NCBI RefSeq assembly: GCF_900048895.1
Contig: NZ_LT160639.1
Coordinates: 377,001 to 441,000 of the forward strand
Reading direction: 5' to 3'
Length of the DNA: 64,000 bases
Origin: Neglectibacter timonensis
Lineage (GTDB): Bacteria; Bacillota; Clostridia; Oscillospirales; Acutalibacteraceae
A model generated the notes under the pieces. The model saw nothing but the letters and a program-made list of their open reading frames with translations, was not told the origin of the DNA and made no database searches. A program made the position numbers and the translations under genes. Numbering within the stretch: the stretch's first letter is position 1; every line of letters begins with the position of its first letter. Of this stretch, positions 1 to 64,000 are shown one piece after another.

Positions 1-1
1 C

Positions 2-2110
2 TGCGGCCGGATCGTGGGTATCGACCTGGACCACTGTATCGAGGATGGCAAGCTGCTCCCGTGGGCGCAGGCCATCGTAGACCGCTTCGGTGCGACCTAC
101 ATCGAAATCAGTCCCTCCGGCGAGGGCATCCGCATTTTCTGTCTGCTGCCGAGCGGCTTTGAATACGATACCCAGACCTATTACATCAAAAAGGGCAACA
201 TCGAGGTCTACATTCCTGGTCACACCAACAGATTCCTCACAGTGACCGGGAACACCATCAACGGCGCAGATGTGACGGAAACGGGAGAATCTCTCGTTTG
301 GCTGCTCGACACCTATATGCGCCGCCCCACACCTTCGACTGCCGCCATTGCCATTCCCAACGAAAGCTACCTCAGTGATGATGCTGTGATTGCTAAAGCA
401 TCCGCTGCCCAGAACGGTGAAAAGTTCAAGCGGCTCTGGAACGGTGACATCACCGGGTACAAGAGCCAAAGCGAAGCGGATGCTGCATTGGTTTCCATCT
501 TGGCATTCTGGTGCAGCGGTGATAAAGCACAGATGGACAGGCTTTTTCGACAGTCCGGCTTGATGCGTGAAAAGTGGGATTCCCTCCGTGGTGCTGGCAC
601 CTACGGCAACATCTCCATCGAAAAGGCAGTCGCTCGAATGACCGACTACTACAAGCCTATCATCCCACGCTCTGCCGCCGAGGATTTCGGAGTGGAACGG
701 CTGAAGGAACTTGATCCTATGGATTCCTCCAAATACCCGTGGAACGACATTGGCGCTGGTCACATCTTCGCTGACTTCTATCAAGACAGACTGCGCTATG
801 TGCCGGAGCGGAAGATGTGGTTTCACTATGAAAATGGTGTATGGCAGCCGGATACCGGCAATCTCCGTGCGATGCTCTACTGCATGGAACTGGCTGACCT
901 CATGTACACCTTCGCCCTTGAGATAAGGGACGAGGATAAGCGTAAATCCTATATGAAATACGCCAGCCGATGGCAGAGCCACTCCAACCGGGTCAATATT
1001 CTCAAGGATGCTCAAGTATATCATCCCATTCCATACGGCAGCTTCGATGCGGACATCTACATCTTCAACTGCAAAAACGGCACTCTGCATATCGACACCG
1101 GGGAGTTCACCGAACACCGCAGCACCGACCTTCTCACCAAGATCAGTCCCGTGGTGTATGACCCAACAGCCTACTCGGAGCGTTTCGGCACCTACATTGA
1201 TGAAATCATGAGCGGTGATACCGACAGAGCCAAGTTCCTGCAGAAGATCCTCGGCTATGGTCTTACTGGAGACACCCGGCACGAATGCATGACCATCCTC
1301 TACGGCGTGACCACACGCAACGGCAAAGGTACCCTCTGTGAAAGCGTACTGAAGGTGCTTGGTGACTATGGCTGTGCCTCCCGCCCGGAGACTATCGCCA
1401 TGAAAAGCTACACCAATGGCTCACAGCCCAGCGAGGATGTGGCTCGGCTTGCCGGTGTTCGCTTCGTAAATATCCCGGAGCCAGGAAAAGGAATGGTGCT
1501 GGATGCCGCCAAGGTTAAGGCTATGACCGGCAACGATACCCTCAATGCCCGTTTCCTTCACGAGAACAGCTTTGACTTCCAACCGCAGTTCAAGATCTAT
1601 GTGAACACCAACTTCCTGCCAGTCATCAACGATATGACCTTGTTCTCCAGTGACCGCATCATCATTATCCCGTTTGACCGGCATTTTGATGAGCAGTCCC
1701 GTGATACCACACTGAAACGCCGCTTTGCAGAGGAAGGTGTCCAAAGTGCCATCCTCAACTGGCTGTTGGAGGGATACCGCTTGCTCCAGAGCGAGGGAGT
1801 ATTTCTCCCTAAGTCCGTAAAAGATGCCACCGACCGCTATCAGCATGACAGTGACAAGATGGCACTGTTCTTTGAGGACAACCTGGTAGCAGATGAAACG
1901 GCAGAGGAACTGACCTCCACGGTCTATGCCCGGTATAAGGGATGGTGCCAGGAGAACGGATGCTACCCGGAGAGCATGAAGAACTTCAAGCAGGGACTGC
2001 AGGCTTTTGCTCAGGTAGTCCGCAAGCGTCCCAAGCACGGCGGCGAAAAAACCACGATGCTCATCGGCTATCGGCTCATTTCCGAGTTCGATGCTCCGCC
2101 GCTGACATAA
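2..2110 (+). CDS. Phage/plasmid-type DNA primase-helicase (D5/P4 family), 5' end outside window
   Basis: This protein probably primes and unwinds DNA to replicate the mobile element. The reading frame is open to the window edge (codons for C-G-R-I precede the first GTG at 14), so the true start is upstream and the N-terminus is missing. The N-terminal part (VGIDLDHCIED, later SPSGEGIRIF) resembles the primase-polymerase-like domain of these proteins. The C-terminal half is a superfamily 3 helicase with a Walker A loop TRNGKGTLCE near residue 435, preceded by a D5_N-like region (IFNCKNGTLHIDTG). The family normally has about 750-800 residues, so little is missing. The gene is followed directly by a long inverted repeat that could be its origin. 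The family call is confident; the replicative role is inferred from the family. Confidence 0.9.
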   Translation, partial: CGRIVGIDLDHCIEDGKLLPWAQAIVDRFGATYIEISPSGEGIRIFCLLPSGFEYDTQTYYIKKGNIEVYIPGHTNRFLTVTGNTINGADVTETGESLVWLLDTYMRRPTPSTAAIAIPNESYLSDDAVIAKASAAQNGEKFKRLWNGDITGYKSQSEADAALVSILAFWCSGDKAQMDRLFRQSGLMREKWDSLRGAGTYGNISIEKAVARMTDYYKPIIPRSAAEDFGVERLKELDPMDSSKYPWNDIGAGHIFADFYQDRLRYVPERKMWFHYENGVWQPDTGNLRAMLYCMELADLMYTFALEIRDEDKRKSYMKYASRWQSHSNRVNILKDAQVYHPIPYGSFDADIYIFNCKNGTLHIDTGEFTEHRSTDLLTKISPVVYDPTAYSERFGTYIDEIMSGDTDRAKFLQKILGYGLTGDTRHECMTILYGVTTRNGKGTLCESVLKVLGDYGCASRPETIAMKSYTNGSQPSEDVARLAGVRFVNIPEPGKGMVLDAAKVKAMTGNDTLNARFLHENSFDFQPQFKIYVNTNFLPVINDMTLFSSDRIIIIPFDRHFDEQSRDTTLKRRFAEEGVQSAILNWLLEGYRLLQSEGVFLPKSVKDATDRYQHDSDKMALFFEDNLVADETAEELTSTVYARYKGWCQENGCYPESMKNFKQGLQAFAQVVRKRPKHGGEKTTMLIGYRLISEFDAPPLT

Positions 2111-2114
2111 TCAC

Positions 2115-2210
2115 ACGGCATGGGGCAATGTGGCAGATGATTATAGGTTTTTTCTATAGGAAAACAAATCTTGAAAACAACCATAATTACTTGCCACATT
2201 GCCCCGTGCG
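2115..2210. repeat. Long imperfect inverted repeat after the primase gene (candidate origin)
   Basis: A perfect 14-bp inverted repeat (GGGGCAATGTGGCA at 2122-2135, complement at 2192-2205) encloses a 56-bp AT-rich centre. The centre has further partial self-complementarity: TATAG/CTATA around a T-run, and TGATTATAGG against CCATAATTA. Flanking CACGG/CCGTG bases extend the outer stem with a bulge. It lies between the primase-helicase stop and the next ribosome site. Its place and shape fit a replication origin or a strong transcript hairpin; no function is shown. Confidence 0.6.
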
Positions 2211-2286
2211 GAAAGGAGGCGGTGCCTATGATTGCGTAGCATCCTGTGACCCATACACCCAAAATCAACGAAAGGAGCAAAACGCT

Positions 2287-2541
2287 ATGAAACACAGATT
2301 CTTTTACGGCTTGAAGCCGGGCATCAACAATCTCAGCACCAAGGACTTCTCCCAGAAGGACTATGAGTGCAGCTTGCTCTTCCAGACCAAGCGTGGCGCA
2401 CCCGTAGTGGTGGCCCGTCACAAGAGCCTGGATATCTGGAAGGTGCAGAATGGTTTCTCCACCGTGTTCTTCGGAACAAAGGCAGAAGCACTGGCCTACT
2501 GCAAAGGTCGGTTCCTCGATGCAGACGGACAGGCGGTGTAA
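2287..2541 (+). CDS. Small element protein, 84 aa, unknown function
   Basis: An 84-residue basic, aromatic-rich protein starting MKHRFFYGLKPG and ending in FLDADGQAV. The start is chosen for the ribosome site GAAAGGAGC ending about 9 bases upstream. A longer frame starting at 1942 exists, but it runs through the inverted repeat and the end of the primase gene. I do not recognise a family. No membrane segment, signal peptide or metal motif is visible. It is the first of a run of small same-strand genes (2287-3416) between the primase and the capsid gene, with 3 bases to the next gene, so co-expression is likely. Confidence 0.7.
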   Translation: MKHRFFYGLKPGINNLSTKDFSQKDYECSLLFQTKRGAPVVVARHKSLDIWKVQNGFSTVFFGTKAEALAYCKGRFLDADGQAV

Positions 2542-2544
2542 GCC

Positions 2545-2829
2545 ATGACAGACATCAAGTATTACCCACTCATCGACTGCGACACTGAGGGTACGGAGAA
2601 AGTGGCAATGATCCCCGCAACCAACGGCAGCACAGTCAAGGCGCAGAGCGGAATGTGGATCGAAGAGATGATACCTCACTACTTCCGGCTCTACACCAAA
2701 AGCAGCTGTTCCGCTGACACCTTCTATATCCGCTGCCCTCGATGCGGCTCGGCACTGAAGCGTATCAGCGGGAGCATCAACGAAACCAAGCGCGGCCTGT
2801 ATGTATGTAGTGCCTGCGCCAAGAAATAA
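2545..2829 (+). CDS. Small zinc-ribbon-like protein, 94 aa
   Basis: A 94-residue protein with a C-terminal C-x2-C...C-x2-C pattern (CPRCGSALKRIS then CSAC near the end). This pattern is typical of a zinc ribbon that binds nucleic acid or protein. The N-terminal 60 residues have no recognised domain. It begins 3 bases after the preceding small gene. Its stop is followed at once by the ribosome site AAGGAGG of the next gene, so it sits inside a compact operon of the mobile element. The zinc-binding assignment rests on cysteine spacing only, and the biological role is unknown. Confidence 0.75.
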   Translation: MTDIKYYPLIDCDTEGTEKVAMIPATNGSTVKAQSGMWIEEMIPHYFRLYTKSSCSADTFYIRCPRCGSALKRISGSINETKRGLYVCSACAKK

Positions 2830-2842
2830 GGAGGAAAATTCT

Positions 2843-3064
2843 ATGTCCAACAAGATCACCAAGCAGTTCCTGCAGGAACACTTCCGCAAGCACGATTCCA
2901 TCACGCTCTACAAGCCAGATGGCACTCCCGTCACCTTTGTCAAGCACCACAATCTGATCGTGAACGGCGGTCATCACAGCTTTATGTTTAGGACTTACGA
3001 TGAACTGATGGATTTCTACAAGAAGCACCATCTCTGCTTGAAGCCTGTCATCGCCATTGGCTGA
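2843..3064 (+). CDS. Small element protein, 73 aa (paralogue 1 of a tandem pair)
   Basis: A 73-residue protein starting MSNKITKQFLQEHFRKHD. The start follows an exact AAGGAGG. It is a diverged paralogue of the protein at 3210-3416: both open with an ITK-x-F/Y box, then KHD, T-x-Y, a D-x-x-P turn, T-x-x-K and a C-terminal L-x-x-K-P. In this copy the middle carries VNGGHHSFMFRTYDELMDFY. I do not recognise a named family. The pair lies just upstream of the capsid gene, so the proteins could be replication, packaging or regulatory accessories, but nothing in the sequence decides this. Confidence 0.75.
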   Translation: MSNKITKQFLQEHFRKHDSITLYKPDGTPVTFVKHHNLIVNGGHHSFMFRTYDELMDFYKKHHLCLKPVIAIG

Positions 3065-3082
3065 TGCCACCCGTGCGTACCT

Positions 3083-3180
3083 CATGCCCGGAGGGGAGGT
3101 CAACATCTCTGTGGCTTTTCCCCTGGACAACGGGCGTGGAGTCTCACGCACAAAATCGCGTATTCAAAGGGGTAATATAC
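3083..3180. repeat. Arm A of a ~98-bp imperfect inverted repeat inside the element
   Basis: The reverse complement of this segment aligns along its length with 4405-4502. Shared blocks include CCCGTTGTCC, GCGA-n-TTTG, CACAGAGAT and CCGGG, with one small gap. I estimate roughly 60-65% identity by eye, higher in the central 40 bases. The arms bracket the second small paralogue and the capsid gene. A 34-codon frame (3084-3188) lies inside but is not called a gene. Function unknown. Confidence 0.6.
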
Positions 3181-3209
3181 CCAATTAAAACATTATGGAG
3201 GTTATTTCT

Positions 3210-3416
3210 ATGAACATCACTAAGGACTATTTCGAGAAGCAGCTCAAGAAGCATGACAAGGTCACCGTCTATGCACAGGACAATATCCCGCTGACCATCA
3301 GCAAGGCACCCTGCATCCGCCGTGACGGTGCGCGTCTTGAGTTCGACATGGACTGTGCCGATCTTGCCGACTACTGCAATCTGGCCGGTCTGTCCATCAA
3401 GCCTAATAACCATTAA
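3210..3416 (+). CDS. Small element protein, 68 aa (paralogue 2 of a tandem pair)
   Basis: A 68-residue protein, MNITKDYFEKQLKKHD at the start, preceded by the ribosome site TGGAGG. It matches the 73-residue protein at 2843-3064 in layout: an ITK box, then KHD, T-V-Y, a short loop with a proline, T-x-x-K and a C-terminal L-S-I-K-P. It therefore probably arose by gene duplication. The two paralogues are separated by arm A of the inverted repeat, and this copy leads directly into the capsid gene 13 bases later. No known family is recognised. Confidence 0.75.
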   Translation: MNITKDYFEKQLKKHDKVTVYAQDNIPLTISKAPCIRRDGARLEFDMDCADLADYCNLAGLSIKPNNH

Positions 3417-3429
3417 GGAGGAAAACGCA

Positions 3430-4368
3430 ATGAAAACTTATACCGAAATGCTGCCCCATATCGAGGGCAACGATTATGAGACCCACTTCTGGAATGCCAT
3501 CCGTGGCAAGCAGGGTCACAAAGAGCATCTTGTGAAAGGCATCGATACCGCTACCGGCGCATTCACTCTCACCACCAAGGGACAGGAGAAGTACATGGCT
3601 GCCATCAAGCAGGAAGGTCTGTTCCGCAGCCTTGCCACCGATATCCAGGTTTATGACCATGTCTACAACATCAAGACCGTAGAGGGTGATGATGTAGCAG
3701 TCTGGGTACCGGAGGGCGGCACGATCCCCATCACGGACGGTATGGCTGATTTCAGCGATATTGCTCTGGCAAGCCACAAACTGGCTGTGTTCCTCAAGTT
3801 GGAGGATGCCCTCATCCGTGACCCTTACTTCAAGGTAGAGAACTATCTGGTCAAGCGTCTGGCCAAGAACTTCGGCAGAGCCGAGGATAACGGTTTCATC
3901 AATGGCACCGGCGAGAATATGCCCACCGGCATTCTGGCAGAGACCGGCGGTGCAGAGGTCGGTGTGACCACTTCTGCGCTGACCTACGATGATGTGGTCA
4001 AGCTGTTCTTTTCTGTGAAGCCTGAGTATCGCAAGAACGGCATCTGGATCATGAACGATGAGACCGCGCTGGCTCTGCGTACCCTCAAGGATAACGCCGG
4101 ACAGCCCATCTGGAATCAGTCCAACGATACCATCCTGGGTCACAAGGTGTGCATCTCCGAGTTCATGCCCATTGCCGAATCCGGCAGCAAGCCTATCGCA
4201 TTCGGTGACTTCAGCTACTACTGGATCGTGTCCCGCCGCCCGGTCAGTGTCCGTACTCTCACCGAGCAGTTTGCGATGGTGGATTGCGTGGGATATCTGG
4301 CATACGAGTTTCTGGACGGGAAACTCGTCCGTCCCGAAGCCATCAAGGTCATGCAGATGACTGCATAA
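3430..4368 (+). CDS. HK97-fold phage major capsid protein
   Basis: A 312-residue protein with the features of the HK97-type major capsid family. These are a central P-domain-like stretch (VWVPEGGTIPITDGMADFSDIALASHKLAV), the helix following it (ALIRDPYFKVENYLVKRLAKNFGRAEDNGFINGTG) and a C-terminal strand region ending in an LDGKLVRPEAIKVMQM-type tail. The start at 3430 follows AAGGAGGAAAACGCA; an upstream extension would overlap the previous gene. It lacks the long N-terminal delta/scaffold region and protease of classical HK97 capsids. No portal, protease, terminase or tail gene lies beside it in the window. It may belong to a satellite-type element that borrows other virion parts, or be repurposed for another shell. 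Confidence 0.85.
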   Translation: MKTYTEMLPHIEGNDYETHFWNAIRGKQGHKEHLVKGIDTATGAFTLTTKGQEKYMAAIKQEGLFRSLATDIQVYDHVYNIKTVEGDDVAVWVPEGGTIPITDGMADFSDIALASHKLAVFLKLEDALIRDPYFKVENYLVKRLAKNFGRAEDNGFINGTGENMPTGILAETGGAEVGVTTSALTYDDVVKLFFSVKPEYRKNGIWIMNDETALALRTLKDNAGQPIWNQSNDTILGHKVCISEFMPIAESGSKPIAFGDFSYYWIVSRRPVSVRTLTEQFAMVDCVGYLAYEFLDGKLVRPEAIKVMQMTA

Positions 4369-4404
4369 TTTCCGGGAGGCTCCTGTGGGCAGCGTCCTGC
4401 AGGG

Positions 4405-4502
4405 GCTATTCCCCCTAAAACTTATGCGAATTTGCACACGCGACCCCATGCCCGTTGTCCGCCTATATAGGCACAGAGATTAGACCCGCCCTACCGGGTC
4501 GG
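4405..4502. repeat. Arm B of the inverted repeat, ending in a hairpin before tnpW
   Basis: This arm is the inverted partner of 3083-3180. It also contains a 6-bp perfect hairpin, GACCCG (4483-4488) with CGGGTC (4495-4500), placed just before the ribosome site GGAAAGGAG of the TnpW-like gene. That hairpin could influence translation or end transcription of the capsid operon. The matching part of arm A (GACC...CCGGG) keeps the sequence only partly. Confidence 0.6.
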
Positions 4503-4515
4503 AAAGGAGACTGTT

Positions 4516-4701
4516 ATGGATGTGAACACCATTACTGAAAAGAAACCGAGCCGGGTCACAGAAATGCAGGTCGGTGATACCATTTTCACCGTAGTCTCCG
4601 TTGAAAGTGATCGAGCCAGAGAACACCTTTATGATAAGGTAAAAAGGATGATACTGAACAATGAAAATACGGAGACGCCACCCACGGCTACGGCTGCATA
4701 A
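4516..4701 (+). CDS. Transposon-encoded TnpW-like small protein
   Basis: A 61-residue protein whose core (TEMQVGDTIFTVVSVESDRAREHLYDKVKRMILNN) resembles the TnpW family found beside TnpX-type serine recombinases in Tn4451-like elements. That family shares a K-M-x-I-G-x-T-x-Y/F-x-V motif followed by an amphipathic helix. The ribosome site GGAAAGGAG is 6-7 bases upstream. It is immediately upstream of the recombinase gene, as expected for the family. Its function is not established. The assignment rests on a short recalled motif and position, so it is moderate. Confidence 0.6.
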   Translation: MDVNTITEKKPSRVTEMQVGDTIFTVVSVESDRAREHLYDKVKRMILNNENTETPPTATAA

Positions 4702-4762
4702 GCGCCTGTGCGGCAGGCCATGCCGTTATCATAAAATTCACACCAAAGACTGCAAATAACCC

Positions 4763-6520
<1,758 letters not shown>

Positions 6521-6625
6521 CAAGGAATAAAATCCCTTAGTGAGACCCCCTTTTATGGCGCATTTTTTATTTCCCCCAGGCGTGCCTTCCTTTCGTAACC
6601 GGAAACACAGTGGAGAAAACAGCTA

Positions 6626-8014
6626 TCACCGTACTGCCGGAACTGCTTTTCCCAGGTCTTCTTCCTTTCTGAGATCCCGGAAAAAACGAACCAGAAAAGG
6701 GATGCAGCACAGAAACGTGCAGAAATCGGCAGCTGTCTGGGTGATTTCCACACCTGTCAGCCCAAAGAGGGCGGGCAGCAGATAGATGAAAGGCAGGAAA
6801 AACACGCCCTGGCGGCAGGAAGAGACAAAAGTTGCCTGCCAGGAACGCCCCACCGTCTGGAACGTCATATTGGAGAGTACGGAAACGGGCTGGAACATCA
6901 GTGTCAGGCATTGCGCCCGCATGGCAAACGCGCCGATTTCGATCACCGCCTGATCATCCGCACGGAACAGCGCCATCAGCTGTGGCGCCAAAATAAACCC
7001 AACCACACCGAGGACCGTCAGGAACGCCGTTCCCACCACCAGCGCATAACGAAAGGCTTGGCGCACCCGGTCAAAACGCTTGGCCCCGTAGTTGAAGCCA
7101 ACCACCGGCATATAGCCCTGGCCAAATCCGATCATGGCGGAACCGATCAGCATCATAATCCGCCCTACAATGGACATTGCCGCTACAGCGGCGTCGCCGT
7201 ATACCGCAGCACTGACATTCAGCGCAACAGTGGCAATACTTGCCAGACCCTGCCGGAACAGGGATGGAAGTCCCGTTTTAATGATGGTCCAATAGACGCC
7301 GGGCTTCCGGGAGACAGACCGGATACTGATGCGCACGGTACTTTTGCCGCTGAGGAAGAAAAACAGCATGATGCAGAAGCTCAAGCACTGGCTGAACAGT
7401 GTGGCGATCGCCGCGCCCGCAATTCCCCAGTCAAGCACGAAGATACACAGGGGATCCAGCGCAATATTCAGCACACCCCCCGTAGCGATACCGATCATAG
7501 ACAGGGTGGCGCGTCCCTGAGAACGCAGTATATTATTGAGAACAAAAGAAGCGCACATGACCGGCGCGCCGAACAGAATGTACTGGGCATAAGCCTGAGC
7601 ATAGGGCAGGATCGTTTCCGTAGCGCCCAACAGCCGCATGAGGCCACTGCCCCAGGAGAGCCCCGTCACAGTCAGAAGTAAGCCGAAAAACAGCGCCGTA
7701 AAAAAAGCCGTGGATCCCACCCGGTTGGCTTCCCTGTTTTCTTGCTGGCCCAACAGGCGGGAGATGGTGGCGCCGGAGCCCATGCCCAACATAAAGCCCA
7801 CCGCCTGAATCAGCGCCATCAGGGAAAACACGATTCCCACGGCACCTGCAGCGCTGGTGCCCAGCTGAGAGACAAAAAACGTGTCTGCCATGTTATAGAT
7901 CGCCGTGGTCAGCATACTTATAATGGTGGGGACCGCCAGCTTTGTCACCAGCCCCGGCACCGGAGTTTCCGTCATTTTGTGAAATTGTTTTTCCTGAGCA
8001 GTCATCTCTTCCAT
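6626..8014 (-). CDS. MATE family multidrug/Na+ efflux protein
   Basis: A 462-residue membrane exporter of the multidrug and toxin extrusion (NorM/MepA-like) family, with about twelve hydrophobic segments. Family-like landmarks are the N-terminal PGLVTKLAVPTIISMLTTAIYNMADTFFVSQLG and the matching middle repeat TGLPSLFRQGLASIATVALNV. It probably uses an ion gradient to expel cationic drugs or metabolites; the substrate cannot be read from sequence. The start MEEMTAQEK could be shifted 3 codons to MTAQ. A good promoter lies upstream (8057-8085). Its 3' end faces the mobile element, which has inserted, or lies, just downstream without truncating it (family length about 450). Confidence 0.9.
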   Translation of the reverse strand: MEEMTAQEKQFHKMTETPVPGLVTKLAVPTIISMLTTAIYNMADTFFVSQLGTSAAGAVGIVFSLMALIQAVGFMLGMGSGATISRLLGQQENREANRVGSTAFFTALFFGLLLTVTGLSWGSGLMRLLGATETILPYAQAYAQYILFGAPVMCASFVLNNILRSQGRATLSMIGIATGGVLNIALDPLCIFVLDWGIAGAAIATLFSQCLSFCIMLFFFLSGKSTVRISIRSVSRKPGVYWTIIKTGLPSLFRQGLASIATVALNVSAAVYGDAAVAAMSIVGRIMMLIGSAMIGFGQGYMPVVGFNYGAKRFDRVRQAFRYALVVGTAFLTVLGVVGFILAPQLMALFRADDQAVIEIGAFAMRAQCLTLMFQPVSVLSNMTFQTVGRSWQATFVSSCRQGVFFLPFIYLLPALFGLTGVEITQTAADFCTFLCCIPFLVRFFRDLRKEEDLGKAVPAVR

Positions 8015-8056
8015 TTTTTTAAAGCCCCATTTCCAAAAAGTTGCATATGATACTAA

Positions 8057-8085
8057 ATTATAACACGCTTTGCCAATACTGTCAC
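8057..8085 (-). promoter_or_regulatory. Promoter of the MATE gene
   Basis: On the minus strand, GTGACA (8085-8080), a 17-base spacer and a consensus TATAAT (8062-8057) are followed by about 40 bases of leader to the MATE start. Confidence 0.65.
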
Positions 8086-8187
8086 CCGGAATTTTTCACG
8101 CGCAGAGGGGAACACTGAGTAAAGCAGGAAAATGCGGAAGCAGTTGAAGAACAACTTTAAAGCCGGGTGTAAAGGACTGGACGAATC

Positions 8188-8547
8188 ATGAAGGAAAAAT
8201 GGAAATATGTGGTAACCGGAGCTTTGGGCGGGCTGGCAAACGGTCTGTTTGGCTCCGGAGGCGGCCTCTTTCTGGTGCCGCTGATGACCAGGTGGAGCAA
8301 GCTGGAAGAACGCAAGGCCTTTGCCACCTCGGTGGCAATTATCTTATCCCTGTCCATCGTCTCTTCCGTGGTGTACTTTACCAAAGGTGCCCTGGATTTT
8401 TCCACTGCATGGCCCTATTTGCTGGGCGGCGGAATCGGCGGAGTAATTTCAGGGCTGGTATTTCAGAAGGTACCTTTGAATTTCCTGCGCCGTATTTTTG
8501 GGCTGCTGATTCTCTATGGTGGAATCCGGGCGGTGCTGGCGCTATGA
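8188..8547 (+). CDS. TSUP (TauE/SafE) permease, first half-size subunit
   Basis: A 119-residue membrane protein with about four hydrophobic segments and the TSUP repeat signature GALGGLANGLFGSGGG-FLVPL. The family (TauE/SafE, formerly DUF81) normally has about 250 residues in one chain made of two such repeats and exports or imports sulfur compounds or organic anions. This protein is one repeat only. The second repeat is encoded by the next gene, whose ATG overlaps this stop (ATGA at 8544-8547), so the two are probably translated together and pair as a heterodimer. An AAAGGA site is upstream of the start. The substrate is unknown. Confidence 0.85.
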   Translation: MKEKWKYVVTGALGGLANGLFGSGGGLFLVPLMTRWSKLEERKAFATSVAIILSLSIVSSVVYFTKGALDFSTAWPYLLGGGIGGVISGLVFQKVPLNFLRRIFGLLILYGGIRAVLAL

Positions 8548-8918
8548 TGTGGTTTTTTTCTGTACTGGCAGGACTGCTTACCGGTATCCTCTCCGGATTC
8601 GGCATCGGCGGCGGTACGCTGCTCATCCTCTGGCTCACCTTGGTATCCGGTATGGATCAATTTCACGCCGGAGGCATCAATCTGGTCTACTTCGTCTGCT
8701 GCGCTCTGCCAGCCCTGATCAGCCACTGGAAAAACGGCCTTCTGGAAAAGAAAGCCGTGCTTTGGTGTACCCTTGCCGGAGTGCCCAGCTGTATTTTGGC
8801 CTCTCTGCTGGCCTCCAATCTGGATGTCACCTTACTGCGCAGGATTTTTGGTGTTTTCCTGCTGTTTATCGGCTGCAGGGAGCTGTTTTCCAAGTCGAAG
8901 AGGAAAACCGGTTCATAA
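8544..8918 (+). CDS. TSUP (TauE/SafE) permease, second half-size subunit
   Basis: A 124-residue membrane protein starting MMWFFSVLAGLLTGILSGFGIGGG, again one TSUP repeat with about four membrane segments and a basic tail (SKSKRKTGS). The G-x-G-I-G-G-G and QFHAGGINLVYF boxes correspond to the conserved start of the second TSUP half. It overlaps the first half-gene by 4 bases. Both halves have in-frame starts, stops and good coding quality, so this is an ordered two-gene form rather than a frameshifted single gene. A hairpin follows it. Confidence 0.85.
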   Translation: MMWFFSVLAGLLTGILSGFGIGGGTLLILWLTLVSGMDQFHAGGINLVYFVCCALPALISHWKNGLLEKKAVLWCTLAGVPSCILASLLASNLDVTLLRRIFGVFLLFIGCRELFSKSKRKTGS

Positions 8919-8929
8919 CGAAAGTGTCC

Positions 8930-8962
8930 GGAGGACAAAAATCCCCCTGCCTCTTGTCCTCC
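8930..8962 (+). terminator. Hairpin between the TSUP pair and mntP
   Basis: A 9-bp perfect inverted repeat, GGAGGACAA (8930-8938) with TTGTCCTCC (8954-8962), is followed by ACTCTTTT. It may be a weak terminator or a leader structure for mntP. It does not show the conserved bases of the yybP-ykoY manganese riboswitch. Confidence 0.5.
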
Positions 8963-8995
8963 ACTCTTTTCCCGAAAGGTGGAATCTGTTACATA

Positions 8996-9577
8996 ATGGG
9001 GTTTCTCGAACTATTTTTAATCGCACTGGGCCTTGCAATGGATGCCTTTGCCGTAGCCGTATGCAAAGGCCTGGGTATGCGCAGGGCCACGCCCAGGAAG
9101 ATGGTATTGGTGGGCCTGTATTTCGGCCTGTTCCAGGCCGGCATGCCTCTGGTGGGATATTTTGTAGGCGTGCAATTCAGCAGCGCCATTCGAAGTGTGG
9201 ACCATTGGATCGCTTTCGGGCTGTTATCCGTGATCGGCGTCAATATGCTCAAAGAGGCGGTAAAAGGCTGCGCTGGGTGCTCAGAATGTGACGCTGCCGG
9301 CACAGGCGCAGATCTTTCGGTCCGAAGCATGACAGCGCTGGCTGTCGCCACCAGTATTGACGCTCTTGCCGTCGGCGTCGGCTTCGCTTTTTTGAATACG
9401 CCAATCCTTCCGGCGGCTGCCTGTATTGGCATTGTTGCCTTTTTTCTCTCCATGCTGGGCGTAAAAATCGGGAACCTGTTCGGCGCCAAATTCAAATCCA
9501 AAGCTGAAATTGCCGGCGGACTGATCCTGATTTTGATGGGCGTCAAAATCCTGCTGGAGCACTTGGATGTCCTATGA
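8996..9577 (+). CDS. mntP: Manganese efflux pump MntP
   Basis: A 193-residue membrane protein of the MntP (YebN, DUF204) family, which exports Mn2+ and protects from manganese overload. It has six predicted membrane segments. The two family signatures, ALGLAMDAFAVAVCKG near the N-terminus and ATSIDALAVGVGFAF in the second half, contain the membrane aspartates of the transport path. A small cysteine cluster (CAGCSEC) in the central cytoplasmic loop is a local addition that could bind metal. The start at 8996 is preceded by GAAAGGTGG. It follows the TSUP pair after a hairpin; any functional link is unproven. Confidence 0.9.
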   Translation: MGFLELFLIALGLAMDAFAVAVCKGLGMRRATPRKMVLVGLYFGLFQAGMPLVGYFVGVQFSSAIRSVDHWIAFGLLSVIGVNMLKEAVKGCAGCSECDAAGTGADLSVRSMTALAVATSIDALAVGVGFAFLNTPILPAAACIGIVAFFLSMLGVKIGNLFGAKFKSKAEIAGGLILILMGVKILLEHLDVL

Positions 9578-9863
9578 ACTCAGCATACTTTCCGAACCCG
9601 GTCTAAATCTCTGAAAACAGCTGTGGCTGAAACCAGGCTCTCCCTGTAATCCGCTCTCAAGATACCGGCAGGCTTTTCCCTTCGGAATATCATAATCCAT
9701 TGCCTGTGTCCCAAAACGCCTCTGGTTTTGGGGCGTACCGTTTTGAATCATTTTTGGGCGCTGATAGACATAAAAAACCGTCTTCACATGCCGCATGTAT
9801 AAATACTGAAAAAACTGCGCACACTAGCTTCGAATTCCGAAACGGAAAGGAGCAAGTGGTATC
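9578..9863. other. Intergenic region without a recognised gene
   Basis: About 290 bases between mntP and the DUF378 gene. Short open frames occur on both strands, but none has a ribosome site or recognisable sequence. No clear promoter or terminator was identified. Confidence 0.5.
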
Positions 9864-10073
9864 ATGTCGGTACTGGATAGAATCGCGCTGGCCTTGATCG
9901 TGATCGGCGGCATCAACTGGGGTCTGGTTGGTATTTTCCGCTTTGATCTGGTGGCCTGGATCTGCGGCGGACAGGCGTCCGTCGTCGCCCGCATCATCTA
10001 TACTCTTGTGGGCATTGCCGCACTTTGGTGCATTTCCCTTTTGTTTAAGGGCAACGATGAAATAAAAGAATAA
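9864..10073 (+). CDS. DUF378 small membrane protein
   Basis: A 69-residue protein with two membrane segments. It matches the DUF378 pattern: an N-terminal LDRIALALIVIGGINWGLVGIFRFDLVAWICG with its G-x-x-N-W-G-L-V box, then IIYTLVGIAALW. The family is widespread in Gram-positive bacteria with unknown function, often linked to envelope or stress regulons. The start has AAAGGAGC upstream. It is a single-gene unit that faces the DUF4097 operon and shares a strong bidirectional terminator with it. Confidence 0.88.
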   Translation: MSVLDRIALALIVIGGINWGLVGIFRFDLVAWICGGQASVVARIIYTLVGIAALWCISLLFKGNDEIKE

Positions 10074-10086
10074 TTCCAACTGTAGA

Positions 10087-10127
10087 AACGAGGCCGGAAA
10101 GCGAAAATTTCGCTTTCCGGCCTCGTT
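10087..10127. terminator. Strong bidirectional terminator
   Basis: A 17-bp perfect stem (10087-10103 with 10111-10127, core GAGGCCGGAAAGCG) encloses the loop AAAATTT. It serves the DUF378 gene on the plus strand and the PadR-DUF1700-DUF4097 operon on the minus strand. Confidence 0.9.
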
Positions 10128-10147
10128 CTATCACGTATTTTAATCTT

Positions 10148-11173
10148 TTACGGTTCAAACCGAATATCAATATCACCAAAGTTTGTGCTGATATCCAACA
10201 GGTATTTCCCCTCCAGTTTGGATTGGAGATTGCTGTCGCCGAATTCCTTTTCCACCAGAATCTGATACTCTTCCTCCCTGCCACGGATGGATCCCGTAAT
10301 ACTGCCATTGGAGCTTTCCAGCTCAAACTTTTGCGATCCGGCTTTATCCAGACGGATATCACCAAATTTCGAAACAGCTTTCAGACCTTCCGGCGCATTC
10401 ACTTCTTTCAGAAAAATCGTTCCGTTGTCCACCTGCACGGAAAGGCTTTGACAGTCAATACCGGAATTGCGGGTTCCCGCGTTTAACTGGCCAAATGCCA
10501 TGGTGATATCCCCCCTGCGGAAGGAGGACCCTTCCAATGTCACATCGCCGTTGTCATCACGTACCGTCAAGTCACCGCCAATTTCACAGTTTTCCACGCG
10601 CACAGCGCCAAAGTTTGCCTGGACGTTCAAATCTTTTTGTACCTTCAGCCCGGAAAGCCTGATATTTCCGTTATCCCCCTGCAGGTTAAGTTCTTTCAAA
10701 CCTTTCAGATCCTGTACTCGGATGGCTCCAAAGTCGCTTTTCAAATCTAACGAACCGGAGAAACCTTCCGGGAGCTTCAGTACCGCCTCCTTGGAACCGC
10801 TGTTACCGATGTTGACCAGCCGATACCATTTCCACCCGCCTGTGCGGTATTCCTCCTGCTCTGTGACGGTGAGCTTTCCCTTCTCCACCTGGTAGCCGAG
10901 CAAATTGGAAGCGATGGTCAGTTCGGGTACCCTGCCGTCATATTTTTCCACACGGATATCACAAAAATCCACATCGATCTCCACAGATTCAATCTCATCC
11001 CCAGTGAAGGTAAAGCTCTCCACTTTCTCTTCCGGTACGGAGGAATAGACATAGGAATCAAATCTGAAACCCATCGCTGCAAATGCCGCACCGGCCACCA
11101 GCAGGCCTGCGCCGCACAATACGCCGCCGATTACGGTCATCCATTTGAGGTAATACTTTTTCCCCTGTTTCAT
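10148..11173 (-). CDS. DUF4097 beta-strand-repeat protein
   Basis: A 341-residue protein with one N-terminal membrane anchor (KWMTVIGGVLCGAGLLVAGAAF) and a long C-terminal region of repeated short beta strands alternating D-N-G-x-I/V and F-G-x-I/V motifs (for example DNGNIRLSGL, NFGAVRVENC, DNGTIFLKEV). This is the DUF4097 right-handed beta-helix adhesin-like fold, probably displayed outside the membrane. The start MKQGKKYY is chosen for AGGAGG 8 bases upstream; it overlaps the DUF1700 stop by 4 bases. The family nearly always sits with DUF1700 and PadR genes in Firmicutes, as here. The precise role is unknown. Confidence 0.88.
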   Translation of the reverse strand: MKQGKKYYLKWMTVIGGVLCGAGLLVAGAAFAAMGFRFDSYVYSSVPEEKVESFTFTGDEIESVEIDVDFCDIRVEKYDGRVPELTIASNLLGYQVEKGKLTVTEQEEYRTGGWKWYRLVNIGNSGSKEAVLKLPEGFSGSLDLKSDFGAIRVQDLKGLKELNLQGDNGNIRLSGLKVQKDLNVQANFGAVRVENCEIGGDLTVRDDNGDVTLEGSSFRRGDITMAFGQLNAGTRNSGIDCQSLSVQVDNGTIFLKEVNAPEGLKAVSKFGDIRLDKAGSQKFELESSNGSITGSIRGREEEYQILVEKEFGDSNLQSKLEGKYLLDISTNFGDIDIRFEP

Positions 11174-11772
11174 CCCGCAATCCTCCTTTTCCGAAAGCCG
11201 GCCGTACAGCCACGCCAAATGGCCTTACTCGCCCGCACAATTCCCTTTGTGGTATATACCAGCGCCACCGTGCACAGAATGCTCAAGCCCAACAGCGCGA
11301 TACTGGAACCGCATTGAAAAATACCGCCCGCACTATTCTGAATTCCAATTTCAGCAATCAAAAACGGCGTTCCTACAATTCCCAACACAGAGGCTCCCAA
11401 AAAGCCCAACGCCAGAGCTCCCAAAATGACGATGGGAAGATACAGAAGGATATAGGCCACCAAAACCAGTAGTACTGCCACAAGAAGCAGACTGCCCCAC
11501 AGGGGGAAACCCAAAATCAGCAGTACGATAATCCATATCTTCGCGCCCTTGCCGTATTCTTTCTTTGTTTTTTCAGCCTCTTCACTTCCAAAAATGTCCC
11601 CGGCGATTGCTTCCGGACTTCCCAGACTTTCCACCACCGCATATTCGTTCTGCCCGTCCTCAATGCGGTCATCAATCAATTCATCATAGTAAGACAGCGT
11701 CCGGTAACGTTCTTCCCGGGGAAGCTTTTTCAGCGCTTCCGCCAGCGCGTTGAGAAATTGCTGTTTATTCAT
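11170..11772 (-). CDS. DUF1700 (HAAS domain) membrane protein
   Basis: A 200-residue protein. The N-terminal 70 residues (MNKQQFLNALAEALKKLPREERYRTLSYYDELIDDRIEDG through LGSPEAIAGDIF) form the HAAS helical domain of DUF1700. This is followed by four membrane segments and a basic C-terminus. The HAAS domain is thought to interact with PadR-like regulators or envelope signalling partners. Its start overlaps the padR stop by 4 bases (ATGA) and its stop overlaps the DUF4097 start by 4 bases, so the three genes are translationally coupled. Confidence 0.9.
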   Translation of the reverse strand: MNKQQFLNALAEALKKLPREERYRTLSYYDELIDDRIEDGQNEYAVVESLGSPEAIAGDIFGSEEAEKTKKEYGKGAKIWIIVLLILGFPLWGSLLLVAVLLVLVAYILLYLPIVILGALALGFLGASVLGIVGTPFLIAEIGIQNSAGGIFQCGSSIALLGLSILCTVALVYTTKGIVRASKAIWRGCTAGFRKRRIAG

Positions 11773-12107
11773 ACCCCTATACCTCCATCCTTTTCCTTAC
11801 TGACTGAACCTGCAATAAATTCATACACTTTCTGTACATCCTGCCATTCCACCAGAAATTCCTCAATCCGCAGCTTTCCCTTGTCCGTGATATGATAGTA
11901 CTTTCGCAGACGGCTGTTGTGTTCGATCGAATAAGTCGTTACGAATTCTCCGGCTTCCAGCCTTTTCAAAATGGGATACAACGTTGATTCGGAAAGTTCC
12001 GCGTAGTCTGAGATATCTTTGATAATTTGGTACCCATAGGAATCCTGTTGTTTGAGCACCACCAACACGCAGATTTCAATAAGCCCCTTTTTCAGCTGTG
12101 CATCCAT
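11769..12107 (-). CDS. PadR family transcriptional regulator
   Basis: A 112-residue winged-helix repressor with the PadR signature: GLIEICVLVVLKQQDSYGYQIIKDI, then the recognition-helix region LSESTLYPILKRLEAGEFVTTYS and the wing RKYYHITDKGK. The ATG at 12107 is preferred over an upstream GTG because the ribosome site AAAGGAGAG lies between them. It heads the padR-DUF1700-DUF4097 operon. A perfect 10-bp inverted repeat overlaps the operon promoter, so it probably represses itself, with release by envelope stress or small ligands as in relatives. Confidence 0.92.
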   Translation of the reverse strand: MDAQLKKGLIEICVLVVLKQQDSYGYQIIKDISDYAELSESTLYPILKRLEAGEFVTTYSIEHNSRLRKYYHITDKGKLRIEEFLVEWQDVQKVYEFIAGSVSKEKDGGIGV

Positions 12108-12145
12108 TCTCCGCTCTCCTTTCTTCACGTATTGCCCGTTTATGT

Positions 12146-12179
12146 ATTATACTATACATCACATAGTATAATGTGTCAA
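12146..12179 (-). promoter_or_regulatory. Promoter and PadR operator
   Basis: On the minus strand, an exact TTGACA (12179-12174), a 17-base spacer and TATAGT (12156-12151). A perfect inverted repeat, ATTATACTAT (12146-12155) with ATAGTATAAT (12163-12172), covers the -10 and most of the spacer. This is a typical PadR autorepression layout. Confidence 0.8.
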
Positions 12180-12403
12180 CAAGTATTTCTTTCAAAATTC
12201 TTTCTTTCCACTTTCCTTTTCCCAACAGAAGAAAAGGCTACAGAAAAACAGGCAAAAAGGAAGATATCACTAACTGTCCTCAGGCGCAGAAGTTTACGGC
12301 AGAATAAAACAAGACCAACCAGAAAGAAAAAAGGGGCCCAACCCGCGAAAACCATGCTGTTGAATGAAAGCTGAATCAATCCATGCAATTTGGCGATTTT
12401 CTA

Positions 12404-12434
12404 TTGACATTGACGTTAGGTCAAGCGATATAAT
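12404..12434 (+). promoter_or_regulatory. MerR-type promoter with central dyad
   Basis: TTGACA (12404-12409) and TATAAT (12429-12434) are separated by 19 bases, the over-long spacer that MerR activators need. A perfect dyad, TTGAC-n5-GTCAA (12410-12424), lies in the spacer. It precedes the MerR fusion gene with AAAGGAGG before its ATG. Both features point to autoregulation by that protein. Confidence 0.85.
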
Positions 12435-12464
12435 GAGGCCAAGAAAGGCTCAAAGGAGGATCTT

Positions 12465-15143
12465 ATGGACTTAATCAGAATTAACGACTTGACAAGCCAG
12501 CTAGGTTTATCCTCCCGAACGCTTCGATATTATGAGGAAATCGGGCTGATTGAAAGCATCCGTCCCCCACAGGAAAAATACCGCTATTTTGATGAAAAAG
12601 CAGTGGAACGGCTCACACAGATCCTTGTGCTTCGAAAGATGCAAATTCCCATCAAAGATATCGTAAAGATTTTTAACAATCCGGACACAACGGCTCTTGT
12701 GGATGTATTTGTGGAAAAAATGAATGAAATTGATGGGGAGGTTACGGCCCTCTCAGAGTTAAAGAACATTATCTATAACTTTTTGCAGAAGATGATCGAC
12801 CGGGGCATCCGAAAAATTTCCGCCTTACCTCTATTGTATGAGGAAATGGACAGGCAGCTGAAACTGAGAGAGGAACAAAAACCCACAGGCTTTGAAAAGC
12901 TTTCAGAGATCAGCAGGCGGCTTGCACGGCCCCTGGAACCTGCCGTTATATATCTCTCCCCTATGCGGGTGCTTTCCTCCTGCCTTAAGGAAGCTCCCGG
13001 CTTCTCCGATGTTTCAGGCTTTTGGTCTTTCGTGCAGGCTCATGAGATTTTCATAAATGAACCGGGAGGACACAGTCAGTTTGAATTTCAAAGCGATGCG
13101 GGAGATGTTAGAATCCTCCGGATTGACGAAGGCTTCGTCAATGACAGCCCCTATGTGGATTACCTATTTGAAGGAGGATTATTTGCAGCGGTAAATGTTT
13201 ATCTGGAGGAAGATTTGGCTGAATGCTTTCAGGCTTTGATCTCCTATTTTGACGACAGCCAGTCCTATGAAGTGGATTACACCCACGAAGGTCGCCTGCG
13301 CCAGGAAGCAATGCTGGAAAGGTTATTGTCCCCCGACGAACGGCGCGAGCTTTTTTCCCTTCTACTACCGGTAAAAAAGCGGTTGGCCCCTCCTGAGTAT
13401 TTTGGAAAGCCCGAGGAAATGAACGCCATAACCCTTGAAGAACTGGAACGCTCAAACCCGGCTGTGTGGATAAAAACAGCGGAGCTTTCAAAACTTACTC
13501 CGATGAATGGGCCCCATTACCGCTTGACAGAGGAGGGCGAGGCCGAATACATTTCATGGATATCCACACGGGTGCTTTCCACAAATATTTCGGTAAAAAT
13601 CCCCTTTCGAGTGGATATTGAATTCAGAGTCGGGGAAGAAAGCGGCGGCTGGGGGCATGGGAGAAACGAGGGCAGCATTCGTTTTCATCACGGTAAGGAT
13701 TTAAACCGTGTCTTTGGCGTTAATATGGAGAACAATCCGGACGAACGGCTTTCCCAGGAGGCGGTTTCCTTTCACCAGCCGGTTTTTGGCGACTATTATA
13801 ACTTCCCAGGAAGGGGACGCATCAACCCCGGAGAATACAACCGTCTTACCTGGATTGTGGGACTCAAGCATTTTGCCGTTATACTCAACGGCGAGGTCCG
13901 TTACTGCGGCGTGAATTTCCCCTATATGTCGGCCGACCTGACCCTGCAGAAAGCACAGCCCATTATCATCGGCTCCAACGGCTCTGTGAAAAAGTATTAC
14001 AGGCTCATTCAGATTTCCCAGCTGACTCAGGTTCCCAAAAACAAAATTGAAGAAGGTGCGCTGACCATGCGTAAAAAACAAAGCAATAACAGCATTCCAA
14101 ACATCCATAAGCTGATCACCAGCGAATACGGCGAAAACTATTGGTTTAACGGCTGCGCCAGATACCTGATGGAAGCTGCCGGAGAATTCAAGGACGAACC
14201 TGATTTTGGGTATTGGTTCTTTGCCGGACTTACCGGCGACGTGCTGGCTCAGGTTTATTCCTACAATGAGTACATGGGTGAATCTGTAACGCCCTGCATG
14301 TTTAACAGTGGAGATCAAGAGTATTTTGAAAAGATATTCGAAAAATGTGGGTATTCTTCCAGCTTCATTACAGCAAAACAGCTCGCCGCAAACAGGGAAA
14401 TGTACCTCCAAACCTTGATTGCTTATATTGATAAAGGAATGCCTGTTATGGCCTTGACTTACGGCGGACCGCCCTGGGGCGTTTACGTAGGTTATGAGGA
14501 GTACGGTAAAACTCTGCTTTTTATGACAGGAGACCAAGTAGAGCCGGAGAGAATATCCATTGACTGCATTATCGGCGCCAGTGAGGGAGCTTACGCCGCC
14601 AAGGGCTGGCTGTTTTTGGGAGAAAAAACCGGGAATATTGATGTGAAGGAAGCCTATCGAAACATGATTTTCAACATTCCATACCTTTTTTCTGTGAAGA
14701 CAGAGGCCTGTTGCTTTGGACCGGAGGCCTTCTATGCCTGGGCCCGGGGTATTGAAGAAGGAAGAATGGAGCGGGTAACGCCGGAGGAATTCGAAGACGG
14801 CTGGAGCTTTCATGTAAGCAATATTTGCAATATGGCCACCAACGGAAGCTGTGCTGATATCGTTCTGGCAAGAGCGCTGGAATTAAACCCCGACATGACC
14901 TTTCTCGAGGATATACGCAAACTTTACCAACGCACCGCCGCCATTTGGAACGGAAGCAGCGGCGGAAACCTGGAAGAAGGAAGCGACGATCTGGAAGCCT
15001 TGGGCGGCGGCTTTAACGTAACCCTTACCAATTTGCAGAACACCGCTCAACGTGCAAAAATTGCCGCCAGGCTGTGGGAGGCAGGGGATTGCATGGCGCA
15101 GGTCGCTGAAATTATAGCCCAGCACATGAAAAGTAGGAATTAG
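12465..15143 (+). CDS. Giant MerR regulator fused to a jelly-roll-like and a BtrH/papain-like domain
   Basis: An 892-residue regulator. Residues 1-75 are a MerR winged helix (SRTLRYYEEIGLIE, KAVERLTQILVLRKM), followed by a coiled coil. Residues about 155-300 look like a GyrI-type effector-binding domain (AVIYLSPMRVLSSCLKEAP, GGLFAAVNVYLEEDL). Residues about 360-520 are beta-rich and resemble a lectin/glucanase jelly roll (LTWIVGLKHFAVILNGEVRYCG). From residue 535 the sequence is homologous to the whole protein at 16076-17122 and resembles the BtrH N-terminal/C39-like cysteine-protease fold, with Cys564 in WFNGC. The expected His before the W of the G-Y-E-E strand is Pro here, so it is probably a sensor rather than an enzyme. 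An internal ATG at residue 535, with AAGGTG upstream, could give a separate product. Confidence 0.85.
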   Translation: MDLIRINDLTSQLGLSSRTLRYYEEIGLIESIRPPQEKYRYFDEKAVERLTQILVLRKMQIPIKDIVKIFNNPDTTALVDVFVEKMNEIDGEVTALSELKNIIYNFLQKMIDRGIRKISALPLLYEEMDRQLKLREEQKPTGFEKLSEISRRLARPLEPAVIYLSPMRVLSSCLKEAPGFSDVSGFWSFVQAHEIFINEPGGHSQFEFQSDAGDVRILRIDEGFVNDSPYVDYLFEGGLFAAVNVYLEEDLAECFQALISYFDDSQSYEVDYTHEGRLRQEAMLERLLSPDERRELFSLLLPVKKRLAPPEYFGKPEEMNAITLEELERSNPAVWIKTAELSKLTPMNGPHYRLTEEGEAEYISWISTRVLSTNISVKIPFRVDIEFRVGEESGGWGHGRNEGSIRFHHGKDLNRVFGVNMENNPDERLSQEAVSFHQPVFGDYYNFPGRGRINPGEYNRLTWIVGLKHFAVILNGEVRYCGVNFPYMSADLTLQKAQPIIIGSNGSVKKYYRLIQISQLTQVPKNKIEEGALTMRKKQSNNSIPNIHKLITSEYGENYWFNGCARYLMEAAGEFKDEPDFGYWFFAGLTGDVLAQVYSYNEYMGESVTPCMFNSGDQEYFEKIFEKCGYSSSFITAKQLAANREMYLQTLIAYIDKGMPVMALTYGGPPWGVYVGYEEYGKTLLFMTGDQVEPERISIDCIIGASEGAYAAKGWLFLGEKTGNIDVKEAYRNMIFNIPYLFSVKTEACCFGPEAFYAWARGIEEGRMERVTPEEFEDGWSFHVSNICNMATNGSCADIVLARALELNPDMTFLEDIRKLYQRTAAIWNGSSGGNLEEGSDDLEALGGGFNVTLTNLQNTAQRAKIAARLWEAGDCMAQVAEIIAQHMKSRN

Positions 15144-15483
15144 GCATGGAGCAGCATATTCCTCATAAACGCTCAAGATAACGCTGAATCCATCCGGCGT
15201 CCAGCGTGCCCAGGGGCTTTGAGGTCGTTCCAGAAAAAGCCGGTAAAATAATTGCCATATCAGAATACCAAAGATATTCCAGGAGTCTTTGGCACAGAAC
15301 CGGCCAATTGCTGTCCGCAGGATGGGCGCCGGGCCGCCTGACGCGATTTGTTTCTAGGTTCCCCAAAGAATCAGACAATGGAGGAGACCGCCGTTATCAC
15401 CCACAGCGCCAGGCCGGAGACTTTGCCAAAATGCTGCCAGTGCCGGAATATGGCCTGAAAAAGGAATTTTGAGGAGGCGCATT
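15144..15483. other. Intergenic region, no gene recognised
   Basis: About 340 bases between the MerR fusion and the GNAT gene. Frames exist on both strands (15206-15472 plus, 15163-15378 minus), but neither has a ribosome site or a recognised family. It may contain a decayed gene. Only the GAGGAGG site of the next gene at its right end is convincing. Confidence 0.5.
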
Positions 15484-15993
15484 ATGCTGAAAACCGAGAG
15501 GCTCAGGATACGTCGATTTCACGAAAGCGATCTTGAAGATTTCGAACTTTTGATTCGCGATAAAATGTCGTCAAAATATGCGCCCTATGACATACCGTGG
15601 CCGGTTGATAATTTCGGGGATATCTTGGTATGTCTCATCAATGACGATGCATGGCATGCCGTCGAACTCATCGAAAAGAGCAAGGTAATCGGTTTTGTTG
15701 TTGCAAGCCGTACAGAGGATGAAACCATACGTGATCTTGGATTTACGATTCATTCAGCTTACCAAAACAAAGGGTATGCCTACGAGGCAAGCTGTGCTTT
15801 CATGGATTATTTCATAAAAGAATGCGGTATCAAAAAATTTACATCGGGAACGGCCGATTGTAATAAACCTTCTGTAGCGCTTCTTAATAAGTTGGGGTTT
15901 ACAAAGGTGCAATCCCTGGAAACCAGCTTTGCTAACGACTCCCAGGGAAATCCCATAACTTTCTTGGCAAGTATATATGAACGCATGAATTAA
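15484..15993 (+). CDS. GNAT family N-acetyltransferase
   Basis: A 169-residue acetyltransferase of the RimJ-like GNAT class. It has an N-terminal LKTERLRIRRFHESDLEDFE, the central LGFTIHSAYQNKGYAYEA (the Q/R-x-x-G-x-G/A acetyl-CoA loop, with K-G-Y-A here) and a C-terminal NKPSVALLNKLGFTKV. It would transfer an acetyl group from acetyl-CoA to an amine, possibly a protein N-terminus or small molecule; the substrate is unknown. The ATG at 15484 follows GAGGAGG. It lies between the MerR fusion and the free paralogue of that fusion's C-terminal domain, so the three may be one unit. Confidence 0.87.
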   Translation: MLKTERLRIRRFHESDLEDFELLIRDKMSSKYAPYDIPWPVDNFGDILVCLINDDAWHAVELIEKSKVIGFVVASRTEDETIRDLGFTIHSAYQNKGYAYEASCAFMDYFIKECGIKKFTSGTADCNKPSVALLNKLGFTKVQSLETSFANDSQGNPITFLASIYERMN

Positions 15994-16075
15994 GATAGAA
16001 ATGAATAACGCCTGAACCGTCTGGCTGATAAACGCGTACTGCTGATAAAACAAAGAAACCGGAGGATAAACGGCC

Positions 16076-17122
16076 ATGACGACTAAGCAAAGTAATAACA
16101 AGATCCCGAAGATCCATAAATTCATCACAAACGAGCAGGGTGAGAACTACTGGTTCAACGGCTGTGGGCGTTATGTGATGAACGCTCTGGGTGAAAAGGA
16201 TTACGACTACGAGTTTTTTGCGGGACTGACAGGCGATGTATTCGCTCAAATTTTTTCATACAATATTTTCCGCGGAGATGGGGTAACCGATTACGTGCTC
16301 AGCGAAGGTCGGGCTGCTTTTGTGGAAGAGATCTTCAGTAAGTGCGGTTATGCTTCGGCCTTTGTGCAGGAGGAGCAGTTAAAAGCCGACAAGGAAAAGT
16401 ATTTGCAGCTGCTTCTCTCCTATATTGACAAGGGTATTCCTGTAATCAGTAATCTACGCATAATGGGCCATCCAAAATGGATTGTTTTCGTGGGCTATGA
16501 AGAAGACGGAAAAACGCTTTTATTTATGACAGACAATATGACCGAACCGGAACGTGTTTCCACGGAAGAGGTCTTTTGCGAAAATATCGATGATGAATGC
16601 GGAAGAAGCCGGGGCTTCGTTTTTGTAGGCGAGAAAAAAGAACAAAAGAATTTAAAGCAAATATACCGGGATGCGATCCTGAGTCTTCCGAACTTGCTGA
16701 TGAGCAAAACAAAAAATTATTGTTTCGGTGCGTCGGCATTTCGTGGGTGGGCAGACGAAATTGAAAGCGGCAGGTATGACCATATGAAACCGGAGGAATT
16801 TGACCCCTGGTTTATGTACCAAAATTATGTTTGCGTCCTAGCCACAAACAGCAGCTGCTGTTATGAATTTTTGGATCGAGCGGAAAAACTCAATCCCGAT
16901 TTCGGCTTTATCGGAGAGCTTTATCGTCTATACCACAAAATGCAGAATATGTGGAAAAAAGACGCCGACAGCTTAGAAGCCATCGGCGGTGGGTTTAACA
17001 TAACCTTAGAAGCCTTGCAGGATATTTCCCGGCGGAGTGCGATTGCAGCGAAAATCCGGGAGTTCGCCGCTTGCGCCGACGAAATTGTACAGACAATACA
17101 GGAAAGTTCGACTCAGTCATAA
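16076..17122 (+). CDS. Free-standing paralogue of the MerR fusion's C-terminal (BtrH/C39-like) domain
   Basis: A 348-residue soluble protein homologous along its whole length to residues 535-892 of the MerR fusion. Shared blocks are QSNN-IP-IHK, GENYWFNGC, FFAGLTGDV, LLSYIDKGIPV, VGYEEDGKTLLFMT, CFGA/P-AF--WA and EAIGGGFNITL. It resembles the BtrH N-terminal/peptidase C39-like papain fold with Cys30 in WFNGC. At the position just before the conserved W-I-V strand it has Lys rather than the usual His, with a His three residues earlier, so catalysis is uncertain. The start has GGAGGATAAACGGCC upstream. It may bind the same ligand or partner as the regulator. Confidence 0.75.
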   Translation: MTTKQSNNKIPKIHKFITNEQGENYWFNGCGRYVMNALGEKDYDYEFFAGLTGDVFAQIFSYNIFRGDGVTDYVLSEGRAAFVEEIFSKCGYASAFVQEEQLKADKEKYLQLLLSYIDKGIPVISNLRIMGHPKWIVFVGYEEDGKTLLFMTDNMTEPERVSTEEVFCENIDDECGRSRGFVFVGEKKEQKNLKQIYRDAILSLPNLLMSKTKNYCFGASAFRGWADEIESGRYDHMKPEEFDPWFMYQNYVCVLATNSSCCYEFLDRAEKLNPDFGFIGELYRLYHKMQNMWKKDADSLEAIGGGFNITLEALQDISRRSAIAAKIREFAACADEIVQTIQESSTQS

Positions 17123-17303
17123 AGCCGATAGAAGAAGGAAGAAAGCAACGTAAACGATTGGCCCCTGTTCAGGCGGGACAACCTTGTCGATTTATCGGAG
17201 GGGTTCCCAATACGACCGCATTATTAAGGGCACCGCCAAAGAAGCAAATGGCGGTACTTCCTGCTTATCGCACTTAAACTGAGTGATTGCCAAAAGCGGT
17301 TAA

Positions 17304-17335
17304 AGCGGGCTGCAAAACTTCTTTCGCGGCCCGCT
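17304..17335 (+). terminator. Terminator-like hairpin after the C39-like gene
   Basis: A stem of AGCGGGC (17304-17310) with GCCCGCT (17329-17335), with extra pairs inside, is followed by CTCCGTTTTCGCCTTTTG. It lies between convergent genes and could serve either. The preceding 17123-17303 also contains an ACCGCCA/TGGCGGT hairpin but no gene I can support. Confidence 0.55.
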
Positions 17336-17373
17336 CTCCGTTTTCGCCTTTTGCAGCCTTCTACGCTTTTTTT

Positions 17374-18432
17374 CTATCCCAGTAAATACTCCAGCTGGCA
17401 GTCGCAGGGTTCCAACTCCACATGGCGAGCATTGTATTCTTCCGCCTCCGCACATCCCATGCTGCGATAAAAGGCCTGGCTTTCCACAGAGGAATGGGCT
17501 GAAATATAAAGCTTTTCTGCACCCAATTCCACTGCGCTCTCCGCCGCCTTTAAAAACAGCAGCCTGCCCAGCCCTTCTCCTCTGCAGTCTGCCGATACAT
17601 GAATACAGGAAAGGTCTGCGTACCGGCATTTTCCCCCCAGCAAGTCAGCTTCCACTGAAGTAAAGCCTTTCAGCTTTCCATCTAGGAATACTCCCCAGAC
17701 AAAACCTCCGGTTTTCACCGTGCGCATGAGGCATTCTGTCAATTCCAGATATTCCGCCTCTCCCCAGCGCTCTGTAAAGGGAACATCCTTGATTATCCAG
17801 TTACCATCGATTTTCCGCCAACACCGTTCTACCGGCTGAAAGCGGTCGAAATAGGCAAAGAGCTGTGGTGCCAGTTCCTCCTCCTTCAACTGCCGCAGCT
17901 CTCTTTTCTGCAGCTTTTTGGAGAGGTAGAGCACCAGGTTATCATCGTTATTGCAAGACTCATACTGACCGAGAGGACCATCCTCGTACCACACACCGGA
18001 GCCATCGGGAACATAACCTCGTTTTACATAGAGACGCTGGGCGGATCCATAGCCGCTGTGCAGACCGACTCCCAGCACTACCTGTCCGCTCGTCCGCGCA
18101 GCCAGCTGTTCCGCCGTATCCAGGATCCTATTTCCGATGCCCCTTCGCTGGAATTTCCGCAGCACATTGAAATCTGTAATCTCGGGCCAGCCTTTCCCCA
18201 CAAAGGGACCTGCCTCGGCCCCGGGCAGCAACGTGGCATAGCCAGCCGCTTCTCCCTGCCACTGGGCAGCAACTACCTTCCGGCTTCCGGCTTTCTGTTC
18301 CTCCAGGTATTTCTGAAATTGGCACAGCGGTTTATTCCAGCCCTGTGCCGCAAATCCTTCTGCAAAGACGCCGCAGTCCTCTTCCTGCAAGGGACGGATG
18401 ATCAAATTTTTATCCTGATAATAAATTTCCAT
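17374..18432 (-). CDS. Tandem-GNAT acetyltransferase
   Basis: A 352-residue protein with two GNAT domains. The first (about residues 1-180) contains ITDFNVLRKFQRRGIGNRIL, an R-R-G-I-G acetyl-CoA loop, and YVKRGYVPDG. The second (about 190-352) contains LSCIHVSADCRGEGLGRLLF, R-G-E-G-L-G, and SQAFYRSMGCAEA. The start MEIYYQDKN at 18432 has GGGGAGAAAAG upstream. A frame extending to 18519 runs through the repeat array and is rejected. Such double-GNAT proteins can act on aminoglycosides, small amines or peptides; the substrate is unknown. It lies downstream of araD, separated by an 83-bp tandem repeat. Confidence 0.87.
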   Translation of the reverse strand: MEIYYQDKNLIIRPLQEEDCGVFAEGFAAQGWNKPLCQFQKYLEEQKAGSRKVVAAQWQGEAAGYATLLPGAEAGPFVGKGWPEITDFNVLRKFQRRGIGNRILDTAEQLAARTSGQVVLGVGLHSGYGSAQRLYVKRGYVPDGSGVWYEDGPLGQYESCNNDDNLVLYLSKKLQKRELRQLKEEELAPQLFAYFDRFQPVERCWRKIDGNWIIKDVPFTERWGEAEYLELTECLMRTVKTGGFVWGVFLDGKLKGFTSVEADLLGGKCRYADLSCIHVSADCRGEGLGRLLFLKAAESAVELGAEKLYISAHSSVESQAFYRSMGCAEAEEYNARHVELEPCDCQLEYLLG

Positions 18433-18443
18433 CTTTTCTCCCC

Positions 18444-18690
18444 GCACCTTTTTGAAAAAAGGTGCGCCAAAAACTTTTATTCCGGCTTCGGACTCCCTCT
18501 TACAGGCAGTCCACTCCACGTTGCCTACACCTTTTTGATAAAAAATGCGCCAAAAACTTTTATTCCGGCTTCGAGCTCCCTCTTACAGGCAGCCCGCTCC
18601 ACGTTGCCCGCACCTTTTTATAAAAAATGCTCCAAAACTATTTTTCTGCCTTCGGACCTGATACAACAGCCTTTCCACTCCGCAATGCCA
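18444..18690. repeat. Tandem 83-bp repeat, almost three copies, with hairpins
   Basis: Equivalent positions are 18446, 18529 and 18612, giving an exact 83-base period. The first copy is full, the second nearly identical, and the third diverges after about 50 bases. Each unit begins with a hairpin: GCACCTTTTT with AAAAAGGTGC in copy 1, weakened in copies 2 and 3. Then follow CCAAAAACTTTTATTCCGG and TCCCTCTTACAGGCAG. On the minus strand the unit resembles an element at about 45.75-45.84 kb (CTGCCT..., AAGCCGGA-TAAAA, hairpin), so it is probably an interspersed genomic repeat. Confidence 0.8.
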
Positions 18691-18756
18691 CAGTATTCAC
18701 CTGCTAGCAGGTTTTACTTCGTCTGCGCTTCTTTGGGCGGTGATTTGAATCTCAAA

Positions 18757-19449
18757 TCACCGCTGGCCATAATAGGCGTTGGCGCCGTGCTTCCGGAGAT
18801 AATGCTTGTCCAGAAGCTCCTGCTGCATGGCCGGCAAAGAGGGATCCAGCATCAGATTGTGCCAGGCCATAAAGCAGAGCTCTTCCAAAACCACAGCGTT
18901 ATGTACGGCATTGTGTGCGTCCGTTCCCCAGGTGAAAGGACCGTGGCTATGCACCAGCACAGCTGGGGTATCGTCCGGTTTTTTATCGGAAAAGGTTTCC
19001 ACAATCACCTTCCCCGTCTCCAGCTCATACTCTCCGGCGATCTCCTCCGGTGTCATTTTTCTGGTACAGGGAATCTCCCCATAGAAATAGTCGCCGTGGG
19101 TGGTGCCCAACGCGGGCACACCTCTGCCGGACTGGCTGAACACCGTAGCCCACCTGCTGTGAGTGTGCACCACGCCGCCGATATTCGGGAAGGAACGGTA
19201 CAGTTCACAGTGCGTGGCCGTGTCGGAGGAGGGATTCCATTTTCCCTCTGCCTTTTCGCCTGTCCTGATATCCACCAGCACCATATCCTCGGGAGTGAGC
19301 TTATCATACTCCACTCCGCTGGGTTTAATGGCCATGATGCCGCTCTCCCGGTCAATTCCGCTGACATTGCCCCAAGTAAACGTTACCAGTTTATGCTCCG
19401 GCAGAAGCATATTCGCACGATAAACTTCCTCTTTCAACTGTTCCAACAT
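18757..19449 (-). CDS. araD: L-ribulose-5-phosphate 4-epimerase
   Basis: A 230-residue class II aldolase-family enzyme that interconverts L-ribulose-5-phosphate and D-xylulose-5-phosphate, feeding arabinose or ascorbate sugars into the pentose phosphate pathway. The zinc histidines are visible in [14 protein letters not shown] and in [13 protein letters not shown]-terminal boxes [18 protein letters not shown] and [13 protein letters not shown] are characteristic of AraD/UlaF/SgbE. The stretch [16 protein letters not shown] is also diagnostic. The start follows GGAGGTAGCATATC. No araA or araB is nearby, so it may be expressed alone or serve several pentose routes. AraD, UlaF and SgbE cannot be told apart here, but the reaction is the same. 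Confidence 0.93.
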
Positions 19450-19548
19450 GATATGCTACCTCCACAAATTCGTTCTTTTTTCAGGAAACGAACCGAAAAA
19501 AATGTCTGCATGTGTATTCTAACACCTGCAGACATTCTGGTAAAGCCC

Positions 19549-20733
19549 TTATTTCTTCAGTTTTTTCATACGTTCCATGGCCTCTACGGTCTTCTGGGCG
19601 TCGCCGAACGCAGTCAGGCGGAAATAACCCTCGCCGTTTTTTCCGAATCCGGCTCCAGGCGTCCCCACAATCTCCGCCTCGTTCAGCAAATAGTCGAAAT
19701 ACTCCCAGGAGTCCATACCATCCGGGCACTTCATCCAGAGATAAGGAGAGTTGGCGCCGCCGGTAAACCAGATTCCCATCTCCTCCAACGCTTTTGCCAT
19801 CACCCTGGCATTGTTCTGGTAATAGGCGATAGTTTCCATCACCTGCCGGCGGCCCTGGGGACTGAATACCGCTTCCGCCGCCCGCTGGGTGATATAGCTG
19901 ACGCCGTTGAACTTGCAGCCCTGCCTGCGCTCCCAGAGCTTGGAAACCTGTACGCCCTCAAACTGCAGCTCCTTCCTGATAACCGTATAGCCGCAGCGCA
20001 TGCCGGTAAATCCTGCGGTTTTTGAAAAGGAACAAAACTCGATGGCGCAGCGCTCCGCTCCGGGAATCTCAAAGATGCTGTGAGGCAGGCCTTCCCCGGT
20101 GATAAAGCTCTCATAGGCCGCGTCAAACAGCAGAACCGCCCGGTTTTCCAGGGCATAATCCACCCAGGCCTGCAGCTGCTCTCTGTCATATACCGCACCT
20201 GTGGGATTGTTGGGAGAGCACAGGTAGATGATGTCAGCATGTACGTCTTTCTCCGGCAGGGGCAGAAAACCATTATCCTCGTTGGCGTCGAGATAGAGAA
20301 TCTCCCGACCGGAAATCAGGTTGGTGTCCACATATACGGGGTACACCGGGTCCGGTACCAACACTGTGTTATCCACGTCGAACAAATCCACAATGTTGCC
20401 CACATCGCTTTTTGCTCCGTCTCCTACGAATACCTCGGAGGCATCCAGATCCACACCGAAGCCCTTATAATATCCGGCAATGGCTTCCCGCAGGAAAGGA
20501 TAGCCGTCGCTGTCCGGAGAATAACCCCGAAAGGTCTCTTTGCAGGACATCTCGTCCGCAGCCCGGTGCATGGCTTCAATTACTGCCGGAGCCAAAGGCT
20601 GTGTTACATCGCCGATTCCCATTTTGATGATCTGATTCTGGGGATGCGCTTTCCCATACTCATCCACCTTTTGGGAGATGGTCACAAAGAGATAGCTCTG
20701 TTGTAAATTTTGAAAATTGCCGTTCAGTTTCAT
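19549..20733 (-). CDS. dapL: LL-diaminopimelate aminotransferase
   Basis: A 394-residue fold-type I PLP enzyme that converts tetrahydrodipicolinate directly to LL-diaminopimelate, the one-step lysine/peptidoglycan route. DapL-type landmarks are the N-terminal MKLNGNFQNLQQSYLFVTISQKV, MGIGDVTQPLAPAVIEAM, the FRGYSPDSDGYPFLREAIA box, CSPNNPTGAVYDREQL and the PLP lysine in FCSFSKTAGFTGMRCGY. Two adjacent ATG codons are possible (20736 or 20733); the second is chosen for better spacing from AAGGA. Its product is the substrate of DapF, encoded upstream both as a free gene and as a fusion to CarB, so this is a local DAP cluster. Confidence 0.95.
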   Translation of the reverse strand: MKLNGNFQNLQQSYLFVTISQKVDEYGKAHPQNQIIKMGIGDVTQPLAPAVIEAMHRAADEMSCKETFRGYSPDSDGYPFLREAIAGYYKGFGVDLDASEVFVGDGAKSDVGNIVDLFDVDNTVLVPDPVYPVYVDTNLISGREILYLDANEDNGFLPLPEKDVHADIIYLCSPNNPTGAVYDREQLQAWVDYALENRAVLLFDAAYESFITGEGLPHSIFEIPGAERCAIEFCSFSKTAGFTGMRCGYTVIRKELQFEGVQVSKLWERRQGCKFNGVSYITQRAAEAVFSPQGRRQVMETIAYYQNNARVMAKALEEMGIWFTGGANSPYLWMKCPDGMDSWEYFDYLLNEAEIVGTPGAGFGKNGEGYFRLTAFGDAQKTVEAMERMKKLKK

Positions 20734-20843
20734 CATGCTTTCCTTCTTTCTGTTAGCAGGCCGCCACCCTGTTTTTTGATTGGCTTTCACATATTATAAA
20801 CAGGCATTCTTCTGTCCGGAAACCTCTGCGGGAGCCTTTCTTT

Positions 20844-21008
20844 TCATAGGGACTCCATGGTACCGGGATCCACATTGATATAGGGATCGAGTTTCTGAGC
20901 TGCCACTTTCAGCCCTCGTTCTTTGAGCAGTCTTCCGAAAGACGCCGCGGTGATCCCCTTTCCGATCCCCGAAACAACTCCGCCTGTCACAAAAATGTAT
21001 TTTGTCAC
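20844..21008 (-). pseudogene. pyrG: Truncated CTP synthase (pyrG) N-terminal stump, 54 codons
   Basis: A 54-codon minus-strand frame starting GTG (21008) and ending TGA (20844) reads [14 protein letters not shown], then the P-loop [19 protein letters not shown] and [12 protein letters not shown]. This matches the first ~50 residues of CTP synthase, whose full length is about 530. After VDPGTM (normally followed by SPYQHGEVFV) it reads ESL and stops. The next 100 bases toward dapL do not resume the family in any frame I checked. The clean P-loop and sharp end suggest a recent rearrangement breakpoint that cut off the rest of pyrG. It lies between dapF and dapL. Confidence 0.85.
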
Positions 21009-21083
21009 ACCAGGTTTCTCTCTGCCTGCCTTGATAATTTACAAACCGCCCTTTTCTTCCAAATAAATTGGTCTATGATCCTG

Positions 21084-21932
21084 TCAGACTTCTACGCTTC
21101 CTTCAAATATTTCCCGCGCTTCCCCGGCCATCAGCACACGATCCTCTGTATAGTTGACCACCAAATCTCCGCCGCGCAGCCGCACAACGATATCCGCCCC
21201 CATTTTGCAGCTGCCGCAGAGCACTGCCGCCACGGCAGACGCACAGGCCCCTGTGCCGCAGGCCATTGTTTCTCCGCTGCCGCGCTCCCAAACCCGCATC
21301 TTCAGTGTATTCGGTCCCAATACCTGTACGAATTCCGTGTTGACGCGTTCCGGAAACAGCGGGTCATGCTCAAAGGCAGGCCCCAGGCTCTCCAGGTCCA
21401 GCCCATCTGGATCCTCTCCAAATACGATACAGTGCGGATTTCCCATGGAGACACAGGTGATATCATAGATCCCTCCGGCCACCTCCGTATTCCTACGGAC
21501 GATCACGTCTCCGGCTAAGTTTACGGGGATTTTCGCAGGCGCCAAAACCGCACTGCCCATATCCACGGTAACAGTATCTGCCAATCCTTCCACAGCATGC
21601 ACCCAGCAGGTTTTGATTCCGCTGAGGGTTTCGATGTGTATTTCCTCCTTGCGCACCATTTCCCGATCCCAGAGATACTTCGCGACACAGCGGATGGCAT
21701 TGCCGCACATCTTGCCCTCGCTGCCGTCAATGTTGAACATGCGCATCTTAGCATCTGCCAGTTCTGAAGGGCAGATCAGCACAATTCCGTCCCCTCCAAT
21801 CCCTTTATGCCTGTCGGAAAGCCGCACCGCCAGTTTTTCCGGATTCTCGATGGAATCCCCAACACAGTTGAAATAAATATAATCGTTTCCGCAGCCGTGC
21901 ATTTTTGTGAAACAGAGTTTATTCCCAGACAT
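21084..21932 (-). CDS. dapF: Diaminopimelate epimerase, free-standing copy
   Basis: A 282-residue enzyme that epimerises LL- to meso-diaminopimelate. Both catalytic cysteines are present: CGNAIRCVAKY in the N-terminal half and MACGTGACASAVAA in the C-terminal half. The substrate boxes KMHGCGNDYIYFNC, GGDGIVLICPS, SMGNPHCIVF, VNTEFVQV and WERGSGETMACG are also intact. The ATG at 21932 (MSGNKL) is preferred to the one 9 bases earlier because AAGAGGAG sits directly before the earlier one. It is one of two DapF coding regions here; the other is fused to CarB just upstream. A perfect hairpin in the leader may regulate it. Confidence 0.95.
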   Translation of the reverse strand: MSGNKLCFTKMHGCGNDYIYFNCVGDSIENPEKLAVRLSDRHKGIGGDGIVLICPSELADAKMRMFNIDGSEGKMCGNAIRCVAKYLWDREMVRKEEIHIETLSGIKTCWVHAVEGLADTVTVDMGSAVLAPAKIPVNLAGDVIVRRNTEVAGGIYDITCVSMGNPHCIVFGEDPDGLDLESLGPAFEHDPLFPERVNTEFVQVLGPNTLKMRVWERGSGETMACGTGACASAVAAVLCGSCKMGADIVVRLRGGDLVVNYTEDRVLMAGEAREIFEGSVEV

Positions 21933-21971
21933 ACTCAGCATCTCCTCTTCTCAATATCTGGCTTAAAATTC

Positions 21972-22003
21972 GCAAAGGACTTTCCTGTCGGAAAGTCCTT
22001 TGC
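21972..22003 (-). terminator. Perfect 14-bp hairpin between carB-dapF and dapF
   Basis: GCAAAGGACTTTCC (21972-21985) pairs fully with GGAAAGTCCTTTGC (21990-22003) around a 4-base loop. On the minus strand it is followed by GAATTTTAAG. It could terminate the carA-carB-dapF transcript or act as an attenuator for the free dapF. The about 170-base leader before it (22004-22181) has no gene and no riboswitch motif I recognise. Confidence 0.7.
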
Positions 22004-22181
22004 TATTCAGTAGGCGTCCGCTCTCTTCAAAAAGAGGTGGTCCAGGGACAGCCCAGAAGGTAACCGTCCAGACGGCAGAAAACCGCTGCAGGTCTTCCAA
22101 ACGCCGCAGTAAGGGAAGGAATGTACACTGCAGCAGAAACGCTTCCCCTCTTTTCGAATATGGTTTCAAAAAATCCTGCGC

Positions 22182-25100
22182 TTATACTTCGACCGCGCCG
22201 TCATAGACCTTTTCCGCCTTGCCTGTCATCAAAATGCGCTCATCGGTATAGTTGATCTTCAGCTCGCCGCCTTTTAAAATTACACGGATATCTTTTCCCT
22301 TTTCACAGAAGCCATTGAGGGTGGCAGCTACCACAGCGGCACAGGTGCCGGTGCCGCAGGCCATGGTCTCGCCGCTGCCCCGCTCCCAAATGCGGGCCTT
22401 CAGGGTATTCCCGTCGATGACCTCCACAAAGCCCACGTTTACCCGCTCTGGGAACATAGGATCGTGTTCGAACTTCGGGCCCAGGTCTTCCAGATCCAGC
22501 TTATCCACGGAGGGCACAAACACCGTACAGTGGGGGTTGCCCATAGAACAGCAGGTGATACGGTAGACATTGCCGTCAATGGAGACGGGCTTATCCACCA
22601 CCCTTTCGCCTTCCAGCAGCACCGGCACCTTCGCAGGGGACAACTCCGCCTTTCCCATGTCTACGGCCACCTTGGAAACCAAGCCGTTTTTGGTGATGAC
22701 GGTGCACTCTTTGACGCCGCTTCGGGTATCAACATGTAGGGTATACCGGCCCTCCCCTGTCTTTACGCCCCTGGCAATTCCATTATCGAACAGATATTTT
22801 GCCACACAGCGAATACCGTTGCCGCACATCATACCCTCGCTGCCGTCCAAATTGAACATGCGCATTTCCGCGTCCGCCTTCTCGGAGGGGCAGATGAGGA
22901 TGACGCCGTCCCCGCCCACGCCGTTGTGCCGGTCGGACAGGTAAATGGACAGGAATTCGGGAGAGGACACCTGATTGGCAGGATCAAAGCAGTTGATATA
23001 GATATAGTCGTTAGAGCAGGCCGACATTTTTGTGAAGGTGATGTTCTGCTTGCGCTCCTTGAGATTGTTGATATCCACAATTTCCGTATTTTCCGGCGTA
23101 TAACGGCTCATCAGGGAATCCGCCAAGGCGTTGGCCGTATCCAGCGCCGTCAGACAGGGGATCCCCAAAAGGCTTGCCTTACGGCGGATCTTCACACTGT
23201 CACGGGCCGGGTTGCGGCCCTTGGCAGAGGTGGAGATGACATAGTTCACCTTTTTGCTTTCCAGAAGGGTAATCGTATTCATGGCAGAGCTCTCGTGAAT
23301 CTTATCCACAATCTTCACAGAAAGACCCACTTTGGCAAGCACCATTGCGGTACCGGTAGTGGCGTACAGCTCAAATCCCATCTTCGAAAACTTTTTGGCA
23401 ATCTCGCCGATCTCCGGCTTGTCCTGGTCGCGTACGGTGATAAAGACCCCTCCGCCTCTGCGCATCTTATGCCCGGAGGCGATCAGGCCCTTATACAGTG
23501 CCTCTTCCAGATTGTTACCAATCCCCAACACTTCTCCGGTGGATTTCATTTCCGGTCCCAGATGGGTGTCCACGTCAGTCAGCTTCTCAAAGGAGAACAC
23601 AGGTACCTTTACCGCCACATAGGGGGAGGGCTTGTAGAGTCCCGTGCCGTAGCCCAAATCCTTTAATTGATAGCCTAAGCTGGTCTTTGTAGCCAAATCG
23701 CACATGGGCACGCCCGTCACCTTGCTGATATAGGGTACGGTACGGCTGGCCCTGGGGTTCACCTCAATGACGTAAATTTCCCCGTCCATGATGATATACT
23801 GCAGGTTGATGAGGCCGATGCCATGCAGCTCCCTGCACAGTGTCTCGGTGGTAGCTACAATTTTGGCGCTCATATCGTCGTCGATGTCGGAGGCCGGGTA
23901 CACGGCGATGCTGTCGCCGGAATGGATGCCCGTGCGCTCCACGTGTTCCATGATGCCGGGAATCAGGATGTTTTCCCCGTCGCAGATGGCGTCAACCTCG
24001 ATTTCCATGCCGGACAGGTATTTGTCGATGAGCACCGGATTATCCTGCTTATGGGTGAGGATGATGGCCATGTATTCCTCGATATCCTCGTCACAGTAAG
24101 CAATGATCATATTCTGTCCGCCCAGCACATAGGAAGGACGCATGAGAACGGGGTAGCCCAGTTCACGGGCTGCGGCAAGGGCTTCTTCCGTGGTCATGAT
24201 GGTATGGCCCTTAGGACGCTTGATGCCGGAACGTTCCAGCAGCGCGTCAAAACGCTCCCGGTCCTCGGCCATATCGATGGTGTCGGCGGAGGATCCCAGA
24301 ATCGGTATCTTATTCTCCGCCAGAGTCTTGGTCAGCTTGATGGCGGTCTGCCCGCCGAACGCCACCACCACGCCGATAGGCTTTTCGATGTCGATGATAT
24401 CCATCACGTCCTCGGGGGACAAGGGCTCAAAGTACAGCCGGTCTGCTGTGTCGAAGTCCGTGGAGACCGTTTCCGGGTTGTTATTGATGATGACGACCTC
24501 GTATCCCAGCTCCTGCAGAGAAAGCACGCAGTGAACGCTGGCATAGTCGAACTCGATGCCCTGGCCGATTCGAATGGGACCGGAGCCCAGCACCACTACG
24601 GTCTGCTTTTCCCGGTCATTCCCGATAAATTCCAGAGCCTCATCTTCACCGCCCGCTTCTTCCGTGTCATAGGTGGCATAAAAATACGGGGTATGGGCGG
24701 CAAACTCGCCAGCGCAAGTATCCACCATCTTAAAGGTGGGCTTGCGGACAAATTCCACTTTGCGGCCCGACAGCCTCTCAATGGTGGAATCCGGGTAGCC
24801 CAGCTGCTTGCCCTGGGTATAAAGCTCTTCCGTCAGCACGCCTTTTTCCAGCTCACGCTCGTAGGAAAGGAGATTCAGGAACTTGGACAGGAACCAGCAG
24901 TCGATCATGGTCTCCTCGTGCATCTTTTCCACGGTGACACCGCGCTTTAAAAGCTCGTACACCGCGAACAACCGTTCGTCTGTAGCGTGGACGGCAATGT
25001 GCCACAGGTTTTCATCCGTCTCCGCCGCAAACTTGGGCAGGTTCAGGGTATCGAGAGAAATCTCCGCACCGCGTACGGCTTTCATCAGAGCCATCTCAAA

Positions 25101-26264
25101 GGTGTCGGCCAGGCTCATCACCTCGCCGGTGGCTTTCATCTGGGTGCCCAAGTCCCGCTTGGCGTACACAAATTTATCAAAGGGCCATTTGGGGAATTTT
25201 ACCGCCACATAATCCAGCGCCGGCTCAAAGGCCGCGTAAGTCTCTCCGGTGACGGCGTTCCTAATCTCGTCCAGAGTGTAGCCGATGGCGATTTTCGCAG
25301 CCACCTTGGCGATGGGATAGCCCGTGGCTTTAGAGGCCAGGGCGGAGGAACGGGACACGCGGGGATTTACCTCGATGACTGCATACTCAAAGGAGGTGGG
25401 ATGCAGAGCAAACTGCACGTTGCATCCGCCTTCCACTCCCAACTCTCCCACGATTTCCAGAGCCGCTGTACGAAGCATCTGGAATTCCTTATCGGAAAGG
25501 GTGACTGTGGGAGCGATAACGATACTGTCTCCCGTATGCACGCCCACAGGATCCATATTTTCCATGGAGCACACGGTGATTGCGTTGCCTCTGCTGTCCC
25601 GGATGACCTCGAATTCAATCTCTTTCCAGCCTGAGATACATTTTTCCACCAAAATCTGGGTGATGGGGGAAAGTGCCAGCCCGTTAGCCGCGGTCTCCCG
25701 CAATTCCTCCAGATCGTATACAATACCGCCGCCGGTACCGCCCAGGGTAAAAGCAGGGCGGATAATGACCGGATAACCGATTTCAGCCGCGAAAGACTCC
25801 GCGTCCTCCAGTGTAGTTACCACTTTGGAGGGGATACAGGGCTGGTCGATCTTCTCCATGGTATCCTTAAAGATCTGCCGATCCTCCGCCTTGTCGATGG
25901 TTTCGGGAGAGGCTCCCAGCAGGCGCACACCCATCCTGTCCAAAAAGCCCTCCTTGGCAAGCTGCATGGACAGAGTCAAGCCAGTCTGGCCGCCGAAGCC
26001 GGAAAGGATGCTGTCCGGCCTTTCCTTCTCAATAATCCGCTTTACCGTGGTCAGAGTCAGGGGCTCTATATAGATCTTATCCGCCATGGCCTTGTCGGTC
26101 ATAATAGTGGCCGGGTTGGAATTGACCAGCACGATCTCAATTCCGTCGTCCCGCAGGGCGCGGCAGGCCTGGGTACCCGCATAGTCAAATTCCGCCGCCT
26201 GGCCGATGACAATTGGGCCGGAACCGATCACCAAAACCTTTTTGATATCCTTATTCAGTGGCAT
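22182..26264 (-). CDS. carB: Carbamoyl-phosphate synthase large subunit fused to diaminopimelate epimerase
   Basis: A 1360-residue bifunctional protein. Residues 1 to about 1070 are a full CarB: two ATP-grasp synthetase halves (starts VLVIGSGPIVIGQAAEFDYAG and VVVLGSGPIRIGQGIEFDYAS, with ATP-binding IRPAFTLGGTGGG and MRPSYVLGGQNM), then the allosteric MGS-like domain (ELYATTGTAMVLAKVG). Residues about 1075-1360 are a full DapF with both catalytic cysteines (CGNGIRCVAKY, ACGTGTCAA) and SMGNPHCTVF. The frame is continuous, with NNLKERKQNITFTKM at the junction. The first DapF motif reads KMSACSNDYIY rather than KMHGxGNDY, so H, G and G of the substrate loop are changed while N and D remain. The start follows AGGAGG. 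It may couple carbamoyl phosphate supply to DAP synthesis, or be a tethering accident. Confidence 0.93.
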   Translation of the reverse strand: MPLNKDIKKVLVIGSGPIVIGQAAEFDYAGTQACRALRDDGIEIVLVNSNPATIMTDKAMADKIYIEPLTLTTVKRIIEKERPDSILSGFGGQTGLTLSMQLAKEGFLDRMGVRLLGASPETIDKAEDRQIFKDTMEKIDQPCIPSKVVTTLEDAESFAAEIGYPVIIRPAFTLGGTGGGIVYDLEELRETAANGLALSPITQILVEKCISGWKEIEFEVIRDSRGNAITVCSMENMDPVGVHTGDSIVIAPTVTLSDKEFQMLRTAALEIVGELGVEGGCNVQFALHPTSFEYAVIEVNPRVSRSSALASKATGYPIAKVAAKIAIGYTLDEIRNAVTGETYAAFEPALDYVAVKFPKWPFDKFVYAKRDLGTQMKATGEVMSLADTFEMALMKAVRGAEISLDTLNLPKFAAETDENLWHIAVHATDERLFAVYELLKRGVTVEKMHEETMIDCWFLSKFLNLLSYERELEKGVLTEELYTQGKQLGYPDSTIERLSGRKVEFVRKPTFKMVDTCAGEFAAHTPYFYATYDTEEAGGEDEALEFIGNDREKQTVVVLGSGPIRIGQGIEFDYASVHCVLSLQELGYEVVIINNNPETVSTDFDTADRLYFEPLSPEDVMDIIDIEKPIGVVVAFGGQTAIKLTKTLAENKIPILGSSADTIDMAEDRERFDALLERSGIKRPKGHTIMTTEEALAAARELGYPVLMRPSYVLGGQNMIIAYCDEDIEEYMAIILTHKQDNPVLIDKYLSGMEIEVDAICDGENILIPGIMEHVERTGIHSGDSIAVYPASDIDDDMSAKIVATTETLCRELHGIGLINLQYIIMDGEIYVIEVNPRASRTVPYISKVTGVPMCDLATKTSLGYQLKDLGYGTGLYKPSPYVAVKVPVFSFEKLTDVDTHLGPEMKSTGEVLGIGNNLEEALYKGLIASGHKMRRGGGVFITVRDQDKPEIGEIAKKFSKMGFELYATTGTAMVLAKVGLSVKIVDKIHESSAMNTITLLESKKVNYVISTSAKGRNPARDSVKIRRKASLLGIPCLTALDTANALADSLMSRYTPENTEIVDINNLKERKQNITFTKMSACSNDYIYINCFDPANQVSSPEFLSIYLSDRHNGVGGDGVILICPSEKADAEMRMFNLDGSEGMMCGNGIRCVAKYLFDNGIARGVKTGEGRYTLHVDTRSGVKECTVITKNGLVSKVAVDMGKAELSPAKVPVLLEGERVVDKPVSIDGNVYRITCCSMGNPHCTVFVPSVDKLDLEDLGPKFEHDPMFPERVNVGFVEVIDGNTLKARIWERGSGETMACGTGTCAAVVAATLNGFCEKGKDIRVILKGGELKINYTDERILMTGKAEKVYDGAVEV

Positions 26265-26283
26265 AGTTTTTCCTCCTATTCAA

Positions 26284-27354
26284 TCAGCCCATCATGGCGA
26301 AAAATTCATCAAACAGCGAACCGGTATCCAGCGGGCCTCCACAGGCCTCCGGATGGAACTGCACAGAGAACGCCGGGCAGCAGAAATACCGCATCCCCTC
26401 GCAGGTTCCGTCGTTCACGTTGACAAAAAGTTCCTCCCCCTTCTCCGGATCGATGCTCTCCGACACCACCGCATAGCCGTGGTTCTGGCTGGAGATGAAC
26501 ACCCGCCCGTTCAACCTGTTCTTCACAGGCTGGTTCGCGCCGCGGTGGCCGTATTTCAGCTTTTCCGTCCTGCCGCCGTGGGCCAGAGCCAGAAGCTGAT
26601 GTCCCAGGCAGATGCCGAACAGGGGAATATTCAGCTTGCATATTTCCTTCAGGTTCTCTATGATCTCCACATTTTCCGCCGGATCTCCGGGACCGTTGGA
26701 GAGCACTATGCCGTCCACGTCCAGAGTACCGATCTTCTCCGCTGTGGCGTTGCAGGGACAAACCGTGACCTCCGCACCCCTACTCACCAGTTCCCGCAGG
26801 ATATTTTCCTTCTGGCCGAAATCCAGCAGTGCGATTCGCTTTGTGACCGGCCCCTCCGGCCTTACCGTGTACTGCTCCTTCGTAGAGGAGGCCTTCACCG
26901 CGCCCTCTATCCGATAGCCCTTCAGCGCCTGGAAGTCAACCCCCGCGGGGTCGTCCGTAATGATACCGTTCATTACACCCGCTTCCCGAATTGTTTTTGT
27001 CAGCGTGCGGGTGTCGATTTCCGCCAGGCCGATCACGCCTCTTTCTTTAAAAAAGGTGTCAAGGCTGCCTTCAGAACGGAAGTTAGAAGGAGCTTGGCAC
27101 CAATGTTTCACAATATATGCGCTGGGACCGATGACGTCGCTTTCAAAGTCAGCGGGGATGACGCCGTAATTGCCGATAAGAGGGAACGTCTGTACAACGA
27201 TCTGTCCATAATAGCTGCGGTCGGTCAATGTCTCGAGATACCCCGTCATGCCGGTGGTGAACACCACCTCGGCGGTCATCTCCCCTTCGGCGCCGAAACG
27301 CTCGCCCCGAAATGTTTTTCCGTTCTCTAAAACCAGATACGCAGTTTTTCCCAT
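26284..27354 (-). CDS. carA: Carbamoyl-phosphate synthase small (glutaminase) subunit
   Basis: A 356-residue class I glutamine amidotransferase that releases ammonia from glutamine for CarB. The N-terminal CarA domain (TAYLVLENGKTFRGERFG, TGMTGYLETLTDRSYYGQIVV) precedes the amidotransferase domain with the catalytic cysteine in FGICLGHQLLALA and the His-Glu pair in SVQFHPEACGGPLDTG. The ISSQNHGYAV box is also typical. The stop is 19 bases before carB-dapF, which has its own ribosome site, so they form one operon. A promoter lies about 170 bases upstream, leaving a leader that ends in a stable hairpin just before the ribosome site. Confidence 0.95.
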   Translation of the reverse strand: MGKTAYLVLENGKTFRGERFGAEGEMTAEVVFTTGMTGYLETLTDRSYYGQIVVQTFPLIGNYGVIPADFESDVIGPSAYIVKHWCQAPSNFRSEGSLDTFFKERGVIGLAEIDTRTLTKTIREAGVMNGIITDDPAGVDFQALKGYRIEGAVKASSTKEQYTVRPEGPVTKRIALLDFGQKENILRELVSRGAEVTVCPCNATAEKIGTLDVDGIVLSNGPGDPAENVEIIENLKEICKLNIPLFGICLGHQLLALAHGGRTEKLKYGHRGANQPVKNRLNGRVFISSQNHGYAVVSESIDPEKGEELFVNVNDGTCEGMRYFCCPAFSVQFHPEACGGPLDTGSLFDEFFAMMG

Positions 27355-27370
27355 ACATTCCGTCCTTTCC

Positions 27371-27391
27371 CGCGCCTTTTCAAAAAGCGCG
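27371..27391 (-). promoter_or_regulatory. Hairpin in the carA leader next to the ribosome site
   Basis: On the minus strand, CGCGCTTTTT pairs with AAAAGGCGCG around a single-base loop, with one U-G pair, right before the carA ribosome site. It resembles the hairpins of the repeat at 18.44 kb. It could block translation or be a repeat remnant. No PyrR-binding consensus was recognised in the leader. Confidence 0.45.
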
Positions 27392-27519
27392 CCGTCGTGT
27401 TAATCCGTAAAGAGGCCGGAGACATCTGCAAATTCCTTTTCAGCGCCCCGTCCTGGTCGTCCCATCCGCCAGTTAAGCCTGGAGACAGTCAGCCGTTCAT
27501 TTCTGTTTATCAATACTAT

Positions 27520-27548
27520 ATCATACAAGAAACCTTTCAAACAAGCAA
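27520..27548 (-). promoter_or_regulatory. Promoter of carA-carB-dapF
   Basis: On the minus strand, TTGCTT (27548-27543), a 17-base spacer and TATGAT (27525-27520). It leaves a leader of about 160 bases. Confidence 0.55.
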
Positions 27549-27668
27549 GAAAAATTTTCGTTTCTCCTGTTTCTACAAATTTTATCACACGACGAAAAAA
27601 ATTCTTGTAGGCCCTCCTGAAAGCATTTTGAGACGTTGAAAAAAAGAATAGAATCCATGAAAAACCAT

Positions 27669-27697
27669 TTGACAAAGCCCGCGCTGTGGTCTAAAAT
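27669..27697 (+). promoter_or_regulatory. Promoter of glutamine synthetase III gene
   Basis: An exact TTGACA (27669-27674), a 17-base spacer and TAAAAT (27692-27697). Transcription should start near 27704, just before two leader hairpins. Confidence 0.8.
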
Positions 27698-27710
27698 ATT
27701 TGCATCACAG

Positions 27711-27782
27711 CAAGGCGCTGATGGGTAGCTCCCTCAGCGCCTTGCCCGATTTTGGAAGCGTCCCGTACACCCCGGTGACGGG
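27711..27782 (+). promoter_or_regulatory. Two hairpins in the glutamine synthetase leader
   Basis: Hairpin 1 pairs CAAGGCGCTGA (27711-27721) perfectly with TCAGCGCCTTG (27734-27744), and inside it GGG pairs with CCC. CCCGATTTT follows, so it can act as a weak terminator. Hairpin 2 pairs CCCGT (27762-27766) with ACGGG (27778-27782). No glnA-type glutamine riboswitch consensus is seen. A regulated leader is possible. Confidence 0.5.
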
Positions 27783-27811
27783 CAAACGAACAAGGAAAGA
27801 GTGGTTTGGTT

Positions 27812-29926
<2,115 letters not shown>

Positions 29927-30013
29927 CTGTGAAATCCCATAAGGATCCACAGTCATGCGGAAGATTCCTTGCGCGATTCTGCACGGGAATAAAAACTTTG
30001 TCCAACTGTAACG

Positions 30014-30055
30014 AAAGCGCGGTTTTAGGGCTTGAAACCCTGAAACCGCGCTTTT
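30014..30055. terminator. Terminator after glutamine synthetase III
   Basis: A stem of AAAGCGCGGTTT (30014-30025) with AAACCGCGCTTT (30043-30054), continued by AGGG/CCCT inside. T-runs on both sides allow it to serve the convergent M56 peptidase gene too. Confidence 0.88.
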
Positions 30056-30093
30056 TCCGGTGTGTTTTTTCATCCTTTATGCCGGCGATTCCT

Positions 30094-32205
30094 TTACAGC
30101 AATCCGTTTTTCCGTTCATAGTCTTCCAACAAGCCCGAAGCAGACGTGCCGGTGTTTACACACCGCCAGGTATCCCCCAGTCTCTGCATCAAATATTGAA
30201 GAGAATAGGTATAATACCCTTCCTCCCCGCTCTCCGCCGGTTTAAAATTTCCGGCCTGGGGATAGCGTTCCGCGTCCGCAGGCTTTACGGCATACCGGGC
30301 GGTAAAGGCAAATATGGAATCGTCCCCGTCCCTGGTGCCGGTCACCTCGCACCGGATAACCTGGAAGTCCTCCGCTTCATACCGGCTTCCAGGAATCCGG
30401 TGTAAAGCCAGTTTCTTTTCCTGCTCCGTATAGCTTTGCGCAACTTCCTCAAAACCTGTGACAGATGCCGGAACCGTAATCTCCTGAGCCGCTTCGTTAA
30501 AGGAGATCTCCTCCCACATCAGTTCTGCAATGGAGTCCGGATACTGCCAGAACCGTCTTCTGGCCGAGTACCAGCTCCGCTGCCCGTTCTCCGAATAAAG
30601 CGCATATCTGCTCCCCCGGTAAAAGGTGAAGGAACGGGATGCGTCGCCTGAAGAGAGCAGCAAAAGCTCCTTGGAATCAGGCTCCGGGTCTTCCTGACAC
30701 CGGTACCAGCGATACCCAGCCAATAGGTTTCCATACCTGCCTGAATAAAATTGGTCTGCCAGTTCAAAAGTATGGCTCTCTCCCTGCTCCGGCTTCCACT
30801 CCAGACGCAGCAAATCATTTTTTGCATAGAGAGCCCACATCAATTCCTGAACCTCCTGCTCCGTCAGAGAAGCCTCTTCCAGGACATGAGGATCTGGATT
30901 CACCAGCGTGACGCCGGTCACTTCAGAGCCGGTTTCCCCCGAAAACTCCAACCGGACCAAATCCCCCACATTCAGCCTCGAAAAACTCACCCTATCCCCC
31001 TGGCCTGTTGTGACATCCAGACCGGAAAGCTCTACCGTACCGCGGTCCTCGGCTTCTTCCAAATGTTCTCCCGCTCCGCAATACGTAAACGACGTCCCCA
31101 TCAGGCTTCTGATTTGTACGGTTTCCGAGCGGGATCCCTCTCCCGGGGAAAACGCCGAAGCGGCCGCTTCCTGTCGGGAAACCGTCTCCGCAGGATGAGA
31201 TACCGCTCCTTCCGGCCCTGAAGAGGCTGAGCGCTCCGCTGTCGCAGCGCCTGTAAAGGTACAGCCAGACACCAGCAATGATGCCAGCAGTACAGCGGCA
31301 GCCGGCAGCACAAGCCGTTTGGGACGCTTTGCCAGACGCTGGATGCGTGCCCGGATCGCCTTTTTTCCAGAAACCATTGTGGTGGCCGTACTGAGCACAA
31401 TGCCGGGAAAGTTCCGGCAGCTCACCATCTCCACCAGCGTGTGCCCGTAGGCCAGACGCTCTTTCTCTCCCAGACGCCTGACTGTCCTCTCGTCACAGGC
31501 CAGCTCACAGTCGGTTTTCGAGCAGAAGGCGGCGGCCCATACCAAGGGATTAAACCAGTGAATGCTCAGGCAGACGCCTCGCAGAACAGCCCACAGCAGG
31601 TCTCCCTGCAGATAATGGGTGTATTCATGCGCCAGAATATGCCTCTGCCGGACAGGCGTCTCCATACTTTCCGGCGTCAGGTAGACGGCGGGCCTTAAAG
31701 CCCCTGCCAGGCAAGGCGAGAGAATTCCTTCAGACCGGTACACCGGCAGGGGATATCCGGGGCACTCCACCCGGCCTCTTTCCCTTCTCAGCTTCCGCCG
31801 AAAATGCAGGTTGGACCAGACAAAGCAAAGGCCCATAACGCCCATCCCCATCACCCACACTGAAAAAAACACGTCCTGAAGATTAACAGCAGGTTCTCCC
31901 GCCTGCGGGCTCTCAGAAGCCTTCCCGGCGGAAACCGCAGGCTGCACGGGAAGGTCAACAGGATTCCGGGACGTGTTCTCTATTCCCTGCGCCTGCGGGG
32001 GCGCAGAGTAGGCTTGAGAAGCCTTTTCCACTGCGTTCATCACGCTGACAGGACTTTGTACCAGGGAAAAGGGCAGCAACAGGCGCAGCGCCGCCAGAAT
32101 CCAAAGTGCATATTGGAGCCGGGCGCTTAACTTTCCCCGGAACACACGGCGCAGGACGAGCAGCGCCATAATCAAAACAGACGAGGTGACGATACACTCC
32201 AACAT
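30094..32205 (-). CDS. M56 family (BlaR1-like) membrane metallopeptidase sensor
   Basis: A 703-residue membrane zinc peptidase that probably senses an outside signal and then inactivates the neighbouring BlaI-type repressor. The N-terminal third has membrane segments (IVTSSVLIMALLVLRRVF, LQYALWILAALRLLLPF) and the peptidase motif HEYTH in RHILAHEYTHYLQGD, with the downstream zinc Glu in ELACDERTVRRLG. After another membrane segment (LVLPAAAVLLASLLVSGCTF) comes a region rich in Ser/Glu and then a large outside domain of about 350 residues. That domain is not the penicillin-binding fold of true BlaR1, so the signal is unknown. It is 29 bases downstream of the repressor gene. Confidence 0.88.
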   Translation of the reverse strand: MLECIVTSSVLIMALLVLRRVFRGKLSARLQYALWILAALRLLLPFSLVQSPVSVMNAVEKASQAYSAPPQAQGIENTSRNPVDLPVQPAVSAGKASESPQAGEPAVNLQDVFFSVWVMGMGVMGLCFVWSNLHFRRKLRRERGRVECPGYPLPVYRSEGILSPCLAGALRPAVYLTPESMETPVRQRHILAHEYTHYLQGDLLWAVLRGVCLSIHWFNPLVWAAAFCSKTDCELACDERTVRRLGEKERLAYGHTLVEMVSCRNFPGIVLSTATTMVSGKKAIRARIQRLAKRPKRLVLPAAAVLLASLLVSGCTFTGAATAERSASSGPEGAVSHPAETVSRQEAAASAFSPGEGSRSETVQIRSLMGTSFTYCGAGEHLEEAEDRGTVELSGLDVTTGQGDRVSFSRLNVGDLVRLEFSGETGSEVTGVTLVNPDPHVLEEASLTEQEVQELMWALYAKNDLLRLEWKPEQGESHTFELADQFYSGRYGNLLAGYRWYRCQEDPEPDSKELLLLSSGDASRSFTFYRGSRYALYSENGQRSWYSARRRFWQYPDSIAELMWEEISFNEAAQEITVPASVTGFEEVAQSYTEQEKKLALHRIPGSRYEAEDFQVIRCEVTGTRDGDDSIFAFTARYAVKPADAERYPQAGNFKPAESGEEGYYTYSLQYLMQRLGDTWRCVNTGTSASGLLEDYERKNGLL

Positions 32206-32234
32206 CCCTGAGACCTCCCTTCCCCGGAACCCCT

Positions 32235-32621
32235 TTAGCGGTCTGCCTTTCTCAGAATTTCATGCAGCTCCTCAATCTCTTCCTGGGACAAACGATCCTC
32301 CTCAAGCAAGGCGTTCAGCATCATCCCTACGCTGCCCCTGTAAACCCGTTGAAGAAAGCTGTGCGTTTCCCTGAGTGCCACTGCTTCCTGTTCTACCGCC
32401 GGAAAATACAGTCTGGCCCTGCCCCGCTCCTCATAATGGATCAGCCCCTTTTTCTGCATACGGTTCAACATGGTGGCCACTGTACTCTTGGCCCAGCCCT
32501 TTTCTTCCTTCAGCGCTTCCACCATCTGCATCAAAGTACGCGGCGCCTCCCAGAGTAGCGTCATCAGCTTCCATTCTTCTGCAGAAGCAGATGGCGAATT
32601 TTTTCTTTCCACCTGGATCAC
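32235..32621 (-). CDS. BlaI/MecI-type repressor
   Basis: A 128-residue winged-helix repressor of the BlaI/MecI/CopY family. It has an N-terminal SASAEEWKLMTLLWEAPRTLMQMVEAL, then GWAKSTVATMLNRMQKKGLIHYEERGRARLYFPAV (recognition helix and wing) and a C-terminal dimerisation region (LLEEDRLSQEEIEELHEIL). The start is a GTG with AAGGAAAG closely upstream. It is the first gene of a pair with the M56 peptidase, the usual proteolytic signalling module. A consensus promoter with an ACATATGT dyad at its -35 suggests autorepression. The regulated target beyond this pair is not evident. Confidence 0.93.
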   Translation of the reverse strand: MIQVERKNSPSASAEEWKLMTLLWEAPRTLMQMVEALKEEKGWAKSTVATMLNRMQKKGLIHYEERGRARLYFPAVEQEAVALRETHSFLQRVYRGSVGMMLNALLEEDRLSQEEIEELHEILRKADR

Positions 32622-32673
32622 CCTTTCCTTTCATTTTTACAGGCTCTGCCTGGTTCTGCCTTATCTTAATTTT

Positions 32674-32702
32674 ATTATAGCTCTTTGTTCTACATATGTC
32701 AA
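32674..32702 (-). promoter_or_regulatory. Promoter and likely BlaI operator
   Basis: On the minus strand, TTGACA (32702-32697), a 17-base spacer and TATAAT (32679-32674), both exact consensus. The -35 overlaps the dyad ACATATGT (32692-32699), part of TTGACATATGTAG, which resembles BlaI-family TACA/TGTA operators. Confidence 0.82.
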
Positions 32703-32885
32703 CAAATTTGTTGCCAGTCTGATGACTATTCCCGCAATGCAAAAAAGCAAAGGCTGCTTCCCCTGGCAGGAAACAGCCTCCGCTTTTTTTACTTTTCAAA
32801 CTGTACAGTACAACCTGTTTTGCCATACCGTTCCTGCGACAACCGCCTCCCCTATCCTGTCAGAAAAATGTCTATCAGCTGAACC

Positions 32886-33065
32886 TTACGGCGTCTTTGT
32901 CTTTTTTTCTATTAGCTTGTACTTTAGCAGCAGGTCCTCGACCGCCTCATCCAGGAGCCGGGATGCCGGAATTTTGGTCTTCTCCGACAGGCCTTTAAAA
33001 CATTGCCAAAGCTCCGGGTCAACTGTGGACGCAATTTGAATTCTATTTCGTTTGGATGTATTCAT
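32886..33065 (-). CDS. Ribbon-helix-helix DNA-binding protein
   Basis: A 59-residue protein with the ribbon-helix-helix pattern: a basic strand (NRIQIASTVDPELW), a helix (ECFKGLSEKT-like; here QCFKGLSEKTKIPASRLL) and a second helix (DEAVEDLLLKYKLIEKK). Such proteins bind operators as dimers and often act as antitoxins or mobile-element regulators. The ATG at 33065 is preferred because AAAGGAAG lies about 9 bases upstream. No toxin gene adjoins it. It stands alone between the BlaI module and the kdp operon. Confidence 0.75.
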   Translation of the reverse strand: MNTSKRNRIQIASTVDPELWQCFKGLSEKTKIPASRLLDEAVEDLLLKYKLIEKKTKTP

Positions 33066-33386
33066 TTGTGTCACTTCCTTTCACATCTATTATAAGACAT
33101 ATTGTGAAATATTCAATTCATTTGCACAAATTTGTTTGTTGCGGTTTGCTTTTTCATAAAACGCGCTCTTGGTTTGCACAGACACCTTGGACTGTCCGAT
33201 ATTCCAGCCGGAGAGCGTTTGCCGGACATATTTGATATTATCCTCCCTCTTTGATAATTGTTTTATAAAATGGATCTGGAACGGTTCTCCCATCTTTATA
33301 CTTTCTTAATAGGGACGGCATGTTTTCTAACGCCGTCTTTATTTTTGATATGGTATGCTTTTTTACAGAAAAGGAGGAGAACGAAA
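33066..33386. other. kdp leader region
   Basis: About 320 bases before kdpF. It holds an inverted repeat near CCGGAGAGCGTTTGCCGG (about 33209-33226) and the attenuator-like hairpin at 33314-33347. No gene is supported. I looked for the c-di-AMP (ydaO) riboswitch common before kdp genes and could not recognise its conserved blocks. Confidence 0.5.
33314..33347 (+). terminator. Possible attenuator before kdpF
   Basis: A stem of GACGGC (33314-33319) with GCCGTC (33332-33337) is followed by TTTATTTTTG. It sits 40 bases before the kdpF ribosome site inside the leader, so it may act as a conditional terminator of the kdp operon. Confidence 0.6.
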
Positions 33387-33476
33387 ATGCAACTCTTGAT
33401 CATCCTCATCGGCTGTGTTGCCGCCGCACTTCTGGCATACTACTTTGTCATTCTAATGCGAGGTGATAGACAGTGA
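33387..33476 (+). CDS. kdpF: KdpF small subunit
   Basis: A 29-residue single-membrane-span peptide, MQLLIILIGCVAAALLAYYFVILM followed by RGDRQ. It has the length and place of KdpF, which stabilises the KdpFABC potassium pump. An exact AAGGAGGA is 9 bases upstream. Its TGA overlaps the kdpA GTG (33473-33476), giving translational coupling. The sequence itself is too short for homology to decide; the call rests on size, hydrophobicity and position. Confidence 0.82.
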   Translation: MQLLIILIGCVAAALLAYYFVILMRGDRQ

Positions 33477-35287
33477 CGGCAACTATCCTACAATACTTAT
33501 TTTATATGGCGCTACTCGTCGGATTGGCGTTCCCTTTGGGGCTCTACATCACCAAAGTGATGAACGGGGAACGCATCCCTGGAGTATCTAAAGTACTGAC
33601 TCCCTGTGAAAATTTAATTTACAAGGTAATGCGGGTCAAGGCGGATGAACAGATGGGGTGGAAAAAATACCTGCTCTCTGTTGTACTATTTAATCTCTTT
33701 GGCTTTTTACTGCTTTTCTTGTTGTGCCTCTGTCAGGGCTTCCTGCCGTTTAATCCACAGCATATCGAAGGAAACAGCTGGCATCTTGCCTTTAATACGG
33801 CTTCCAGCTTTATGACGAACACCAACTGGCAGGCCTACAGCGGAGAAAACGCCCTGAGTTATTTCACTCAGTTTATGGGGCTGACGGTTCAAAATTTTGT
33901 TTCCGCAGCCACTGGCATTGCAGTTCTCTTTGCTTTCATCCGCGGGCTAATCAAGGTCAAATCACAAGGATTGGGGAGCTTCTGGGTCGATCTTACCAAA
34001 ATAATTCTCTACATACTGTTGCCCATCTGTCTGGTAATGACTGTACTCCTCGTCTCCCAGGGAGTGGCGCAGAGCTTTGCTCCCGCAGAAACCGTGGATC
34101 TTTTGGAGCCCATTGCCGTAGATTCGGAGGGGAACATCCTGGAGGACGCCGTCATTGACGGCGACAAGGTTCTGGTGGAGGGTGCCGTCGTGGAAGGGGC
34201 TGTCATTGTCCGGAAACAAATCGTTCCTCTGGGACCTGCCGCAAGTCAGATATCCATGAAGCAGCTGGGCACCAACGGCGGAGGCTTTTACGGTGTGAAC
34301 TCTTCCCATCCGCTGGAAAACACGACGCCCTTCTCCAATATGCTGGAGATGCTGGCTCTGCTGGTGATTCCCGTGGCACTGTGCTTTACTTTCGGCCGTG
34401 GTGTTAAAGATAAGCGGCAGGGCAGGGCGATTTTTCTTGCCATGTTCCTGATGCTGGCCGCCTTTCTGGCCGTGATAGCCGTTAACGAGCAGGCAGCCAC
34501 CCCTCAGCTGGCGCAAAACGGCGCTGTGGATCTGAGTAATATACAGCAGGCCGGTGGTAATATGGAGGGCAAAGAAAGCCGTTTTGGCATCGCCTCTTCG
34601 GCAACCTGGGCCAGCTGGACCACTGCCGCTTCCAACGGTTCGGTCAACTCCATGCATGACAGCTACACTCCCATCGGCGGCATGATCACCATGCTTCAGA
34701 TGCAGCTTGGAGAAGTCATTTTCGGAGGCGTGGGCTGCGGACTGTATGGAATGCTCGCCTTCGCCATTCTGGCGGTCTTCATAGCCGGACTGATGGTAGG
34801 GCGGACTCCCGAATATCTGGGAAAGAAAATTGAGCCCTACGAGATGAAATGGGCGGTTTTGGTTTGCCTGGCCACCCCTATCGGTATTTTGGTGGGCAGT
34901 GGGATAGCAGCTGCCGTTCCCGGTGTAATGGAAAGCCTGAACAACGCCGGGGCTCATGGATTTTCAGAAATGCTCTACGCTTATTCCTCCGCTGGAGGGA
35001 ACAACGGTTCTGCTTTCGCCGGTTTCAACGCCAACACCCCCTTTCTGAATGTATCCATCGGTTTGGTGATGCTGTTCGCCCGTTTTCTGCCCATCACCGG
35101 TATTCTAGCTATTGCGGGAAGTATGATACAGAAGAAAAAACTGGCTACCACAGCAGGCACCCTTTCCACCAGTAACGGATTATTTATCTTTCTGCTGATT
35201 TTTGTTGTGCTGTTGGTGGGCGCATTGAGTTTCTTCCCGGCGCTGGCGCTGGGACCGCTGGCCGAATTTCTCGGCATGACCGCTTAA
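33473..35287 (+). CDS. kdpA: Potassium-transporting ATPase subunit A
   Basis: A 604-residue membrane protein that forms the K+-selective channel of the KdpFABC pump. All four pseudo-repeat filter loops are visible: [66 protein letters not shown] and [21 protein letters not shown]. About ten membrane helices are present. It is somewhat longer than the E. coli form (557) because of an insertion of about 40 residues near 205-250 ([21 protein letters not shown]...). It starts with GTG overlapping kdpF and is followed 19 bases later by kdpB. Confidence 0.97.
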
Positions 35288-35306
35288 AAGGAGGCACTCC
35301 AGAATC

Positions 35307-37376
35307 ATGAATCATAAATCAAAATCCGGTTTTGCGGACCGGAAGATGCTTTTGAGAGCCATTAAGGATTCCTTTCTCAAACTGAGCCCAAAAGTTCAGG
35401 CACAGAACCCAGTGATGCTGTTGGTGTATATCTCGGCCATCCTCACCACTCTGCTCTGGGTCACGGCCCTGTTCGGGCTGAAAGACGTCAGCGCAGGATA
35501 TACCCTGGCCATCGCGATAATCCTTTGGGCCACCTGCCTGTTTGCAAACTTTGCGGAGGCTATTGCCGAAGGCCGCGGTAAGGCTCAGGCAGATTCCCTA
35601 CGGGCAGCCAAACGTGATGTGGAAGCCCATAAAATTCCAGCAGCCAGCTGCAGAGAAGACGTCACAGCGGTCTCCTCCGCCTCCTTGAAAAAGGGAGACC
35701 TGGTGCTCGTCAAGGCAGGGGAACAAATCCCTGCGGACGGGGAGGTGATCGAGGGCGCAGCTTCGGTAGATGAAAGCGCAATCACCGGAGAATCCGCTCC
35801 GGTAATCCGTGAAAGCGGCGGTGACCGAAGCGCTGTCACCGGCGGCACTACCGTCATCTCAGACTGGATTGTCGTACAGGTGACCAGCGAAGCCGGCGAA
35901 AGCTTTTTGGACAAGATGATCGCCATGGTGGAAGGCGCCTCCCGAAAAAAAACTCCAAACGAGATCGCTCTTCAGATATTTCTCATTGCGCTTTCCATCA
36001 TTTTCATTCTAGTTACCATGAGTCTTTACACGTATTCTGCCTTTTCCGCAAAGTTGGCCGGTATTGAAAACCCCACTTCCGTCACCACACTTGTGGCGTT
36101 GCTGGTCTGTCTGGCACCCACTACCATCGGCGCGCTCCTCTCTGCCATCGGGATAGCGGGCATGAGCAGGCTGAACCGGGCAAATGTTCTGGCCATGAGC
36201 GGCCGCGCCATAGAGGCGGCCGGAGACGTGGATACCCTGATGCTTGACAAGACCGGCACCATCACGCTGGGAAACCGGCAGGCCTGTGAATTCATCCCGG
36301 TAAACAGCGTAACGCCGGAGGAACTGGCCGACGCAGCCCAGCTTTCGTCTCTGGCAGATGAAACACCGGAGGGCCGCAGCGTAGTGGTTCTGGCAAAGGA
36401 GCAGTTCAATATCCGTGGCCGCAGCCTTTCCGACAAGGAAATGGTTTTTATCCCCTTCACTGCAAAAACCCGGATGAGCGGTGTGGATTACGATGGCAGC
36501 GAAATACGCAAGGGTGCCGCAGAGGCCATGCAGGAATATGTGACGCACGCAGGCGGCGTCTATAGTTCTGAGTGCGATGAAATTGTCAGAAGAATCTCAA
36601 ACCAGGGCGGAACTCCGCTGGTTGTAGCTAAAGATCACAGAATCCTCGGTGTCATCCACTTGAAGGACATCATCAAAGACGGCGTAAGGGAAAAGTTTTC
36701 CGATCTCCGTAAAATGGGCATCAAAACCATCATGATTACCGGTGATAATCCGCTGACGGCGGCTGCTATTGCCGCCGAGGCGGGCGTAGACGACTTCCTG
36801 GCGGAGGCAACTCCCGAGGGAAAGCTAGAAATGATCCGCAGCCTTCAGAAAAAAGGCCATATGGTGGCTATGACGGGGGACGGCACCAACGATGCGCCCG
36901 CATTGGCCCAGGCCGATGTGGCGGTAGCCATGAATTCCGGCACCCAGGCCGCCAAGGAAGCTGGAAATATGGTAGATCTAGACTCTTCTCCCACCAAGCT
37001 GATCGATATCGTTCGCATCGGCAAACAGCTTTTGATGACCCGGGGCAGCCTGACCACTTTCAGCATCGCAAACGACGTAGCTAAATACTTTGCCATTATC
37101 CCCGCTCTGTTTATGGGGTTGTATCCCGGGCTTTCCGCGCTGAACATCATGCATTTGGCAAGCCCGCAAAGCGCGGTGCTTTCCGCTATTATCTACAATG
37201 CCCTTATCATCATCGCCCTGATTCCGCTGGCGCTGAAGGGCGTTAAATACAGAGAGGTTTCAGCTGGAAAACTGCTTTCCAGAAATCTGCTGGTCTATGG
37301 GTTGGGCGGCCTCGCCGCCCCGTTCCTCTTCATCAAGCTCATCGATATGCTGCTGGCCTTCTTGAGGCTGGTGTAA
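35307..37376 (+). CDS. kdpB: Potassium-transporting P-type ATPase subunit B
   Basis: A 689-residue P-type ATPase that powers the pump. It has the actuator TGES (in [15 protein letters not shown]), the phosphorylation site [13 protein letters not shown], the nucleotide-binding [18 protein letters not shown] and the hinge [42 protein letters not shown]. The membrane segments match family positions. The start has AAAGGAGG upstream. Full length and all catalytic residues suggest a working enzyme. It is expressed with kdpA and kdpC under the KdpDE system encoded downstream. Confidence 0.97.
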
Positions 37377-37433
37377 ACCCCGACAAGAGAGAACCCTGCG
37401 CGACGCTAGGGTTCGGAAAGGCGTGATCTTTTC

Positions 37434-38039
37434 ATGAAGACCTTAAAGAATGTACTGCCCCGTGCCTTTATTTGCATTTTGATTTTCACTGTAATCTGTG
37501 GTATCGTATATACCGCCGTCTGCACCGGTATTGCGCAGCTGCTGTTCCCAAACCAGGCCAACGGCAGTATCATTGAAATTGACGGCAAAAAATACGGCTG
37601 TGAACTGTTGGCACAGCAATACACCGATGAGTCTCATATGTGGGGCCGTATCATGAACATAGATGTCACCACTTATACCGGTGAAGACGGAAAGCCTCTG
37701 ATGTATGCCAGTCCTTCCAATCTGAGCCCAGCCAGCGAGGAATTCGAACAGCTGGTGGGGGAACGGGTAAAAAAAATCAGAGAAGCGCACCCCCAGCAGG
37801 GAGATGTCCCTGTTCCGGTGGATCTCGTAACCTGTTCCGGCAGCGGACTTGACCCTGACATTTCAACAGCTGCCGCAGAATATCAGATTCCGCGGCTGGC
37901 AGAGGCAAGAGGTATTCCCGAACAGGAGGTTCGATCCATCGTCAAGCGTTATACCAACCACCGTTTTCTGGGTATTTTCGGTGAAGAGACTGTCAATGTG
38001 CTAAAGGTGAATTTGGCACTTGACGGCTTGATATCATGA
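37434..38039 (+). CDS. kdpC: Potassium-transporting ATPase subunit C
   Basis: A 201-residue subunit with one N-terminal membrane helix (AFICILIFTVICGIVYTAVCTGIAQLLFP) and an outside domain that raises ATP affinity of KdpB. Family boxes are QANGSIIEIDGKKYGCELLAQQYTDESHMWGR, YASPSNLSPASEEF and PVPVDLVTCSGSGLDPDISTAAAEYQIPRLAEARG near the C-terminus, followed by RFLGIFGEETVNVLKVNLALDG. The ribosome site is GGAAAGG. It is followed 19 bases later by an unrecognised gene of the same operon. Confidence 0.96.
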   Translation: MKTLKNVLPRAFICILIFTVICGIVYTAVCTGIAQLLFPNQANGSIIEIDGKKYGCELLAQQYTDESHMWGRIMNIDVTTYTGEDGKPLMYASPSNLSPASEEFEQLVGERVKKIREAHPQQGDVPVPVDLVTCSGSGLDPDISTAAAEYQIPRLAEARGIPEQEVRSIVKRYTNHRFLGIFGEETVNVLKVNLALDGLIS

Positions 38040-38058
38040 AGCCAGGGAGGAAAAAGTC

Positions 38059-38949
38059 ATGATGAATAAAGTGACTGCCCGAAAACGGGAGATGCTTCCC
38101 CCCTATCGCCACGAATCAGAACCAATGGGGAAACTGCTGCTTCATTTGTTTTATTCTTTGAGTGCTGAGCTTGGATGCAACCCAAAACTTTACCACACTG
38201 ACGGCCCCTCTACGCTCTGGGTTTTTTATCCCCACTCTATCTTTCTGTGCGACAGTCTTGTGAACGACTACAGCGTTCCGGCTGCCGTCATCTCACAGAC
38301 TCTCAAACTTTCTTTTTGCGGAAGTACAGAAGCTCAGGAGACCGGGGAAATCCTTCTTTTTTTCTCTGATGGCAGCAAATTGATCATCACTGAAAAAAAG
38401 GATATTTCTGGCCGAGATTTTCGACAACTGGGAGATCTCTGCGTCCGCCTTGAGACGGACGACCCGGAGCTTTTGACCGACCTGAGGGAATGTCTGCGGC
38501 ACCTGGACTATCGCAATGATTTTCTGGCCATACGCCGAACGCGCCGTTTCAGAGACATCTTTCAGGGTCTGGAAGAATTGAATCCCGACACCTACTACCA
38601 GTTCATTCCCCTTAACGGATATGCCGACCCGGCAGAAGCCTGCTCTTCTTTGAGCGCAGAGCAGCAGGAACGGCTTTGGCTCCTGCTGCTCTGCGACGGC
38701 ATAAGCGCACCGGAATTTGATTACGTTCTGTCCGCCTTTCAGGAGGGACGCCTCAATTCCCTATTCTCTTGGGAGCTTTCTCTGCGGATGGCTTTGGATA
38801 AAGCACACGTTAAAATCTCTTATGAGGAGAACAACTTCCATATCACCCGCAGCGACGGCAGCCGGATCCTCTATGATTATGCAGGCGGCTCAGCAGCAGA
38901 AAAGCTATTTTTGAAAATTTTGTTTCCCGCTATTCCTTCCCGCCATTGA
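38059..38949 (+). CDS. Unknown protein inserted between kdpC and kdpD
   Basis: A 296-residue soluble protein with no recognised domain, signal peptide or membrane segment. Its N-terminal half includes LWVFYPHSIFLCDSLVND and a SFCGSTEAQETGEILLFFSDGSKLIITEKKDISGRDF region that looks like mixed beta strands. The C-terminal half is helical (SLSAEQQERLWLLLLCDGI, EFDYVLSAFQEGRLNSLFSWELSLRMALDKA) and ends with NFHITRSDGSRILYDYAGGSAAEKLF. It starts 19 bases after kdpC (GGGAGGAAAAAGTC upstream) and ends 34 bases before kdpD, so it is part of the kdp operon. It could tune the pump or the KdpD sensor. Function unknown. Confidence 0.85.
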   Translation: MMNKVTARKREMLPPYRHESEPMGKLLLHLFYSLSAELGCNPKLYHTDGPSTLWVFYPHSIFLCDSLVNDYSVPAAVISQTLKLSFCGSTEAQETGEILLFFSDGSKLIITEKKDISGRDFRQLGDLCVRLETDDPELLTDLRECLRHLDYRNDFLAIRRTRRFRDIFQGLEELNPDTYYQFIPLNGYADPAEACSSLSAEQQERLWLLLLCDGISAPEFDYVLSAFQEGRLNSLFSWELSLRMALDKAHVKISYEENNFHITRSDGSRILYDYAGGSAAEKLFLKILFPAIPSRH

Positions 38950-38983
38950 CCTCCTGTCACGTTGCAGAAAGGAGGAGTCTCCC

Positions 38984-41680
38984 TTGCCTCAGATACGGGC
39001 CACTCCAGATGAAATCTTGCGAAAAATAGAGCAGAACGATGATACTCAACCCGGAGGAAAGCTGAAAATATTTTTTGGATACGCCGCCGGTGTAGGGAAA
39101 ACCTACGCTATGCTGGAAGCCGCGCACGCAGCCCTGGAACAAGGTGTCGACGTGGTAGCCGGCTATATCGAACCTCACACCCGCCCTCAGACATTGCGCC
39201 TGTTGGATGGATTGGAAACATTGCATACGCTGAACATTCCTTACAAGGGCATCACCCTTCACGAATTTGACCTGGATACCGCCATTTCACGCCATCCGCA
39301 GCTGATCCTAGTGGATGAGTTGGCCCACACCAACGCGGAAGGCTGCCGCCATCTCAAACGGTATCAGGATATCGAGGAACTCCTCAAGGCGGGAATCGAC
39401 GTATACACCACGGTAAACGTTCAGCATCTGGAAAGCCTCAACGACATTGTCGCATCCATCACCGGGGTGGTGGTGCGCGAGAGGATTCCCGACCGGGTAT
39501 TCGACAGCGCCGACCAGGTGGAGCTGGTAGATATCGAGCCAAAGGAACTTATCGCCCGCCTTACTGAAGGAAAAATCTACCGGCCGGAACAGGCACAAAA
39601 AGCACTGGGCCATTTTTTCAGCACCGAAAACCTGGTTGCCCTGCGGGAAATTGCCCTGCGCAGGGCAGCGGACCGTGTAAATCAGCGGGCGGCCGCCCTT
39701 CAGCCCTCTTCGGACAATGGGTATTATACGGAAGAACACATTCTGGTATGCCTCTCCTCTTCGCCCTCCAATGCAAAGATCATCCGCACGGCGGCCCGGA
39801 TGGCTGCTGCCTTCAAGGGCCGGTTTACCGCACTGTTTGTGGAGACCTCCGCCTTTTCCGAGATGGGGGAGGAGGATTTGACACGGCTTCGCGCCAACCT
39901 GAAGCTTGCCCAGCAGATGGGCGCTACTATCGAAACAGTTTACGGCGATGATATCGCGTTTCAAATATCGGAATACTCCCGGTTATCCCGGGTATCGAAA
40001 ATCGTGATCGGGAGAAGCAATACCAAAAGCCGTCTGCATCTTGTTAAGCAGCCCTTTTCTGAAAGGCTTGCTTCTCTCTCCCCGAATCTGGACATCTATA
40101 TTATTCCGGATCAATCCACGCCTCCTTTCAGTCCTGCCCGCCGCAAGAAAAAAGCCTCGGTCTTAAACTGGGCCGATTTGCTCTGGTCCGTGCTTTTGCT
40201 GTCGGCTGCTACAGCCATGGGTTATGCTTTCCAGGCACTTGGATTCAGTGAAGCCAATATCATCACCATATACATTCTGGGCGTGCTTGGAACCGCTGTA
40301 ATCACCTCCAGCCGCCTGTACAGCACCGTTTCCGCCCTCATCAGCGTTTTGGTGTTCAACTTCTTCTTTACTTATCCTGAATTCACTCTGAAGGCCTATG
40401 ACAAAGGATATCCGGTTACCTTTCTCATCATGTTTCTGGCAGCTTTCCTCACCGGTTCCTTAGCTGCCAAAATAAAAAAACAGGCTAAGCAGTCGGCACA
40501 GACGGCTTACCGCACCAAAGTTTTGCTGGACACCAACCAGCTGCTTCAGCGGGCCAGAGGGCCGGAGGAAATCGCCACTGCCACGGCCAGCCAGCTGTTG
40601 AGGCTGCTGAACCGGGATATTGTCCTTTATACTGCGGAGGACGGTTCGCTTTCCAAGCCTGCTGTGTTCCTCTGCGACACACCGCAGAACGAAGAGAACG
40701 TTTATCAATCCGACAATGAGCAGGCAGTTGCGCAATGGGTCTTTAAAAACAACAAGCACGCCGGCGCCTCCACCAACACCCTGCATGGGGCCCATTGTCT
40801 GTACCTGGCTATCCGCGGGGCGGAAGGCGTATATGGCGTCGTGGGAATCGCGATGGAAAAGGAAGGGCTGGATACCTTTGAAAACAACCTGGTTCTCTCC
40901 ATGCTGGGAGAATGCGCCCTGGCCCTGGAACGGTGGGTTCTGAGCAAAAAAAAGGAAGAGGCCGCCATGCAGGCTCAAAATGAAAAGCTGCGGGCCAATC
41001 TCTTGCGGTCCATCTCCCATGACCTGCGCACGCCGCTGACCAGCATTTCCGGTAATGCCGGCGTCTTGCTCAACAACGCCCAAGTCTTGTGCGAGAAGAA
41101 AAGGACCGACCTTTACCAGGATATCTACGACGATTCCATGTGGCTGATCAATCTGGTTGAGAACCTGCTTTCCGTCACCAGGATTGAGGACGGCACAATG
41201 CACCTGAACCTGGAGACAGAACTGGTGGAAGAAGTGGTCAACGAAGCGCTTCGGCACCTCAACCGGCACAGTGGGGAGCACCATATCCGGGTGGAGCACC
41301 AGGAAGAATTCCTGATGGCCAGAATGGACGCACGGCTTATCATACAGGTGATCATCAATATTGTGGACAATGCCGTCAAATACACTCCTGTAGGGTCTGA
41401 AGTGGTGCTTACCACCAAAAAATCCGGCAGTGACGCTCTGATTGAAATCGCGGACAATGGTCCCGGTCTTCCAGATGAAGCCAAAGAAAGAGTATTTGAT
41501 ATGTTCTATACATGGAACCCGGGCGCTGCCGACAGCCGCCGGGGACTGGGGCTTGGACTGGCCTTGTGTAAATCCATCGTCAGCGCTCACGGGGGCGTCA
41601 TAACGGCACGGGATAATCCGCCCCACGGGACCGTCTTCAGCTTCACCCTGCCCTTGGAGGAGGTTAAATTACATGAATAA
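38984..41680 (+). CDS. kdpD: Osmosensitive K+ sensor histidine kinase KdpD
   Basis: An 898-residue full-length KdpD. Residues about 20-230 are the KdpD sensor domain with Walker A GYAAGVGKTYAML and DELAHTN. A UspA-like domain follows (EEHILVCLSSSPSNAKII, about 245-370), then four membrane helices (about 390-490, DUF4118), a GAF-like region and the kinase core with the phospho-acceptor His in SISHDLRTPLTSI, then DNAVKYT and DNGPGLPD. The start is TTG with AAAGGAGGA upstream. It controls kdp expression in response to K+ limitation together with KdpE, whose gene overlaps the 3' end by 8 bases. Confidence 0.96.
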   Translation: MPQIRATPDEILRKIEQNDDTQPGGKLKIFFGYAAGVGKTYAMLEAAHAALEQGVDVVAGYIEPHTRPQTLRLLDGLETLHTLNIPYKGITLHEFDLDTAISRHPQLILVDELAHTNAEGCRHLKRYQDIEELLKAGIDVYTTVNVQHLESLNDIVASITGVVVRERIPDRVFDSADQVELVDIEPKELIARLTEGKIYRPEQAQKALGHFFSTENLVALREIALRRAADRVNQRAAALQPSSDNGYYTEEHILVCLSSSPSNAKIIRTAARMAAAFKGRFTALFVETSAFSEMGEEDLTRLRANLKLAQQMGATIETVYGDDIAFQISEYSRLSRVSKIVIGRSNTKSRLHLVKQPFSERLASLSPNLDIYIIPDQSTPPFSPARRKKKASVLNWADLLWSVLLLSAATAMGYAFQALGFSEANIITIYILGVLGTAVITSSRLYSTVSALISVLVFNFFFTYPEFTLKAYDKGYPVTFLIMFLAAFLTGSLAAKIKKQAKQSAQTAYRTKVLLDTNQLLQRARGPEEIATATASQLLRLLNRDIVLYTAEDGSLSKPAVFLCDTPQNEENVYQSDNEQAVAQWVFKNNKHAGASTNTLHGAHCLYLAIRGAEGVYGVVGIAMEKEGLDTFENNLVLSMLGECALALERWVLSKKKEEAAMQAQNEKLRANLLRSISHDLRTPLTSISGNAGVLLNNAQVLCEKKRTDLYQDIYDDSMWLINLVENLLSVTRIEDGTMHLNLETELVEEVVNEALRHLNRHSGEHHIRVEHQEEFLMARMDARLIIQVIINIVDNAVKYTPVGSEVVLTTKKSGSDALIEIADNGPGLPDEAKERVFDMFYTWNPGAADSRRGLGLGLALCKSIVSAHGGVITARDNPPHGTVFSFTLPLEEVKLHE

Positions 41681-42389
41681 ACCTATGATTCTTGTAGTAG
41701 AGGATGATCATGCCGTAAGGAATCTCATCACCACCACTCTGGAATTAAAGCAATATAAGTTTCACACAGCGGAAACCGGAGGCCAGGCTGTGCTGGAAAC
41801 TGCCTCACAAAAACCCGACATCATTCTGCTGGATCTAGGCCTGCCCGACCTGGATGGCGTAGAGGTAATCCGCAAGGTGCGGTCCTGGTCCAATGTCCCT
41901 ATCATCGTCATCAGCGCTCGAAACGATGATCATGATAAGATAGAGGCGCTGGATGCCGGCGCTGACGATTATCTGACAAAACCATTTTCCGTGGACGAGC
42001 TTCTGGCCCGCCTGCGCGTCACCCTGCGGCGGCTTTCCTATATACAAAACAGCCATCCCGCTGAAGAATCCGTCTTCGTAAACGGGGACCTAAAAATCGA
42101 CTACACCTCCGGCTGTGTTTTCGTGGAAGACAGAGAACTGCATCTGACACCCATCGAATATAAGCTGCTCTGTCTGCTGGCTAAAAACGTCGGGAAAGTG
42201 CTGACCCATACATACCTCCTTCGAGAAGTATGGGGCAGCGTCCTGGAAACGGACATTGCCTCTCTGCGGGTGTTCATGGCAACGCTGCGTAAAAAGATTG
42301 AAACAGACACTGTACACCCCAAGTACATTCAGACTCACGTAGGCGTGGGCTATCGGATGATTCAGGTGAGCGACAGCTCTGTCTCATAA
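41673..42389 (+). CDS. kdpE: Response regulator KdpE
   Basis: A 238-residue OmpR-class response regulator. The receiver domain has the acidic pocket VVEDDHAV, the phospho-acceptor Asp in IILLDLGLPDLDG, and the T/S and K positions in VISARND and YLTKPFS. The C-terminal winged helix contains HLTPIEYKLLCLLAKNVGKVLTHTYLLREVWG. It starts inside the end of kdpD (8-base overlap), so the pair is translationally coupled. It should activate the kdp promoter when phosphorylated by KdpD. Confidence 0.96.
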   Translation: MNKPMILVVEDDHAVRNLITTTLELKQYKFHTAETGGQAVLETASQKPDIILLDLGLPDLDGVEVIRKVRSWSNVPIIVISARNDDHDKIEALDAGADDYLTKPFSVDELLARLRVTLRRLSYIQNSHPAEESVFVNGDLKIDYTSGCVFVEDRELHLTPIEYKLLCLLAKNVGKVLTHTYLLREVWGSVLETDIASLRVFMATLRKKIETDTVHPKYIQTHVGVGYRMIQVSDSSVS

Positions 42390-42426
42390 CCCCCTAGACA
42401 AAGGGGGCTACCTACTCTCATGAAAA

Positions 42427-42466
42427 ACAAGGCCAGACAACCGCTCCGGCAGTTGTCTGGCCTTGT
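42427..42466. terminator. Terminator of the kdp operon
   Basis: A 15-bp perfect stem (42427-42441 with 42452-42466, core AAGGCCAGACAAC) around a 10-base loop. It lies between kdpE and the convergent DUF1835 gene and probably serves both. Confidence 0.88.
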
Positions 42467-42516
42467 CTATCCGTGTCATAGAGCTGTGCAAACTTCAGGA
42501 GCATCCTGCGCTGCCG

Positions 42517-43473
42517 TCACACCGCGGATTTGCGCAGGATGCGGTGGTAGGCCGGTTCTCCCTGAGCCGGCTGTGTAACAGGCTCCAACAGCCCGTCCTG
42601 AACAAACTGCTCTATGCGTAAAGCCACCCAGGCATCTCCTATGCCAAGGCGGTATTTTCCCAGCACTCTGCCCACAACCTGCGCTTCCATAAACTCTCCG
42701 CTCTCATGGGCTAATTCACGTAGGATAACAAAGTCATACAGCGACTCCGGGACGCTTACCAAGCGGCCGTTCAGCACTGCCCGAAGCGGTGCGTTTTCAG
42801 CCTGCAGTTCTCTCCATTGATCTGCCAATACCCGGGCCACGGCACTGGACAGTTTTTTCCCATGATCCGCCAATTTCCCCCATTGATGAGGTTCCACCTC
42901 GCCCCAGCCGGTATATTGAACTGCAATTGAGCCCGATCTTTCCTCAAAATCAGGAAGAGTTACAATTGTAATCTCCAGATTGTCAAACCCAAAGGCCCTC
43001 AACTGTTCCATAATCCAGCAAAGGCCACATGCCTCATCGGGATTGCCGCTGGCCCAGATACGCAGCGGTTCTCCCCTTCCGACGCGCTCCCGCAGCACGG
43101 AAAGGCTGCTGCGGGAGGTTTCCAGCAGCCTTTCCGCGGCCTTCTTTCCCATATCTGGATAAGTGCCCATCAGCTGGGAAACTGCGGCCTCCCGCTTTGG
43201 ACCGATTCCTTCCTCCTGAATATCGCCTACGCTCAAAGCCAAGGAAAAAGCCAAAACATCCCTCCGGCTGCCCTCCAGCGGAATTGCCTGTGTCCAATTG
43301 CGACGCTCCTGTTCTTCTGCTTCCCGCTGTGCTTTTTTGAGCTTCGCCTTCGTCGGCTTCCTGCCGTCGCTGCGGAGGATGGATACACTGACAGCGCCGC
43401 CCACATGCCTTCCCCCGCCCATCGCAACCGACAGGCTTCCGGCAGCGCTGTCGGAAAATACCACTTCCAACAC
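42517..43473 (-). CDS. DUF1835/DUF3658 domain protein
   Basis: A 318-residue protein. The N-terminus (MLEVVFSDSAAGSLSVAMGGG) and the later WASGNPDEACGLCWIMEQLRAFG match my recollection of the DUF1835 fold. A C-terminal helical part (GEFMEAQVVGRVLGKYRLGIGDAWVALRIEQFVQDGLLEPV) matches the DUF3658 pattern. A Lys/Arg-rich insertion (RKPTKAKLKKAQREAEEQERR) separates them. These proteins are widespread in Firmicutes; no function is established. The start is a GTG with GAGAGGTG upstream. It stands alone between the kdp terminator and the YbaK-type gene. Confidence 0.75.
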   Translation of the reverse strand: MLEVVFSDSAAGSLSVAMGGGRHVGGAVSVSILRSDGRKPTKAKLKKAQREAEEQERRNWTQAIPLEGSRRDVLAFSLALSVGDIQEEGIGPKREAAVSQLMGTYPDMGKKAAERLLETSRSSLSVLRERVGRGEPLRIWASGNPDEACGLCWIMEQLRAFGFDNLEITIVTLPDFEERSGSIAVQYTGWGEVEPHQWGKLADHGKKLSSAVARVLADQWRELQAENAPLRAVLNGRLVSVPESLYDFVILRELAHESGEFMEAQVVGRVLGKYRLGIGDAWVALRIEQFVQDGLLEPVTQPAQGEPAYHRILRKSAV

Positions 43474-43559
43474 TGTTTTTCACCTCTCTAAGAATCACTT
43501 GAAGTCAGAACTCTATCCCCGCTGACCGTATTTTCCCTTCGGTAAATCCTGCAGTAAGC

Positions 43560-44039
43560 CTAAGCTTCCCCGCGCCAGCCCTTACAAACGTCCACCCACT
43601 CCAGAGCACCGGAATAACGCTCCAATTCCGGAATTGTCAGCTCAATGGCCGAATTACCGCTGCCGCAGGCTGGAAAAACAGTTTTAAAACGCCGGAGAGA
43701 CTCATCCAGATACACGGAAACTCCCGGCTTTACTGCAAAGGGGCATACGCCGCCTACCGGATGTCCGATCAGTTCCAGCGCCTCCTGGGGTGTCAGCATT
43801 TTGGCCTTCTGGTGAAACCTGGCCTTGTATCCGGCATTGTCTACCTTGGCGTCTCCCGCGGTCACCAGAAGAACCGGCTTCCCCTCCATGGAAAAAGACA
43901 GTGTCTTGGCGATCCGGGCAGGCTCGCAGCCCAGCGCGTTTGCCGCTAACTCCACGGTGGCGCTGGATTCCGACAGCTCCAGCACTCTGTCCTCCATGCC
44001 GAATTGACGAAAATATTTTTTTACCTCGGTCAGTGCCAT
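43560..44039 (-). CDS. YbaK/ProX-type aminoacyl-tRNA deacylase
   Basis: A 159-residue protein of the YbaK/EbsC family, which hydrolyses mischarged tRNAs such as Cys- or Ala-tRNA(Pro). Visible family features are ARIAKTLSFSMEGKPVLLVTAGDAKVDN (the catalytic-lysine region), AGYKARFHQKAKMLTPQEALELIGHPVGGVCPF and GVSVYLDESLRRF. The start MALTEVKK at 44039 is favoured because GGAAAGGAAGAA lies just upstream. The sub-family (YbaK, ProX-like, YeaK) cannot be fixed from sequence alone, but the deacylase role is likely. Confidence 0.88.
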   Translation of the reverse strand: MALTEVKKYFRQFGMEDRVLELSESSATVELAANALGCEPARIAKTLSFSMEGKPVLLVTAGDAKVDNAGYKARFHQKAKMLTPQEALELIGHPVGGVCPFAVKPGVSVYLDESLRRFKTVFPACGSGNSAIELTIPELERYSGALEWVDVCKGWRGEA

Positions 44040-44096
44040 CTCTATTCTTCCTTTCCTGTTCCAGTCCCTCCGCACAAGCTGCCGAAGGAATAAAAT

Positions 44097-44125
44097 TTGC
44101 TTTTTCTTCCAACATTCTGTATACT
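44097..44125 (+). promoter_or_regulatory. Promoter of the NYN-LOTUS gene
   Basis: TTGCTT (44097-44102), a 17-base spacer and TATACT (44120-44125), about 50 bases before the start at 44174. Confidence 0.55.
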
Positions 44126-44173
44126 GAAGTCAATAGCTATCACGCAATATCTCTTTAGAAAGCGGGGCGTTTT

Positions 44174-45016
44174 ATGGCAAGCGACAGCAGATTTGCCGTG
44201 CTCATCGATGCGGACAACGTGTCCGTCAAATACATTAAAATTATTCTCGACGAAATTTCAAAGGATGGAATCGCCACCTATAAGCGCATTTACGGCGACT
44301 GGACCAATCCCTCTCTGGTTTCCTGGAAGAGCGCTCTTTTGGACAATTCTGTACTGCCCATCCAGCAGTACAGCTATACCACCGGCAAAAACTCCACGGA
44401 TTCCGCCATGATCATCGACGCCATGGATATTCTTTATTCCGGCAAAGTAGAGGGATTCTGCCTTGTGTCCTCGGACAGCGATTTCACCCGGCTGGCAGCA
44501 AGGCTGAGAGAATCCGGTATGACCGTCATCGGCATGGGGGAAAGTAAAACCCCCAATTCCTTCATTTCCGCCTGTAACAAATTCAAATATCTGGATATTC
44601 TCTCCGCCGCCGAGGAGGAGGAAACCGAGGACGTCCCAAGACAGAAACAGCCTGTGCAGAAGGAAAAAAAGCCCGCCGTGCACCGGACCGCCAAGAGCAA
44701 GGCCAAAGAGGACACTCCCAAACCGGAGCCCAAAGCTGCGGCTTCAAAAAAGACGCCCATCGAGGAACCCAAAACCGGTCTGCGCACCATCCGAAGGGCC
44801 CTGCGTTCCATCGTAAAGGAGAACTCCGAAGAGGACGAGTGGATTTTCGTTGGAAAGGTAGGAAATCTGCTGGGAAAGCGATATCCCGACTTTGACGTGA
44901 GAAATTTCGGTTTCTCCAAGCTCACTCCATTTCTCGATTCTCTGGATATGTTTGAAACCAAAAGTGAGCGCAAAGGAGACAACAGCTCTCCGCAAATCTA
45001 CATCCGCCTGAAATAA
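44174..45016 (+). CDS. NYN-domain ribonuclease-like protein with C-terminal LOTUS/OST-HTH domain
   Basis: A 280-residue protein. The N-terminal NYN (PIN-like, LabA/DUF88) domain has its acidic metal residues in AVLIDADNVS, the STDSAMIIDAMD box and CLVSSDSDFTRLAARLRE. It likely cuts RNA. A linker rich in Lys, Pro and Glu (about 155-200) leads to a C-terminal OST-HTH/LOTUS-type winged helix (LRTIRRALRSIVKENSEEDEWIFVGKVGNLLGKRYPDFDVRNFGFSKLTPFLDSL), which binds RNA. The architecture is common in bacteria, but targets are unknown. It has its own promoter; the start follows AAAGCGGGGCG. Confidence 0.9.
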   Translation: MASDSRFAVLIDADNVSVKYIKIILDEISKDGIATYKRIYGDWTNPSLVSWKSALLDNSVLPIQQYSYTTGKNSTDSAMIIDAMDILYSGKVEGFCLVSSDSDFTRLAARLRESGMTVIGMGESKTPNSFISACNKFKYLDILSAAEEEETEDVPRQKQPVQKEKKPAVHRTAKSKAKEDTPKPEPKAAASKKTPIEEPKTGLRTIRRALRSIVKENSEEDEWIFVGKVGNLLGKRYPDFDVRNFGFSKLTPFLDSLDMFETKSERKGDNSSPQIYIRLK

Positions 45017-45049
45017 ACGATTGAGAAAACAGACAACGGGCAGAACCTC

Positions 45050-45586
45050 CTACTGAGGTTTCGCCCGTTCCTTTTCCTCCGTTTCCAGCAGACATTCATA
45101 GGCGATCCGTTCGCTTCCGTCCTCCAAAAGAATTGTCCCGCGGCGGCAAAATCCGTTTTTCTCCATCGTGCGCTGCATGGCGGCGTTGTCCTGATGCGTA
45201 TCCCCCCGAAGGATTTTGACGTCCCGTTCCTCTGCCTGGCGCTTCAATTCCTCAAAAAAGCGCGAGGCTGCGCCGGAGCGTTTACGGGTACCGGAAACCG
45301 CAACTCGGTGCAGAAAGCCGTACTCCCCTTCCGCCTGCCAGGCGCCTCCGTACACCGCATCGTAAGTGGGTTCGTGCCCAAACGCCAGGCATGCTGTGGC
45401 AAACACTCCGCTTTCATCCGCAAGAACATAGGACGTCCCGTTCTCAATATCCGCCCGGGCGGACTCTTCGTTGGGATATCCGTCCTGCCACTGGTCGATG
45501 CCCTGTGCTTTTAACGCTTCTTTAGCGTCTTTATAAATAGCGGTGATCGCGGAAAGATCGGAAAACTCCGCTTTTCTCAATTCCAT
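45050..45586 (-). CDS. GNAT family N-acetyltransferase
   Basis: A 178-residue GNAT acetyltransferase. It has an N-terminal ELRKAEFSDLSAITAIYKDAKEAL, a central FLHRVAVSGTRKRSGAASRFFEELKR, where the acetyl-CoA loop reads R-K-R-S-G-A, and RGDTHQDNAAMQRTMEKNGFCRRG. The GIDQWQDGYPN box is seen in a Gram-positive subfamily. The substrate is unknown. It is a single gene convergent with the NYN gene and upstream of the SRP RNA region on the opposite strand. Confidence 0.87.
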   Translation of the reverse strand: MELRKAEFSDLSAITAIYKDAKEALKAQGIDQWQDGYPNEESARADIENGTSYVLADESGVFATACLAFGHEPTYDAVYGGAWQAEGEYGFLHRVAVSGTRKRSGAASRFFEELKRQAEERDVKILRGDTHQDNAAMQRTMEKNGFCRRGTILLEDGSERIAYECLLETEEKERAKPQ

Positions 45587-45639
45587 CTCATGCTCCCCTT
45601 CCTTTACTAAAACATCTGTTCCATGATAACAATTTCCTC

Positions 45640-45668
45640 TTGTTTTTTCAAGTGAGAAAAGGTATAAT
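45640..45668 (+). promoter_or_regulatory. Promoter for the SRP RNA-dnaX region
   Basis: TTGTTT (45640-45645), a 17-base spacer and an exact TATAAT (45663-45668). It is about 170 bases upstream of the SRP RNA, with the interspersed repeat between them. Confidence 0.65.
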
Positions 45669-45753
45669 ATAAAAACCGTCGACCGAACGATGATCCTCTG
45701 TCCGAAGGGACGCGGAAAAATCTGATTCTCTTTTTTCGTTCTGTTGCCCGGGG

Positions 45754-45837
45754 GGCTTTGCGGCGCGGGTTGCCGCTGCCTAGAAAGCCAAAGCCGGATA
45801 AAAAGTCTTTTGCCTATTTTTCTTTCAGAAAAGTAGG
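45754..45837. repeat. Interspersed hairpin repeat before the SRP RNA
   Basis: Two hairpins. GGCTTT-GCGGC (45754-45764) pairs with GCCGC (45772-45776) and AAAGCC (45784-45789). CCTATTTTTCT (45813-45823) pairs with AGAAAAGTAGG (45827-45837). Between them is AAGCCGGATAAAAAGTCTTT. The sequence order matches, on the opposite strand, the tandem repeat at 18.44-18.69 kb. Confidence 0.6.
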
Positions 45838-45839
45838 GT

Positions 45840-46002
45840 GCAAGGCAGTGTGTTGCCGTGGAATATGCGAGCGGACAGGTCTGCGCGGCGGGTCGCCGTG
45901 AACCATGTCAGGCGGGGAACCGAGCAGCATTAAGCGGATGTTCCCGGGCGATGCAGGTCGCCTGTCCGTTCACATATTCTACTGTCAGGCATTCTGTCTT
46001 GC
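45840..46002 (+). ncRNA. ffs: Signal recognition particle RNA
   Basis: The central segment (45898-45945) carries the SRP RNA helix 8 signature: GTGAACCATGTCAGG, a GC stem and GAGCAGCATTAAG, close to Gram-positive SRP RNAs. Outer helices pair in order: GCAAGGCAG (45840-45848) with CTGTCTTGC (45994-46002), GTGGAATATG (45858-45867) with CATATTCTAC (45973-45982), and CGGACAGGT (45872-45880) with GCCTGTCCG (45960-45968). ATTTTCTTTTTC follows as a terminator-like tail. It lies just before dnaX, the conserved place in Firmicutes. I see no Alu domain, so it is probably the small form; the exact ends are estimated. Confidence 0.88.
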
Positions 46003-46042
46003 ATTTTCTTTTTCACTGTTTCTGTTCAGGAGGTGATCTGCC

Positions 46043-47809
46043 TTGTATAAAGTGCTGTATCGGAAATATCGCCCCCAGTTCTTTGCCGACGTGGTGGGCC
46101 AGCCCCAGGTCACCGTAACCCTGAAAAACGAGCTCATGCGGGGCAGAATTTCCCACGCTTATCTGTTCACCGGTTCCCGCGGAACGGGCAAGACCACCTG
46201 TGCCAAAATTTTGGCCAGAGCGGTCAATTGTCTGAATCCGCAAAACGGGGATCCCTGCGGGGAATGCGAGGTCTGCAGAGGCTTGGAAGAGGGATCTATT
46301 CTGGATGTGGTGGAGATTGACGCAGCCAGTAACAACGGAGTAGACAGCATCCGCACTTTGATTGAGGAATCCAACTTCACTCCGGCCACGGCCAAGTACC
46401 GGGTTTATATCATCGACGAGGTTCACATGCTGTCTGTAGCGGCTTTTAACGCGCTGCTGAAAACCTTGGAAGAACCGCCTCCCCACGTCATTTTCATTCT
46501 GGCTACCACGGAGGTTCATAAACTGCTTCCCACGATCCTGTCCCGGTGCCAGAGATTTGACTTCAAACGTATCTCTCCGGAAGCAATTGCAGACCGTCTG
46601 GAATTTGTCTGCTCCCAGGAGGGTGCGGAGATTGACCGGGAAGCGGCGCTGCTCGTTGCCCGTATTGCGGACGGCGCCCTCCGGGACGCCCTCTCCCTGC
46701 TGGACCAATGCCTGGGCAGGGACCGCCATGTCACCCTGAAAATCGTCAATGAAACCGCGGGTGTGGCAGCCCGGGACTATCTGTCCTCTCTGGCGCAGGC
46801 CGTTTTGGAGCAGGATGCCGCCTCTGCTCTCGCTTCTATCGACGCACTTCACCGGGAATCCAAAGATATGAGCCGCCTCTGTGAAGAGATGGCGGAATAT
46901 TTCCGCGGGCTTATGCTGATCAAAACCATGCGGGACGCCTCCTCCATGCTGCTTGTTCCCCCGGACGAGCTGGAAAGGATGACCGGCCAGGCGCTTTCCA
47001 TGAGCCTCTCTACCATTCTGCACGGGCTCGATACGCTCGAAGAGACCCTCAATAAGATGCGTTATGCCAACCAGCGGACAGAATTTGAAATGGCGTTTGT
47101 ACGCCTGTGTTCTCCCGAACTGGACACCTCTTCGGAGGCGCTGCTGCGCAGGTTGGAGGCATTGGAAAACGGGATACCGGTTTATAGACCGCAGCCGACT
47201 GCGGCGGCACCCCGCCCTCCCCTCTCTGAAAAACAAGAGAGTTCTGATCCCTTGTCGGATACTGTAACCCCTTCGCCTGCTGAAATGCCTGCTGCCGTGT
47301 CCTCGGAACAGGTTGAGGATCCCGTTTTGGAGGAACCGCCTGTGCCTACGCCCGATGCAGCCCCGCCGGAAGAGAATCCGCCCTTTCTTCAGGACATTCC
47401 TTCTCAACCGGTATCCGGGCCAACCGTATCCGCTCCTGCTCCGGCAATTCAGACTGCCGAGCTGTCCAGTGAAGAATTATCTGAAGGAGCGCAGCGGTTT
47501 CTGGACTGGCCTGAAATCCTGCAGGTGATCAAGAGCAGCACCAAAAGCGTGGCTATGGCCTTTTCCGGTTCCTCCGCTTACATCAACGGGGATTATATGC
47601 TCATCGAGGCTCCCGAAATCGCCTTTGAACTGCTAAAGCGTCCGGAACAGCGAAAAAGAATGCGGGAAGCGATCCATCATGTGACGGGCCGCGTGTATAA
47701 GCTCGGGCCCTACCGAAATCCCAAAGCCCAAAAGGACGCCGCCGATCCTCTTGAAGAATTTGAGCGCCGTGCGAGGGAATTGGGGATTGACATCGAGGAA
47801 GAAACTTAA
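46043..47809 (+). CDS. dnaX: DNA polymerase III gamma/tau subunit
   Basis: A 588-residue clamp-loader ATPase. It begins MYKVLYRKYRPQFFADVVGQ, has Walker A in TGSRGTGKTTCAKI, a zinc module (CLNPQNGDPCGECEVC), Walker B in IIDEVHMLS and the sensor region TILSRCQRFDFKR. The C-terminal part is Pro-rich (about 390-480) and ends in a tau-like domain. The start is TTG with an AGGAGGTGATCT ribosome site, one of the strongest in the window. It follows the SRP RNA and precedes ybaB and recR, the classical order. No frameshift signal for a separate gamma form was sought in detail. Confidence 0.96.
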   Translation: MYKVLYRKYRPQFFADVVGQPQVTVTLKNELMRGRISHAYLFTGSRGTGKTTCAKILARAVNCLNPQNGDPCGECEVCRGLEEGSILDVVEIDAASNNGVDSIRTLIEESNFTPATAKYRVYIIDEVHMLSVAAFNALLKTLEEPPPHVIFILATTEVHKLLPTILSRCQRFDFKRISPEAIADRLEFVCSQEGAEIDREAALLVARIADGALRDALSLLDQCLGRDRHVTLKIVNETAGVAARDYLSSLAQAVLEQDAASALASIDALHRESKDMSRLCEEMAEYFRGLMLIKTMRDASSMLLVPPDELERMTGQALSMSLSTILHGLDTLEETLNKMRYANQRTEFEMAFVRLCSPELDTSSEALLRRLEALENGIPVYRPQPTAAAPRPPLSEKQESSDPLSDTVTPSPAEMPAAVSSEQVEDPVLEEPPVPTPDAAPPEENPPFLQDIPSQPVSGPTVSAPAPAIQTAELSSEELSEGAQRFLDWPEILQVIKSSTKSVAMAFSGSSAYINGDYMLIEAPEIAFELLKRPEQRKRMREAIHHVTGRVYKLGPYRNPKAQKDAADPLEEFERRARELGIDIEEET

Positions 47810-47862
47810 AAAATATCGGCCTTCTTTGGAATAAGCAGGCCTTGGAAAGGGTGTTGTCTGTC

Positions 47863-48213
47863 ATGAAAGCAAGATTGCCCCAGGGATATGGAGGCGGCGG
47901 AGCCGCCAATCTGCAGCAGCTGGCGCGCCAGGCCCAGAAAATGCAGGAGCAGATGGAAGCGGTTACAGCAGAGCTGGAGGAAAAAGAATATTCCGCCACT
48001 TCCGGCGGAGACGCTGTCAAAGCCACAGTTACCGGTAAGCTGGAGGTAAAATCCGTAGAGATTAAGCCCGAAGTCATTGATCCGGACGACGCAGAGATGC
48101 TGGGCGATCTCGTGACGGCGGCGGTCAACGAGGCTCTCCGCGCCGCATCTCAGGAGAAAGAAGAAAAAATGTCCGCTCTTTCCGGCGGTATGAATCTGCC
48201 GGGGATGTTCTGA
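47863..48213 (+). CDS. YbaB/EbfC nucleoid-associated protein
   Basis: A 116-residue DNA-binding protein of the YbaB/EbfC family, which binds DNA as a dimer and shapes the nucleoid. It starts [34 protein letters not shown], with the helical family core and the strand [40 protein letters not shown]. The ATG at 47863 is preferred over an in-frame TTG at 47842. The last codon overlaps the start of recR (TGATG), as usual for this pair, so the genes are co-translated. Confidence 0.94.
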
Positions 48214-48812
48214 TGGCTGGATATCATGTTCCCCCTCTGGAGGGGCTGGTGGAAAAATTTGAAAGCCTTCCCGGAATCGGACACAAATCGGCACAGCGGC
48301 TGGCTTATCATATTCTGGATCTCTCAAAGGGAGAGGCCGAAAGCTTTGCAAATGCCATTCTGGAGGCCCACGAGAAAATTCATTATTGCTCGGTTTGCTG
48401 TAATCTCACAGATGGCGAGCTCTGTCCGGTATGCAGAAACAGCGCCCGGGATAAATCCACAATTTGCGTGGTGGAAGAACCCAAGGATGTGTTTGCTTTA
48501 GAGCGTGCGGGAGAATATACCGCCCAATACCATGTGCTGCACGGAGCCATCTCTCCCCTTTCCGGCATAGGTCCGGACCAGCTGAGAATTAAAGAGCTGC
48601 TTGCGCGTATTGACGGCAGTGTGAATGAAGTGATTATGGCAACAAACCCAACAGTGGAGGGAGAAGCCACCGCCATGTACCTCTCCCGCCTGTTGAAACC
48701 TTTGGGAGTCAAAGTAACGCGGCTTGCCTACGGCATTCCTGTGGGCGGTGATCTGGAATATGCAGACGAAGTAACTCTGCAGCGCGCCATGGAAGGCCGC
48801 CAAGAGCTGTAA
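48213..48812 (+). CDS. recR: Recombination protein RecR
   Basis: A 199-residue RecF-pathway protein that helps load RecA at gaps. It has the helix-hairpin-helix [20 protein letters not shown], the four-cysteine zinc finger [16 protein letters not shown], and the Toprim domain with [18 protein letters not shown] and [40 protein letters not shown]. The ATG overlaps the ybaB stop by one base. Length is standard and all landmark residues are present. Confidence 0.97.
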
Positions 48813-48869
48813 AATGCCGAAGCTTCCAGTGTATGTTCATCTGGCTTTCAGCAGAAAGGAAGGAATATT

Positions 48870-49337
48870 GTGGCAGGAAATGCAAACTTTAAAACCATAG
48901 CCCAAAACAAAAAAGCCTACCACGACTATTTCGTTGAGGAGAGCATAGAAGCAGGAATTGAACTGGTAGGGACTGAGGTAAAATCCCTGCGCCAGGGCCG
49001 GGCCAATTTAAAAGATGCCTGGTGCTCTGTGGTGGGCGGTGAAATGCTTTTGAACGGCTGCCATATCAGCCCCTACGATTACGGCAATATCTTCAACCGT
49101 GATCCTATGCGGGTGCGCAGGCTGCTGCTGCATAAGCGGGAAATCATGAGGCTGTATGGTCTTGTAAAGCAACAAGGCTTTTCTTTAATTCCCCTCTCCC
49201 TGTATTTTAAGGATTCCCGTGTAAAAGTGCAGATCGGTCTTTGCAAAGGCAAAAAGCTATATGATAAGAGGGCCGATTTGGCCGCAAAAGCCGCAAAGCG
49301 GGATATCGAACGAGCCATCAAGGAACGGAACCATTGA
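48870..49337 (+). CDS. smpB: SsrA-binding protein SmpB
   Basis: A 155-residue protein that binds tmRNA and guides it to stalled ribosomes. Family boxes are [53 protein letters not shown]-like ([13 protein letters not shown]) and [33 protein letters not shown], followed by [16 protein letters not shown]. The C-terminal basic tail ([15 protein letters not shown]) is the part that enters the decoding site. It starts with GTG after AGAAAGGAAGG and lies 130 bases upstream of the tmRNA gene it serves. Confidence 0.97.
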
Positions 49338-49392
49338 GAGTGCCCCGGCAGTGGCATCCGCAAAAGATCGTTGGAATTTTGTGGTTCACGGC

Positions 49393-49421
49393 TTGTCAAG
49401 TTTCTCTTTGTAGTGTAAACT
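49393..49421 (+). promoter_or_regulatory. Promoter of ssrA
   Basis: TTGTCA (49393-49398), a 17-base spacer and TAAACT (49416-49421), about 50 bases upstream of the mature tmRNA 5' end, which leaves a short precursor leader. Confidence 0.6.
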
Positions 49422-49470
49422 TAGGAATAGGATCTTCGTGTCTGCGCGTTATCTGCAGCAGGCAATATTT

Positions 49471-49846
49471 GGGGATGTAAAGGTTTCGACGGGGGACGAA
49501 AGCCCTGGTAAGCGAGCAGCGGGGCGGACCGCTTTAAAACCGCACGTTTAAAATTAAACGACAAAACTTCTAACAAAACCACCAATATTAACTTTAATAT
49601 GGCGGTTGCTGCCTAACTAAAAGGCAGTCGTCTTCCCCGGGAGTACCGCGGCCCGGGGTTAGGCGTAACCTAGCGGTGAACGTGAACAGGGCGACGCCTT
49701 TAACCCTGTCATGACGAAAAGGCTACCAAGACCTGAAGCCTGCTTTTGGGCGCCGGGTTAAGGGAATGTTAAACCAAAAGCTACGCTCGTAGAAAGCCTT
49801 GGTAATCATCTTTCGGACGCGGGTTCGATTCCCGCCATCTCCACCA
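49471..49846 (+). ncRNA. ssrA: Transfer-messenger RNA
   Basis: A 376-base tmRNA. The 5' end GGGGATG pairs with CATCTCC before the encoded 3' ACCA, and GGTTCGATTCCCGCC is the T arm. The 5' block TAAAGGTTTCGACGGGGG is the usual tmRNA start. The tag frame read from AAC GAC at 49557 to TAA at 49614 gives NDKTSNKTTNINFNMAVAA, with a possible first Ala-like resume codon before it. At about 19 codons it is longer than the roughly ten-codon tags usual in Clostridia but ends in a proteolysis-type VAA. Smaller pseudoknot hairpins follow. Its partner smpB is directly upstream. Confidence 0.97.
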
Positions 49847-49858
49847 AAGTAATCACTG

Positions 49859-49905
49859 GACGAACTTATAATGGGAAGATTTATATCTTCTCGTATGGGT
49901 TCGTC
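49859..49905 (+). terminator. Hairpin downstream of ssrA
   Basis: GACGAAC (49859-49865) pairs with GTTCGTC (49899-49905), and an inner GAAGAT/ATCTTC stem lies within. TTGTGCGTTTCT follows. It probably ends the tmRNA transcript. Confidence 0.65.
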
Positions 49906-49975
49906 TTGTGCGTTTCTATTTAGTAGCCAAACTTAAATCCAAAAATTATTATTATAACTGGAGGAGTGAGAAAAT

Positions 49976-50533
49976 GTGGAGAACTTAATAAACTGGTGTA
50001 ATACAAATGGTGGCTTTTTATCTGCCATTTTATCTGTAGTTACTTTAATAATAAGTATTGTCGCGATATGGGTGTCAATATCGGTGAGCAGAAAGCAGAA
50101 TAGAATTGCTCTCTTTGAAAAACGAGCAACTTTACATAGTAAGTTTGTTCAAATAAAAAATTTCAGGGATAGTTTGAACTTGCAAGGACTGCCGCCTGGT
50201 ATGCTTGATACCCAAGACGTATGGGCAGGTGTCTATTTGTCATTTTTCTTTAATACTCACAGTGCCAGTGTACCAAGCGATGCTTTTCAAAAAATGACCA
50301 CTTGCCTTGAAATATTGAACTTATACTGCAATGAATTACAAAGTACAAAATACTTATTTCAGCTTGACCTTGAAGCGTTAAATGAAATAAATAGTCTATG
50401 TGAAAATTATCAACATTTTGTATCTGATTTATTGACCTCAGGTAATATGGATTATTTAGAGAAATTCAAAAATTCATCTGATACACTTTTCAAAAATACT
50501 ATACCTAAAATTGAGAAGCAGATGAAAATATAA
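49976..50533 (+). CDS. AT-rich membrane-anchored protein of unknown function
   Basis: A 185-residue protein with one N-terminal membrane segment (GFLSAILSVVTLIISIVAIWVSISV, about residues 13-37) followed by a cytoplasmic helical region without a recognised domain (RKQNRIALFEKRATLHSKFVQIKNFRDSL...). The start is a GTG preceded by GGAGGAGTGAGAAAAT. The coding region looks strikingly AT-rich compared with recR and smpB upstream, which suggests foreign origin, and it directly follows the tmRNA gene, a favoured integration site. Some defence and phage-related proteins have this layout, but I cannot assign one. Confidence 0.75.
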   Translation: MENLINWCNTNGGFLSAILSVVTLIISIVAIWVSISVSRKQNRIALFEKRATLHSKFVQIKNFRDSLNLQGLPPGMLDTQDVWAGVYLSFFFNTHSASVPSDAFQKMTTCLEILNLYCNELQSTKYLFQLDLEALNEINSLCENYQHFVSDLLTSGNMDYLEKFKNSSDTLFKNTIPKIEKQMKI

Positions 50534-50610
50534 GTTTTCGCAATCTAATGCAAACCTATTGTTAAGCTGTAAGTGTTCGACCAGCGAGACCATGCCTCCA
50601 TCAAATGACC

Positions 50611-50662
50611 AACCCCCGAAGTATGGAACAGTTTTTATAGACTGTCCAACATTCTGGGGGTT
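50611..50662 (+). terminator. Imperfect hairpin after the AT-rich gene
   Basis: AACCCCC (50611-50617) pairs with GGGGGTT (50656-50662), and partial pairing continues inside (GGAACAGT against ACTGTCC). It is followed by GTCTTATA. It probably terminates transcription from the upstream gene. Confidence 0.5.
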
Positions 50663-50670
50663 GTCTTATA

Positions 50671-50760
50671 CCAGAGACAGAGTTTTTGCTCTGGTAACTG
50701 GTTTCCTACCGGTGTTAAAAACAGCGAGTAAGCCATAATCGGCTTACTCGCTGTTTTTGT
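50671..50760 (+). repeat. Hairpin repeat, copy 1 (flanks the sugar locus)
   Basis: It starts with a small hairpin (CCAGAG with CTCTGG, 50671-50694), then AACTGGTTTCCTACCGGTG, then a perfect 18-bp hairpin (50717-50734 with 50741-50758, core ACAGCGAGTAAGCC) with loop ATAATC and a T-run. Copy 2 is at 62145-62230. The large hairpin is a good terminator on its own. Confidence 0.85.
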
Positions 50761-50850
50761 TTTGCTGTCTTTGGATCCTTTTTCCTATCTTGTATATTTG
50801 AGAGGGGCGGACAGCGTTCATCTTTACAAACACAACATGTATCCACATTC

Positions 50851-50873
50851 TTTGATAGTCACTATCAAAGATT
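50851..50873. promoter_or_regulatory. Perfect 23-bp palindrome downstream of the MBL gene
   Basis: TCTTTGATAGT (50851-50861) and its exact complement ACTATCAAAGA (50863-50873) surround a single C. It lies 67 bases beyond the stop of the minus-strand hydrolase gene, with no gene starting here. It could be a regulator or recombinase site; the T-run needed for a terminator is weak. Confidence 0.5.
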
Positions 50874-50940
50874 TCATAGGTTTCTTTGCCACAAGCATTG
50901 AGATTTTCCGATAAGAATCGTATTGAAATAATCGCATGCG

Positions 50941-51903
50941 TCAGTCAAGCGGATATATCCGCTCGACTTTAGGGGCTTGTTCCGTCAAAATGCGGGACCT
51001 CTTGCCGGAAAAGTAAATATTATCCAAGGAATACTGGAGGTTCATGTCTTTTCCGTCCACACGGCGATAAAACGATTTCATTTTTGCAGCAAACAGCACT
51101 TTACTCTGCTGGCCTGGGGGAAATGGAATAACATATTCCACACGGTCGTCGGTTCCTGCAGTCACACGTTTACAGAGTTCAATTCCCTCGTCGATGATTG
51201 CAGCAGGAAAATCCTCGTGTCCGCCAAACAGATATTGGATATCATCCGTGAAACGGCGCAGGTGAATTAGCCCTTCCAAATATTCTTCAATGGCGTCCCC
51301 TTGCGTCACGATCGTATCATTGTTGCAGGTATCTCCGGAATAGGCAACATGATATTTCGGGTCCAGAAGCATAATACTGCCGGGCGAATGTCCGCCCACA
51401 TGGATTACTGTTAATTTCCGGTCACCAATATCAAACACGTCGCCATCAAAGAGAGGGTACGCTTTCATTGGACGAATCCAACAAATGTCTTCCAGCTTTA
51501 ATCGGTCCTTGAATTCATCTACCGCTGTATCAATCGCTTTTTGCAGAAGTTCCTCTCGCGTTTTGGCGAAACCCTGATAAAGTCCTGGAAGATCGAAAGC
51601 ATGAATATAGCAGCAATCAAAATCGAAATTGCCTCCGCTGTGGTCGCCATGATAATGTGAGTTGACCATTAAGAGCGGCAAATCGGTTATAGACTGGCAA
51701 AAATCACGCAAATTGCCATATCCGAACATAGAATCATATACGATTGCGGCGGATGTACCCACGATCAAAAAGGCATATGAATGTAAAGATTCCGGACGAA
51801 ACCACGGTTGGGAAATCTTGTAAATTCCAGGGAAAGTTTCCGTCGCACGGAAATAGTCGTTTTCAATAACGTGCGGGCTGCCAAACACCAATTGGGGAAT
51901 CAT
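50941..51903 (-). CDS. Metallo-beta-lactamase-fold hydrolase
   Basis: A 320-residue metal-dependent hydrolase. The zinc motif HxHxDH is NSHYHGDHSGG, with further ligands in GGHSPGS, SGDTCNND and FGGHED, so a binuclear site is expected. An N-terminal IVYDSMFGYGNL strand precedes it. It could open a lactone or hydrolyse an ester; the substrate is not known. It follows the carboxylesterase by 12 bases on the same strand, so the pair is one operon. Its place next to the ROK/YesMN sugar-uptake genes suggests action on a plant or host glycoside or its acyl group. Confidence 0.88.
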   Translation of the reverse strand: MIPQLVFGSPHVIENDYFRATETFPGIYKISQPWFRPESLHSYAFLIVGTSAAIVYDSMFGYGNLRDFCQSITDLPLLMVNSHYHGDHSGGNFDFDCCYIHAFDLPGLYQGFAKTREELLQKAIDTAVDEFKDRLKLEDICWIRPMKAYPLFDGDVFDIGDRKLTVIHVGGHSPGSIMLLDPKYHVAYSGDTCNNDTIVTQGDAIEEYLEGLIHLRRFTDDIQYLFGGHEDFPAAIIDEGIELCKRVTAGTDDRVEYVIPFPPGQQSKVLFAAKMKSFYRRVDGKDMNLQYSLDNIYFSGKRSRILTEQAPKVERIYPLD

Positions 51904-51915
51904 GATAACACTCCT

Positions 51916-53481
51916 TTATTTATGATTTTCATTTTCTTTGCGTAAAAAATGCGGGATGGCATGTTTGGAACTCCCAGCAACAAGCTCCATCAAGGTCTCA
52001 TCGTGTGCAACACGGTTACCGGACAACTTGGAGAAAACAAAACAATTGTGCTCGTCCAAACAAACCGGTTTCCATTTGCTTATCTTTTCATTGTTGGGAT
52101 CGCCAGTAGCGGCGAACGCCATGAATGAATAGAAAAACTCATCTTGCAGCCGGAAGGTCTCTTCCCCACCATAAAGCGCACCGATATACTCTACATTGTG
52201 AAAAACAAACGCCAGCTCGTCCGCATGTGTGGAGAGAAGCCCTCCTTTGTAATAAGTCTCATGTGCGAATACAAAATTATATGTGTGCTTTCCTCCTGCG
52301 CTAACACGTTTAAGGCAGAATTCAGCAGTAGGCCGCCGAACCATACAATCAATCATCGAAGCATAGTACAAGTTAAATTCTGGATATGCTTTTCTAAATG
52401 CATCACAAATTGCCGGAGCAGCTTGTTTCCCAAATGCTTGCACAACAGCAGTATACCGCTCTTGCTCTGACAATGCATTTTTTTCATTGATCTCTTTGGG
52501 GCGTGGCACCAGCTCTGTAAATACACTGCCAGCTATCACGGGGATGGACAAACTTTCCTCACGGAATCCAGCGTTAAACCATTCGCCTATATAGCTGCCT
52601 GTGCAAGGCACCGGCATCCAGTTAATAATTCCCTCACCCGCCACAGCGTCCATCGCAGCGAGAAGTTCCCCATTCGTCAACCGTCGAAGGCGTTCCAATC
52701 CACCAGCAGCATGAACAATTTTCTCCGCAAACTGTTTCGCCTGCGCCTTTTCCTGCTGGGGAGTCATATCGCCTTTCGGCAAAATACCGCTGTCAATAAT
52801 CGCCCTGTGATACAGCCTATCTGCACTGGCCATCTGCATCAACGCACGTACTTTGGCGCCACCACCGGATTCTCCAAATATTGTAACATTTCCAGGATCA
52901 CCGCCAAACTGCGCAATATTGTCATGGATCCATTGCAATGCCGCTACAATATCCTCCATCCCGGCAATGCCAGAATGTTCAAATTCCGGACCATAGTCGG
53001 ACAGATCCAGATATCCATAGATATTCAATCGGTGATTGAGGGAAACCTGAACGACGTTGCCATATCGGCACATGTTTTCACCATCATAACACTCCAGTTC
53101 CAGGCATGAACCGTGTGCAAAACCGCCGCCATGCAGCCAAACAACTACCGGCCTTTTTGCGTCGGTATCCAGATACTTTGTCCAAACATTTAGATATTGA
53201 CAATTTTCGTTTGCCAACCAGTACCGCTTGGGAAAGGCGAGATTTCCCACAGTGGTGGTTTCCGGCTTTGTTGGACAAACAAAACCGTAATCCTGGGTAT
53301 CAAGAACTCCGTCCCAATAGGGTACAGGCTCTGGAGGCAAAAATCTTTCGGCCACAGCGTAACGAATCCCCAAAAAGGCATAGACCTCGTTCGCTTTGTA
53401 ACCGCGAATTTTTCCTGCAGTTGTTTGCACTACAGGTTCTGTCTCGCTGCACACAAATTCCCTAATTATTTTGTTATACAT
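51916..53481 (-). CDS. Type-B carboxylesterase
   Basis: A 521-residue serine esterase of the carboxylesterase/cholinesterase family. The nucleophile elbow is IFGESGGGAKV, and the oxyanion hole is PVVVWLHGGGFAHGS. The GVLDTQDYGFVCPTKP region and NHRLNIYGYLDLSDYG are typical of the family. The catalytic His probably lies in HADELAFVFHN. There is no signal peptide, so it is cytoplasmic. The start MYNKIIREF at 53481 follows GGGAGGTG. It has a promoter upstream and is divergent from the ROK repressor gene, which may control it. It probably removes acyl groups from an imported sugar conjugate. Confidence 0.92.
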   Translation of the reverse strand: MYNKIIREFVCSETEPVVQTTAGKIRGYKANEVYAFLGIRYAVAERFLPPEPVPYWDGVLDTQDYGFVCPTKPETTTVGNLAFPKRYWLANENCQYLNVWTKYLDTDAKRPVVVWLHGGGFAHGSCLELECYDGENMCRYGNVVQVSLNHRLNIYGYLDLSDYGPEFEHSGIAGMEDIVAALQWIHDNIAQFGGDPGNVTIFGESGGGAKVRALMQMASADRLYHRAIIDSGILPKGDMTPQQEKAQAKQFAEKIVHAAGGLERLRRLTNGELLAAMDAVAGEGIINWMPVPCTGSYIGEWFNAGFREESLSIPVIAGSVFTELVPRPKEINEKNALSEQERYTAVVQAFGKQAAPAICDAFRKAYPEFNLYYASMIDCMVRRPTAEFCLKRVSAGGKHTYNFVFAHETYYKGGLLSTHADELAFVFHNVEYIGALYGGEETFRLQDEFFYSFMAFAATGDPNNEKISKWKPVCLDEHNCFVFSKLSGNRVAHDETLMELVAGSSKHAIPHFLRKENENHK

Positions 53482-53507
53482 AAGCACACCTCCCAACTTT
53501 TTCTTTC

Positions 53508-53536
53508 ACTATACCATAGACTTTTTAGAAATGCAA
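53508..53536 (-). promoter_or_regulatory. Promoter of the esterase-MBL operon
   Basis: On the minus strand, TTGCAT (53536-53531), a 17-base spacer and TATAGT (53513-53508). Farther out, a loose dyad TTGGTATAT...ATATACTTGAA (about 53571-53595) could be a ROK operator. Confidence 0.6.
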
Positions 53537-53729
53537 CTATGTGTTATAATAAAAAACAAACCCATATTTTGGTATATCAAATAAATATACTTGAATTAAC
53601 CATGTATTTATTATAAAATATAAGCGATATAGACCACCTTAAGAGGCAGGGCATTCAAAGATACATTTTATAGTTTTAAAACATGATTGGAAACAATTTT
53701 ACTCTTCTGCCAGGAAAGGAAACAGACCT

Positions 53730-54980
53730 ATGGATAACTCACAGCGCACAAAGGGTACCCGACCACAGGATCTGCGCGCCCGTAACAGCCTTCTGATTTT
53801 ACAGGAGCTTTCACAGACAGCGGGTCAAACGATTAACGAACTTTCTGAAAAGTTGCACCTAAGTCGCACCGCAGTCCAAAATATTATATTCTTTTTACAG
53901 CAAGAAGGGTTAATCGCGGACGGCGGAAAACGCGATTCTTCTAGCTTTGGTGGAAAACGAGCGATTTTTTATCGGATGCGGTCCGACTATAAACACAGTA
54001 TTTTTTTCTACTTGAGTTCGCAAATTATCATTGCGGAACTATACGATTTTTCCCTGGCTCGACTTATGTATAGAATGGGGGATGTGTCACAGCTCTCCTA
54101 TTCAGATTTACTACAGCACATTGTCAAAATGACACAAAGTCTTTTAAGAGACGCAGGTATTTTACAAAGCGATGTGTACGGCATCGCTATTGCGGTATCC
54201 GGGACAGTTGACAGCGACAAAGGAGTCTTAATAGGGCTGACCGGAGATAATTATCCAGAAAAATGGGGAACTAACCTATCAATGGTCCAGGACCTTCATG
54301 ACCAGCTGGACATGGACGCAGACATCTGCTTAGATAATATGTGTAACTTCAGCGGACTGAACAGTTACGTTTCCTTGGTAGAAAACGAGGTGTCGTCTTG
54401 TCTTTATGTGATGGCGCACAGCCGGGGGATCGGTGCGGCCTTTATACGAAACGGAAGGATCGATAAAGGGCTGCACGGCTTGTTGAGAGAGATCGCCCAT
54501 ACGACAATCAGCTATGAAAGTAGCTTCCCCTGCCGGTGCGGGCGAAAGGGATGTTTTGAGGCTATGCTTTATCCCGATGCCGTGCGCCGGCAAACAAATG
54601 CAGCTATCCGGAAAATGGACCCATGCGGATTGGAAATCGATTCTGTAAAATCCATGGATGATTTGCTGCGAAAAGCCAATGAAGGAAATCCATGCGCTAT
54701 ACAGGAGGTTACCCATCTGGCCGGACTTTTTGCCCAACTTCTCTATAACGCGCAGATTATGGGGGATCCAGCGTGCATCATTTTTCACGATTCTTTTTCG
54801 GTTCAATGCGATTACTTTCATCATGCTCTTCTGTCCGCCTGTGGTGAAAAAAGCAAAGGGTATTTAGAAGTTCCCATCCGCCTTTTCTTTGATACAGAAT
54901 CCTTTTCCGAACGCGTTCGAAAAGGCGCGGCTCTATTTCTGCGCAACCGGTATTTCGATCAATTTACACAGAATTTGTAA
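53730..54980 (+). CDS. ROK family transcriptional repressor
   Basis: A 416-residue NagC/XylR-type regulator. An N-terminal winged helix (LLILQELSQTAGQTINELSEKLHLSRTAVQNIIFFLQQEGLI) binds DNA. The ROK sugar-kinase-like body follows, with GIAIAVSGTVDSDKGVLIGL, MAHSRGIGAAFIRNGRIDKGLHGLLREIAHTT and the zinc motif CRCGRKGCFEAM. It should sense a sugar or its phosphate and release the DNA. The start follows GGAAAGGA. It lies divergent from the esterase-MBL operon and upstream of the YesMN pair, whose first start codon overlaps its stop, so it probably belongs to the same transcript. Confidence 0.92.
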   Translation: MDNSQRTKGTRPQDLRARNSLLILQELSQTAGQTINELSEKLHLSRTAVQNIIFFLQQEGLIADGGKRDSSSFGGKRAIFYRMRSDYKHSIFFYLSSQIIIAELYDFSLARLMYRMGDVSQLSYSDLLQHIVKMTQSLLRDAGILQSDVYGIAIAVSGTVDSDKGVLIGLTGDNYPEKWGTNLSMVQDLHDQLDMDADICLDNMCNFSGLNSYVSLVENEVSSCLYVMAHSRGIGAAFIRNGRIDKGLHGLLREIAHTTISYESSFPCRCGRKGCFEAMLYPDAVRRQTNAAIRKMDPCGLEIDSVKSMDDLLRKANEGNPCAIQEVTHLAGLFAQLLYNAQIMGDPACIIFHDSFSVQCDYFHHALLSACGEKSKGYLEVPIRLFFDTESFSERVRKGAALFLRNRYFDQFTQNL

Positions 54981-55015
54981 TGCTTCGTCCGCTCCATTGG
55001 AGGGAGAATGTGCGC

Positions 55016-56755
55016 ATGAAAAAACAAACATCTCACAAACTTTCCATTAAGCGATGGGTCATTTTAACGTTGATCTTCGGATTCGTGGCGACGGCAGGCG
55101 CCGTTATCATCGACATCGATTATTCAATGCGCCAGCTAAAAAATGAAACAGCAGCACAATATCTCAGCATACTAAACATGCAGCGAGAATCTCTGGATAC
55201 TGACATCGGAAAAGCGTCCGCTATATTGCTCAGTTATAAAATGAGTGGTAAACACATCAATCAATTAATCAACTGTAAGGATAAAAACGAGGCTTATTTT
55301 GCGGTCACCAACGTTACATCCGATTTGGAAAGCCAAATCCTCAATTCGACAATTTCGGAGATCGTATATGCATATAAATTCGGCTTCGACAGATTTGGGA
55401 TCGCACTCTCCTCCACCAGTCATATTTCTTCCGCAGAAAAACTTGCCGTGAAAGACTATGTAGAATCGTTGGAACGGGAAACAGCAGGGACAAACTATAT
55501 GTGGAAACCTTGCTTGATCGGAGATGAATGGTATTTTGTTTACAACATTGCAGATAGAGATTATGTCATAGGTCAAGGCATCCGCGTGAAAACCATTGCT
55601 TCTCTCTTTCAGATGAAACTGGACGATAACAGCAGCATTGCGGTATTAAATGACCAGGAGGAAAACATGATCGACTCTGTTGTAGCAAGAAATAACAATC
55701 AATTCTTGAAAAACTACACAGAACGATATTCTTCTTATAACATTTACGAAGACCAAATCATTGTTTACACATATTCTTTGAATCTTTACCGACCGATTTT
55801 TTTCATCAAGGATGGCCTGCTCTCACAAAACTTCCTGAACATTGTACGGCTTCTCTGGAGCACGGTTTTTTTCATTATTATTATTTGTTTTATCATTTTT
55901 AACAATATAACTTTTGCCATTTTACGACCTGTAAAAGCGTTGAATAAGTGTTTGGAAAGTATACGGGACGGAAACTTAAAGGCAAAGATTCCGATCGATT
56001 CCAGTGTCCCACGAGAATTTTCAGACGTATATAACACATTAAATGAGATGACTTCCCGAATCCAGGAATTAAAAATAGAATCTTATGAAAGCGAACTTAA
56101 ACGAACCCATTATGAACTTCAATTCTTATCTATTCAAATTGAACCACATTTTTACTTAAACTCCATGAAATACATTTATGCATTGGCACAGACGAAGCAA
56201 TATGAAACACTTAAATCCATGATACTTAACTTGGCGGACTGTTTTCGCTATCTGACATATGACAATGAGAAAATGGTGCCGCTCCAAAAGGAACTCGAAC
56301 ATGTTGAGCATTATCTGACTATCACAAATTCCGGTTCCCCAAGCTGCGTTAAGATTTTTCTCAGTGTGCATCCTCACGCCAAAGAAGCGTTAGTACCCAA
56401 ACTACTGGTTCAGACATTTGTTGAAAATTCCATTAAATACGGAGCAAATGGAAACCTTGAAATTGACATCGACGTTCAGTTATATGGCGACGACTGCGAA
56501 CAGTTTCTCCAGCTCCGGATCAGCGATAACGGGAAAGGATTTGACGAAGTCTATTTATCCGAAATTAGAAAAAATGGATTTAATGATCAAAGCGGCCGAA
56601 TTGGCCTCTCAAATTTATACAATCGCTTAAAGCTATTCTATCCAGACTATAACTATTTGACGATTTATAATAACGAAAACGGAGGAGCGACGGCAGAAGT
56701 AATCTTACCAGCTGTCTTCAGTGTCAAAACAGGAAAGGAAACGAGTGAGGCATGA
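55016..56755 (+). CDS. YesM-type sensor histidine kinase
   Basis: A 579-residue membrane kinase. It has an N-terminal helix (WVILTLIFGFVATAGAVIIDI), an outside sensing domain, a second membrane span (VRLLWSTVFFIIIICFIIFNNITFAILRP), a HAMP linker (KALNKCLESIRDGNLKAKIP) and a kinase core of the YesM class: the phospho-acceptor His in QIEPHFYLNSMKYIY, then FVENSIKYG and SDNGKGFD. The ATG at 55016 has GGAGGGAGAA upstream and is preferred to the ATG at 54980. Such kinases sense sugars outside the cell and phosphorylate the AraC-type regulator encoded next, with which it overlaps by 4 bases. Confidence 0.94.
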   Translation: MKKQTSHKLSIKRWVILTLIFGFVATAGAVIIDIDYSMRQLKNETAAQYLSILNMQRESLDTDIGKASAILLSYKMSGKHINQLINCKDKNEAYFAVTNVTSDLESQILNSTISEIVYAYKFGFDRFGIALSSTSHISSAEKLAVKDYVESLERETAGTNYMWKPCLIGDEWYFVYNIADRDYVIGQGIRVKTIASLFQMKLDDNSSIAVLNDQEENMIDSVVARNNNQFLKNYTERYSSYNIYEDQIIVYTYSLNLYRPIFFIKDGLLSQNFLNIVRLLWSTVFFIIIICFIIFNNITFAILRPVKALNKCLESIRDGNLKAKIPIDSSVPREFSDVYNTLNEMTSRIQELKIESYESELKRTHYELQFLSIQIEPHFYLNSMKYIYALAQTKQYETLKSMILNLADCFRYLTYDNEKMVPLQKELEHVEHYLTITNSGSPSCVKIFLSVHPHAKEALVPKLLVQTFVENSIKYGANGNLEIDIDVQLYGDDCEQFLQLRISDNGKGFDEVYLSEIRKNGFNDQSGRIGLSNLYNRLKLFYPDYNYLTIYNNENGGATAEVILPAVFSVKTGKETSEA

Positions 56756-58338
56756 ACATCTTGTTGGTTGACGATAAATACGATGTGCTGCAAGGAATTG
56801 CTAATGGCGTCAATTGGAACGAAATCGGTGATATAAAACTTTTCTTTGCCTCTTCCGGTATTGAGGCATTGGAAATCATTGAACATCAGGCAATTCAACT
56901 GTTAATTACCGATATCGAAATGCCGGGAATCAGCGGGTTAGATCTTGCAGAAAAACTTCACCGAGAAAAAAAAGATATTGCGACGGTTTTTCTCACAAGC
57001 CATGACTCATTTCGGTATGCGCAGACCGCGATCCGCATTGGCTGCTGCGATTATATTCTTCAGCCTGTGGACTATGAGAAATTGCAGGAAGCAATCATTC
57101 GCGTTATCAATAACCGATTAACACAGCAGATTGAAAAAGCGTGGAACAACAGTGTCAACGAAAAGCAGGAGCTGGAACGGAACAGGCAAAACGCGTGGCG
57201 AAAGATCCTTGTAAAGGTCCCCCAGTACGATTTAAATACCATGCAGGAAATCCTGGAAAAAACACAGCTTTTTTTTAATAGCCGCCAGTCTTTTCGCATT
57301 ATTCTGATTGCTTTGCTTTGGCGAAAAGAATCACTGGACAGTTGGACAAGCCACGCGGAAGATGACTGCTTTTTAAAAATAAAAAAAGCAATCGCCAAGG
57401 ACTTTCCGGTAGCGGCCGGATTCGAAGTTGACATGACTACATGGTGCATTATTCTGGAAGATCCGGAAAAACGAAATATTCCGCTCCGCCTGCAGCCTTT
57501 TGTCAGAGTTGAGACAAAAGAAGGTGTCAGCTCTTTGGCTTTTTATGTCTCAGAACGAACAAAATTGGAAAATCTACCAGAAACCTATCAAAAACTACAG
57601 AAGCTGAGCAATAATAATGTTGGTAAATATGCAGGTGTATACGAATACAGGGAATGTGAAGATAGTCACAATGAAGAACTGGTTACCTGTGATGAACTGT
57701 CTATGCAGAAATGGAAAATATGGCTCTTGGATGGAAAAGGAGAACTCATCAAAGAAGAAGTAAAAAACTTCTTGTTTTCGAGAGACAAACATTCAAAAAT
57801 AGACCGCACAACACTACTTCTTATCGTGCAACTCGTAATCAATGTTTTTTACAGTTTTGACCTGCAAAGCGCTGAGCATCTAATGGCTAAACAAAGTGTA
57901 GCAAATTTGTTTACCAAAGCGACGGACTCCCCTTCTGAGCTGCTTCTGTTTTTAGATGCGGTCATCGCCCAATACCAGGAAAGGCGCAATGCCGCCTCTG
58001 CAGATGCAGGCGCAGCACTCCTCAAAAAGGTAAGATCTTACATTGACAGCCATATTGAGAGCCGGCTGGATCGAAATGAGATCTCTGAAAAATTTTTTAT
58101 CAGCAAAGACTATTTATCGCACTTGTTCTCAAAATATGAACATAAGGGATTTTCACAATATGTGTGCGAAGAACGATTAAATAAGGCAAAGCGGCTGATG
58201 CTTGAAACAAATCTTCCTTTGAAAGTGATCTCAGAAAATGTTGGGATTTCCGATTATGCCTATTTTTCTAAGCTATTTAAAAGTCACGAGGGTGTTTCAG
58301 CAAACGAGTTCCGAGCAATCCATCGCAAAACATCATAG
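56752..58338 (+). CDS. YesN-type response regulator with AraC DNA-binding domain
   Basis: A 528-residue regulator. The receiver domain (1-120) has VDDKYDV and the phospho-acceptor Asp in LLITDIEMPGISG, then VFLTSHDSF. A long middle region (about 130-420) has no named domain. The C-terminal AraC-type pair of helix-turn-helix motifs (about 425-525) reads KVRSYIDSHIESRLDRNEISEKFFISKDYLSHLFSKYEHKGFSQY and NVGISDYAYFSKLFKSHEGVSANEFR. It overlaps the kinase gene. It likely activates the transporter genes directly downstream when the extracellular sugar is present. Confidence 0.93.
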   Translation: MNILLVDDKYDVLQGIANGVNWNEIGDIKLFFASSGIEALEIIEHQAIQLLITDIEMPGISGLDLAEKLHREKKDIATVFLTSHDSFRYAQTAIRIGCCDYILQPVDYEKLQEAIIRVINNRLTQQIEKAWNNSVNEKQELERNRQNAWRKILVKVPQYDLNTMQEILEKTQLFFNSRQSFRIILIALLWRKESLDSWTSHAEDDCFLKIKKAIAKDFPVAAGFEVDMTTWCIILEDPEKRNIPLRLQPFVRVETKEGVSSLAFYVSERTKLENLPETYQKLQKLSNNNVGKYAGVYEYRECEDSHNEELVTCDELSMQKWKIWLLDGKGELIKEEVKNFLFSRDKHSKIDRTTLLLIVQLVINVFYSFDLQSAEHLMAKQSVANLFTKATDSPSELLLFLDAVIAQYQERRNAASADAGAALLKKVRSYIDSHIESRLDRNEISEKFFISKDYLSHLFSKYEHKGFSQYVCEERLNKAKRLMLETNLPLKVISENVGISDYAYFSKLFKSHEGVSANEFRAIHRKTS

Positions 58339-58349
58339 CAGATTATTGC

Positions 58350-58398
58350 AAGCACAGGACTTCTTTTTCCATGTACGGAAAAAGCCTGTGCTTTTTTC
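58350..58398 (+). terminator. Terminator after the response regulator
   Basis: AAGCACAGG (58350-58358) pairs with CCTGTGCTT (58385-58393), with CTTTTTCC/GGAAAAAG pairing inside, and is followed by TTTTC. It separates the regulator operon from the transporter operon. Confidence 0.85.
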
Positions 58399-58542
58399 AT
58401 TTTAAAATAACCATAGTACGCTGTATTTTCATACAGCTGTCCGTTTTTGTCGATGTATAAACAATCCGTGCTTCGCTATAATGTCATTGTAATGTAAGCC
58501 ACAAATACGACGCAATACGACTTAGTAAGGAGGAATCATGTT

Positions 58543-60093
58543 ATGAAGAATTTTGTTGCAATTGTTCTGGCCGCTTTCATGTTAGTTTCCTTAGCAGCCT
58601 GTGAACAAACGGAATCGTCATCCCCGTCTAGCACATTGGAATCGGCAGATTCTGTGCAGTCAGAAACCAAAACGGTCAGTGGTGTGGACAACAGCGAACC
58701 AGTCGAGCTAACAATGGTCATCCAAACGGATGGCATAGAGTGCGCCGACAACGCCATGTTGGACGAAGCAATCAATGAGCTTCTTAATGAGAAATTAAAC
58801 GTCACATTAAATATCAAACGTTGCACGTTTACCGACACCAGAACAAACATGAATCTGTGGCTTTCCTCTGGTGAACCATGCGACGTTTTCAACAGTTGGT
58901 TCAGTTGGAACACCTATAAAGATTACTACGCTGATTTAACACCGTATCAAGATCTGATGCCCAACGCGTTAGAAGCACTTGGAAATTTTATCAGCAATGG
59001 ATATAATGGCGATCAATTATTAGGTCTGCCGGCGATTAAGGACTGGGTTTCCTACTCTTGCTACATGATGCGCAAAGATATCGTTGAAGAAACTGGAATG
59101 AATCCAGAAGAGATCAAAACATTTGCAGATTTTGAAGTCCTGCTTCGTAAAATTAAGGAAAACCATCCTGACATGTATCCCTTGACAAACGGTACCGCGG
59201 GCCGGAGTACATTGTTCACCAGCACAGTCAACGCCCGCGAAGACGGCACGCAGTACATGACGGATATGTGCATAGGGACAGGCTTGGGCATCGGTCTGAT
59301 GGATCCGGCCACTTCATCGGAAGTCTCCTGCATGTTCTTTAGTGATTTCTATAAAGATACCATTGAAATGGCATATAGATGGACAGAGGAGGGGCTGATG
59401 TATGACTCCAGCATTCTGAATGGATTTGAACAAGTTGTCGCCGGAACGGCAGCTGGGTACGGAACGTCCTACAAGCCTGGTATTGAATCACAAGAAACCG
59501 TCTCCTGCGGTACAGAAATGGTTGCGGTGTGTATGCCTGATCCGAAAGACGGAGTTCTCGTGACAAACACAAACTTTAATTGGGGCGTTAACAAGAACTG
59601 CAAAGATCCTGAACGTGCCTGCCAATTGCTTGACCTTTTATACTATGACGTCGATCTAAACAATCTGTTATCTTGGGGCATTGAAGGCGTCCACTATATT
59701 AAGACAGATGATCCAAATATCATTGAGTATCCTGAAGGCATAGATGCATCCACCGTGTCGTATTACAGCTGGGGAAAATGGGAACTCCCCAACAATTATT
59801 TGCAGTATGTGATGGCCCCCAGTCCTTCCAATTTGTGGGAAGAAATGGATGAATTCAACATGGCTGCAGCACCTTCGAAAGCTTTGGGCTTTGTGTTTGA
59901 CACAACACCTGTCGAAGGCGAGATAACAGCCGTTCAAAATGTGATAACCCAGTATGATCCGGGTCTTGGCTCCGGTACACTGGAGCCATCCAAGTTAGAA
60001 GAATTCCAACAGGCACTCCTTGACAACGGAGTACAGAAAATCATCGACGAAGCGCAGCGGCAGTTAGATGAGTTTATTTCAAATAAGCAATAA
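58543..60093 (+). CDS. Extracellular solute-binding lipoprotein of a sugar ABC transporter
   Basis: A 516-residue binding lipoprotein. The signal peptide ends in a lipobox, SLAAC at about residue 20, followed by a Ser/Thr-rich linker. The body is the family 1 (LplA-like) binding protein: VTLNIKRCTFTDTRTNMNLWLSSGEPCDVF, a LTPYQDLMPNALEAL region and ETGMNPEEIKTFADFEVLLRKI. It should hand an oligosaccharide or glycoside to the two permeases that follow. A TATAAT at 58477-58482 may belong to its promoter, but no good -35 is seen. A double hairpin after it can limit read-through, making the binding protein more abundant than the permeases. Confidence 0.93.
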   Translation: MKNFVAIVLAAFMLVSLAACEQTESSSPSSTLESADSVQSETKTVSGVDNSEPVELTMVIQTDGIECADNAMLDEAINELLNEKLNVTLNIKRCTFTDTRTNMNLWLSSGEPCDVFNSWFSWNTYKDYYADLTPYQDLMPNALEALGNFISNGYNGDQLLGLPAIKDWVSYSCYMMRKDIVEETGMNPEEIKTFADFEVLLRKIKENHPDMYPLTNGTAGRSTLFTSTVNAREDGTQYMTDMCIGTGLGIGLMDPATSSEVSCMFFSDFYKDTIEMAYRWTEEGLMYDSSILNGFEQVVAGTAAGYGTSYKPGIESQETVSCGTEMVAVCMPDPKDGVLVTNTNFNWGVNKNCKDPERACQLLDLLYYDVDLNNLLSWGIEGVHYIKTDDPNIIEYPEGIDASTVSYYSWGKWELPNNYLQYVMAPSPSNLWEEMDEFNMAAAPSKALGFVFDTTPVEGEITAVQNVITQYDPGLGSGTLEPSKLEEFQQALLDNGVQKIIDEAQRQLDEFISNKQ

Positions 60094-60133
60094 TGTATCT
60101 GATTGATGCACATCTCTGTATTTGACTGAAAAC

Positions 60134-60195
60134 GAAGGGTAAGAATTTTTTCTTACCCTTCTTTAAACAAAAAAGCCACAGCAGTCACTGCTGTG
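60134..60195 (+). terminator. Two hairpins between the binding protein and the permeases
   Basis: Hairpin 1, GAAGGGTAAGAA (60134-60145) with TTCTTACCCTTC (60150-60161), has a loop of TTTT and a following TTT run. Hairpin 2 is CACAGCAG (60177-60184) with CTGCTGTG (60188-60195), right before the permease ribosome site. Such structures often set a high ratio of binding protein to permease. Confidence 0.75.
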
Positions 60196-60210
60196 TGGGA
60201 GGGTTAGAAT

Positions 60211-61134
60211 ATGAATCGATCCAAGATTTTAGCAAAAGCCAAGACCTGGTTTCCATTTTACATTTTTATGCTTCCAGGTATTGCATATCTGCTTATCAAT
60301 AACTATCTGCCCATGCTGGGTTTATATATGGCTTTTACAAAAGTAAACCTTGTCGATGGTATTTTTAGCGGAGAATTTCTTGGGCTACAGAATTTCAAAT
60401 TTTTGACGATGTCTTCGGATTTTCCTCTGATTATCCGAAATACACTTGTATATAACTTGATCTTTTTGATTCTAAACCCGATTGTCGGTATCGCGTTGGC
60501 TTTTTTTATGAACGAACTAGGAAGCAAAAAAATCCTGAAGTGTTTTCAGACGTCACTTTTACTTCCTTCGCTTCTCTCCATTCAAATCATTACATATATT
60601 GTATACGCATTTTTATGCATTGACACAGGGATTATGAACAAGACAATCCTGCCCACACTCGGTTTAGATCCAGTAAAATGGTATACAACACCCGAAGTTT
60701 GGCCTGCGCTTCTAATTTTTGTACATTTTTGGATGCGAAGCGGTTTCAGTAGTGTAGTCTATTTTTCAAGTATGCTCTCTATTAGCCCAGAGTATTACGA
60801 AGTGGCAGAGTTGGACAGTGCAAGCAAGGCAAAGCAATTCTGGTATATCACTCTGCCACTGCTGAAACCGACAATCATTACATTGATGATTATTAGTCTA
60901 GGCGCTATTTTCAAGTCGGATTTTGGCCTGTTTTATCAGGTCCCCCTGGGAAACGGAGCACTATATAAAACAACACAGACAATTGACACTTATGTATTCC
61001 GGGGGCTCACCGGCTCGGGAAATCTCGGATATTCCGCTGCAGCAGGTTTTCTCCAGTCTGTCATAGGGTTTGTCACGGTGATTTTGGCAAACTGGGTTAT
61101 TCGCCGAATCAGCCCTGACGACGCAATTTTTTAA
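60211..61134 (+). CDS. Sugar ABC transporter permease, LplB type
   Basis: A 307-residue membrane permease with six predicted segments. The N-terminal AKAKTWFPFYIFMLPGIAYLLINNYLPMLGLYMAF is the LplB pattern. The cytoplasmic EAA loop, which contacts the ATPase, is YEVAELDSASKAKQFWYITLPLLKPT. It pairs with the permease encoded 18 bases downstream. No ATPase gene is present, which is common in this class, where a shared MsmX-type ATPase elsewhere serves several transporters. The start has GGGAGGGTTAG upstream. Confidence 0.93.
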   Translation: MNRSKILAKAKTWFPFYIFMLPGIAYLLINNYLPMLGLYMAFTKVNLVDGIFSGEFLGLQNFKFLTMSSDFPLIIRNTLVYNLIFLILNPIVGIALAFFMNELGSKKILKCFQTSLLLPSLLSIQIITYIVYAFLCIDTGIMNKTILPTLGLDPVKWYTTPEVWPALLIFVHFWMRSGFSSVVYFSSMLSISPEYYEVAELDSASKAKQFWYITLPLLKPTIITLMIISLGAIFKSDFGLFYQVPLGNGALYKTTQTIDTYVFRGLTGSGNLGYSAAAGFLQSVIGFVTVILANWVIRRISPDDAIF

Positions 61135-61152
61135 ACCAAAGGAGGAAATCAT

Positions 61153-62037
61153 ATGCATAAACCAAAGGAAAAAACGGTATATCTGGCCGTTTCGATTACG
61201 ATGCTAACGATTTGCGCGCTTGCGATCATCATTCCAATTATGATCGTTTTTATGTCTTCTGTTTCCGACGAATCGACAGTAATCAAGTATGGTTATACCT
61301 TATGGCCGCAGAAATTCAGCCTTGAAGCGTACGATTACATTCTAACAAGATTTGATGTGGTGGGACGCGCCTATGCAATTACCATAGGGGTAACATTTGT
61401 AGGCACCCTGGTAAGCATGCTAATCTCTTCCTGTCTGGCCTATGCACTGGCACAGCGCAATCTCCCCGGCAGAAAAGTGTTCATGTTTTTCGTCTTATTC
61501 ACCATGCTGTTTAATGGAGGCCTTATTCCCACTTATTACTTTTACACTACAGTATTTCATATTAAAAATACATATTTTGCTTACATTGTCCCTAACCTTT
61601 TATGCAGCGCATTTAATGTAATCTTACTGAGAAACTACTTTGCAAACAGCGTCTCTCCGGCACTCCGTGAATCAGCAAAAATCGATGGATGCAGCGAGTT
61701 CAAGATATTCCGGAGTATTATCGTACCGCTCTCTACGCCAATCCTGGCAACAATCGGCCTTCTAAGCGCAATTGCTTATTGGAACGACTGGCAGAACGCA
61801 CTGTACTATGTTGATAATGCAAAGTATGCCAGTATTCAACAGGTACTGCGTAATATGACAAACAACATCTCCTATCTAGCCAACACCAGCAGCGTCCCTT
61901 CCGCTAGCCGGCAAGTTCCCGGCCTAACGGTGCGAATGGCGATTGCAGTTTTGTCTATGGCTCCGCTGATGATTGCTTTCCCATTTTTTGAGCGTTACTT
62001 CGTAAAAGGAATCACCATCGGCGCAGTGAAAGAATAG
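61153..62037 (+). CDS. Sugar ABC transporter permease, YtcP/MalG type
   Basis: A 294-residue permease with six membrane segments. The N-terminus reads VSITMLTICALAIIIPIMIVFMSS. The EAA loop reads RESAKIDGCSEFKIFRSIIVPLSTPILATIGL, and the C-terminus ends in the family-typical PLMIAFPFFERYFVKGITIGAVKE. The start follows AAAGGAGGAAATCAT. It forms the heterodimeric channel with the preceding permease. A repeat copy with a strong terminator ends the operon at about 62.2 kb. Confidence 0.94.
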   Translation: MHKPKEKTVYLAVSITMLTICALAIIIPIMIVFMSSVSDESTVIKYGYTLWPQKFSLEAYDYILTRFDVVGRAYAITIGVTFVGTLVSMLISSCLAYALAQRNLPGRKVFMFFVLFTMLFNGGLIPTYYFYTTVFHIKNTYFAYIVPNLLCSAFNVILLRNYFANSVSPALRESAKIDGCSEFKIFRSIIVPLSTPILATIGLLSAIAYWNDWQNALYYVDNAKYASIQQVLRNMTNNISYLANTSSVPSASRQVPGLTVRMAIAVLSMAPLMIAFPFFERYFVKGITIGAVKE

Positions 62038-62144
62038 TTATCAGTCAAGAATGACGCAGATCTTTCCCATTTATCTGCCCGGGAGTATGGTGGGTGTCTT
62101 TTTTATCGGCACTTTCCATACTCACCCCCGGTCAAACTCAGGAT

Positions 62145-62230
62145 GCCAGAATCTGTACTCTGGCAACTGGTTTCCTACCGGTGTCAAAAACAGCGAGTAA
62201 GTCGATTATGGCTTACTCGCTGTTTTTTTA
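62145..62230 (+). repeat. Hairpin repeat, copy 2 (flanks the sugar locus)
   Basis: Copy 2 of the element at 50671-50760: a small hairpin (CCAGA with TCTGG), then AACTGGTTTCCTACCGGTG, then the large hairpin (62186-62203 with 62210-62227) and T-run. Outside the loop it differs by two single bases in about 45. The apical ten bases, TCGATTATGG, are almost the reverse complement of CCATAATCGG in copy 1. Just upstream (about 62082-62132) another hairpin pairs CCGGGAGTATGG with CCATACTCACCCCCGG. Confidence 0.85.
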
Positions 62231-62370
62231 ATTCTTTTGTATTCTTTGCCTATCAAAGAACAAGGGTCACCTTATTCTTGCACGCCCCCATTCAGTTTCC
62301 TGTTCCCTGAAAAACAACATATTTTCAAATACAGCGCTTCCTTTTGCCATCCTTTGTAGGAAACGACGCA

Positions 62371-63447
62371 TCACACAAAAAAGTCCTCCTGCTCTTTATG
62401 GAATACATCCTGCAAAAAGGCATCTGCCAAAGGCAGCCAAAGCTCAAAATTCGGATAATTTACTTGCCCCTCTACAACACGTACTCCGGCCTTTCCGTGG
62501 GGAACTCCGGCAAAAGTATGAACTTCAACCGGTACTCCATGGGCTATAAGATCCGGATAGGTAGCGTGCAGATTCTCCATGGCGCCGTCCTCCCTGCCTA
62601 CTGCAAAAAAAGTTGGAGGATAGACAACTCCGGTATAATCAACTTTCGCACCGGCAAACCGTGGGCCGTAAATACAGAGAAAAGCATCGGGAGCACCATA
62701 GACCTCATCAAGTTCATCGGGCTGATAGTCCTGGAAATAATCGGTCATCTTTTTATCGCCGGAGTAGAAGAGAATGCAAGCCTCACCGGTGACGCCGCCA
62801 TTGGAATATCCGGCGAAAGCAATATTGTGAGGGTCGATTCTGTATTTATCTGCATCACGACGAATGATGCGGATCGCCCGCGCCGCATCAGCGCCGCATT
62901 CCCTTTCGCTCCAGGGATTGTGATTGGGACGGTTATTGAGCATAAAAACCTGATACCCCATGTTCTGAAAATCCAAACAATTTTGAAAGCCCTCCGGCAG
63001 AGAGCAAGAACCATGGTCCCCTCCGGCGCAAACCACTACGGCGCCCTTTGGGTTCACTTCCCTGGGCAGTGTCAGTGCGTACATATAAGGTGCAAAATCG
63101 GGGTTATGGTTATAGCGATATTCGCTGTTGTCGGAATAGTCGGTTAACGTAGGGATCCTTCCCTCCGGCCAGAGATAGATACGCTCGGGGGAGTCCGGTC
63201 TCTTTTTCATGCTTCTCCTTTTTTGGGAAAAATTCTCCACGTGCTTATACCGTTCCTCCTTGGGACAACGGTATACCGCTTCGCCCAAATGATAGAGCTC
63301 TATCAGATCCTCCAGAGGATAACAGGGAGAATCCTCAAAAATCTCGACCGCATCATGCTCTTCGGGACCGAACTCCGCTTTGACATCCCGCATCAGCCCA
63401 AACATTTTTTCTAGAAATTCCTGCATGGTATCTTTTTCAGTTGGCAT
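62371..63447 (-). CDS. Alpha/beta-hydrolase, acetyl-esterase-like
   Basis: A 358-residue serine hydrolase. The N-terminal about 100 residues are helical (MQEFLEKMFGLMRDVKAEFG...). The hydrolase core has the nucleophile elbow FAGYSNGGVTG, the strand AVVVCAGGDHGSCSLPEG (oxyanion region), a likely catalytic Asp in FAVGREDGAMENL and His in FAGVPHGKAGV. It resembles cytoplasmic acetyl-xylan esterase-like enzymes. The start MPTEKD at 63447 is chosen for GGAGTG just upstream; an in-frame start at 63477 lacks one. It faces away from the DUF4038 gene, and a shared palindrome between them suggests common control. Confidence 0.87.
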   Translation of the reverse strand: MPTEKDTMQEFLEKMFGLMRDVKAEFGPEEHDAVEIFEDSPCYPLEDLIELYHLGEAVYRCPKEERYKHVENFSQKRRSMKKRPDSPERIYLWPEGRIPTLTDYSDNSEYRYNHNPDFAPYMYALTLPREVNPKGAVVVCAGGDHGSCSLPEGFQNCLDFQNMGYQVFMLNNRPNHNPWSERECGADAARAIRIIRRDADKYRIDPHNIAFAGYSNGGVTGEACILFYSGDKKMTDYFQDYQPDELDEVYGAPDAFLCIYGPRFAGAKVDYTGVVYPPTFFAVGREDGAMENLHATYPDLIAHGVPVEVHTFAGVPHGKAGVRVVEGQVNYPNFELWLPLADAFLQDVFHKEQEDFFV

Positions 63448-63515
63448 AAAAACACTCCATTCTTTACTGCGGATCAATTGAAGAAAGCAACCATGATCCG
63501 CCCATCATCAATTTA

Positions 63516-63527
63516 CTAAAATTTTAG
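63516..63527. promoter_or_regulatory. Candidate operator palindrome
   Basis: A perfect 12-bp palindrome, CTAAAATTTTAG, in the leader of the minus-strand hydrolase. The same half-sites recur near the divergent promoter (CTAAAA at 63638-63643 and TTTTAG at 63656-63661), and TTTACTAAA occurs at both places. Confidence 0.55.
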
Positions 63528-63567
63528 ATTTCTTTAAAAACAGCATCAATCGCATTTATTACTTTAG

Positions 63568-63596
63568 ATCATATCACAGGTAAAAGAGATCGTCAA
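63568..63596 (-). promoter_or_regulatory. Promoter of the alpha/beta-hydrolase gene
   Basis: On the minus strand, TTGACG (63596-63591), a 17-base spacer and TATGAT (63573-63568). The palindrome at 63516-63527 is about 40 bases downstream. Confidence 0.72.
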
Positions 63597-63615
63597 ATGA
63601 TTTTTTAGATTATAC

Positions 63616-63661
63616 TTGACATTTTACTAAATTAATTCTAAAATATTTAATATAATTTTAG
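63616..63661 (+). promoter_or_regulatory. Promoter and operator-like half-sites of the DUF4038 gene
   Basis: An exact TTGACA (63616-63621), a 17-base spacer and TAAAAT (63639-63644). The -10 overlaps CTAAAA (63638-63643), which pairs as a wide dyad with TTTTAG (63656-63661). Confidence 0.72.
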
Positions 63662-63704
63662 TGGCACAAAAATCGCACTATCACAGAGAAAAGAGGTTGG
63701 CAGT

Positions 63705-64000
63705 ATGAAGGACAGCAAATTTCCCATGCATGGGCCCTTACGGGTTTCACCCGTGAATCCGCGTTATTTTACGGATGACTCCGGCAGGGCAATTTATTTA
63801 ACCGGTTCCCATGTCCACGGAGCACTGGTAGATCATGTAATGCTGAATGACGGATCTCCCCAGGAGGTAATTGACTTTGATGCTTATATCGCGGACATGG
63901 CAGCACATGGACATAATTTTCTTAGACTATGGACAAGAGAAAGCGGCTTTGGACCAGGGCATTCAACCCCACCGGCAATGACCCGGACAGAACCGTTCCC
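63705..64000 (+). CDS. DUF4038 glycoside-hydrolase-like protein, 3' end outside window
   Basis: The first 98 codons of a larger protein. It starts MKDSKFPMHGPLRVSPVNPRYF after AAGAGGTTGG. The stretch RYFTDDSGRAIYLTGSHVHGALVD, followed by FDAYIADMAAHGHNFLRLWTRES, is the start of the (beta/alpha)8 barrel of DUF4038, the glycosidase-like domain related to GH140 and endo-cellulase-type proteins. No signal peptide is seen, so it likely acts in the cytoplasm on an imported sugar. It is divergent from the hydrolase and downstream of the transporter operon, extending the carbohydrate locus past the window. Confidence 0.8.
   Translation, partial: MKDSKFPMHGPLRVSPVNPRYFTDDSGRAIYLTGSHVHGALVDHVMLNDGSPQEVIDFDAYIADMAAHGHNFLRLWTRESGFGPGHSTPPAMTRTEPF

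Follow-up and report, generated by a model that had tools for sequence, protein, structure and literature searches.

The locus considered here raises the question of why the large subunit of a carbamoyl-phosphate synthase (CPS), the entry point to pyrimidines and arginine, should end in a diaminopimelate (DAP) epimerase of the cell-wall and lysine pathway, and whether that epimerase still works. The window, a stretch of 64,000 nucleotides of Neglectibacter timonensis (contig NZ_LT160639.1, positions 377,001 to 441,000), was initially annotated as carrying a continuous CarB-DapF frame of 1360 residues. This frame is real: positions 22182-26264 of the minus strand read as a single open frame of 1360 aa in which both domains are complete and both DapF cysteines are present. 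The strand was missing from the initial annotation; on the plus strand, frame 1 of the same interval contains stops. NCBIfam models match the fused protein as CarB at residues 1-1054 and as DapF at residues 1075-1358, and the gap between these matches defines a linker of residues 1055-1074 (23043..23102, minus strand). The confidence of an AlphaFold model is lowest at about residues 121-130 of the modelled stretch, which correspond to 1055-1064 of the fused protein.

A stop or frameshift at the junction near 23.05 kb, a concern raised with the initial annotation, was looked for and none was found. GC3 is 0.68-0.72 across six compared parts of the fused gene, and inspection by eye shows no obvious ribosome-binding site at any of the four in-frame ATG, GTG or TTG codons that lie between codons 1036 and 1090. 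In a public scan, 475 stretches were matched and 453 confirmed, and the best 80 of these were kept; CarB and DapF share one open frame in 80/80, some of them cut by contig ends. Cultured bacteria in which the scan shows the fusion include Scatolibacter rhodanostii and Merdimmobilis hominis. Since both domains lie in one frame in all 80 kept loci, the fusion is no assembly error, and together with the open frame of the window this rules out an assembly artefact or a missed stop at the junction. The broader suspicion, in which the frame is an artefact or a read-through of two separate genes, is scarcely credible: no evidence supporting it was found, and a long frame runs through DapF in the kept loci as well as in 25 of the 28 other members of the genus. 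The gene encodes a single protein in which a CPS large subunit continues, beyond its C-terminal allosteric (MGS) domain, into a DapF domain.

The CarB part (residues 1-1054; 23103..26264, minus strand; NCBIfam and Pfam) comprises both ATP-grasp halves and the MGS-like allosteric domain. It is matched by NF003671 over residues 1-1054 with 1460 bits and, as a full-length family member, by TIGR01369 over residues 4-1049 with 1428 bits against a cut-off of 1027, while Pfam finds CPSase_L_D1, D2 and D3 as well as MGS (PF02142; residues 952-1039; 23148..23411, minus strand). Among 22 positions of the two ATP sites of E. coli CarB, 19 are identical to the E. coli protein, the differences being E208K, L210I and H754K. 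Of the MGS positions compared, in E. coli numbering, K954, T974, T977 and K993 are retained, and N1015 and T1017 are both Ser. The position of E892, an ornithine contact in E. coli CarB, is Val in the window copy and in 6 aligned fused relatives. No other CarB was found in the genome, and carA, encoding the small subunit, lies 19 bases upstream of the fused gene (26284..27354, minus strand; NF009475, 441 bits).

The DapF domain occupies residues 1075-1360 (22182..23042 with the stop codon, minus strand) and is a full-length match to TIGR00652 (residues 1075-1358, 267 bits against a cut-off of 115). An AlphaFold model of residues 935-1360 reached a pLDDT of 90.4, with B. anthracis DapF (2otn_A) as its best Foldseek match (TM 0.83 by target). 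The catalytic set of DapF, as an excerpt of PMC3581254 gives it, consists of Cys73, His159, Glu208 and Cys217. Equivalents of all four are found in the window copy, where alignment assigns Cys73 to Cys1147 (codon 22824..22826, minus strand), a residue absent in many relatives, and Cys217 to Cys1303 (codon 22356..22358, minus strand); the cysteine motifs read MMCGNGIRC and MACGTGT. All DAP-contacting residues checked are retained. The first motif, said in the initial annotation to have lost an H and two G residues, is indeed altered: sequence comparison places SACS at residues 1081-1084 (23013..23024, minus strand; DapF H7 G8 x9 G10), so that KMSACSNDY stands against KMHGCGNDY, with HGCG, in the adjoining stand-alone DapF. 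The Gly-x-Gly-Asn-Asp loop, near invariant in the compared stand-alone DapFs, is thus replaced by ACSND, in which Asn11 and Asp12 are kept, G8 and G10 are changed and H7 is Ser.

A change of substrate had been considered from this alteration and is unlikely, because the DAP-contacting residues checked are all retained. Enzymes of the DapF family with other substrates do exist (7vdy; PddB, according to an excerpt of PMC8225329), and the fused domain could be a racemase for another amino acid, like PddB or O-ureidoserine racemase, but this is very improbable. According to the same excerpt, the residues binding the distal carboxylate have been exchanged in PddB (PMC8225329), whereas Asn64, Asn157, Asn190 and Arg209 are all retained in the window copy, which leaves a substrate change of the PddB kind unsupported; moreover, the loss of Cys73 in relatives should abolish two-base racemisation. 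It is plausible from the sequence that epimerisation by the window copy is reduced or lost. The copy may still be a working epimerase, since both cysteines and every ligand contact checked are retained.

It is not the sole possible source of meso-DAP, because the genome also encodes a canonical DapF and Ddh. This second, stand-alone dapF (21084..21941, minus strand; TIGR00652, 288 bits) has the canonical HGCGND loop and both cysteines; it lies 240 bases below the stop of the fused gene and is followed by dapL, encoding LL-diaminopimelate aminotransferase (19549..20790, minus strand; TIGR03542, 530 bits). Both adjoining genes were overlooked in the initial annotation. Between 17000 and 36000 of the window, Rfam at gathering threshold gave no match to a riboswitch or any other RNA family.

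The CarB-DapF arrangement is an established one, and within the genus CarB usually takes this form. The domain-architecture survey of Oscillospirales proposed at the outset finds the fusion common in the order and extending to other clostridial families, and the distribution in genus, order and scan rules out a peculiarity of this genome. At least two DapF matches occur in 26 of the 28 other genus members, the exceptions being G014 (63% complete) and G024 (60% complete). A further 31 genomes in which no fused frame is known were compared: in 30 of them CarB is exclusively unfused, at about 1050-1115 residues, and G056 gave no CarB match. The scan loci and the compared genomes overlap, several being the same contigs. 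One relative, G449, shows the unfused order carA-carB-dapF-dapL with a gap of about 1.2 kb from carB to dapF; to judge from this order, the fusion probably arose by the joining of neighbours in such a cluster.

Across 112 fused domains, 55 have both cysteines, 52 lack Cys73 only and 5 are otherwise damaged (2 without Cys217 only, 3 without both). These counts leave out DapF pieces of less than 240 residues (including the frame-broken G461 copies and a partial fused G008 copy), G014 and G023 (no usable fused domain), G554 (partial frame) and fused genomes outside the order among the matches listed; G557 and G558, with unclear short frames, were not counted as fused. A comparison of the named loci drew a usable, non-identical domain from 77 of the 80. 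In the 52 rows, Cys73 is replaced by Ala (32), Gly (13), Ser (4) or Phe (3). It is present in all 97 distinct stand-alone DapFs compared, a set of genes with fetched DNA from 95 genomes (5 genes stood twice in the first 102 rows). The rest of the pocket has fared differently from Cys73: 47 of the 52 rows retain all 11 other pocket or catalytic residues checked, and in these rows the 11 pocket or catalytic columns reach a mean retention of 0.990, compared with 0.913 in a further 55 conserved columns (p 0.04, with columns that are not independent; G301, G596 and G521 left out). Asn11 is Asp in 12/52. An essential residue lost while the ligand pocket is kept hints at the conversion of a joined epimerase into a binding or regulatory part, although the pocket residues may have been retained for reasons of fold.

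When the fused copies that keep both cysteines are compared, the Gly-x-Gly loop is altered in 26/28 with a second dapF versus 4/27 without one and, outside the genus, in 6/8 versus 3/26. These figures bear on the reading in which the protein is a plain bifunctional enzyme, with both halves active in co-production for UDP-MurNAc-tripeptide and arginine, the loop change tolerated and the second dapF a matter of dosage. The catalytic set (both cysteines, His159 and Glu208) and the DAP contacts kept in the window copy favour it, as do the 14 of 112 genomes where neither a Ddh nor any DapF besides a both-cysteine fused domain was found. We nevertheless consider it doubtful, as a changed loop of the SACS type, with small variations, is found in 26/26 fused domains compared in the genus, against a canonical loop in 23/27 both-cysteine copies without a second dapF; a genus sub-clade (G001, G002, G006, G010 and G027) has lost Cys73 as well, a residue that no stand-alone gene lacks. 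The suggestion that CPS is physically tied to the last DAP step fits those 14 genomes, is doubtful for the window, where a canonical DapF adjoins the fusion and the genome has Ddh, and does not fit the 52 relatives in which the fused domain lacks Cys73 only.

A second DapF or Ddh is present in 40 genomes with both cysteines and 53 with a damaged domain, while neither is found in 14 and 4, respectively (Fisher p 0.009, ignoring kinship; the table covers genomes searched for Ddh, which excludes G024). The Ddh match of G524, truncated where its contig stops and scoring under the cut-off, was counted as present; counted as absent, the table becomes 40/52 and 14/5 (p 0.02, again ignoring kinship). 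The best tree has 6 changes for the Cys73 losses, so that few events underlie the link with a second source, and a kinship-aware test, underpowered with 3 independent pairs on starred branches, gave no significance (median sign-test p of 1). Both cysteines have been kept despite a second source in 40 genomes, and G469, G541, G041 and G603 combine a damaged fused domain with no second source found.

Within the genus, median dN/dS over 36 pairs is 0.095 for CarB, 0.141 for the fused DapF and 0.185 for the stand-alone DapF. The fused domain is therefore not decaying as a pseudogene in the genus, where its conservation exceeds that of the stand-alone DapF. Outside the genus, the medians are 0.33 for copies without Cys73, 0.26 for those with it and 0.33 for stand-alone genes, so that the Cys73-lost copies evolve no more slowly than others. 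The fused domain could be a relic, a folded tail that stabilises the CarB C-terminus or CPS oligomers and for which the ligand is irrelevant. This is rather unlikely, even if it overlaps with the explanation preferred below. In its favour, the domain persists in 7/7 Treponema-labelled MAGs checked from termites although it lacks Cys73, is the sole DapF there and is accompanied by no Ddh above cut-off, which also makes these MAGs exceptions to the link with a second source, and E. coli DapF has a protein-binding role independent of catalysis (PMC4227774, in excerpt). Against it stand the preferential retention of the pocket in Cys73-lost rows and the tail-free CarB of 30 of the 31 genomes without a known fused frame.

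The explanation towards which we lean, with slightly better than even confidence, is an ancestral bifunctional CPS/epimerase whose DapF half tends to lose epimerisation where another source exists but stays in place, probably because it binds a ligand or helps CPS to assemble. The fusion would at first have been bifunctional and, to judge from conservation, may remain so in lineages without another source of meso-DAP. A second DapF or Ddh would make epimerisation dispensable, after which Cys73 would have disappeared repeatedly or the HGxG loop been altered. At the sequence level, purifying selection has nevertheless continued to act on the domain and on the residues that touch the ligand. In the genus of the window, the canonical stand-alone dapF probably supplies the epimerase. 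The fused domain would then serve CPS, most likely as a binder of DAP, or of a close analogue, that signals to the adjacent allosteric domain, or through CPS assembly; regulation of CPS by DAP is inferred here. A more specific version, which we put forward tentatively, is that DapF was captured onto the allosteric end of CPS and repeatedly turned into a non-catalytic DAP sensor in Oscillospirales and related clostridia, often in a glutamine-nitrogen gene cluster, with the genus as a step in progress. At that step, the loop is altered throughout, Cys73 is lost in one sub-clade, and a canonical dapF lies beside the fusion or elsewhere.

If the preferred explanation is true, these proteins are a large natural experiment in which an enzyme becomes a domain for binding or regulation, and its intact, loop-altered and cysteine-less stages can all be seen in relatives alive today. 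The supply of nucleotides would be linked to that of arginine and of cell-wall material in gut bacteria, and CPS, an allosteric enzyme studied as thoroughly as few others, would possibly gain a new input beside UMP, IMP and ornithine; under the sensor version, CPS would read the supply of a peptidoglycan and lysine precursor. For annotation, a DapF match fused to CarB is often no proof of a working epimerase. The initial annotation knew of no described CarB-DapF enzyme, and a search of the open-access literature, which is weak evidence, agrees in having found no paper on one.

Compared with known systems, the window protein shares with E. coli CarB (TIGR01369) the full-length match, both ATP-grasp halves, the MGS domain and a carA directly upstream, but differs in the extra C-terminal DapF domain and in Val at E892. 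Vertebrate CPS1 contains an inactive glutaminase-like domain and is alike in that a CPS has retained an enzyme-derived domain after the loss of its catalytic cysteine; there, however, the domain is another one, at the opposite end of the protein, and in animals. With DapF (TIGR00652; 2otn, 1gqz), the window copy has in common the full-length match, the predicted fold, both cysteines and the DAP contacts, but it is fused to CarB with its HGxG loop changed to SACS, and many relatives have lost Cys73. The DapF-RppH pair of E. coli (6d13; PMC4227774) offers a precedent for a DapF that acts on another enzyme without epimerase activity: according to an excerpt of that paper, RppH is still activated by a DapF in which both cysteines have been substituted. 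That partnership is non-covalent and involves a Nudix hydrolase, whereas here the DapF domain is covalently fused to CPS, on which it would exert a putative regulatory effect.

The initial annotation described a continuous CarB-DapF frame of 1360 residues, and this is borne out by a single open frame at 22182-26264 on the reverse strand of the window, both families being matched by profile: residues 1-1054 of the protein match the carbamoyl-phosphate synthase (CPS) large subunit along its whole length and residues 1075-1358 match DapF. An AlphaFold model of residues 935-1360, built from 48 aligned fused sequences including that of the window, has a mean pLDDT of 90.4 and a pTM of 0.76; its top structural matches are DapFs, and its MGS part has no separate match among the 50 structural matches listed. 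The fused gene, which is the only CarB match of the genome, has carA 19 bases upstream and a second, stand-alone and canonical dapF 240 bases downstream, followed by dapL. By the models used the genome has these two DapF genes, and it also encodes the meso-diaminopimelate (DAP) dehydrogenase Ddh (TIGR01921, 455 bits). With the exception of carA, the window genes scanned near the fused gene are not of the glutamine-nitrogen type. Also on the reverse strand lie a 334-residue ORF without a Pfam or NCBIfam match (28091-29095), relatives of which occur in 12 of 80 fused-gene loci, and, at 30094-32205, a gene for a protein of 703 residues that carries an M56 peptidase domain of the BlaR1 type.

A search for the CarB-DapF architecture confirmed that the fusion is common and extends beyond the order. 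One scan of GTDB contigs gave 475 stretches, 453 of which were confirmed, and all of the best 80 among these 453 have the two domains joined in a single frame, which a contig end truncates in some of them. These best 80 include loci from Neglectibacter, Scatolibacter, Merdimmobilis, Herbinix hemicellulosilytica (Lachnospiraceae) and Clostridium sp. N3C as well as termite-gut MAGs labelled Treponema and Chitinispirillia. The fusion is conserved within the genus, where a frame of at least 800 residues runs through DapF in 25 of 28 other members and a shorter one in two (G003 and G023), with only a stand-alone DapF copy in the 63% complete genome G014. In the family sample (110 genomes, 96 with DapF) 42 frames of more than 1200 residues are listed, window genome included, and outside the order fused frames of 1316-1353 residues occur in at least five further families of the class. 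Among 32 genomes picked for carrying the fusion, an unfused CarB is also present in 13 and absent from 19; in genome G462 the unfused CarB adjoins pyrF and carA. The gene is present in many public genomes; the open-access literature searched yielded no paper on CarB-DapF.

Two of the four regions fetched (G449 and G471; the others were G186 and G462) suggest that the fusion arose by the joining of neighbouring genes, because they hold unfused carB near dapF: in G449 the order is carA-carB-dapF-dapL, carB and dapF being some 1.2 kb apart, and G471 has glnA, dapF, dapL and carB within 9 kb. In G186, dapF and carB likewise lie within 9 kb. Neighbouring ORFs of the 80 named loci (L035-L114) were clustered, each cluster being named from one representative. 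The carA cluster, named from its place, is found in 61 of the 80. Of the 71 loci whose sequence extends far enough, 60 have carA at most 200 bases upstream of the fused gene. Other clusters are PyrG (CTP synthase, 21/80), glutamine synthetase type I (16/80) and type III (15/80), PurF (16/80), an ANTAR-domain regulator (15/80), DapL (14/80), GuaA (GMP synthase, 14/80), a glutamate-synthase domain protein (9/80) and PurA (8/80). With glutamine synthetase, PurF, GuaA, PyrG, glutamate-synthase and ANTAR neighbours, the fused CPS thus often resides in a glutamine-nitrogen gene cluster.

The catalytic residues of DapF, as named in PMC8225329 and PMC3581254, are Cys73, His159, Glu208 and Cys217; Gly74, Asn75, Gly218, Ser219 and Asn11 belong to the reactive centre, and Asn64, Asn157, Asn190 and Arg209 contact the distal carboxylate. 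Of the 112 fused domains compared, which include that of the window and were taken one per genome from the genus sample, the family sample and a further one, 55 keep both cysteines, 52 have lost Cys73 alone (Ala 32, Gly 13, Ser 4, Phe 3), two Cys217 alone and three both. The stand-alone genes with DNA fetched (102 rows, 97 distinct genes, 95 genomes) keep Cys73 in 97/97 and Cys217 in 96/97. The named loci overlap the 112; among 77 of these 80, Cys73 is lost from 26 and Cys217 from none. The 52 rows lacking only Cys73 retain 11 pocket and catalytic columns at a mean of 0.990 versus 0.913 for 55 other conserved columns (Mann-Whitney p 0.04, for columns that are not independent of one another), and all 11 are intact in 47. 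Asn11, which is not one of these columns, varies more, being Asp in 12/52. At the level of the alignment, loss is thus selective for one catalytic cysteine, with the pocket retained. The fused DapFs L291 (genome G596, frame listed at 1638 residues) and L292 (G301) lack both cysteines and several pocket residues and are still in frame with CarB; in L218 (G461) the DapF part is split across several frames.

Loss of the cysteines can be set against other sources of meso-DAP, Ddh having been searched in 74 + 41 genomes. Where a second DapF or Ddh is present, both cysteines remain in 40 fused domains and at least one is missing from 53; where neither is present, the numbers are 14 and 4 (Fisher p 0.009, uncorrected for kinship). 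Scoring the contig-end-cut Ddh match of G524 as absent gives 40, 52, 14 and 5 (p 0.02, likewise uncorrected). The tree needs only six changes of Cys73 state and offers only three independent pairs that rest on starred branches, which leaves a kinship-aware test without power. Exceptions in the order, with a damaged fused domain and no second source found, are G469, G541, G041 and G603; G039 and G552, genus relatives of G541, have a second dapF. A fused domain without Cys73 is also the sole DapF in seven Treponema-labelled termite-gut MAGs (L078, L088, L089, L090, L092, L096, L112), with no Ddh above the cut-off in these seven. They group among clostridial termite sequences on the DapF tree, and their fusions may stem from horizontal transfer or misbinning. 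Treponeme peptidoglycan uses ornithine, which would remove the need for meso-DAP but makes a DAP sensor less plausible in these bacteria as well.

The window copy keeps both cysteines, as initially annotated, and every pocket residue checked. The altered first DapF motif was also confirmed, with SACS in place of HGCG (positions 7-10), and a loop of this type, with small variations, occurs in every one of the 26 fused domains compared from the genus, that of the window among them. For the fused domains that retain both cysteines, the Gly-x-Gly is changed in 26 of the 28 accompanied by a second dapF, as against 4 of the 27 that have none; outside the genus the figures are 6 of 8 and 3 of 26. In one genus sub-clade (G001, G002, G006, G010, G027) the fused domain has Cys73 replaced by Gly as well, and the other DapF has a canonical loop and Cys73; in G006 and G010, the two members placed on the DapF tree, this other DapF is of a different lineage. 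On that tree the genus fused copies and locus L046 form one starred clade (19 rows, short branches), and most genus stand-alone copies with that of L046 another (18 rows, longer branches). Over 36 pairs within the genus, median dN/dS rises from 0.095 (CarB) through 0.141 (fused DapF) to 0.185 (stand-alone DapF), the last with synonymous sites near saturation in pairs with the window. In a wider set, the values for Cys73-lost, Cys73-kept and stand-alone domains are 0.12, 0.18 and 0.24 in the genus and 0.33, 0.26 and 0.33 outside it.

The fused DapF domain would once have been a working epimerase, an activity that probably persists in some lineages, and in others it may serve the CPS via ligand binding or assembly. 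Regulation of CPS by DAP is put forward as a proposal; a review names UMP, IMP and ornithine as effectors of the E. coli enzyme (PMC6245113). A precedent for a DapF role independent of catalysis is the E. coli DapF-RppH pair, in which a DapF mutated at both cysteines still bound and stimulated RppH (PMC4227774).
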